DNA of 33,136 nucleotides, taken from the NCBI GenBank assembly GCA_013791935.1, contig VMSV01000107.1:1-33136 (forward strand), given 5' to 3'. Of the stretch, positions 1 through 33,136 are shown piece after piece. The translations under genes and the position numbers were made by a program. Source of the DNA: Desulfobacteraceae bacterium. GTDB lineage: Bacteria > Desulfobacterota > Desulfobacteria > Desulfobacterales > UBA5616. The notes under the pieces were generated by a model. It was not told the DNA's origin and ran no database searches. It was given only the letters and a program-made list of their open reading frames with translations. Every line of letters starts with the position of its first letter. Positions within the stretch are counted from its first letter, which is position 1.

Positions 1-7
1 TCATCCC

Positions 8-1687
8 ATGAGCAATGAGCCCAATAAAATCATCTATTCCATGATCAGAGTGAGTAAGTTTTATGATAAAAAACAAGTATTAAAAGATATTTCCCTGTCC
101 TATTTCCATGGGGCGAAAATCGGGGTTCTCGGGCTGAACGGGTCCGGAAAATCCTCCTTGCTTCGGATTCTTGCGGGAACCGATAAGAATTTTGTGGGGG
201 AGACCATCCTCTCCGATGGGTATACTGTCGGCTATTTGGAACAGGAACCCCTTTTGGAGGTTGAAAAAACCGTTCGGGAAGTGGTGGAGGAAGGGGTAAA
301 AAGCACCGTGGATCTGTTGAAGGAATTTGAAGACATCAATATGAAATTCGCGGAACCCATGGATGACAAGGAAATGGATAAATTGATCCAGAGGCAGGGG
401 GAAGTTCAGGAACGCCTGGATGCCCTGGATGCCTGGGACCTGGATTCCCGACTTGAAATGGCCATGGACGCCTTGAGATGTCCGCCTTCGGATATGCCTG
501 TCAAAATCCTGTCCGGAGGAGAAAAACGCCGGGTGGCTCTTTGCAGGCTTTTGCTTCAAAAGCCGGACATCCTCCTTCTGGATGAGCCCACCAACCACCT
601 GGATGCGGAAACCGTGGCCTGGCTGGAACATCACCTTCAATCCTATGAGGGGACGGTCATTGCCGTGACCCATGACCGGTATTTTCTGGACAATGTGGCG
701 GGTTGGATTCTGGAGCTGGACCGGGGCCGCGGCATTCCCTGGAAAGGCAATTATTCCAGCTGGCTTGCCCAGAAACAGGAACAGTTGAGAAAAGAAGAAA
801 AATCGGAAAGCGCACGGCAGAAAACCCTGGCCAGGGAATTGGAATGGATTCAGATGTCTCCCAAGGGAAGGCATGCCAAAGGACAGGCGAGGATCAATGC
901 TTATGAAAAACTGCTGGGCCAGGAAACGGAAAAAGCGGAAAAAGATCTTTCCCTTTACATTCCGCCGGGAGACCGACTGGGAGCCCTGGTGGTGGAGGCA
1001 AAGGGTGTGACCAAAGGCTACGGAGACCGCTTGCTGGTGGAGGATATGACTTTCAGCCTTCCCCCCGGAGGCATTGTGGGGGTGGTGGGGCCCAACGGGG
1101 CAGGCAAATCCACCCTGTTTAAAATGATTGTCGGAAAAGAGAAGCCGGATCAGGGGGAATTGCGCATCGGGGAGACGGTGAAACTCTCCTATGTGGACCA
1201 GGATCGTGCCCTGGACATGAACAAGACCATCTGGGAAGAAATCACGGGTGGAAACGAGCAGGTTGAGCTTGGGAATAAACTCGTGAATTCAAGGGCATAT
1301 GTGGCAAAGTTTAATTTTTCAGGGGATGACCAACAGAAAAAAATATCCACCATCTCAGGGGGCCAAAGGAACCGGGTTCATCTGGCCAAGATGCTCAAAG
1401 AGGGCTCCAATGTCATCCTCCTGGATGAGCCCACCAATGACCTGGATGTCAACACCTTAAGGGCGCTGGAAGAGGCGTTGGAAAATTTCGGCGGCTGTGC
1501 GGTGGTCATCAGCCATGACCGGTGGTTTCTGGACCGGATCGCCACCCACATTCTGGCCTTTGAGGGGGACAGCCGGGTGTATTTTTGTGAGGGGAACTGG
1601 AGTGAATACGAGGCGGACCGGAAAAAGCGCCTGGGGGTGGATGCGGCCGTGCCCAAACGCTTAAAATACAGGCAATTGACGAGATAG
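8..1687 (+). CDS. ettA: EttA-type ABC-F translation factor
   Basis: Soluble ABC-F ATPase that binds the ribosomal E site and gates translation according to energy state. Two ABC cassettes are visible. The first has a Walker A (GLNGSGKS, about residues 42-49), an LSGGEKRR signature near 168 and DEPTNHLD. The second has GPNGAGKS near 361-368, ISGGQRNR and DEPTNDLD. The EttA hallmark near the C-terminus, SHDRWFLDRIATHIL, is present, as is an arm-like insertion inside cassette 1. There is no membrane segment, as expected for ABC-F. The length of 559 residues matches the family. The ATG at 8 gives the expected N-terminus, but only 7 bases lie upstream, so promoter and RBS cannot be judged. The next gene starts 48 bp downstream on the same strand. 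EttA itself is preferred over other ABC-F paralogues because of the second-cassette sequence. Confidence 0.93.
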   Translation: MSNEPNKIIYSMIRVSKFYDKKQVLKDISLSYFHGAKIGVLGLNGSGKSSLLRILAGTDKNFVGETILSDGYTVGYLEQEPLLEVEKTVREVVEEGVKSTVDLLKEFEDINMKFAEPMDDKEMDKLIQRQGEVQERLDALDAWDLDSRLEMAMDALRCPPSDMPVKILSGGEKRRVALCRLLLQKPDILLLDEPTNHLDAETVAWLEHHLQSYEGTVIAVTHDRYFLDNVAGWILELDRGRGIPWKGNYSSWLAQKQEQLRKEEKSESARQKTLARELEWIQMSPKGRHAKGQARINAYEKLLGQETEKAEKDLSLYIPPGDRLGALVVEAKGVTKGYGDRLLVEDMTFSLPPGGIVGVVGPNGAGKSTLFKMIVGKEKPDQGELRIGETVKLSYVDQDRALDMNKTIWEEITGGNEQVELGNKLVNSRAYVAKFNFSGDDQQKKISTISGGQRNRVHLAKMLKEGSNVILLDEPTNDLDVNTLRALEEALENFGGCAVVISHDRWFLDRIATHILAFEGDSRVYFCEGNWSEYEADRKKRLGVDAAVPKRLKYRQLTR

Positions 1688-1735
1688 GCCGGGTTGATGC
1701 GCCTTTTCATAACCGTTTAGAAAAATGCAGATCAA

Positions 1736-2620
1736 ATGGAAGAACCGGAAAAGCCGATCATACTTTTCGAAAACATTCTTCCCGGCAGCCGGGACAATTT
1801 CAGCAAGGCATCCTTCAAATTTAAACTATTCAAGGATGCCCCGGCCCGCTATTTTCTGATTCTCCTGCCCGGATACAATGAATCCGGTGACCCGTTGACG
1901 GAACACCCCTTGTGGATGAATTTTGCCAAAACCACGGGAGGCGCCATGATCGGATGCACGTTTCGGACCCGACCCAAGGAAGACGGATCCGTTCATTATG
2001 CAGCGGCCAATTACGGTTCCGGAAGGGCATTGGACCTGGCTGTGAAACGATTGAGTGAGCGTCTCGGTGAACCGTCATTATTAAACCTGCCGTTTCTGAT
2101 GTACGGTTATTCCGCAGGAGGGCAGTTCGCCTATGGGTACAGTTGCCACGCTCCCCACCGGCTCCTGGGGTTTGTCGCGGTGAAGGGAGGGATTTACTTT
2201 CAGGAACCGTTGGAAGCAACTTATCAAGTTCCCGGACTTGTGATTTCCGGTGAATTGGACCTTGAAAAAAGAAGAAAATCCATCCGGGCTCTTTTTGAAG
2301 CCCACCGAAAACAGAACGCCCCCTGGTGCTGGCTGGAGGAAAAAGGGCAGGGTCATAAAGAAGCTGAATGTCTTTCTGTTGCGATCCCTTTTTTAGAAAC
2401 GGTTTTGGGAATGCGGTTAACGAAAAACAGTTGCCGGTTGAATGAAGATATTTCTCAGGAAGGCCTGTGGGTGGACCTTGTGGGTCATAATCTTCTTCCG
2501 CAAACCGAACCCGGGCATCCGGGCTACGATCCTTTAAAAATCGGCTGGCTTCCAGGGGAAGAAGTATTTGAAAAATGGAAAACCCTGGATAATGGAATGA
2601 AGAAATACGAAACCGGTTAA
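1736..2620 (+). CDS. alpha/beta-hydrolase-like protein
   Basis: A 294-residue predicted cytoplasmic protein with no signal peptide. It carries a nucleophile-elbow motif, GYSAGG, with Ser at residue 126. The preceding strand-turn LILLPGYNESGDP (41-53) would supply the oxyanion hole. A plausible acid lies in SGELD (Asp175) and a plausible catalytic His in GQGHKE (His207). This is the order seen in alpha/beta hydrolases of the esterase/dienelactone-hydrolase type. The last ~70 residues extend beyond the usual fold and look unstructured. The substrate is unknown. No good Shine-Dalgarno precedes the ATG at 1736, so the start is only moderately secure. The gene follows ettA by 48 bp and may be co-transcribed with it. 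Confidence 0.75.
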   Translation: MEEPEKPIILFENILPGSRDNFSKASFKFKLFKDAPARYFLILLPGYNESGDPLTEHPLWMNFAKTTGGAMIGCTFRTRPKEDGSVHYAAANYGSGRALDLAVKRLSERLGEPSLLNLPFLMYGYSAGGQFAYGYSCHAPHRLLGFVAVKGGIYFQEPLEATYQVPGLVISGELDLEKRRKSIRALFEAHRKQNAPWCWLEEKGQGHKEAECLSVAIPFLETVLGMRLTKNSCRLNEDISQEGLWVDLVGHNLLPQTEPGHPGYDPLKIGWLPGEEVFEKWKTLDNGMKKYETG

Positions 2621-2686
2621 AAGATTTGATTCAAAATCTAAAAAATAAAAACCCAAGCATTTGCCATTGAAAAGCAAAGGAGGAAT

Positions 2687-3835
2687 ATGCAGTATAGACC
2701 ATTTGGAAAACTGGATTGGAAGGGTTCGGCCCTGGGATTCGGCGCCATGAGACTGCCGGTCATCAACCGGGATCAAGCGAAAATCGATGAGGACCTTGCC
2801 CTGGAGATGATCAGAACTGCAATCGACCAAGGCGTGAATTATGTGGATACAGCCTTCCCCTATCATGGGGGGCAAAGCGAGATTGTGGTGGGCAAAGCCT
2901 TGGCCGGGGAGTATAGGGAAAAGGTTAAACTTGCCACCAAAGCCCCCACCTGGCTGATTCAGAAACAGGATGATTTTGACCGGTATTTGGAGGAACAGCT
3001 CAAGAAGTTGAATACAAACCGCATTGATTTTTATCTTCTTCATGGTTTGAACAAGCAACGGTGGCCCGGGTTGAAGGAAATGAATATTTTCAAACCCGCG
3101 GAAAAAGCCATGGCGGACGGACGGATCGGTTATTTCGGGTTTTCCTTTCATGATGATCTGGAAACCTTTAAAGGCATTGTGGATGATTACGATAACTGGA
3201 CTTTCGCACAGATCCAGTACAATTTTATGGATACCGAGTACCAGGCCGGAACCGAAGGCCTGCAATATGCGGCAGCCAAAGGATTGGCCATGGTGATTAT
3301 GGAACCTGTCCGAGGCGGGCAGTTGGCCAAAAGACCTCCGGATGGCGTTGCGAGAATCTGGGAAGAAGCGAAAATCAAGAGGTCTTCTGCGGAATGGGCC
3401 CTTCAATGGATTTGGAACCAGCCGGAGGTGGCTGTGGTGTTAAGCGGCATGTCCACCATGGAACAAGTGAAGGAGAACCTGGAGAGTGCCAACCGTTCGG
3501 GCGTCGGCAACCTGTCTCCAACCGAGACAAACCTGATTCAAAAAGCGGCAGAGGCTTACAGGGCCAGCAGCCCCATTCTCTGTACCCAATGCCAATATTG
3601 CATGCCTTGTCCCAATGGGGTGAACATTCCGGGAGTATTCGGCCTGTACAATGATGCCATGATTTACAATGATGTGGGCCGGGCAAGGATGTTGTACCAG
3701 ATGAGACTCACCAAAGAAACACAAGCCCATAACTGTGTGGCTTGCGGAGAATGCCTGGAAAAGTGCCCCCAATCCATTGAAATCATTGAATGGCTTAAAA
3801 AGGCGGATGAAACCCTGGTGCCCAAGCAAGCATGA
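2687..3835 (+). CDS. aldo/keto reductase with C-terminal 2x[4Fe-4S] ferredoxin domain
   Basis: A 382-residue oxidoreductase. Residues ~1-270 form an aldo/keto reductase barrel with the catalytic tetrad visible as Asp54, Tyr59, Lys85 and His119 (in NYVDTAFPYH, TKAP and YLLHG). The C-terminal ~90 residues carry two cysteine clusters, CTQCQYCMPCP and CVACGECLEKCP, typical of a bacterial ferredoxin-like domain binding two [4Fe-4S] clusters. This fused architecture is a known AKR subfamily common in anaerobes; its substrates are mostly undefined. The iron-sulfur domain suggests electron exchange with ferredoxin rather than NADPH alone, which is inference. A strong RBS (AAAGGAGG) precedes the ATG at 2687. 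A clear terminator follows at 3873-3908. Confidence 0.92.
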   Translation: MQYRPFGKLDWKGSALGFGAMRLPVINRDQAKIDEDLALEMIRTAIDQGVNYVDTAFPYHGGQSEIVVGKALAGEYREKVKLATKAPTWLIQKQDDFDRYLEEQLKKLNTNRIDFYLLHGLNKQRWPGLKEMNIFKPAEKAMADGRIGYFGFSFHDDLETFKGIVDDYDNWTFAQIQYNFMDTEYQAGTEGLQYAAAKGLAMVIMEPVRGGQLAKRPPDGVARIWEEAKIKRSSAEWALQWIWNQPEVAVVLSGMSTMEQVKENLESANRSGVGNLSPTETNLIQKAAEAYRASSPILCTQCQYCMPCPNGVNIPGVFGLYNDAMIYNDVGRARMLYQMRLTKETQAHNCVACGECLEKCPQSIEIIEWLKKADETLVPKQA

Positions 3836-3872
3836 GGAAATAAGAGGAAAGATTTAAAAGAATGGAGTCATT

Positions 3873-3908
3873 GAGGGGCATCACGGGTTGTGATGCCCCT
3901 CTTTATTT
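3873..3908 (+). terminator. Rho-independent terminator after the aldo/keto reductase
   Basis: A perfect 12-bp stem (GAGGGGCATCAC pairing with GTGATGCCCCTC) closes a 5-nt GGGTT loop and is followed by TTTATTT. The T tract lies on the + side only, so it terminates the rightward unit. It separates that unit from the convergent transporter gene. Confidence 0.9.
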
Positions 3909-3925
3909 ATGGGAATTGAACGAAA

Positions 3926-5767
3926 TTATAACAGGTTAACAATATGATTTTTTATAACATCCGCGCTAACCGGTTGGGCTGCCATTTTTTTTGCAGCCTG
4001 GACGCGGAAAGCATGGAAAAGCGTCATGGTGAGCGCAAGTCCGGCTACAACCACCAGGCATGCACCCACTCCCTGTTTCATCTGGTCATCGGCACCGCGC
4101 GACAAAGAGCCCTGCAGCAGCCACACGGTATAGACAATAGAAGAGACGCAAACAAAGGCACAGGCTGCTACATGCCGGAAAACGCGGGCTACCAGGCCCT
4201 GCCCCCCTTTTTCAGTAACCTTTTTCAGTTCCTTTACGGAGAAATGATCCAGAAACCAGGTTGTATCCTCATCTTCGGGTTTAACCGGCAAAAGGGTTTT
4301 TCCGCTGATGGGGTCGGTGGTCTGGTCGCCTCTTGAAAGATCGTCAATGCCTTTTCGAATGGCCACATGCACTTTCCGGCTGATGGGATATTTAATAATG
4401 ATGAGAAGAGCGATGATGTGAAACAAGATGGGGAGCAGGGCATAGAGGCCTCGAATGGCAAAAAGAGTATCCGGCGTCTGGGAGGAAAGGGTCGGGTCAT
4501 ACCCCACAACACCCAGAACAGCCAGGGGAATGGTTGCCGCAAAAATGGCAATGAATTTTGGAACCATGGCCATGAATGCCCCGAACTGGGCTTCCCGACG
4601 CTTGCCTGTACGCAGTTCGTCATAATCAATGATATCCGCCATCATGGCCGGCCCGATGATCATGAGTGAACCGACTGCGAACCCCCGAAAGGATTCCAGA
4701 ATACCCATGAGAATCACCTGGCCTGACCCTATGAAGAACAAAATTATACTGGTGATAATCCCGATGGAGATCGCAATCACCCAGACATGGAGTTTTCCAA
4801 AAACCCTCGAAACAAACATCCATACGGGAATGGATACCAGGGTTGCGGTCACGTAAACCAATCCGAAAATGACCCTGTACATGGCGTCGAGATCGAGGAT
4901 GTATTTTGAAAAATAAGGCATGAGCAGGGGAGGCAGTGTACCGGAAATTGACCCTAACATAAAAACCGTTATCATGACTCTAAACGGATGATTCCTCAGT
5001 GCAGCGCGGATTCCCGGAATCAGGGGAACCTGTTTTCGTGTTGCAAACTCAGGATTTTCCTTGATCTTAAAAACAGGCAGAATAAAGAAAATAAACATGA
5101 GAATGCAGAGGGTTCCCACAAAAACCGTGAGCATTTCCCGTTCATCAGGAAATATATTATTGAATTTGATATAGTACAGGGTAAGAAAGGAGAGAACAAC
5201 TCCCAGCCCCGCGGCAAACGCTCGGTATCCGAAAAGGCTGGTCCGGTCATCATAATCCGGTGAGAGTTCCATACCCCAACCCCCATAGGGCACAATCCAG
5301 ATGGTATGAAACAGATAATACAGGCAGAAAGTGGCGCCTGCCCAGAAAACAGCCCCTCTTTCAGGGTCCAAATCTTCAGGCGGTGAAAACATGAGCCAGA
5401 GAAAAAGGGCGCTTCCAAAAACACCGGGTAGGACATAGGGTTTTCTTCTGCCCCAGCGGGTTCTTGTTCGGTCTGAAATCCATCCCATGACAGGATCGGT
5501 AATGGCGTCAAAGGCCCTGGCAATGGCTGTGGCAAGAGCAAGAAGGCCTGCCGGAACCAGGACGGTGTCCGTATAGAAGATTTTCAATTCAATGGTCATG
5601 GGCGCTGCAATGGCTGAAACAGCGAGGTAGGGAAAAGCATAGGCGAATTTGACCATCTTGGTGGGTTTTTCCCATACAGCGGTTTTGGTTTTTATCAAGC
5701 CTGACGGGGGAGATTCTGAAGTACCGGGTTTAGGGGCTGCCGGATCGGTCATGGCGGTCTCTACCAT
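3926..5767 (-). CDS. MFS transporter, GPH (glycoside-pentoside-hexuronide:cation symporter) type
   Basis: An inner-membrane secondary transporter of 613 residues. The N-terminal half has the GPH/MelB-like pattern: an early FDAITDPVMGWISD stretch followed by RTRTRWGRRKPY, the cytoplasmic loop 2-3 motif. About 12 hydrophobic segments follow to roughly residue 470. After that come a ~70-residue polar linker and two further hydrophobic segments (about residues 528-547 and 560-580), so the protein is longer than the usual 450-500 residues. The substrate cannot be read from sequence; sugars, sulfonated sugars or glycosides are possible. An AAAGGAC RBS at 5774-5780 supports the ATG at 5767, although a second ATG lies five codons in. 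The gene converges on the aldo/keto reductase, with a terminator between them. Confidence 0.88.
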   Translation of the reverse strand: MVETAMTDPAAPKPGTSESPPSGLIKTKTAVWEKPTKMVKFAYAFPYLAVSAIAAPMTIELKIFYTDTVLVPAGLLALATAIARAFDAITDPVMGWISDRTRTRWGRRKPYVLPGVFGSALFLWLMFSPPEDLDPERGAVFWAGATFCLYYLFHTIWIVPYGGWGMELSPDYDDRTSLFGYRAFAAGLGVVLSFLTLYYIKFNNIFPDEREMLTVFVGTLCILMFIFFILPVFKIKENPEFATRKQVPLIPGIRAALRNHPFRVMITVFMLGSISGTLPPLLMPYFSKYILDLDAMYRVIFGLVYVTATLVSIPVWMFVSRVFGKLHVWVIAISIGIITSIILFFIGSGQVILMGILESFRGFAVGSLMIIGPAMMADIIDYDELRTGKRREAQFGAFMAMVPKFIAIFAATIPLAVLGVVGYDPTLSSQTPDTLFAIRGLYALLPILFHIIALLIIIKYPISRKVHVAIRKGIDDLSRGDQTTDPISGKTLLPVKPEDEDTTWFLDHFSVKELKKVTEKGGQGLVARVFRHVAACAFVCVSSIVYTVWLLQGSLSRGADDQMKQGVGACLVVVAGLALTMTLFHAFRVQAAKKMAAQPVSADVIKNHIVNLL

Positions 5768-6130
5768 TCTATTGTCCTTTCTTAACGAGGATTAGGGTTA
5801 CAAACTTCAATGATTTCATGCCACAAATCAAAACAAGAAAATCAGCCGTTCTGTTCAAAAAAGGGGTGTAAGCGATAGTGAAACAAGGGTGGAACTTTAT
5901 TAAAATAAATTAATAGACTGCTATAAAAGATTTTTCGTATTGCCGGTGAAGGAAATGGTAATGATATAAAAAATAAGGATACAAATTGAAAGTTGGAACA
6001 GATTGGAGAAACGATAATCTACTTTTATGATCATTCGCAAGAGAAATCGGAGGGGAGTAAGAAATATTTTATGATGATGATCAACCCTGTAAAAAGGAGG
6101 GAGTGAAGGAAATCGTTTACTTTTCAGGAC
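5768..6130. other. intergenic stretch between the GPH transporter and the exported protein
   Basis: This 363-bp AT-rich gap lies upstream of the leftward transporter gene and downstream of the leftward exported-protein gene. It should hold the transporter promoter. I see the transporter RBS at 5774-5780 but no convincing -35/-10 pair, hairpin terminator, RNA gene or credible small ORF. Confidence 0.5.
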
Positions 6131-6673
6131 TTAAAAGCTCAACTCCAACTCAACATAGGGCCCTGCGGCCTTAAGATCGAGTCTACGATCTTCTCCGTTA
6201 AAATCCTTCACAAAGGTTTTGTACCCACCGGTAAAAGAAATGCTGGGAAGTGGACTCCATGAAATTTCTCCTGTCATTTCATAGGCGTCGTTCATGGTGC
6301 GATTCATGCCTGAACCGCTAAACCTTGCCTCAACAAGATCCGAGCCCAGGCCGAGACTCAAGTTGATTCCAGCCGTCGGCACAGCGGGCAAGAACCCTTC
6401 AGGACCAAGCCTGCCGGATCCAGTCAGGCTTCCAGAATCATCGGCATATTTTATCCGGACAATGCTTCCCAACCTGATCCGAGCTCTTCCGTTTTCCGGG
6501 TTTAGCATATCGTAAGGGTAAAGAAAATCAATCAAGGTGAATTCCAGGTCGGAAAAACTTGCACCGGAGGCATTTACCGGGAATTGGGCCGGGTCATTTT
6601 CAAAGGCCCGGGCGGGAGGAGAAATGAAGAATGCGAACAAAAACAAAATCATTGCAATGGCTTTTTTTTTCAT
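6131..6673 (-). CDS. small exported protein, possible outer-membrane beta-barrel
   Basis: Translated from the ATG at 6673 the product has 180 residues and starts with a clear Sec signal peptide (MKKKAIAMILFLFAFFISPPARA). An AAGGA RBS lies 7 nt upstream, so the longer reading from 6727 is not favoured. The mature part is rich in alternating polar and hydrophobic stretches with Gly and Ser, and it ends in ELELSF. A C-terminal Phe preceded by alternating hydrophobics is the usual signature of an outer-membrane beta-barrel. At about 155 mature residues an eight-strand barrel would fit. I recognise no named family. The gene has its own sigma-54-type promoter and is divergent from the gene at 6787. 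Confidence 0.72.
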   Translation of the reverse strand: MKKKAIAMILFLFAFFISPPARAFENDPAQFPVNASGASFSDLEFTLIDFLYPYDMLNPENGRARIRLGSIVRIKYADDSGSLTGSGRLGPEGFLPAVPTAGINLSLGLGSDLVEARFSGSGMNRTMNDAYEMTGEISWSPLPSISFTGGYKTFVKDFNGEDRRLDLKAAGPYVELELSF

Positions 6674-6721
6674 AGCGGATTCCTTATAAAGCTGATAACG
6701 TCGATGGACGTAAAAAAAATG

Positions 6722-6739
6722 AAGCAATTTTCAAGCCAA
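6722..6739 (-). promoter_or_regulatory. sigma-54 (RpoN) promoter of the exported-protein gene
   Basis: Read on the minus strand the site is TTGGCTTGAAAATTGCTT. It has the invariant GG and GC separated by exactly 10 nt and matches TGGC-N8-TTGCT of the -24/-12 consensus. Transcription would start about 40 nt before the ATG at 6673. No competing sigma-70 pair is obvious in the 113-bp divergent region. Confidence 0.68.
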
Positions 6740-6786
6740 GAATTCACTTTTTGATCATCCTCGTCGTTTATGCCAGGAGAACAACC

Positions 6787-7818
6787 ATGTCGTGGTCCAT
6801 GAAAACAGTCAGTTACAGAATGGCCGGGTCCGGAAGCTGGAAAAACCTGCTATCGAATCCGGTGGAAGAAAAATTCTATAGCGCCATTTACCCGAACGGG
6901 GTATCACTTTCCGGACTGGGTCCCGATCAGCTCAAACTGATTTCACTTTGGAAACAAGCAGATATCGTACAAGTCCATGAAGGCAACGTCCTCCCTGTGG
7001 GCCCGATTATGACCGATTCCGATCTGGTTGTTTTGAAACACTGGTTTGATGACATAAAAAACGCCATGACCACCGAGGTAAAAAACCACCTCAAAGAGTA
7101 TCAAAAGATCGCTTCCTTGATGACGGACCCGGCTTTAACTCAGGAATTCAACAACCTTCTCACCATCATGATCTGCGCCCATACCCTGGATTCCTCGATC
7201 TTTTCCAGTTTGCGGCAGGTGATCATGGGATCCTATGTGGATAGGGGACGGGCAGGGGATTTCTTTTTCTGGGGGTATGGGTTTGAAAAAGGGCCCAAAC
7301 GGATTTTCGGATTCACCAGTTACGGACGATATCAAGGGGAATCGGTTCATGTGATGAGATCCCATGGCTTGGACCGGGAAAAGCTTAAGTCTGTTCTCAT
7401 GCAAAACGGTGTTTTGGAATGGATTCATGAAAAAGCGCTGGAAAGCGAAGGGGGGAAACAGCCAAGGGAAGACCTTTCAAAAAAAAGGATCACAAGCCTG
7501 CTTCAGGAAATCCACATCCTTGATGCGGAAGATCCTCCCCGGCTTTCCATTCCGGCCTTTCAAGGCCCTGTTATGGTCCAATCCGGCAAGCTATACCAAG
7601 AAATTTCAACTGCCGTCACCAAACGCTTCATGGAAAAAATGGACGAGTTAAGCAGGCTGGTGACCGCTTGTTCTTTTTCCCGGTGCCTTTCCCCGGATGT
7701 CTTATGCATGCTGTTTCATCTGGCCTATTCCTATGCGGCGGATGATCTGGTGAAGGAAGGGATCATTCCGGACTTTCCCGAAAGCGCTGCAGGGGAATGG
7801 GGGGTTTGGATTCACTAA
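6787..7818 (+). CDS. protein of unknown function (343 residues)
   Basis: I do not recognise this protein. The ATG at 6787 is preferred over the upstream TTG at 6751 because AGGAGA (6775-6780) sits 6 nt before it. There is no signal peptide or membrane span. The composition is that of a soluble, mostly helical protein. A Gly/Phe-rich patch (GDFFFWGYGFEKGPKRIFGF) lies near residues 157-176. The C-terminal half is rich in Leu, Lys and Glu and probably helical, ending GEWGVWIH. Codon use and GC content look like the neighbours, so it appears to be a real, expressed gene. It is divergent from the sigma-54-driven exported protein and convergent with htpG. No function is proposed. Confidence 0.7.
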   Translation: MSWSMKTVSYRMAGSGSWKNLLSNPVEEKFYSAIYPNGVSLSGLGPDQLKLISLWKQADIVQVHEGNVLPVGPIMTDSDLVVLKHWFDDIKNAMTTEVKNHLKEYQKIASLMTDPALTQEFNNLLTIMICAHTLDSSIFSSLRQVIMGSYVDRGRAGDFFFWGYGFEKGPKRIFGFTSYGRYQGESVHVMRSHGLDREKLKSVLMQNGVLEWIHEKALESEGGKQPREDLSKKRITSLLQEIHILDAEDPPRLSIPAFQGPVMVQSGKLYQEISTAVTKRFMEKMDELSRLVTACSFSRCLSPDVLCMLFHLAYSYAADDLVKEGIIPDFPESAAGEWGVWIH

Positions 7819-7870
7819 ACGGTGAACAGTGAACGGTGAACAGCCAACCCGCTATCCCGGAGTTATTTTT

Positions 7871-7958
7871 GCAGGGAACAGGCATGAATGAATTGGATCT
7901 GTAGGGAACAGGCATGAATGAATTGGATCTGTAGGGAACAGGCATGCCTGTTCCCTAC
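7871..7958. repeat. 30-bp tandem repeat ending in a 28-bp perfect palindrome
   Basis: A 30-bp unit starting GYAGGGAACAGGCATG occurs at 7871-7900 and 7901-7930. A third, partial copy starts at 7931. That third copy is joined directly to its own reverse complement, so 7931-7958 is a perfect 28-bp palindrome centred on GCATGC. The palindrome is followed by CGTTTTCTTT, so it may also end transcription of the rightward gene. Just upstream, 7820-7842 holds a short GTGAAC/GGTGAACAG direct repeat. Confidence 0.85.
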
Positions 7959-7966
7959 CGTTTTCT

Positions 7967-9898
7967 TTATCCCGGTATGGCAGAGGTCATGAGCTTGCCG
8001 ATGATTCTGGATAATCTTACGGGGTCATCTACCTTTCCGCCTTCACCGATGACGGCCATGTCATAGAGAAGCTTGCTGTATTCAGCAAGGGCCGGGTTTT
8101 TGGCGTCACTGTCATAGAGGGCTTTTATTTTCTCCATGGCCGGGTGGTTCATGTTCAGTTCCAGAACCCGTTTCATTTCAGGGGGTTTTTGGCCCGATGC
8201 CTTGAGAATTTTTTCCATGTAGGCGCTCAAGCCGTAATGATCCCCGGAAAGGCAGGAAAGGGAATCCTTCAATCTGGAAGAGGGATTGACTTCCTTGATC
8301 TCTTCGCTCAACTGGCCCTTGATGAAGCTGAACAAGGCATTGAATTCGTTTTTCTTGGTCTCATCAATTTGATCAAGATCCAGGTCTCCAATTTCAGCGC
8401 TTTTCAGTTTCTTCCCCTCATATTCTCCCAGGGATTGAACCACCCATTCATCCACCGGGTCTGTCATCAGGAGGACTTCGTACCCTTTTTCCTTGAGCTT
8501 TTCCAGAAGCGGACTGTTGGAAAGCAAAGCCAGATTTTCTCCGGTGATGTAATAGATACTTTCCTGGTCCGGCTTCATTCGGCCCTGATATTCCGATAAG
8601 GAAACCCATTTGCCTTCAGAGGAGGTGGTTTTATATCGGAGCATTTCCGCAACCTTTTTCCGGTTGTCCGGATCGGTGTGAACACCGATTTTCAGCATGG
8701 CCCCGAATTCCTCAAAAAAGGTTTTGAACTTTTCTTCATCCAAGTCCTTCACCATGTCCAGAATCTTTTTTATGAGGTTTTTCCGGATATTCATGATGAG
8801 GCGATCCTGCTGAAGAATTTCCCGGCTCACATTGAGGTTGAGGTCCGGGGCATCCACGACGCCCTTCACAAACCCCAGGTATTCGGGAAGCAGATCCTCA
8901 CAGTCCTCCATGATGAAAACGCGTTTGCAATACAGTTGAACCCCGTGTTTGGAGTCCGGGCGAAAAAGATCAAAGGGTGCTTTGGAGGGGATGTACAGCA
9001 GGGTGGTGTATTCCGTGGTGCCTTCGAATTTGAGATGAAGATGGGATAAGGGTGGGTTCCAATCATGGCTGATATGGGAATAAAACTCCTTGTATTCTTC
9101 ATCGGAGATCTCGGACTTGTCCCTGGCCCAGATGGCCTTCATGGAATTCAGGGTTTCTTCGCTGACCATGGTTCGAGTGGTTTTCCCCAGGGGTTTTCCG
9201 TCCTTGTCTTTGATCTGTTCGGCTTCCGGAATGGGCTCTTCCTTTTCCACATCCATGACCACAGGATAGGCCACAAAATCCGAATGTTTTCGGATGATGT
9301 TGCGAATCACCGAGGGGTCCGTAAAGTCGGTTTCCTCTTTTTCGGGTTTTCTCAAATGGAGGGTGATGGTGGTTCCACGAGCTGATTTTTCAACGGTTTC
9401 AAGGGTATAGGTTCCATCCCCATGGGATTCCCATTGAACCGCCGTTTCCGAAGCTGCGGATCGGGTTACCAGGGTGACTTTCTCCGCCACAATGAATGCA
9501 CTGTAAAAACCCACACCGAACTGGCCGATGAGTTCCGGGGCCAGAACGTTCTCCTGATGGGTTTGCCGAATGGCTTCCATAAAATCGGCGGTTCCGCTTT
9601 TTGCGATGGTTCCTATGTTTTCAAGGACTTCCTCCTGGGTCATGCCAATGCCGTTGTCTGAAACCTCAAGGGTTTGGCGGATTCCATCCGGGGTGATTTT
9701 AATTTTAAATTCCGTGTTGTCTTTGAGAAGGTCCGGGTCGGTCTGGGCTTTGAAACGGAGACGGTCGATGGCGTCGGATGCATTGGAAACCAGTTCCCTT
9801 AAAAAGATTTCCTTGTTGGAATAAAGTGAATGAATAATGAGATTCAACAGTTGCTGGACTTCGGTCTTAAACTCGTGGGTTGCTTTCTTGGGGCTCAT
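7967..9898 (-). CDS. htpG: Hsp90-family chaperone HtpG
   Basis: A 643-residue cytosolic ATP-dependent chaperone of full family length. The N-terminal GHKL ATPase domain shows NASDA near residue 40, DNGIGM and [11 protein letters not shown]. The middle domain has [24 protein letters not shown] and [11 protein letters not shown], which are diagnostic of Hsp90. The C-terminal dimerisation domain is present, without the eukaryotic MEEVD tail, as expected in bacteria. AGGAG lies 7 nt upstream of the ATG at 9898, and a sigma-70-like promoter is visible at 9970-9997. I found no CIRCE element and no clear sigma-32 site. The gene stands alone, divergent from the receptor/kinase cluster. Confidence 0.97.
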
Positions 9899-9969
9899 TT
9901 TCTGACTCCTAAATGACTTCGTGATTTTGTGTTTCAGATTTGGAAACAGGGTTTAGATAAATTTGAATA

Positions 9970-9997
9970 ATTATGGGTTCAAAACCTGAATTGTCAA
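9970..9997 (-). promoter_or_regulatory. sigma-70-like promoter of htpG
   Basis: On the minus strand TTGACA (perfect -35) is followed after 16 bp by CATAAT (5 of 6 to the -10 consensus). The leader to the htpG ATG is roughly 65 nt. Confidence 0.6.
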
Positions 9998-10029
9998 GGT
10001 TGGCCGCTAAAGTAATCGAGATTAAAGTC

Positions 10030-10042
10030 GATAACAATTATC
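10030..10042. promoter_or_regulatory. GATAA-N3-TTATC dyad, possible operator
   Basis: A perfect 5-bp inverted repeat with a 3-nt centre (GATAACAATTATC) lies in the divergent region between htpG and the TonB-dependent receptor gene. It resembles half-sites of Fur boxes but matches the 19-bp Fur consensus only in part. Its position about 120 bp before the receptor start would suit a regulator. Confidence 0.3.
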
Positions 10043-10164
10043 AAACAATTAAATAAAACCAACAGGCAATTCCCAGAACGCAGCTTGCTTTATTTCCAGT
10101 AGAATCTCCGCCTTGTTGATTACATTTTATTAAATTTATACATTAACATTGGAGATGGAAGACC

Positions 10165-12204
10165 TTGCATTCGGATAGATCCTTATTCCACTATCTTATA
10201 CAAATTATTTTCCTGATGTGCACTTTTCCCATGACCGGTTTTGCCTATGAGAAATCCAACGACTTCACGGATCTGTCCCTGGAAGCCCTGATGGACATAG
10301 AAATCACTTCAGTTTCCAAAAAGCTTCAAAAACTATCCGAGGCTCCGGCAGCCATTTTTGTAATCACCCATGAGGATTTAAATCGCTCCGGGGCCACCTC
10401 TGTCGCGGAGGCTCTTCGAATGGTTCCCGGGGTACAGGTGGGAAGAATTGACGCCAATAAATGGGCCATCGGCATTCGAGGGCTCAACGGACGTTTTTCC
10501 AATAAACTACTGGTTCTCGTGGACGGTCGAACAGTTTATACCCCCATATACTCGGGCGTTTTCTGGGAAATCCAGGATATGATCCTTGATGATGTGGAAC
10601 GGATTGAAGTGATCCGGGGGCCGGGAGCCGCCATATGGGGATCCAACGCCGTCAACGGTGTGATCAACATTATTTCAAAAAGCGCTTTTGAAACCCAAGG
10701 CGGATATGCGGAAGTCCTGTCCGGTAATGCCGATCCCGTCAATACGTCCGTGCGGTACGGCGGTCGTTTCAATGAAAACAATACAGCCTACCGAATTTAC
10801 GCTAAATATTTCGAACAGAATAGCAATGTTTACAAAGATACGGACACCGATGCCTATGATCAGTGGGATATGTTTAGAACCGGATTTAAGATCAATCATC
10901 AAAACCAGGATACTATCCAGTACGGGTTGCAAGGGGAAATTTTCAAAGGCAAGGCCGGGGAAACCCTTATGGATTCGCAATTGACCGATACCATCCCTTA
11001 CGCGGATATTTCTTTGAGAAACTATAATACCGACCATTTCGGTGGGAATTTGATGTTTAACTGGAAAAGGCAACTCTCCTCAGGATCGGATTTCGCATTT
11101 CAGTGTTATTACGATACCGCCCACTATAATCCCCTGGTGGCGGATGTTTCAGTGGATACATTGGATTTTTCCTTCCAGCATCGGTTTCTGCCGACCCGGA
11201 GCCAGGAACTGGTCTGGGGGGGAGGGTACCGCAATATCCAGGATAAAATCGATGCCTTTATGTTTGCAACGGTTTCCCAAAAAAATGCCAGTTACGATTT
11301 AACCAATTTCTTTGTTCAGGATGATATTTCATTACTGGATGAACGGGTCCACCTGGTTTTGGGTTCCCTGATTGAGAATAACAGTTTTACCGGATGGGAA
11401 TTCCAGCCCAGCCTTCGAACCATCTGGCAGGCCAATCCGTCCAATTCCTTTTGGGCAGCCGTATCCAGGGCCATTCGGAGCGTATCCAGATTGGAGCGAG
11501 GGGCCTCCATTTCCTACGCCATTCCCAATGCTGATCTCCCCATGTTAGGGTCCGCCATTATGGACCCCCATATGGATTCAGAAAAGATGCTGGCCTATGA
11601 AGTGGGGCACAGATCCTGGCTTGGAAACAAGGTTTCCATGGATTCCACGGTGTTTCTGCATGACTATGACAAGTTAAGGGGATCCTACAATGGAACACCC
11701 TATTTTGATATGGAAAAAGGGTCGATGATCATCCCCTTTTATGCCAGCAATTCCATCCAAGGCCGAATCTGGGGTTTTGAAGGAGCCATGGACTGGAAGC
11801 CCAAGAATATATTGATGTTCAAGATCGCCTATACCTTCAGGAAAACGAGCCTGAAGTACCGGGATGGATCCATTCCCGATACGGGGATTCAAGGCTCACC
11901 CCAATATGAACAAAACAAGGACCCCGAGCACACCCTGTCTCTCTCCGCAAGGTTCGATTTTACGGAAAAAGTTAAGCTGGACCTCTGGGGAAGATATGTT
12001 TCAGACCTTCCTTCTTTTGATATTGACGCTTACTGGGAAATGGATACCGTCCTTCGATGGCAGGTCAAGCCGGGACTGGAGCTCCGGCTTGTGGGCCAGA
12101 ATCTGCTGAACAAACATCATCCCGAATATATATCGGAATACTTGAATACGCTTCCCACGGAAAGTGAACGAAAAGGCTACATGGCGGTTTCCTATAAATT
12201 CTAA
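10165..12204 (+). CDS. TonB-dependent outer-membrane receptor
   Basis: A 679-residue outer-membrane gated channel or receptor. The TTG at 10165 is taken as start because GGAG (10151-10154) lies about 10 nt upstream and because it gives a complete signal peptide (hydrophobic ~10-23, cleavage near the FAYEK segment). A TonB-box-like stretch, MDIEITSVSKK, occupies residues 43-53. The plug domain (about 57-172) contains ATSVAEALRMVPGVQV, IRGLNGRFSNKLLVLVDGRTVY and the signature VERIEVIRGPGAAIWGSNAVNGVINI. The rest is a 22-strand-type barrel ending in VSYKF with the expected C-terminal Phe. The ligand is unknown. No tonB/exbBD and no ABC importer lie nearby. Its neighbour, 9 bp away, is a sensor kinase, so a sensing role is possible in addition to uptake. 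Confidence 0.93.
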   Translation: MHSDRSLFHYLIQIIFLMCTFPMTGFAYEKSNDFTDLSLEALMDIEITSVSKKLQKLSEAPAAIFVITHEDLNRSGATSVAEALRMVPGVQVGRIDANKWAIGIRGLNGRFSNKLLVLVDGRTVYTPIYSGVFWEIQDMILDDVERIEVIRGPGAAIWGSNAVNGVINIISKSAFETQGGYAEVLSGNADPVNTSVRYGGRFNENNTAYRIYAKYFEQNSNVYKDTDTDAYDQWDMFRTGFKINHQNQDTIQYGLQGEIFKGKAGETLMDSQLTDTIPYADISLRNYNTDHFGGNLMFNWKRQLSSGSDFAFQCYYDTAHYNPLVADVSVDTLDFSFQHRFLPTRSQELVWGGGYRNIQDKIDAFMFATVSQKNASYDLTNFFVQDDISLLDERVHLVLGSLIENNSFTGWEFQPSLRTIWQANPSNSFWAAVSRAIRSVSRLERGASISYAIPNADLPMLGSAIMDPHMDSEKMLAYEVGHRSWLGNKVSMDSTVFLHDYDKLRGSYNGTPYFDMEKGSMIIPFYASNSIQGRIWGFEGAMDWKPKNILMFKIAYTFRKTSLKYRDGSIPDTGIQGSPQYEQNKDPEHTLSLSARFDFTEKVKLDLWGRYVSDLPSFDIDAYWEMDTVLRWQVKPGLELRLVGQNLLNKHHPEYISEYLNTLPTESERKGYMAVSYKF

Positions 12205-12213
12205 GGCCAAAAG

Positions 12214-13857
12214 ATGATCGTGTCCAAACCGGGAATGAAAAAAACAAGCAAGATTGTCCTGATCCTCCTAATCATTCTGGGAGTTTCAGGATTTAACCAT
12301 TTGGTGAAAGCTGCTGAGAATTCAAGAGAATATGAGGTGAATTCCTACAAGGATATCATGGTTGAAAATATGATGACCATGGCCGAGATTATCGGAACCA
12401 ACATCACATCCTCCCTGGTTTTTAATGATAAGATATCCGCCATGGAAACCCTAAAGTCCTTAAAGGCGGAACAATATATCCTCAACGGGGTCATTTTAAA
12501 TAATAAGGGAGAAGCCTTTGTTTCCTATCATAAAAATTCTGATGGTCAAAATAAACCCATGGAGGAAATTTTCGATCCGGGTATTTTAAATGATCTCAAA
12601 GATCAGGATTTAGCACAACGATTCAATATCCATACTCTGGAACTCCATAGGAAAATCGTCCTGGACGGAGATCGCATCGGAGTCATTGTGATCAAGTCAA
12701 GTCTTGACGGACTCTATGCCAGACTCAAGAATCATATCGTTGCCACAGGGGCCATATTGGCCGTGGTATTCGTGGTCGCTTTTTTCATGTCTTCCCTATT
12801 TCAGAAAATCATCACCGAACCCATCATGAAATTATCCCGTACCATGGACAAGGTGACTTCAGAGGGAGTCTATTCCATTCGGGCCACCAGCCAAAAAGAG
12901 GATGAAATCGGTGAGCTGGTCAGTGGCTTTAACTCCATGCTGAGTAAAATAGAATCCCGGGACAAGCAGTTGGCTGAAAACCGTCTGGAACTGGAAGAAA
13001 GGGTGGATCAGAGAACCTTAGAATTAAAAAATGCCAACCGGAATCTTGAGGACATGGTGGAAAATCTTGCCAGAGCAAAAAACGTAGCCGAGGAGGCAAG
13101 CAGAACCAAAAGTGATTTTCTGGCAAATATGAGCCATGAGCTGAGGACACCTTTGAACCATATCATCGGGTTTACAGAGCTCGTCATGGAACACAGTTTC
13201 GGGGATCTCAATGAAATTCAGAGGGAATACCTGGGGGATGTGCTTCATAGCAGCAGACATCTTCTTTCCCTGATCAATGATATTCTGGACCTCGCCAAGG
13301 TTGAATCCGGCAAACTCGAACTTCATATTTCAAATATTCATTTACCGATGATGCTTGAGGGAAGCCTCAACATGGTCAGGGAAGCCTCACTTAAAAACAG
13401 CATTCAACTTCTTTTGGATATCGAAAACATTCCGACCAACGTCATGGCGGATGAACGGAAATTGAAGCAAATTATTTTCAATTTGCTTTCCAATGCAGTT
13501 AAATTTACCCCCAAAGGAGGAACGGTTACCCTTTCTGCGGGGATATTAAATGGAAAAAGTTCTCATGAAACAATGGTTTTAAATGAACAAACCCCTCAGG
13601 TCATGAAAATATCAGTGTCTGATACAGGCATAGGGATTGAGGAGGAGGACCTTGACCGTATTTTTAATGCTTTTGAACAAGTTGAAAACTCCCGAAGCCG
13701 AAAATACCAGGGCACGGGGCTTGGACTTTCACTCACCAAACGGCTGGTTGAGCTTCATGGTGGAAAGATTTGGGCTGAAAGCCGAGGGATGAATCTCGGC
13801 ACGATCATAAGCTTTACCCTACCGACAGAAGAGATTTTTGCATCTTTTGAAGGATAA
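12214..13857 (+). CDS. membrane sensor histidine kinase, CHASE8-like/HAMP/HisKA/HATPase
   Basis: A 547-residue inner-membrane kinase. TM1 spans about 14-32 and TM2 about 174-196. They enclose a ~140-residue periplasmic domain (SYKDIMVENMMTMAEIIG near 44-61, LDGDRIGVIVIKSSLDGLY near 150-168) that resembles CHASE8, the sensor of YfiN/TpbB. That assignment is by pattern recognition. A HAMP domain (~194-248), a coiled coil, then HisKA follow, with phospho-acceptor His308 in SHELRTPLNH. The HATPase has a complete N box (NLLSNAVKF), G1 (DTGIGI) and G2 (GTGLGL). There is no receiver domain, so phosphate must pass to a separate partner, plausibly a receiver encoded just downstream. It starts 9 bp after the receptor stop, with AAGG 7 nt before the ATG, so the two are almost certainly co-transcribed. 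Confidence 0.92.
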   Translation: MIVSKPGMKKTSKIVLILLIILGVSGFNHLVKAAENSREYEVNSYKDIMVENMMTMAEIIGTNITSSLVFNDKISAMETLKSLKAEQYILNGVILNNKGEAFVSYHKNSDGQNKPMEEIFDPGILNDLKDQDLAQRFNIHTLELHRKIVLDGDRIGVIVIKSSLDGLYARLKNHIVATGAILAVVFVVAFFMSSLFQKIITEPIMKLSRTMDKVTSEGVYSIRATSQKEDEIGELVSGFNSMLSKIESRDKQLAENRLELEERVDQRTLELKNANRNLEDMVENLARAKNVAEEASRTKSDFLANMSHELRTPLNHIIGFTELVMEHSFGDLNEIQREYLGDVLHSSRHLLSLINDILDLAKVESGKLELHISNIHLPMMLEGSLNMVREASLKNSIQLLLDIENIPTNVMADERKLKQIIFNLLSNAVKFTPKGGTVTLSAGILNGKSSHETMVLNEQTPQVMKISVSDTGIGIEEEDLDRIFNAFEQVENSRSRKYQGTGLGLSLTKRLVELHGGKIWAESRGMNLGTIISFTLPTEEIFASFEG

Positions 13858-13893
13858 AAATATCAGAATGGATACTTAAAAGAGAGAAAAATA

Positions 13894-15411
13894 ATGGATC
13901 TTGAAATAGCAAAAAAATATGCGGAGGGAACGGGTGCTCCCTTTGCCGATTCCCTGACAGGTTTGTTCAATCATGGATTTTTTCAGATGTATCTGGAAAA
14001 CGAAGTCAATCGATCAAACCGGAGCGGAGACCCCTTCAGCGTTGCGCTTATTGATGTGGATTCATTTAATCAATTCAATAAGACCAACGGACCTTTGGAA
14101 GGGGACAAGCTCCTTCAGAAAACCGCAAGAATTATTCAAGAAAGTATTCGGAAAGTGGATCTGGCTGCACGCTACTCAGGAGATTCTTTTTCGGTTTTCA
14201 TGAACAATGTCGATACCGCGAAAGCCTTGATTTCTGCTGAAAGAATCACTTCCGCCGTGGAGAAAGGTTGTGATTCCAGGACCACAGTAAGCATCGGTTT
14301 GGCCAGTTTCCCGGAAAGTGGCGGTACCCGGCATGAAATCCTTAAAAATGCTTCGGAAGCTTTAATTACTGCGAAATTAAAAGGGAAAAATTCCATTTAT
14401 TGCTACCGGAAAAATGAGGGCGGTGAATCCTCGGAAGAGCAATCCACCTTATTGATTGTTGACGATGACCAGCGGAATTTAAAATTGCTGGAAGCGTTTC
14501 TCATGCCCATGAAATGCAATATCATCAAGGCCAATAGCGGCAGCGATGCTCTCAGTATTGTGAACCGGACCCCTGTGGATCTGCTGCTTCTGGATGTGAT
14601 GATGCCTGAAATGGACGGCTATGAAGTTTGCCGTAGGATCAAAGGCAGTGAAGCCACTAGATTGATCCCCGTGGTTCTGATTACCGCTCTGGATGATATG
14701 GAGGCGAAAATCAAGGGGATTGAGGCCGGGGCGGATGATTTTCTCACCAAACCCCCCAATAAACTGGAGCTGATTGCAAGAACCAAGTCCCTGTTAAAAT
14801 TGAAAAAACTAAACGATAATCTCACCAGCATCGAGTACGTGCTTTTTTCAATGGCCAATGCGGTTGAAGAAAAGGACATCTACACCCAGGGCCATGTAAA
14901 AAGGGTTTCAGGAATGGCGGTCACCATCGGAAGAAAAATGGGTTTGAGTGAAATGGATATGAGGTCCCTTAAGATCGGCGGTGCCCTTCACGATATCGGA
15001 AAAATCGGCGTTCCCAATGAAATATTAAATAAACCCGGGCCATTAACTGATGAGGAGTGGGAGATCATGAAGAAACACCCCTCTGCCGGTTACCAGATCT
15101 GCCTGCCCCTTAAAAAAAACCTGGGCCCGGCTCTGGATGTGATCCGGCAACACCATGAAAAACTGGATGGATCGGGCTATCCTGATGGTCTGATGGAAAA
15201 GGACATCTCCATAGTGGCGAGAATCATGGCGGTTGCAGATATTTTTGATGCCCTGGCAACGGACAGGCCCTATAGAAAAGCCATGCCTGTAGCCAAAGCC
15301 CTTGATATCCTCAAGCAGGAATCAAACGGCAACAAACTGGATAAAAGTGTGGTTGAACACCTGATTCAAATTGTTGGTTCAGACAATGTGGAATCAAATG
15401 AAAGTTTTTGA
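13894..15411 (+). CDS. degenerate GGDEF - receiver - HD-GYP c-di-GMP phosphodiesterase
   Basis: A 505-residue soluble response regulator. Residues ~15-172 form a GGDEF-type domain (DSLTGLFNHGFF, ALIDVDSFNQFN), but the active-site loop reads SGDSF (95-99) instead of GGDEF. Cyclase activity is therefore unlikely. Residues ~185-305 form a receiver with Asp234 in LLLDVMMPEMDG and a KPP lysine loop. Residues ~315-500 form an HD-GYP domain with an intact HDIGK (His366, Asp367), HHEKLDGSGYPDG and ADIFDALATDRPY. This predicts hydrolysis of c-di-GMP. The order GGDEF-REC-HD-GYP is uncommon; REC is usually N-terminal. The degenerate GGDEF may bind GTP or c-di-GMP as an allosteric input (inference). The gene starts 36 bp after the upstream kinase. 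Confidence 0.9.
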   Translation: MDLEIAKKYAEGTGAPFADSLTGLFNHGFFQMYLENEVNRSNRSGDPFSVALIDVDSFNQFNKTNGPLEGDKLLQKTARIIQESIRKVDLAARYSGDSFSVFMNNVDTAKALISAERITSAVEKGCDSRTTVSIGLASFPESGGTRHEILKNASEALITAKLKGKNSIYCYRKNEGGESSEEQSTLLIVDDDQRNLKLLEAFLMPMKCNIIKANSGSDALSIVNRTPVDLLLLDVMMPEMDGYEVCRRIKGSEATRLIPVVLITALDDMEAKIKGIEAGADDFLTKPPNKLELIARTKSLLKLKKLNDNLTSIEYVLFSMANAVEEKDIYTQGHVKRVSGMAVTIGRKMGLSEMDMRSLKIGGALHDIGKIGVPNEILNKPGPLTDEEWEIMKKHPSAGYQICLPLKKNLGPALDVIRQHHEKLDGSGYPDGLMEKDISIVARIMAVADIFDALATDRPYRKAMPVAKALDILKQESNGNKLDKSVVEHLIQIVGSDNVESNESF

Positions 15412-15424
15412 GACGGAGCGGAAA

Positions 15425-15796
15425 ATGAACAAAAAAACCATTTTGGTTGTGGAAGATAATGAACTGAATATGAAGCTTCTTCGGGGCCTTCTGAAGATAT
15501 CCAATTATACAATGCTCGAAGCCTTTAATGCGGAAACAGGCATTGAAACCGCAAGAAAATTTAAGCCCGATCTGATCTTAATGGATATTCAACTTCCGGG
15601 AATGGATGGTCTGGAAGCCACAAAGGTCATCAAGCAAAATGACGAACTGAAAAATATTCCCGTGATCGCCTTGACGTCCTATGCCATGCACGGAGACAAG
15701 GACAAAGCCTTTGAGGCAGGCTGCACGGATTATATTACCAAACCCATCAACACCAAGGGCTTGATAGAGACCCTTAATAAGTTCTTTGCAGCTTAG
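15425..15796 (+). CDS. stand-alone CheY/DivK-like receiver
   Basis: A single receiver domain of 123 residues. The acidic pocket is VVEDN (9-11), the phospho-acceptor is Asp54 in LILMDIQLPGMDG, and the switch Thr and Lys lie in ALTSYA and YITKPI. There is no output domain, so it should act through protein contacts or as a phosphate shuttle, like DivK or Spo0F. The ATG at 15425 is preferred over an upstream in-frame start at 15371. The latter would overlap the HD-GYP gene by 41 bp, whereas GGAGCGG lies just before 15425. The gap to the upstream gene is 13 bp. Confidence 0.88.
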   Translation: MNKKTILVVEDNELNMKLLRGLLKISNYTMLEAFNAETGIETARKFKPDLILMDIQLPGMDGLEATKVIKQNDELKNIPVIALTSYAMHGDKDKAFEAGCTDYITKPINTKGLIETLNKFFAA

Positions 15797-15827
15797 TTTC
15801 AACTTTTTTTGAAAGAAGGTTTTTAAA

Positions 15828-17147
15828 ATGAATAAACTTAAAATCCTGGTGGTTGATGATGATCCGTTGAATGTTAAGCTGCTTGCAGCCATGCTTCCCT
15901 CGGATCGGTATGATAAAATTCTTGCCTATGGAGGTTTGGAAACCTTGGAAAAGGTGGAATCAGAGGCACCGGATCTTATTCTGCTGGATATCATGATGCC
16001 GGACCTGGACGGGTATGAAGTTGTGGAAATTTTAAAAAGCGATGACCGTTACAGGGATATTCCGATTGTTCTGGTTACGGCCCTTGACGGTATGGAAAAT
16101 AAAATTAAGGCCATTGAATGCGGTGCGGATGAATTCATCAATAAACCCATCCATGTCAAGGAATTGCTGGCAAGGGTTGAATCCCTGCTTAAGTTAAAAA
16201 CATACCAGAATCAACTTCGAGCATCCATGTTGATTGAAGCTGCCGGAGAATCTGTTTTACAGGGACAGGGTCCCCCAGTGAATTTCCCCCTTAATCTGCC
16301 CTCCATTCTCATCGTCGAAGATGATGAAAAGGATGCGAAATTAATCCGTTCCATGCTAAATGGTGAACCCTACCAGTTCAAAACTGTGAAAACAGGCGAA
16401 GAAGCCATAGAGTTCACCTATCTTGGGAAAATTGACGTGATACTGTTGGACATTCTTTTACCGGGTTTGGATGGTTTTCAGGTTTGCAGGTTTCTGAAAG
16501 AAAAGGATTCCACAAAGAATATTCAGGTGGTGGCCATGACCAATCTCATGGACCTGGAAAGCAAGATTAGAGGAATCAATTTTGGCGTGGATGAATACTT
16601 GGTGAAGCCCATCAATCGGTATGAACTGAAAATGCGGATCAAAGCCATGATTAAAAAGAAGGCTTACTTGGACAGCTTGAAAATGGCAAAATATCAGGGG
16701 GCTTCAGGTCTTGTGGAAGATCCTGAGACAGGACTGTACTCCCGGGAATACTTTCACCATTTTTTTAACCTGGAAACCCGTCGATGCAACCGGCAGAATA
16801 CATCCATGTGTTTTCTGCTGTTTGAAATTCCATGGCAAAAACTGAGCCAAACTTCCGACCCGTCTGTTTCGAAAACCGCTACAAAAATGATCGGGGAAGT
16901 TATTAAAAAAAATATTCGGGATGTAGATTTTGCAGCCTATTTTCATCCCGGGAAATTCGCTGTTTTATTGATCAATTCGGATTTGTATGGAGCCAATAAG
17001 GCCGGGGAACGCATCCAAAGAGGCATTGAAAGCTTTTCCGGAACATGGGAAACTATTGCGGGCCCTTTGAAAGTGGATTTCAATGCGGCTGTCTATCCGG
17101 GTGAGCCTGACAAGGTAACGGCACTATCCCTCAAACTTTGTGATTAG
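15828..17147 (+). CDS. PleD-like double receiver with degenerate GGDEF domain
   Basis: A 439-residue soluble response regulator. REC1 (about 5-124) has phospho-acceptor Asp54 in LILLDIMMPDLDG. REC2 (about 159-278) has Asp208 in VILLDILLPGLDG. Both keep the Thr/Lys switch region. The C-terminal ~150 residues align with a GGDEF fold by start (DPETGLYSREYFHHFF) and by the DVDFAAYF stretch. The active-site loop, however, reads HPGKF (373-377), and the Mg-binding positions of the first motif are lost (FEIPWQKL). It therefore resembles PleD in layout but should not make c-di-GMP. It may act as a scaffold or effector (inference). It starts 31 bp after the single receiver. Confidence 0.88.
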   Translation: MNKLKILVVDDDPLNVKLLAAMLPSDRYDKILAYGGLETLEKVESEAPDLILLDIMMPDLDGYEVVEILKSDDRYRDIPIVLVTALDGMENKIKAIECGADEFINKPIHVKELLARVESLLKLKTYQNQLRASMLIEAAGESVLQGQGPPVNFPLNLPSILIVEDDEKDAKLIRSMLNGEPYQFKTVKTGEEAIEFTYLGKIDVILLDILLPGLDGFQVCRFLKEKDSTKNIQVVAMTNLMDLESKIRGINFGVDEYLVKPINRYELKMRIKAMIKKKAYLDSLKMAKYQGASGLVEDPETGLYSREYFHHFFNLETRRCNRQNTSMCFLLFEIPWQKLSQTSDPSVSKTATKMIGEVIKKNIRDVDFAAYFHPGKFAVLLINSDLYGANKAGERIQRGIESFSGTWETIAGPLKVDFNAAVYPGEPDKVTALSLKLCD

Positions 17148-17197
17148 AATATGAAACCCCCAAAAATAATAGCTGATTTCAAGAAGGCCGGTACCCG

Positions 17198-18748
17198 ATG
17201 AGCACCGATCATAAAAATTCTCACAGCGCGATGAGTATGGAAGAAACTTTATCGGCTCTGTATCAATGCCAGGAAAAATACAATGCTGTGATGGCCGGTA
17301 TGTTCGAAGGTTACTTTGAAACCGATCTCCAGGGAAACATCATTTTTCTCAATGACGCCTATTGCAAACTTATGAACAAAAGCCCCGAATCCCTATTAAA
17401 CAAAAATTTCAGGGAGGTGGTGATCCCCAACAGTGTTCATAAATTATCCGATGCTTTCGGTGATATCTATAAATCCATGGATTCCCCAAGGGTCTGGGAA
17501 CACAGTTTTTACTACGAAGACGGGCAGTTGAGGGTTTATGAGCTTTCCGTTTCCCTGATAAAGGACAGCTCTCAAACCCCCCGGGGATTCAGAGGCTTTC
17601 TTCGAGATCTGACACCCAGAGAATCTGCAAATCTGCCGGTTCGGGAAAGTGAAGAACGGCTGAAAACCATATTGAATAAAATCAACGCGGGAATACTCAT
17701 CATCGATCCGGTCGCTCACCGTATTGTTTGGGTCAACCCTGCAGCCCTGAGAATGATAGGCTGTGAGAAGGATGAAGTGATCGGAGGGGTTTGTCATCGT
17801 TTTGTCTGCCCGGCCCAAATCGGGGAATGTCCCATCACCGATCTGGGCAAAAAAGTCGAAAATGCGGAAAGAATCCTTATTGATAAACATGGCCATGAAA
17901 TCAATATCATAAAAAGCGTTTTGGAAATTGATTTTAACGGTCGACCCCATCTGTTGGAAAGCTTTATTGATATTTCAGAATTAAAAAAAATGCTCAAAGA
18001 GCTGGAATTATCCAAGAACGCTGCGGAAAACGCCAATCGTACAAAAAGTGAATTTTTGGCCAATATGAGCCATGAACTTCGAACGCCCCTGAATCATATT
18101 ATGGGATTCAGCGAGCTGGTCTTGGATAGCAGTTTTGGACCCTTAAACGATATTCAGAAGGAATATATCACCGATATCCATTCCAGCAGCAAGCATCTGC
18201 TTTCTCTTATCAATGACATCCTTGATTTATCCAAGGTGGAAGCTGGAAAAATGGAGCTGGATGCCTCCACCATTGCCATCAAACGGCTGCTGAAAAACAG
18301 CCTTCTGATGGTAAAGGAACAATCCATGAAGAATGGCATTCAAGTCCACCTGAATATGGATGGAATTCCCGAGACCTTGGTGGCTGATGAACGAAAATTA
18401 AAACAGATCCTATACAATCTTTTATCCAACAGCATAAAATTCACATCCCGTGGCGGGCGAATCGATATTTATGCCTGCACAAAAAACATGGATTCAGGGA
18501 AGTTATCAAAGAAAAGCTTTCTCCAGGTGTCGGTTGCGGACACGGGGGTGGGCATAAAAAACGAAAATCTTGGTCGTATTTTTGAATATTTTGAACAGAT
18601 TGAAAATTCCAGCACCAAAAGACATCAGGGCACCGGTATAGGCCTTGCCTTGACAAGACGTTTGGTTGAACTCCATGGGGGGTTGATATGGGCCGAAAGC
18701 CAAGGGGAAACCAAGGGCACCACGTTTTATTTTACTCTTCCCCTATGA
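17198..18748 (+). CDS. soluble PAS-PAS-HisKA-HATPase sensor kinase
   Basis: A 516-residue cytoplasmic kinase without membrane segments. PAS1 (about 27-140) begins MAGMFEGYFETDLQGNIIFLND. PAS2 (about 152-262) begins ILNKINAGILIIDPVAHRIVWVNPAA and contains three cysteines, Cys199, Cys204 and Cys211 (CHRFVCPAQIGECPITD), a spacing seen in a PAS subtype of sulfate reducers and relatives. A metal or redox role for them is possible but unproven. HisKA has His292 in SHELRTPLNH. The HATPase shows NLLSNSIKF, DTGVGI and GTGIGLAL. There is no receiver domain. The kinase core is very similar to those of the genes at 12214 and 18837, suggesting duplication. It lies 50 bp after the PleD-like gene. Confidence 0.9.
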   Translation: MSTDHKNSHSAMSMEETLSALYQCQEKYNAVMAGMFEGYFETDLQGNIIFLNDAYCKLMNKSPESLLNKNFREVVIPNSVHKLSDAFGDIYKSMDSPRVWEHSFYYEDGQLRVYELSVSLIKDSSQTPRGFRGFLRDLTPRESANLPVRESEERLKTILNKINAGILIIDPVAHRIVWVNPAALRMIGCEKDEVIGGVCHRFVCPAQIGECPITDLGKKVENAERILIDKHGHEINIIKSVLEIDFNGRPHLLESFIDISELKKMLKELELSKNAAENANRTKSEFLANMSHELRTPLNHIMGFSELVLDSSFGPLNDIQKEYITDIHSSSKHLLSLINDILDLSKVEAGKMELDASTIAIKRLLKNSLLMVKEQSMKNGIQVHLNMDGIPETLVADERKLKQILYNLLSNSIKFTSRGGRIDIYACTKNMDSGKLSKKSFLQVSVADTGVGIKNENLGRIFEYFEQIENSSTKRHQGTGIGLALTRRLVELHGGLIWAESQGETKGTTFYFTLPL

Positions 18749-18836
18749 GTGATTAAAGAAAGGATTGCTGTTTCATAATGGAAAAAAACGCCCCCAAAAC
18801 ATTTCCTTTGCCCTAACCCTGAAATTTTATAATTTC

Positions 18837-20207
18837 ATGGGCGGGAAATTAAGATTGAAAACCGCCATTTTCCGGTCGGACATTCCAAGGAAAGAAAAGA
18901 TTAAAAGGCTGATTTTTGCCTATTCCGCATTTGGTGTCATATTGACCATGCTGTTTTTTACCACAGCCTATCTGGTGGATAGAAATTGGGGGATGGCTTC
19001 TTTCGTCATTTTCTGTGCAAGTTTTTATTTTTATATTCTATTTTTTGGATTCCGGAAATTCAGGAATACCGAAAATCTGATCCTGATCAATTCAACGCTT
19101 ATGGGAATACTTTTGCTGTGTGTGCTTATAAAAAGCGCGCCCGATGGATACGTGGCTTTGTGGCTTTATATATTCCCAATTTTTCTTTATCTCATACAGA
19201 ATATGAAACATGCGATGACCCTGAATTTTATTTTCCTGCTGGGAATTTTGGCCATCGTCTCGGCCCAGGATTTCATACCATGGGGAATCCGGTTCGAGAA
19301 TGGATTCAGATTTCGATTTCCCATCACCATTGCCATGGTGATGATGGTTGCTTTTATGATCGAGCTGATCCGCAGCAGATACGAACAACGGATGACCCGG
19401 CAGCAGAAAAAACTCGAAAAGGAAAAAGAAAAACTTGCCATGGCCAAAAATGTCGTGGAACAGACAAGCCGAGCGAAAAGTGATTTTCTTGCCAATATGA
19501 GCCACGAACTCCGAACCCCCCTGAATCACATCATTGGTTTTACTGAACTTGTGGCGGAAAAAGGCGTGGGTGAACTCAACAATATTCAGGAAGAATACCT
19601 GAAAGATGCCCTTCAAAGTGCAAAAAATCTTTTCAATTTGATCAATGATACCCTGGATTTGGCCAAAGCAGATTCAGGACGGATGGATTTTCAGGCATCC
19701 ATGGCGGATATTCGAAACCTGGTGGAAAGCTGTGTTGAAACGATTTCGGAGGATGCGGACAAAAAAAAGATCCGACTCACCTCCGAATTTTCTAATATTC
19801 CCGAGTTGATTCCGGTTGACATGTTTAAAATCAAGAAAGTTTTAAACAACATTCTGTCCAATGCCATCAAATATACTCCCGATGGAGGAGAGGTCCAAAT
19901 TTCCACTGGAATCGCCAAAAATGAAAAGCTACTTGAACTGGGATTACAGGCCTCTCCTAAAGACACTTTTATTGAGATATCCGTCAAAGATAACGGGGTG
20001 GGAATCCGGGAAGAAGACCTGGAACGGATATTAAATCCTTTTGAGCAGGTGGAGGCAGGCATTAGCAGGCGATATTCCGGTACGGGCGTGGGTCTGGCCC
20101 TCGCCCGTCGTTTGGTGGCTCTTCATCACGGAATCATATGGGCAAAAAGCGAGGGTCTGGGCAAAGGTGCTGATTTTCATGTGGTTTTACCCGTAGGTTC
20201 TGCATAA
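18837..20207 (+). CDS. multi-pass membrane sensor histidine kinase
   Basis: About 456 residues from the ATG at 18837. A TTG at 18765 would add 24 residues, but its SD (AGGA) is jammed against the codon. The N-terminal ~180 residues hold about six hydrophobic segments (starting LIFAYSAFGVILTMLFFTTAYL and ending ITIAMVMMVAFMIELI) with no large periplasmic loop, so the ligand is probably sensed within or near the membrane. A short coiled coil leads into HisKA (SHELRTPLNH, His223 from this start). The HATPase has NNILSNAIKY, DNGVGI and GTGVGLAL. There is no receiver domain. It is the last gene of the cluster; the core resembles the two upstream kinases. The start is uncertain (see finding). Confidence 0.85.
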   Translation: MGGKLRLKTAIFRSDIPRKEKIKRLIFAYSAFGVILTMLFFTTAYLVDRNWGMASFVIFCASFYFYILFFGFRKFRNTENLILINSTLMGILLLCVLIKSAPDGYVALWLYIFPIFLYLIQNMKHAMTLNFIFLLGILAIVSAQDFIPWGIRFENGFRFRFPITIAMVMMVAFMIELIRSRYEQRMTRQQKKLEKEKEKLAMAKNVVEQTSRAKSDFLANMSHELRTPLNHIIGFTELVAEKGVGELNNIQEEYLKDALQSAKNLFNLINDTLDLAKADSGRMDFQASMADIRNLVESCVETISEDADKKKIRLTSEFSNIPELIPVDMFKIKKVLNNILSNAIKYTPDGGEVQISTGIAKNEKLLELGLQASPKDTFIEISVKDNGVGIREEDLERILNPFEQVEAGISRRYSGTGVGLALARRLVALHHGIIWAKSEGLGKGADFHVVLPVGSA

Positions 20208-20234
20208 CACCGGCAAAGGATTGAAATCAATCCG

Positions 20235-21977
20235 TCAATCCCGGTCTTCCTTGTCCGAAAGGGCGAGAAGATTTTTCAGAGCGAATTCAAGCCCCGGATC
20301 TATGGAAAGGGCTTTTCGGTAATACTCCACCGCTAAGGCCACATTCCCCATATCCCTGTAATTGGATGCGATGTTAGCGTAATCAATGGCTGAGCCAGGA
20401 TTGAGCCGGATCACCTTTTGAAAGCTTTCGATGGCCGCCTCATGTTCCTTTAATTTAAAGTGGCAGAACCCGATTAGGTTGTAGACATCGGGGCGTTCAT
20501 CATCATATTCACAGGCTTTTTTCAACACATTCAAGGCTTGCCTGTATTTTCCCATATCCCGGTAACAAGTCCCCATATAAGCATAAATACTAGGAATATC
20601 CTCTGCCGTAGGACTCTGTTCCAGGGCATTTGAAAAACAGTCCAGGGCGGAAGACGGGTCATCCAGGGAGACCCTGCAAATCCCCATGTAAAATTTAACG
20701 TAATATTTCCCTGGGATGGCCCGGTCAAAAGCATCCAGTAAAGAAAGGGCTGTGGAGGCCGGCATTTGCTCGGTCATGATTTTTGCCGTAAACAGTCCCA
20801 TGCTTGAACCCATGGATCGTTCCCTGAAATGAGCCCCGGGAATCAAGGTGTAAAAGGCCGGAACCCCCAACAAAGGGTGCGTGGTTTCCAACGCGATCAC
20901 ATCCATGTTTTTCCGGGCCAGCATGGAGATGCAGTTTTCCACTTCTGTTTTAATGTTGTTGCTGGAAATATCCGGAAGATCCTGAAGCCGGATGATTTTT
21001 CCGGGGTTTGTGACATAATCCGCCTCGACCATGTTTCTGAACTTGGGAAGGCCGCTGGCCACATAATTGGCCCCGGTGTTAAAATCACCGGCAAGCTGGG
21101 CTACTTCGGTTAAGGCCCTGCTCAATGCTTTTTCAGGACCGGGGGTGGTACCTGCCGTCCACACGATTTCACTTTTTTCAGGAAACGTGGACGGGTCATG
21201 GGCCAGAATACCCACGGTGGGAATCCCCGTGTCCAGACTGAAATCGGAAATATACAGATTGATTCCCGCCTGGTTGTATTTTGCCAGCATGTCTTTAACC
21301 ATGGGATCCGTGGCGGATTCCGGACTGATGAGGGGTGTTTTCAGCCGATTTCTGCTGATCAGGGCGCAAACATGGCGTTCCACCACTTCACAAATACCCT
21401 GGCACAAAGCCTCCTCAACGCAGTTTCCGGCGGAGGTCCCATTGAATTCATTGATGGTGTAAAACCAGTCAAAGGGAATGAGCATGGATTGTTCCCGGGT
21501 TAGATTGTATGCCCGGGTCCAGTTGAGATGGAGCTTTTCAAAAAATGGCCTGACCTTCTCACCATCTCCGGATTCATCGTGAACCGATTTTGAAATCAGG
21601 TCATAGGGCATGGCATTTTTATGAACTTTTTCATAGGGGGCGGTTTGAAAATGATCCGGATTATTCCTGAAACTGAAAAAGCTGAATCGCTCGGCAAGCT
21701 CTATGGTGGCGCTGGCCTCGGCCTGCTCCGGGGTTGCGCCTTTCCCCATCTGCTTTTTTGTGCCGGTAAGGGCTGCGGCGTCTTTTCCGCATACACTGAA
21801 AAATACAGGGATTCCAAGTCTTTGGTTGTCGATACGCTGGGTGTAAGCAAGGATATCCAGATTCACCTGCTTGATTTTATCTCTGAATTTCAACAGAGTC
21901 TCCGCAGGGGAAATGATTTTATCCTGGTCTAAAGTAAAACCCTTGTAAACATCGGTGAGCGTTATTTTATCAGTCAT
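20235..21977 (-). CDS. ycaO: YcaO-domain protein with C-terminal TPR repeats
   Basis: About 580 residues from the ATG at 21977. A GTG at 21989 is an alternative; neither has a good SD. The N-terminal ~380 residues form a YcaO ATP-binding domain, with ATP-contact motifs SATIELAER (near 89-97), EEALCQGICEVVER (near 188-201) and RALTEVAQ. The C-terminal ~170 residues are TPR-like repeats (YAYMGTCYRDMGKYRQAL, YNLIGFCHFKLKEHEAAI, YANIASNYRDMGNVALAV). There is no PxPxP C-terminus as in azoline-forming cyclodehydratases. No precursor peptide, E1-like partner, TfuA or dehydrogenase lies nearby. Size and layout match E. coli YcaO, implicated in beta-methylthiolation of ribosomal protein S12. That function is plausible here but not shown. 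The gene is monocistronic, convergent with the signalling cluster. Confidence 0.86.
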   Translation of the reverse strand: MTDKITLTDVYKGFTLDQDKIISPAETLLKFRDKIKQVNLDILAYTQRIDNQRLGIPVFFSVCGKDAAALTGTKKQMGKGATPEQAEASATIELAERFSFFSFRNNPDHFQTAPYEKVHKNAMPYDLISKSVHDESGDGEKVRPFFEKLHLNWTRAYNLTREQSMLIPFDWFYTINEFNGTSAGNCVEEALCQGICEVVERHVCALISRNRLKTPLISPESATDPMVKDMLAKYNQAGINLYISDFSLDTGIPTVGILAHDPSTFPEKSEIVWTAGTTPGPEKALSRALTEVAQLAGDFNTGANYVASGLPKFRNMVEADYVTNPGKIIRLQDLPDISSNNIKTEVENCISMLARKNMDVIALETTHPLLGVPAFYTLIPGAHFRERSMGSSMGLFTAKIMTEQMPASTALSLLDAFDRAIPGKYYVKFYMGICRVSLDDPSSALDCFSNALEQSPTAEDIPSIYAYMGTCYRDMGKYRQALNVLKKACEYDDERPDVYNLIGFCHFKLKEHEAAIESFQKVIRLNPGSAIDYANIASNYRDMGNVALAVEYYRKALSIDPGLEFALKNLLALSDKEDRD

Positions 21978-22069
21978 TTTTTTATTCACTTTTAAGTAAG
22001 TTTTATTTGTGGTTCATGTAGAAAGCTGCTAATACATTGCTCCAAATTTTAAAACAAGGTCTTTTTGTT

Positions 22070-22099
22070 TTGACCTTTAGTAACTTCTTTAGTTATAAG
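22070..22099 (+). promoter_or_regulatory. promoter of tRNA-Ala
   Basis: TTGACC (5 of 6 to -35) at 22070-22075 and TATAAG (5 of 6 to -10) at 22094-22099 are separated by 18 bp. Initiation would fall just before the tRNA at 22112. Confidence 0.55.
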
Positions 22100-22111
22100 A
22101 ATCGTTTCAAA

Positions 22112-22187
22112 GGGGATGTAGCTCAGCTGGGAGAGCGCGGCGTTCGCAATGCCGAGGCCAGGGGTTCGAGCCCCCTCATCTCCACCA
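22112..22187 (+). tRNA. tRNA-Ala (anticodon CGC)
   Basis: A 76-nt cloverleaf with encoded CCA. The acceptor stem is GGGGATG/CATCTCC with one G-U pair. The D arm is GCTC/GAGC and the anticodon stem CGGCG/TGCCG with loop TTCGCAA. The variable loop is AGGCC and the T arm AGGGG-TTCGAGC-CCCCT. The anticodon CGC at 22145-22147 reads GCG. It has its own promoter and terminator, so it is a single-gene unit. Confidence 0.97.
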
Positions 22188-22198
22188 TTCGTAATAAA

Positions 22199-22234
22199 AG
22201 CTTGCTGACGGAAAGAGTTCAGCAGGCTTTTTTT
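22199..22234 (+). terminator. Rho-independent terminator after tRNA-Ala
   Basis: A 10-bp stem (AGCTTGCTGA with TCAGCAGGCT, one G-U pair) with a 10-nt loop is followed immediately by a run of seven T. It lies 12 nt after the tRNA CCA end. Confidence 0.88.
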
Positions 22235-22656
22235 ATGGTTGCTTTTTAAGCATAAGTTATTCAAGAGGTTAAGATAATTCCCTCTTGAACAACATTAAAA
22301 ACATAAAATATTTCTTGAAATTAATTTTTTTATAAAATATAGGTCGGAACACACTGAAACAATCAATACATCTTTAAATCAGGTTAATTAAAAGCATAAA
22401 CAAGTCATATATTACTTGCTGATAATATATAATAAATCCAATCTTTAATTGATTTGCCCTTGCCAACCTAAATCATGCTTTTCCCGATATTTGACAGCAA
22501 GTGTTGTTTTGTGCTAAAGCCGTTTGGAATTTCAGCTTTCAGCCGAAATGACGATTAAAGAAAACAGGGCTTCGACCTTAATACATTTCCTGCATTGCAA
22601 ATGGCAATCCAACAGAAGTTTTTTTTCTTTGCAGAAGCGATAAGAAAGGCACTGTT
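22235..22656. other. AT-rich intergenic stretch before the M23 peptidase gene
   Basis: A 422-bp AT-rich gap. It contains a 9-bp inverted repeat (TTCAAGAGG at 22260-22268 with CCTCTTGAA at 22281-22289, 12-nt loop) without a T tract. A TTGACA at 22491-22496 has a poor -10 candidate 17 bp later. I see no RNA gene and no credible ORF. It probably holds the promoter of the peptidase/secA unit. Confidence 0.45.
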
Positions 22657-23619
22657 ATGGAAAATACCAATAAATACAAATTTATGATCATCCATCCTGC
22701 GGGAGGCTCCCATCGGCAGTTTCATTTTTCAAAATGGGTCGGCCGTGTATGTGTCCTTGCGGGACTATTACTTCTTGTTGTAACGGGAATTCTGGTTGAG
22801 GATTACCTTTGTCTTAGAAATAAATCCGCCAAATACCGCGAGCTCAAAAAACAAATTGCAAAACAGAATGATGAAATTCTTCAGAAACAAAAACAGATTG
22901 AATTGTTTACGGGTAAAATAGATGTTTTAAAATCCAATATCGTCGGGTTGAAAAAACTTGAAAATGAAATCAAAACCTTGGCGAACCTGAAAAAAGGCCA
23001 AAAGAAAAGGAATAACAAAGCAAAATACGGGGGTTCCGAAACCCTGTTCGGCATGGGAGGGTCCTACGATCAAGATGTGGAAAGCCTGGATTCTTTGAAA
23101 GTGAGCCCCGACGGTCTGGCCCGGGAAATCAACAACCAGGTGGAAGACCTCTATCTTGCCTCCATCAACCAGAAACAATCCCTTGAAGAGCTATTGGATT
23201 CCCTGAAAGACCGGGAGAATCTTCTTGCTTGCAGGCCCACGATAAAACCCTGTCGAGGCTACATTTCATCCACCTTCGGATACAGAGAGAGTCCTTTTAA
23301 GAATTCCAGGGAATTCCACAAAGGCATTGATATATCCGAAAATAAGGGTACCAAAATATCCGCAACCGGAGACGGGGTGGTCACTTTCACCGGAAGGGAC
23401 GGGTTGTTCGGCAACATGGTGATCGTGGATCATGGCTATGGCCTGGTTACAAAATATGCCCACATGAACAAAATTTTGGTGAATAAAGGTTCATTCGTAA
23501 AAAAAGGAAAAATTATCGGCCATATGGGAAATACCGGTCGCACCACGGGATCCCATCTTCACTATGAGGTTCTTCTTAATGGTATTCATGTTAATCCTCT
23601 GAATTACATAAACAATTAA
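22657..23619 (+). CDS. membrane-anchored M23 (LytM-type) peptidoglycan endopeptidase
   Basis: A 320-residue protein with one N-terminal membrane anchor (about residues 28-48, VGRVCVLAGLLLLVVTGILVE). A Lys/Gln-rich coiled coil follows (about 55-115), and the M23 domain (about 200-318) faces the periplasm. The zinc and catalytic residues are intact: HKGID (His221, Asp225), YAHM (His269) and HLHYEV (His300, His302). It is therefore predicted to be an active cross-bridge endopeptidase rather than an EnvC/NlpD-type degenerate activator. Coiled coil plus LytM is common in cell-division and envelope hydrolases, for example MepM relatives. It lies upstream of secA on the same strand with a 221-bp gap, so co-transcription is uncertain. 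Confidence 0.9.
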   Translation: MENTNKYKFMIIHPAGGSHRQFHFSKWVGRVCVLAGLLLLVVTGILVEDYLCLRNKSAKYRELKKQIAKQNDEILQKQKQIELFTGKIDVLKSNIVGLKKLENEIKTLANLKKGQKKRNNKAKYGGSETLFGMGGSYDQDVESLDSLKVSPDGLAREINNQVEDLYLASINQKQSLEELLDSLKDRENLLACRPTIKPCRGYISSTFGYRESPFKNSREFHKGIDISENKGTKISATGDGVVTFTGRDGLFGNMVIVDHGYGLVTKYAHMNKILVNKGSFVKKGKIIGHMGNTGRTTGSHLHYEVLLNGIHVNPLNYINN

Positions 23620-23753
23620 ACTTTATCATAAATTGTCAGACTTCCTTGCAAGGCTCCCTCGGGTTTTTATTGGAAACCCCCGCTATTTCATTTTCTCCCA
23701 ACAGCAAACTCTAACTGGACAAACCCCGGAACAATATATTAATATTGCGCCAG

Positions 23754-23787
23754 CCTTAAGGTCTTCCAAAGGAGATGAACCTTAAGG
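23754..23787 (+). promoter_or_regulatory. hairpin in the secA leader
   Basis: CCTTAAGGT (23754-23762) pairs perfectly with ACCTTAAGG (23779-23787) across a 16-nt loop that contains AAAGGAGATG. It lies 54 nt before the secA ATG. It is not followed by a T tract, so it is not a terminator. A 13-codon ORF starts inside it at 23775 but has no usable SD spacing. Confidence 0.35.
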
Positions 23788-23840
23788 AGGATCTTCACTT
23801 TCCCAATTCCTGCTGAGTATTGAAAGGGTGTGTAAAACAA

Positions 23841-26375
23841 ATGATTACCAATTTTCTGACGAAAATTTTCGGAAGCCAGAACGAGCGGGATCTTAAAAAG
23901 ATTCAGCCCCTGGTTGTTTCCATCAATGAACTTGAACCCGAAATAAAAGCATTAACGGATGAAGATATTAGAGCCAGGACATTTTTATTCAAACAGCGAA
24001 TTGAAAACGGAGAACCCCTGGATGAGTTGATTCCCGAGACCTTTGCCGTGGTGCGGGAAGCTTCCCGGCGGGCTCTGAACATGCGCCATTTTGACGTTCA
24101 GCTCATTGGCGGCATTGTTCTGCACCAGGGCCGGATTGCTGAAATGAAAACCGGTGAAGGCAAAACCCTGGTGGCGACCCTGCCGGCTTATCTCAATGCC
24201 CTTTCAGGAAAAGGTGTGCATATCGTTACGGTCAACGACTATCTGGCCAAGCGTGACACCCAGTGGATGGGTCGTCTTTTTAATTTCCTGGGAATGTCCG
24301 TTGGGTCCATCGTCCATGGATTGACCGATCCCCAGCGCAAAGAGGCCTATGCATGCGACATTGCCTATGGCACCAACAACGAATTCGGATTTGACTATCT
24401 TCGGGACAATATGAAGTTTGATCCGGAGACCATTGTTCAAGGGGATCTGAATTTCGCCATCGTGGATGAAGTGGATAGCATCCTCATTGATGAGGCTCGA
24501 ACCCCTTTGATTATTTCCGGCCCTGCGGAGAAATCTACCCATCTTTATTACCAGGTGAACACCATCATCCCCAGACTTGCCAGAGAGAAGGAATATACTA
24601 TCGATGAAAAAGCCCGCAGCTCCATCCTGACGGAAGAGGGGGTGGCCCGGTGCGAACAACTCCTGGAAACGGAAAACCTCTATGATCCCAAAAATATCGA
24701 AATTCTCCATCACGTGAATCAGGCCCTGAAAGCCCATACCTTGTTCAAAAGGGATGTGGATTATATCGTGGATAACGGGGAAGTGATTATTGTCGATGAA
24801 TTTACCGGCAGACTCATGCCTGGAAGAAGATACAGTGACGGTCTTCACCAGGCTCTGGAGGCCAAGGAAAATGTAAAAATCGAGAATGAAAACCAGACCC
24901 TGGCCACCATCACTTTCCAGAACTATTTCAGAATGTACAACAAACTTTCCGGAATGACCGGCACGGCGGACACCGAAGCCACGGAATTCAAGAAAATATA
25001 CAACCTGGATGTCATGGTCGTTCCAACCAACATGCAAATGATCCGGAATGATTTTCCGGATGTCATCTATAAATCCAAACGGGAAAAGTACGAGGCGGCC
25101 CTGGATGAAATTGAAGAACTCCATAAAAAGGGGCAGCCTGTTCTGGTGGGCACCATTTCCATTGATGTGTCCGAGCAATTGAGTGAAAAGCTTAAAAAAA
25201 GAGGGGTCCCCCATTCGGTTTTAAATGCAAAAAATCACCAGAAGGAAGCGGAAATCGTTTCCATGGCAGGCCAGAAAGGATCTGTCACCATTTCCACCAA
25301 TATGGCAGGAAGGGGAACGGACATTGTTCTTGGTGAGGGGGTTACGGAGCTTGGCGGACTTCACATTCTGGGCACCGAAAGGCATGAAAGCCGAAGAATC
25401 GACAATCAGTTAAGAGGGAGGTCCGGGCGTCAGGGAGATCCGGGATCATCCTGTTTTTATCTGGCCCTTGAGGATGATCTTCTTCGAATCTTCGGAGGGG
25501 AAAGGATCACCGGCATTATGGAAAAACTGGGCATGGAAGAAGGGGAGCAGATCCAGCACAATCTCATCAGCCGTGCCATTGAGAATGCCCAATCCAAGGT
25601 GGAAGGACACAATTTTGATATCCGTAAACATTTGATTGAATACGACGATGTCATGAACCAGCAGAGGGAGGTCATTTACCGTCAGAGAAGGGACGCTCTG
25701 AGTGGAAAGGATCTGAAAGAGACCATCGAAGAGATCATGTTCGAACTTGCCGAATCCATAACCGATCAGAATGTGGACGAAAAGGGCAGGGTAGAGAATT
25801 GTGATTGGGAGAGTCTGAAACAGGCTGTGCTCAAGCAGTTTAATTTCCCTTTTAAAAAACCCGAAGAGGATCTGCGGGAATCCATGACCCCTGAGAATCT
25901 GACGGACGATATATTCAACCAGGCGAGAAATCTTTACGCTGAGAAGGAAAACAAATTCGGGATCGGTAACTTAAGGAGTCTCGAACGGTTTATCATGCTT
26001 CAAACCATTGATAATCTTTGGAAGGATCATCTCCTGAGCATGGACCATTTAAAGGAAGGCATTGGATTAAGGGGATATGCCCAACAGAATCCCCTACTGA
26101 TTTATAAGAAGGAGGGATTTAATCTTTTCGAGGATTTAATCCAAAGGATCAAAGAGGAAACCCTGAATATTCTGTTCAGGGTCCAGATCGCCGAACCCGG
26201 TGAAATGGAATCCATCCAGAGAAAACAGGAACAGAATCTAACCTATTCAGGAAGTTCAAGCTCTGAAGAAATCAAAAAAGAACCTTTGAAAAGGGATCAT
26301 GACAAGGTGGGCCGAAATGATCCCTGTCCTTGCGGTAGCGGGAAAAAACACAAAAAATGCTGCGGTAAAGACTGA
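23841..26375 (+). CDS. secA: SecA, ATPase motor of the Sec translocase
   Basis: About 844 residues, full length. It drives unfolded preproteins through SecYEG. Walker A is MKTGEGKT (102-109), Walker [13 protein letters not shown] (from 209), and motif VI-like [12 protein letters not shown] plus [13 protein letters not shown] are present. The helical scaffold and preprotein-binding domains are complete. The C-terminal zinc-binding tail reads [13 protein letters not shown] (829-841), the site that contacts SecB and the ribosome. The ATG at 23841 is preferred to the TTG at 23820 because [20 protein letters not shown] is the standard SecA N-terminus. A repeat-like inverted element begins 6 bp after the stop. 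Confidence 0.98.
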
Positions 26376-26380
26376 TGGGG

Positions 26381-26447
26381 TCGTAAAAAACTCGAAGTCC
26401 GGACTTCGCCGGAACGACGCAAAATAGGTATTTTCGACTTTTTACGA
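26381..26447. repeat. inverted-repeat intergenic element after secA
   Basis: The ends are imperfect inverted repeats: TCGTAAAAAACTCGAA (26381-26396) versus TTCGACTTTTTACGA (26433-26447), with one mismatch and one base of length difference. Inside lies a perfect 16-bp palindrome, CGAAGTCCGGACTTCG (26393-26408). It looks like a small dispersed intergenic repeat and may double as the secA terminator. Only one copy is in this window. Confidence 0.6.
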
Positions 26448-26582
26448 GTTTATCAAAGACTCAAAACAGCGGCTTGCAAAATAACCGGGGGTGGTTTCTT
26501 TACAAAACCATTGCCTGTGGTTATTTTGTTGACCGGATATAAAGTCAGGACCGTTCGGCTTTATTAACAAGAAGAGGGAACC

Positions 26583-26894
26583 ATGGCCCAGACCCAACGA
26601 GATCTTGAGGAAGATGTGGCGTCCGAAGAGAAAACCGAAGAGCCGCCCATGTTTCGGGTTTATCTTCTTAATGATGATTATACCACCATGGATTTCGTGA
26701 TCTTTGTTCTTCGTCACATATTTAATAAAAACGATGAAGAGGCTGTAAATATCATGCTCCATGTTCACCGGAACGGCATTGGCCTGTGCGGGGTTTACAG
26801 TTCCGAAATTGCAGAAACCAAAGTAAAGGAAGTGACCGGCCTTGCAAGAGAAAATGGATTTCCCCTGCAATGCAAAATTGAAAAGGAAGAGTGA
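26583..26894 (+). CDS. clpS: ClpS, adaptor for ClpA
   Basis: A 103-residue adaptor that delivers substrates with N-degrons (N-terminal Leu, Phe, Tyr or Trp) to ClpAP. The core is complete: FRVYLLNDDYTTMDFVIFVL, including the NDD-T-M segment that forms the N-degron pocket. HRNGIGLCGVYSSEIAETKV, the ClpA-binding face, follows. The flexible N-terminal ~25 residues are acidic, as is usual. A GAGGGAA RBS precedes the ATG at 26583. The stop codon lies 2 bp before the clpA ATG, so the two are translationally coupled. Confidence 0.97.
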   Translation: MAQTQRDLEEDVASEEKTEEPPMFRVYLLNDDYTTMDFVIFVLRHIFNKNDEEAVNIMLHVHRNGIGLCGVYSSEIAETKVKEVTGLARENGFPLQCKIEKEE

Positions 26895-26896
26895 CC

Positions 26897-29164
26897 ATGA
26901 TCAGTAAAGAACTGAGCGCAACCCTTGGATATGCGGTGAAAGAGGCCAAAAAGCGCCGTCATGAATATGTTTGCATAGAACACATTCTTTTTGCCATATT
27001 GAAAGATCCGTCCGGTGTTGACATCATTGAAAACTGTGGCGGCAGCTCGGCCAATCTCAATAAATCCCTTGAGGAATTCATGAAAGAGCGCATTGAAAGC
27101 ATTCCCGAGGACAATGAATATGTACTTCAACAAACCGTGGCGTTTCAGCGGGTGATTCAGAGGGCAGTGAACCATGTCCGATCTTCGGAAAAACCCGAAG
27201 TGACCATCGGGGATATTCTTGCATCCATTTTCGAGGAAAAAGACTCCCATGCCGCCTATTTTCTGAGAACGGAAGGTTTGGCCCGTTTGGACATTCTGAA
27301 TTACATCTCCCACCATATCTCAAGAATGGCTCCAAAAGCCGACCAGGGCGGGGCTGCCAAAATAGGGACGGAAACCAAAAAGAACAAGTCCGATCCCCTG
27401 GAAATGTACACCGTGGATCTTGTGGACATGGCCTCCCGGGGTCTTCTGGATCCTTTGATCGGAAGGCGCCATGAAATGGAGAGAATCATGCAGGTTCTCT
27501 GCCGCAGAAGAAAAAACAATCCCGTATTCGTGGGGGACCCGGGGGTTGGAAAAACCGCCTTGGCTGAGGGCTTGGCCCAGAGGATTCAGTCAGGGGATGT
27601 GCCTGATATTCTGAAAAACATCAAAATATTTTCTTTGGACCTCGGAGGTCTTCTGGCTGGAACCAAGTTCAGGGGGGATTTTGAACAGCGGCTGAAAGAT
27701 GTGATCACGGCCTTGAAAAGCAGAAAAAATTCCATCCTTTTCATTGATGAAATCCACACCATCGTGGGGGCCGGGGCCACCAGCAGCGGGTCCATGGATG
27801 CTTCCAACATTCTCAAGCCGGTGCTCACCAGCGGAGAGTTACGATGCATCGGATCCACCACCTACGAGGAATTTAAAAACCATTTTGAAAAAGACAGGGC
27901 TTTTTCAAGACGCTTTGAAAAAATTGAAGTCCATGAGCCGCCTTTAAAGGAAAGCATCGATATTTTAAAAGGACTGAGATCCAGATATGAAGAGCATCAC
28001 GGGATTGAATACACAGATCAAGCCTTGAAAGCCGCCGTGGAATTGTCTGTAAAATTCATCAATGACCGTTACCTGCCGGACAAAGCCATTGATGTGATTG
28101 ATGAAGCCGGGGCCTTTGTGGTGCTTTCCGGAGAAAAGAAAAGAAAAAAAATACACACCTCTGACATTGAAAAGATTGTGGCGAAAATGGCCAGAATTCC
28201 CGAGGTGAGTGTGTCCACGTCAGACCGGGCAAAACTGGAGACTCTTGCAAAAAGGCTGAAACAGGTTGTGTTCGGACAGGACCCGGCCATATCCGCTCTG
28301 GCAACCGCCATCAAGCGTTCCAGGGCAGGGTTGACGGCTCCCGGAAAGCCCATTGGGTCATTTCTCTTTACCGGTCCCACAGGGGTGGGAAAAACCGAAG
28401 TGGCCAAACAGGTGGCGGAGATTCTCGGGGTTCAGTTCATCCGTTACGACATGAGTGAATACATGGAAAAGCACGCCGTGGCCAGGCTCATCGGTGCACC
28501 TCCCGGGTACATCGGGTTTGAACAAGGCGGGCTTCTCACCGACGATATTCGAAAACACCCTTACTGTGTGCTGCTTCTGGACGAGATTGAAAAGGCTCAT
28601 CCCGACCTGTTTAACATCCTGCTTCAGGTTTTGGATCATGCCACGTTAACCGACAACAACGGTAAAAAGGCGGATTTTCGAAATGTGATCATCATGATGA
28701 CCTCCAATGCCGGAGCCAGGGAGATGAGCAACAAGGCCATCGGTTTCGGAGACGTACTGAACCAAGTGGAGAGCCGGGGCAAAAAGGCCATTGAAAACAC
28801 ATTCAATCCGGAATTCCGGAATCGTCTGGACGGCATTATCTATTTCAATGCCCTTACCCTTGGCATCATGAAAAAAATTGTGGATAAGTTTATGGTCGAA
28901 TTGAACGGCCAATTGGCGAAAAATAAGTTAACCCTGGTGCTTTCGGAAAATGCACGAACCTGGTTGGCCAAAAAAGGGCATGACCCTGCTTATGGAGCAA
29001 GGCCCCTTTCCAGGGTGATTCAAACCGACATTAAAGATGTTCTTTCGGATAAAATTCTTTTCGGAAAACTTGAAAAAGGCGGCCATGTGGCGGTATCGGT
29101 GAAAGACGACAAATTGTCGTTCCAGTTTAAGACCAAAGCTGCTGGCTCAAAAGGTAAAAAATAG
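26897..29164 (+). CDS. clpA: ClpA, AAA+ unfoldase of the ClpAP protease
   Basis: A 755-residue double-ring AAA+ unfoldase. The N domain (about 1-145) docks ClpS. AAA1 has GDPGVGKTALAEGLAQ and FIDEIHTIVGAG. AAA2 has GPTGVGKTEVAKQVAE and LLLDEIEKAHPDLFNILLQVLD. The short linker between rings lacks the ClpB coiled-coil middle domain, which separates it from ClpB. A ClpP-docking tripeptide IGF sits at 615-617, so a ClpP partner should exist elsewhere; none is in this window. The ATG at 26897 is chosen over the GTG at 26891 because AAGGAAGA lies 6 nt upstream. It is the middle gene of clpS-clpA-aat. Confidence 0.97.
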   Translation: MISKELSATLGYAVKEAKKRRHEYVCIEHILFAILKDPSGVDIIENCGGSSANLNKSLEEFMKERIESIPEDNEYVLQQTVAFQRVIQRAVNHVRSSEKPEVTIGDILASIFEEKDSHAAYFLRTEGLARLDILNYISHHISRMAPKADQGGAAKIGTETKKNKSDPLEMYTVDLVDMASRGLLDPLIGRRHEMERIMQVLCRRRKNNPVFVGDPGVGKTALAEGLAQRIQSGDVPDILKNIKIFSLDLGGLLAGTKFRGDFEQRLKDVITALKSRKNSILFIDEIHTIVGAGATSSGSMDASNILKPVLTSGELRCIGSTTYEEFKNHFEKDRAFSRRFEKIEVHEPPLKESIDILKGLRSRYEEHHGIEYTDQALKAAVELSVKFINDRYLPDKAIDVIDEAGAFVVLSGEKKRKKIHTSDIEKIVAKMARIPEVSVSTSDRAKLETLAKRLKQVVFGQDPAISALATAIKRSRAGLTAPGKPIGSFLFTGPTGVGKTEVAKQVAEILGVQFIRYDMSEYMEKHAVARLIGAPPGYIGFEQGGLLTDDIRKHPYCVLLLDEIEKAHPDLFNILLQVLDHATLTDNNGKKADFRNVIIMMTSNAGAREMSNKAIGFGDVLNQVESRGKKAIENTFNPEFRNRLDGIIYFNALTLGIMKKIVDKFMVELNGQLAKNKLTLVLSENARTWLAKKGHDPAYGARPLSRVIQTDIKDVLSDKILFGKLEKGGHVAVSVKDDKLSFQFKTKAAGSKGKK

Positions 29165-29170
29165 CCGGGA

Positions 29171-29857
29171 ATGCCTGTTTTTTATCTTTCCGACCAGATT
29201 GTGTTTCCTCCGCCGCATTTTGCCGAAAAAAGCGGGCTTCTTGCGGTGGGGGGAGATTTAAGCCAAAAACGCCTCCTGGCAGCTTACCGGAAAGGAATTT
29301 TTCCCTGGTATTCAAAGGGGGATCCCATCCTCTGGTGGTCTCCGAACCCACGACTGGTTTTATATCCCGAAACCCTTAAAATTTCAAAAAGCCTGAAAAA
29401 AGTCATTCATAAAAAACAGTTCCACATCACCTTTGATCAAGCCTTTCATCAGGTGATTCAAAACTGTGCCGAGGTTCGAACGGAAAACAGGCGGGAAACC
29501 TGGCTGGTTCCGGAGATGATCAGCGCCTATTTGTCCCTTCACAAATCCGGTTATGCCCATTCCGTGGAAGCCTGGCAGGATGGCGAACTTGCGGGAGGGC
29601 TTTATGGTTTGGCCCTGGGAAAATGCTTTTTCGGGGAATCCATGTTCAGCAAGCAATCCAACGCCTCCAAAGTCGCCTTTTTCCATCTGGTGAACCATTT
29701 AAAGGCTTTGGATTTCCAGATCATCGACTGCCAGGTCACTACCCGGCATCTTTTAAGTTTTGGCGCAATAGAAATCCAACGGGCGGAATTTCTCAAGGAG
29801 TTGGGGAAATTTTTAAAAGCCCCAACCATAAAGGGACCGTGGAAAATGGCGGATTAA
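29171..29857 (+). CDS. aat: leucyl/phenylalanyl-tRNA--protein transferase
   Basis: A 228-residue cytosolic enzyme. It transfers Leu or Phe from charged tRNA to the N-terminal Lys or Arg of proteins, creating the N-degron read by ClpS. Family motifs are complete: GLLAVGGDLSQKRLLAAYRKGIFPWY, PILWWSPNPRLVL, ETWLVPEMISAYLSLHKSGYAHSVEAW, GLYGLALGKCFFGESMFS and DCQVTTRHLLSFGA. The length equals that of characterised members. It starts 6 bp after the clpA stop with only a weak SD, suggesting coupling. It is convergent with the pseudo-receiver gene 41 bp away. Confidence 0.96.
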   Translation: MPVFYLSDQIVFPPPHFAEKSGLLAVGGDLSQKRLLAAYRKGIFPWYSKGDPILWWSPNPRLVLYPETLKISKSLKKVIHKKQFHITFDQAFHQVIQNCAEVRTENRRETWLVPEMISAYLSLHKSGYAHSVEAWQDGELAGGLYGLALGKCFFGESMFSKQSNASKVAFFHLVNHLKALDFQIIDCQVTTRHLLSFGAIEIQRAEFLKELGKFLKAPTIKGPWKMAD

Positions 29858-29898
29858 ATGATCTTTCTTCATCCTGCTCCCTTTGCCTGTTGTTTTTG

Positions 29899-30369
29899 TC
29901 AATAACAGGTTTTGCGCAAGGGTTGCCTCATGTTTTCAGATCCGTCACCGGGATGTTTTGTCTTCAAACTTTTTGCCTTGTCCCCGGTTCCGATATAATG
30001 CATCCCCTTGGACACCACCAATTCCATGATTTCAACCAGCTGACTCAGTTTGACGGGTTTTCGCAGGCAGGCCAGGGCGCCGGAGGCAAAGGCTTGCTGT
30101 TGCGCCATGGGGTTGAAATCGCCGGTTAGAACCATCACCGGCGGTCCGGAAAGGCGGCACACCCTTCGGGTGAAGGCCAAGCCATCCATGCCCGGCCGGT
30201 GAATATTGGTGAGAATTACGTCAAAGGGTTTCCGGTGCAGCTCCTTAAAAGCTGTTTCAGAGTCCTGAGCCTTGCAGGTCCTTGAATTGTGGCAATGGGC
30301 GAAAAATGTTGCCAATAGATCCAATATCTGAGGGTCATCATCAACGATAAGAATGCGCTTGGGTGTCAT
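29899..30369 (-). CDS. receiver-only protein with Asn at the phosphorylation site (pseudo-receiver)
   Basis: A 156-residue CheY-like protein. The ATG at 30369 is chosen because a perfect AAGGAGG lies just upstream; the longer reading from 30438 would run through the likely promoter. The acidic pocket (LIVDDDP, Asp10/Asp11), the switch Thr (VLTGD) and Lys (LRKPV) are intact. The phospho-acceptor position, however, is Asn55 (VILTNIHRPGMDG, codon AAT on the minus strand). It is therefore not expected to take phosphate by the normal route. A basic ~35-residue tail follows the domain, and there is no DNA-binding or enzymatic output domain. A TATAAT box and a 25-bp dyad sit upstream. Confidence 0.85.
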   Translation of the reverse strand: MTPKRILIVDDDPQILDLLATFFAHCHNSRTCKAQDSETAFKELHRKPFDVILTNIHRPGMDGLAFTRRVCRLSGPPVMVLTGDFNPMAQQQAFASGALACLRKPVKLSQLVEIMELVVSKGMHYIGTGDKAKSLKTKHPGDGSENMRQPLRKTCY

Positions 30370-30414
30370 AAAAGCCTCCTTGAATGGGTTGATATCCGTT
30401 TTGTTTGAGGCTTC

Positions 30415-30452
30415 ATTATACACACGTACCTGGGACATCTGATGTCCTAGGT
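30415..30452 (-). promoter_or_regulatory. TATAAT box with adjacent 25-bp dyad upstream of the pseudo-receiver gene
   Basis: On the minus strand a perfect TATAAT (30415-30420) lies about 45 nt before the ATG. No good -35 is present at 16-18 bp. Instead an inverted repeat, ACCTGGGACATC-T-GATGTCCTAGGT (30428-30452, one non-complementary pair), covers the -35 region. This geometry fits an operator for an activator or repressor. Confidence 0.5.
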
Positions 30453-30458
30453 GCGAAA

Positions 30459-31427
30459 TTATTTTTTATACAACCCGATCATTTTTTCAATTTCCTCTTC
30501 CACATCCCAACGAAGGGCAGGGGGATCAAGCACTTCAACGTCCGCCCCGAATTGAAGAATTTTCATCTTGATTTCTCGGAAATCCGATACGGGAAGAGAC
30601 AATTCAAGTCCCCCGTCCGGTGTGGGGCTCATTTTCTGGTCAGGATGCCAGATCTGTTCTTTGATCCATCCGGCCCGAAAAGAAGAGAATCGCAAGGTAA
30701 CAGTTAGGGAGGTTTGATTCTGGAAGATACCGAAAGCGCTGTCGATCAGGTGTTTCCAAAGGGTTGGAGGCCTTGGACCAAAGGACTCTTCCTTGATTAG
30801 AACATTGTTCATTCGAGAGAGGTAAAATTTCCGCCAGTCTTTCCTCGATGCGCACCATGCAAGCAAAACCCAGCTTCCCATATAATGCTGAAGATGATGG
30901 GGCTCCACTTTTCTTGGAATGCCTGCCTTTGCACCGGGCGGAGTGTAATCAAAGGCCAGACAGAGACGCTTCAACAGAGCGTTCATGCACAGTTTGAAGG
31001 TTTCCGGCGGAGCGGGAGAATAACCTGTCCAAGAGGAGGAGAACATCTCATCCAGAGTATCTTCGGAAAGATCCGGAACTGTGGATTCACTCATGAGCTT
31101 TTTCCCCAGCCTCTGAATGGACCGACTGATAAGCCCACCAGCGCTTTGAGAAAGAAGGTTTCTTGCAATAATCAAAGCGAGCATCTCTTCCTGGTCTGCC
31201 TGAAGCGGAGGAAGGGAAAAAGTTAAATCTGAATAATAATATCCCCTCTTTAACGAATCGTATTCCAAGGGTGCGCCCATGCGATCTCGAATGAAATTAA
31301 TGTTGCGCTGGGCTGTTTTTAATACAATCTCAAAATTTGTGGACAGGCTGGAAGCATTGGGATATTTCCGGTTTCTTACCTGACGGTCAAACCATACGAT
31401 TCGCTCGTAGATGGGATAATTTGCCAA
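30459..31427 (-). CDS. WYL-domain transcriptional regulator
   Basis: A 322-residue predicted regulator. The N-terminal ~70 residues resemble the winged helix of WYL/DeoR-like proteins (NFEIVLKTAQRNINFIRDR...LEYDSLKRGYYY). The middle part is helical. The region from ~150 looks like a WYL fold (LCLAFDYTPPGAKAGIPRKVEPHHLQHYMGSWVLLAWC, RKFYLSRMNN), followed by a WCX-like C-terminus (LTVTLRFSSFRAGWIKEQIWHPDQ, FGADVEVLDPPALRWDVEEEIEKM). Such proteins bind DNA and sense a ligand, often a nucleotide or nucleic acid. The start is a TTG at 31427, 10 bp after the larB stop; no upstream ATG is available in frame. Co-transcription and coupling with larB are likely. A candidate operator lies just past its stop. 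Confidence 0.82.
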   Translation of the reverse strand: MANYPIYERIVWFDRQVRNRKYPNASSLSTNFEIVLKTAQRNINFIRDRMGAPLEYDSLKRGYYYSDLTFSLPPLQADQEEMLALIIARNLLSQSAGGLISRSIQRLGKKLMSESTVPDLSEDTLDEMFSSSWTGYSPAPPETFKLCMNALLKRLCLAFDYTPPGAKAGIPRKVEPHHLQHYMGSWVLLAWCASRKDWRKFYLSRMNNVLIKEESFGPRPPTLWKHLIDSAFGIFQNQTSLTVTLRFSSFRAGWIKEQIWHPDQKMSPTPDGGLELSLPVSDFREIKMKILQFGADVEVLDPPALRWDVEEEIEKMIGLYKK

Positions 31428-31437
31428 TGCTCTTGCT

Positions 31438-32196
31438 TTATTTTTGATGGATGTGATTGATGGCCGAGGCCACGTAACCGGCTCCGAATCCGTTATCGAT
31501 ATTCACCACGGACACATTGGAGCTACAGCTGTTGAGCATGGAAAACAGGGCCGTTAATCCCCCCAGGCTGACCCCGTAACCCACGCTGGTGGGAACCGCA
31601 ATCACCGGTGATTTCACAAGCCCGGCCACAACACTGGGAAGGGCACCTTCCATGCCCGCAACCACAATTAAAACCGAAGCGGCTTCCAGAAGGGATTTGT
31701 GTTGAAACAACCGGTGGATTCCGGCCACCCCAACGTCAAACAAGGTCTCCACAGAATTTCCCATGGCGTTTGCCGTGAGAAAAGCCTCTTTGGCCACGGG
31801 AATGTCCGAGGTGCCTGCGGAGATGATCAGAATTTTCCCGGAACCTGTTTTGGGCAAGGGCTTGTTTTCAAGGATGAGCATTCTGGCGTCTTCATGAAAG
31901 GAAGCTTTGGGAAAACGGGCCAGGACATTTTCCGCTTTTTCCCGTTCGATTCTGGTGACCAGAATAATGTCTTCCTGAATTTCCATCCTTTCCATGATGC
32001 CGCAGATCTGGTCATGGGTTTTGCCTTCCCCGAAGATGACTTCGGGAAATCCCTTGCGAAGGGATCGATGATGGTCTATATGGGCGTAGTCAATATCTTC
32101 AACAGCCAAGTGGAGCAGGCTCTTCCGGGCATCTTCCGGAATGATGTGGCCTGAAGCAACATCGTTCAACAGCTTAAGCAATGTGTTCTGATTCAT
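31438..32196 (-). CDS. larB: LarB, nickel-pincer cofactor biosynthesis carboxylase/hydrolase
   Basis: About 252 residues from the ATG at 32196. An ATG at 32208 would add META but leave a leader of only ~15 nt from the predicted start site. LarB carboxylates the pyridinium ring of nicotinic acid adenine dinucleotide and releases AMP, the first step toward the nickel-pincer cofactor of lactate racemase-type enzymes. The C-terminal half is a PurE-like fold with IISAGTSDIPVAKEA, DVGVAGIHRL, VVAGMEGALPSVVAGL and PTSVGYGVSLGG, all typical of LarB. The N-terminal ~110 residues carry the family's KTHDQICGI region. No larA, larC or larE is in this window. Confidence 0.93.
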   Translation of the reverse strand: MNQNTLLKLLNDVASGHIIPEDARKSLLHLAVEDIDYAHIDHHRSLRKGFPEVIFGEGKTHDQICGIMERMEIQEDIILVTRIEREKAENVLARFPKASFHEDARMLILENKPLPKTGSGKILIISAGTSDIPVAKEAFLTANAMGNSVETLFDVGVAGIHRLFQHKSLLEAASVLIVVAGMEGALPSVVAGLVKSPVIAVPTSVGYGVSLGGLTALFSMLNSCSSNVSVVNIDNGFGAGYVASAINHIHQK

Positions 32197-32229
32197 GGCG
32201 GTTTCCATTCTATGTCTGGGATGATAATC

Positions 32230-32258
32230 AGCATAAAAGAAAAACCAGCCAGGGTCAA
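32230..32258 (-). promoter_or_regulatory. sigma-70-like promoter of larB
   Basis: On the minus strand TTGACC (5 of 6) and TATGCT (4 of 6) are separated by exactly 17 bp. Initiation near 32223 favours the inner larB start. Confidence 0.5.
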
Positions 32259-32293
32259 TTGAAAATCCCGCAAGAAGGAAGGAAGAAGAGCGT

Positions 32294-33043
32294 ATGAAGA
32301 TTTTCGCGATTATTCCATCGCGCTATGAATCCTCCAGGTTTGAAGGCAAGCCCCTGGCGCGAATTTTGGGCAAACCCATGATCCAATGGGTGTATGAAAG
32401 AACGCAAAAAGCGGATATCGAACTGGCGGATGTTTTTGTGGCCACGGATGACCGGAGAATTATGGATGTGGTGAAGGGATTTGGCGGAAAAGCGGTCATG
32501 ACCTCACCGGCTCACCGGTCGGGAACCGATCGTATTGCCGAGGCAGCGCAAATCACGGGGATCGGAATGGATGATCTGGTGCTGAATGTCCAGGGGGACC
32601 AGCCAGCCTTTCATTCACAATGCCTTAAAGAGCTTGTGGAACCGTTCGACGCCCAGCCGGGGATTGTCATGTCCACCCTGGTTTTTCCCATTGTGAATCC
32701 GGAGGAAAAAACCGACCCCAAGCATGTTAAAACCGTGATGGATGCCGACGGATTCGCCCTGTATTTTTCAAGGGCCACCATTCCCCATGACCGGGACAAG
32801 GCAGGGGGCATTGATCTGTATAAACACCTGGGTTTTTATGCCTACAAAAGAAGGTTCCTTGAATTGTTCCGAAGTCTTCCGGAAGGAAATCTTGAAAGAA
32901 TCGAAAAGCTGGAGCAGCTTCGGGCCCTGGAATACGGCTACCGAATCAAGGTGGTGGTTTCTGCCTTTGATTCCCCAGAAGTGGATGTTCCCGAAGATAT
33001 CACACGGATTGAATCCTGGCTGGGAACTCAGAGCCAAGAATGA
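32294..33043 (+). CDS. kdsB: CMP-Kdo synthetase (3-deoxy-manno-octulosonate cytidylyltransferase)
   Basis: A 249-residue cytosolic enzyme that activates Kdo with CTP to CMP-Kdo for the lipopolysaccharide inner core. The nucleotide-binding start IIPSRYESSRFEGKPLARILGKPMIQWVYERT is diagnostic. VFVATDDRRIMDVV, VLNVQGDQP, YFSRATIPHDRD, HLGFYAYKRRFL and EKLEQLRALEYGYRIKV complete the family pattern. The length is standard. A purine-rich RBS (AAGGAAGG) precedes the ATG at 32294. It is divergent from larB. It may lead a Kdo operon that continues beyond the window. Confidence 0.97.
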   Translation: MKIFAIIPSRYESSRFEGKPLARILGKPMIQWVYERTQKADIELADVFVATDDRRIMDVVKGFGGKAVMTSPAHRSGTDRIAEAAQITGIGMDDLVLNVQGDQPAFHSQCLKELVEPFDAQPGIVMSTLVFPIVNPEEKTDPKHVKTVMDADGFALYFSRATIPHDRDKAGGIDLYKHLGFYAYKRRFLELFRSLPEGNLERIEKLEQLRALEYGYRIKVVVSAFDSPEVDVPEDITRIESWLGTQSQE

Positions 33044-33075
33044 ATTCAGGGGTGCATTCAAAGGATACCGAGGCG

Positions 33076-33136
33076 GCCAGGAGAAGGCGACGCAGGTGTA
33101 CGGGGGATGTACATCGAGGAGGCTTGGACGCAGCCA
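33076..33136. repeat. GC-richer hairpin-containing segment at the window edge, possible dispersed repeat
   Basis: The segment after kdsB differs in base composition from its neighbours. It holds a 7-bp hairpin (GGTGTAC at 33095-33101, GTACATC at 33109-33115, GGGGGAT loop). It also holds a split direct repeat (AGGC-GACGCAG at 33085-33095 and AGGCTTGGACGCAG at 33120-33133). It is cut off by the window end, so its extent and nature are unknown. Confidence 0.3.

Follow-up and report, generated by a model that had tools for sequence, protein, structure and literature searches.

A GGDEF-REC-HD-GYP family with a degenerate cyclase loop and a retained I-site: a possible c-di-GMP-sensing phosphodiesterase

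The window, i.e., the whole stretch of 33,136 nucleotides that was analysed, holds seven co-directional genes between 10165 and 20207, with gaps of 9, 36, 13, 31, 50 and 16 nt. These genes, with the domains and sites of the third one, are the following.

10165..12204, + strand: TonB-dependent receptor (PF00593 and PF07715), 9 nt before the kinase gene
12214..13857, + strand: CHASE8-HAMP-HisKA-HATPase sensor kinase (Pfam), 36 nt before the 13894-15411 gene
13894..15411, + strand: GGDEF*-REC-HD-GYP protein, 505 aa, ATG start, 0 internal stops
13945..14391, + strand: degenerate GGDEF domain (GGDEF*), residues 18-166 (PF00990, E 4.1e-33)
14011..14013, + strand: Arg40 = PleD R313, secondary I-site; Arg in 19/22 family members
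14149..14160, + strand: Arg86-x-x-Asp89 = PleD R359xxD362, primary I-site; 22/22 family members
14176..14190, + strand: SGDSF loop replacing GG(D/E)EF, Ser98 at PleD E371 (alignment to PleD)
14242..14244, + strand: Arg117 = PleD R390, I-site; Arg in 21/22 family members
14452..14781, + strand: receiver domain (REC; Response_reg), residues 187-296 (PF00072, E 5e-27), phospho-acceptor Asp234
14851..15351, + strand: HD-GYP domain (HD_5), residues 320-486 (PF13487, E 1.3e-40)
15425..15796, + strand: stand-alone receiver protein, ATG at 15425 (Pfam)
15828..17147, + strand: REC-REC-GGDEF* protein, loop HPGKF (Pfam)
17198..18748, + strand: PAS-PAS histidine kinase (Pfam)
18765..20207, + strand: histidine kinase, N-terminus in the membrane and MASE6-like (21.9 bits; the Pfam cut-off, 27.4, is not reached)

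Terminator-like sites in 9900-20300 are no commoner than in shuffles (10 found vs. a mean of 12.0), thus the spacing suggests a single operon. On the opposite strand, 20235-21989 (-) encodes a 584-aa protein that resembles, by eye, a YcaO-type domain followed by TPR repeats.

The domain order read by the initial annotation in the 13894-15411 protein, i.e., N-terminal GGDEF-type domain, middle REC and C-terminal HD-GYP, agrees with the Pfam coordinates. The motifs that it had listed are also found: (i) the loop reads RYSGDSF (residues 93-99), its fourth motif residue, at the position of the catalytic Glu, being Ser98; (ii) HDIGK lies at 366-370 and the GYP motif in HHEKLDGSGYP at 420-430; (iii) Asp234 is the phospho-acceptor of the receiver, accompanied by Asp190/191, Thr264 and Lys286. 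Chance or a misread frame is ruled out by the ORF itself, by the Pfam domains and by recurrence in related genomes. Matches to solved structures fall domain by domain: PleD is the top one overall, with the receiver as its best stretch, the HD-GYP enzyme 4mcw matches the C-terminal part, and several cyclases, 6d9m first, match the GGDEF domain. The AlphaFold2 model (shallow alignment, mean pLDDT 72.6, pTM 0.50) is informative for REC and HD-GYP only; most of GGDEF* has a pLDDT below 50 and the domain arrangement is not shown by the model.

A search for the GGDEF-REC-HD-GYP order, suggested as a check by the initial annotation, showed that it recurs. At least 22 copies with all three domains are present in 21 genomes of the phylum, this protein included. 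The 21 further proteins have 46-62% identity to it over the matched part; in G064 a contig end truncates it at residue 27. Three overlapping genome searches were made, and both profile searches scored three candidates per genome, so that copy counts are lower bounds. In the protein search, a match with all three domains was obtained in 11 of 96 genomes (own genome and G064 included), plus one additional copy limited to the C-terminal half at a contig end; 26/96 genomes match at E <= 1e-60, those without the three domains matching the REC-HD-GYP half only. The profile search of 395 genomes sampled evenly across the phylum gave all three domains in at least 6 (16 match at E <= 1e-110, the other 10 being REC-HD-GYP only), and that of 389 genomes of the order in at least 17 (18 at E <= 1e-160, one partial). 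It must be noticed that one genome, G593, carries two such loci (L188, L189).

Outside these searches, named genomes were scanned with six short peptide patterns; among the matches listed, from which near genomes may be absent, 80 loci were kept, with 35 HD-GYP ORFs recognised by motif. Of the latter, 25 match the REC-HD-GYP half (L060 by part of REC only), 7 are GGDEF-HD-GYP without REC and 3 are neither. It is thus broadly right, in this sample, that HD-GYP regulators normally begin with REC. The description of the order as unusual is supported, GGDEF-REC-HD-GYP occurring in 0/35 of these listed motif-recognised ORFs; within the phylum it is an established family and not a lone oddity. Among the papers listed from the open-access literature (titles and opening parts of abstracts), none describes a GGDEF-REC-HD-GYP protein, and the string GGDEF-REC-HD-GYP itself is absent from the 20 papers listed of 25.

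The family alignment has 24 rows, i.e., 22 full copies plus those of G027 and G657, which are partial and begin to match at residue 259 and at about residue 146, respectively. In the G657 copy (L190), GGDEF* is mostly gone, by truncation or frameshift. The receiver has the acidic pair, phospho-Asp, Thr and Lys of a response regulator: D190, D191 and D234 are kept in 23/23 rows with a residue there, T264 in 24/24 and K286 in 23/24. The HD metal-site residues and the GYP motif of HD-GYP enzymes are likewise present (H334, H366, D367, K370, H395, H420, H421, D449 and GYP 428-430, 24/24). The domain is thus predicted to hydrolyse c-di-GMP, as the initial annotation had it. Such residues are no guarantee of hydrolysis: in the available parts of the papers, DVU1181 showed no c-di-GMP activity (PMC4114195) and DvhD, an HD-GYP-domain protein, acts as a c-di-GMP switch (PMC13090378).

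The alignment of residues 17-119 of the 13894-15411 protein to PleD (chain 2wb4) is gapless, the PleD numbers being higher by 273, i.e., S98 = E371, R86 = R359, D89 = D362, R117 = R390, R40 = R313 and N59 = K332. K442 and R446 (residues 161 and 165) were placed after a gapped stretch of this alignment. E371 is the catalytic residue of PleD. The dead cyclase loop claimed from the letters is borne out by this alignment, the catalytic Glu being replaced by Ser98 and K332 by Asn59; the GG(D/E)EF with Glu and the K332 of an active cyclase are both lacking. N335, D344, D327, E370 (as D) and K442 are present, R446 is Lys and G368 is Ser. The I-site is complete, with RxxD (R86, D89) and the Arg contacts R117 and R40. 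I-site roles of R313, R359, D362 and R390 are those given in the available parts of PMC7288161 and PMC12943098, and residue roles in GGDEF domains were also drawn from that of PMC8041772. A Hypr (cGAMP) GGDEF, marked by Ser at PleD D344 (PMC7288161, available part), is ruled out, since D344 is kept as Asp71.

The family was compared with two controls. The intact control consists of 37 GGDEF domains, taken from 39 loci in seven genomes of the order (9 loci of the own genome and 30 high-scoring loci of six relatives). The degenerate control consists of 22 low-scoring GGDEFs, 20 hand-picked from 132 matches and two of the own genome, several of them from one subfamily; GG(D/E)EF occurs in 0 of the 21 with an alignable loop. 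Retention of each PleD residue is given below for the family, the intact control and the other degenerate domains, in that order.

E371: 2/23 (G657 row doubtful), 37/37, 4/21
K332: 0/22, 37/37, 7/22
G368: 3/22, 37/37, 13/21
G369: 12/22, 37/37, 7/21
R446: 1/23 (Lys in 19), 33/37, 0/4
D327: 18/22, 37/37, 10/22
N335: 20/22, 37/37, 16/22
D344: 20/21, 37/37, 8/22
E370 as D or E: 20/23, 37/37, 8/21
K442: 22/23, 37/37, 6/9
R359: 22/22, 36/37, 7/22
D362: 22/22, 36/37, 15/21
R390: 21/22, 15/37 (Lys in a further 10), 11/19
R313: 19/22, 29/37, 9/22

The two members with the catalytic Glu are G622 (SGDEF) and G069 (TEDEF). Invariance of RxxD alone is ruled out as proof of a c-di-GMP site, since RxxD is also present in 38/40 intact loops; the loop-degenerate control, R390 and a tree were therefore used instead. 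(i) Among the other loop-degenerate GGDEFs of the same genomes, R359 and D362 are both kept in 7/21. (ii) Arg at R390 is commoner in the family than in intact domains (21/22 vs. 15/37, Fisher p 1.9e-5; Arg or Lys, 21/22 vs. 25/37, p 0.02), the control domains not being phylogenetically independent. (iii) In a tree that used only the REC and HD-GYP half, the minimum number of changes is 14 for E371, 12 for G368 and 10 for G369 (median column 9), vs. 0 for R359 and D362 and one for R390; 10/151 GGDEF* columns are unchanged, R359 and D362 among them. In other words, the loop is free to vary and the c-di-GMP I-site is not. In G170 and G338 the guanine contacts N335 and D344 are also lost while all four I-site residues are kept; the remaining 20 members have both contacts. 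In G011, R390 is replaced by Gly and D327 is also missing.

In the GGDEF* of the downstream 15828-17147 protein, the six A-site residues inspected, D327, K332, N335, D344, E370 and E371, are changed, and R313, R359, D362 and R390 are kept. A fused REC-REC-REC-GGDEF protein is encoded near 11/23 related loci, contig ends truncating several loci. Of the 12 such proteins, 8 have the loop GG(D/E)EF and 3 a degenerate one; in 1 the loop is missing. Among the three degenerate partners the I-site quartet is complete in two, and that of G017 has lost R390; the G593a partner has an intact loop and no R390. The 15425-15796 receiver has 52-63% identity to the first REC of 11 of these 12 proteins and 27% to that of the twelfth. 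The pair 15425-15796 and 15828-17147 is read as a putative split form of the relatives' REC-REC-REC-GGDEF. Some relatives have an extra stand-alone REC beside the fused protein (e.g., G004, G547), so that loss and reuse may also account for the pair. As the homologous loop is intact in 8/12 related-locus proteins, the cyclase partner of a cyclase/hydrolase pair has apparently been lost here. One G593 locus (L188/L189) has two REC-REC-REC-GGDEF-type neighbours, one with the degenerate loop SKQTY and one with an intact loop.

Upstream, the 12214-13857 kinase is the only CHASE8 match of its genome and is the probable cognate kinase of the 13894-15411 protein. By BLAST, a YfiR-like gene adjoins the CHASE8 kinase in 5/23 related loci (G017, G054, G011, G386, G547), and a TonB receptor is present at 5/23. 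Pfam recognised DUF4154 (YfiR) in the 4 such proteins given and CHASE8 in 4 kinases; the fifth kinase (L121) carries dCache and a tenth protein had no match. In G054, G011, G386 and G547 the YfiR-like gene lies between the TonB receptor and the CHASE8 kinase. Within the window there is no DUF4154 match; the single one of the genome is on another contig, beside another TonB-like receptor. The TonB receptor and CHASE8 kinase resemble a YfiR/CHASE8 sensing module that has been coupled to a kinase. In the open-access literature, no paper was found on DUF4154 together with a TonB-dependent receptor.

Taken together, these data suggest, with nearly an even chance of being right, that the 13894-15411 protein is a response-regulator phosphodiesterase with two inputs, receiver phosphorylation and c-di-GMP binding at the I-site. 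The CHASE8 kinase encoded just upstream would phosphorylate Asp234 of the middle receiver. The N-terminal pseudo-cyclase would make no c-di-GMP and would bind it at R86xxD89 and R117, R40 being supplied by a neighbouring GGDEF*, either of a homodimer or of the partner protein. Both inputs would move the C-terminal HD-GYP, which would hydrolyse c-di-GMP. The most natural outcome would be a substrate-gated hydrolysis capping the c-di-GMP level; activation by c-di-GMP, and not inhibition, is a guess as to the direction of control. Kinase input to the receiver Asp and an HD-GYP output are usual in their families; what we infer is the c-di-GMP gate.

That GGDEF* is a nucleotide-binding regulator, as proposed initially, is plausible; of the two candidate ligands, c-di-GMP is somewhat better supported by the sequences than GTP. 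In favour of c-di-GMP: (i) RxxD survives where catalysis is gone; (ii) its loss is frequent among the other dead GGDEFs in these genomes; (iii) R390 is more constant in the family than in intact domains; (iv) in G170 and G338 the guanine pocket is gone and the I-site quartet is intact; (v) the partner REC-REC-GGDEF* shows the same pattern, A-site lost and I-site kept. Against it, (i) RxxD is near-universal in intact GGDEFs (R359 and D362, 36/37 each), so that the I-site was retained rather than gained in the family and RxxD could be structural; (ii) most of the GTP site is kept, R446 to Lys being a mild change; (iii) G011 lacks R390, and in DgcR the R390 equivalent is too distant and not used (PMC8041772, available part); (iv) the catalytic Glu is still there in G622 and G069, and an SGDEF cyclase found in nature is active (PMC3974145, available part). 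The DVU1181 and DvhD cases count against the phosphodiesterase part.

The main rival, though an unlikely one, is a GTP sensor: the dead GGDEF* would bind GTP at the old active site and activate the phosphodiesterase, and may do so together with the I-site. The guanine contacts N335 (20/22) and D344 (20/21), the metal ligands D327 (18/22) and E370 (as D, 20/23), and K442 (22/23) are for the most part retained, and R446 is mostly Lys. The phosphate contact at K332 is described as made by the backbone, K332 itself being a transition-state stabiliser (PMC12943098, available part); As K332 and E371 serve catalysis rather than binding, a domain lacking them is less likely to be an active enzyme, while GTP binding is less affected. 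Precedents, with EAL in place of HD-GYP, are CC3396, FimX, PdeB and RbdA (PMC9061725, PMC8846402, PMC7288161) and, in D. vulgaris, the GGDEF-EAL regulator DVU0408, which gives more product with GTP (PMC4114195), all as given in available parts. The GTP sensor is weakened by the loss of K332 in 22/22 and of G368 in 19/22 members, and by G170 and G338, which are without guanine contacts and yet have the I-site.

It is rather improbable that GGDEF* is a docking or dimerisation module whose I-site face touches the receiver or the partner REC-REC-GGDEF and holds no nucleotide. Near 11/23 related loci such a GGDEF partner is indeed encoded, and the degenerate I-site face of Shewanella PdeB is involved in HubP/FimV binding; that face, however, had lost RxxD (GxxE), whereas here the c-di-GMP contacts are kept (PMC9061725, available part). 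An inert relic of a once bifunctional cyclase/phosphodiesterase, of which REC-HD-GYP alone matters, would fit the free variation of the loop and the G657 copy, which matches only from about residue 146; it is very unlikely, the domain being present in 22 copies at 46-62% overall identity with 10/151 columns unchanged on the tree. A (weak) cyclase activity of GGDEF* is scarcely credible, since the natural SGDEF and AGDEF cyclases that can be active (PMC3974145, available part) keep the catalytic Glu, whereas the window has Ser98, and Asn59 at K332; an active cyclase through a tolerated first-position change is ruled out here, both residues being gone, but may exist in G622 (SGDEF).

A wider reading joins the sensing phosphodiesterase to its neighbour, and is doubtful as a whole: a c-di-GMP-gated HD-GYP phosphodiesterase, whose I-site-only pseudo-cyclase would sense its own substrate, c-di-GMP forming a cross-link between it and the I-site of the adjacent REC-REC-(REC-)GGDEF. 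With the intact partner of several relatives this would make a matched cyclase/hydrolase pair; here, the partner being also I-site-only, the operon would hold two c-di-GMP-sensing pseudo-cyclases and a hydrolase, and no cyclase.

Non-catalytic GGDEFs controlling a phosphodiesterase of the same chain are described on EAL enzymes, several of them GTP-responsive (PMC4114195, PMC9061725, PMC8846402, PMC7288161, available parts). What is new here is which GGDEF* residues were lost and which kept across a family: a conserved HD-GYP family has lost K332 and, in all but two members, the catalytic Glu, and never RxxD. The prediction from the family is that c-di-GMP, not GTP, is the ligand and that R86, D89 and R117 are needed. 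If true, it would be a compact substrate-sensing hydrolase under two-component control.

Among known systems, the GGDEF-EAL phosphodiesterases CC3396, FimX, PdeB and RbdA (PMC9061725, PMC8846402, available parts) also have a non-catalytic GGDEF regulating the phosphodiesterase of the same chain and, as in the GTP-responsive ones, the guanine contacts are mostly kept in the present family; they differ by EAL instead of HD-GYP and by the receiver lying in between here, and PdeB has lost the I-site that is kept here (PMC9061725). REC-HD-GYP phosphodiesterases such as the D. vulgaris HD-GYP regulators (PMC4114195, available part) share a phosphorylatable receiver before an HD-GYP with the motif residues, but the 13894-15411 protein has an extra pseudo-cyclase ahead of the receiver. 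PleD (REC-REC-GGDEF) has the same I-site quartet R313/R359/D362/R390 as this protein and its downstream partner; the catalytic Glu is missing here and the order is GGDEF-REC-HD-GYP. In YfiBNR-type signalling, a CHASE8 sensor is carried by a cyclase and acts with YfiR. The CHASE8 sensor is common to both, with a YfiR-like (DUF4154) gene beside the CHASE8 kinase in the five related loci, but here it is borne by a histidine kinase, not a cyclase, and the window locus has no YfiR gene. Finally, degenerate-GGDEF c-di-GMP receptors (PopA, CdgA and others) bind at the I-site or at the old active site (PMC3974145, available part). The 13894-15411 GGDEF* resembles them by its dead catalytic loop, with I-site residues kept, and differs in sharing its chain with a predicted hydrolase of that ligand.
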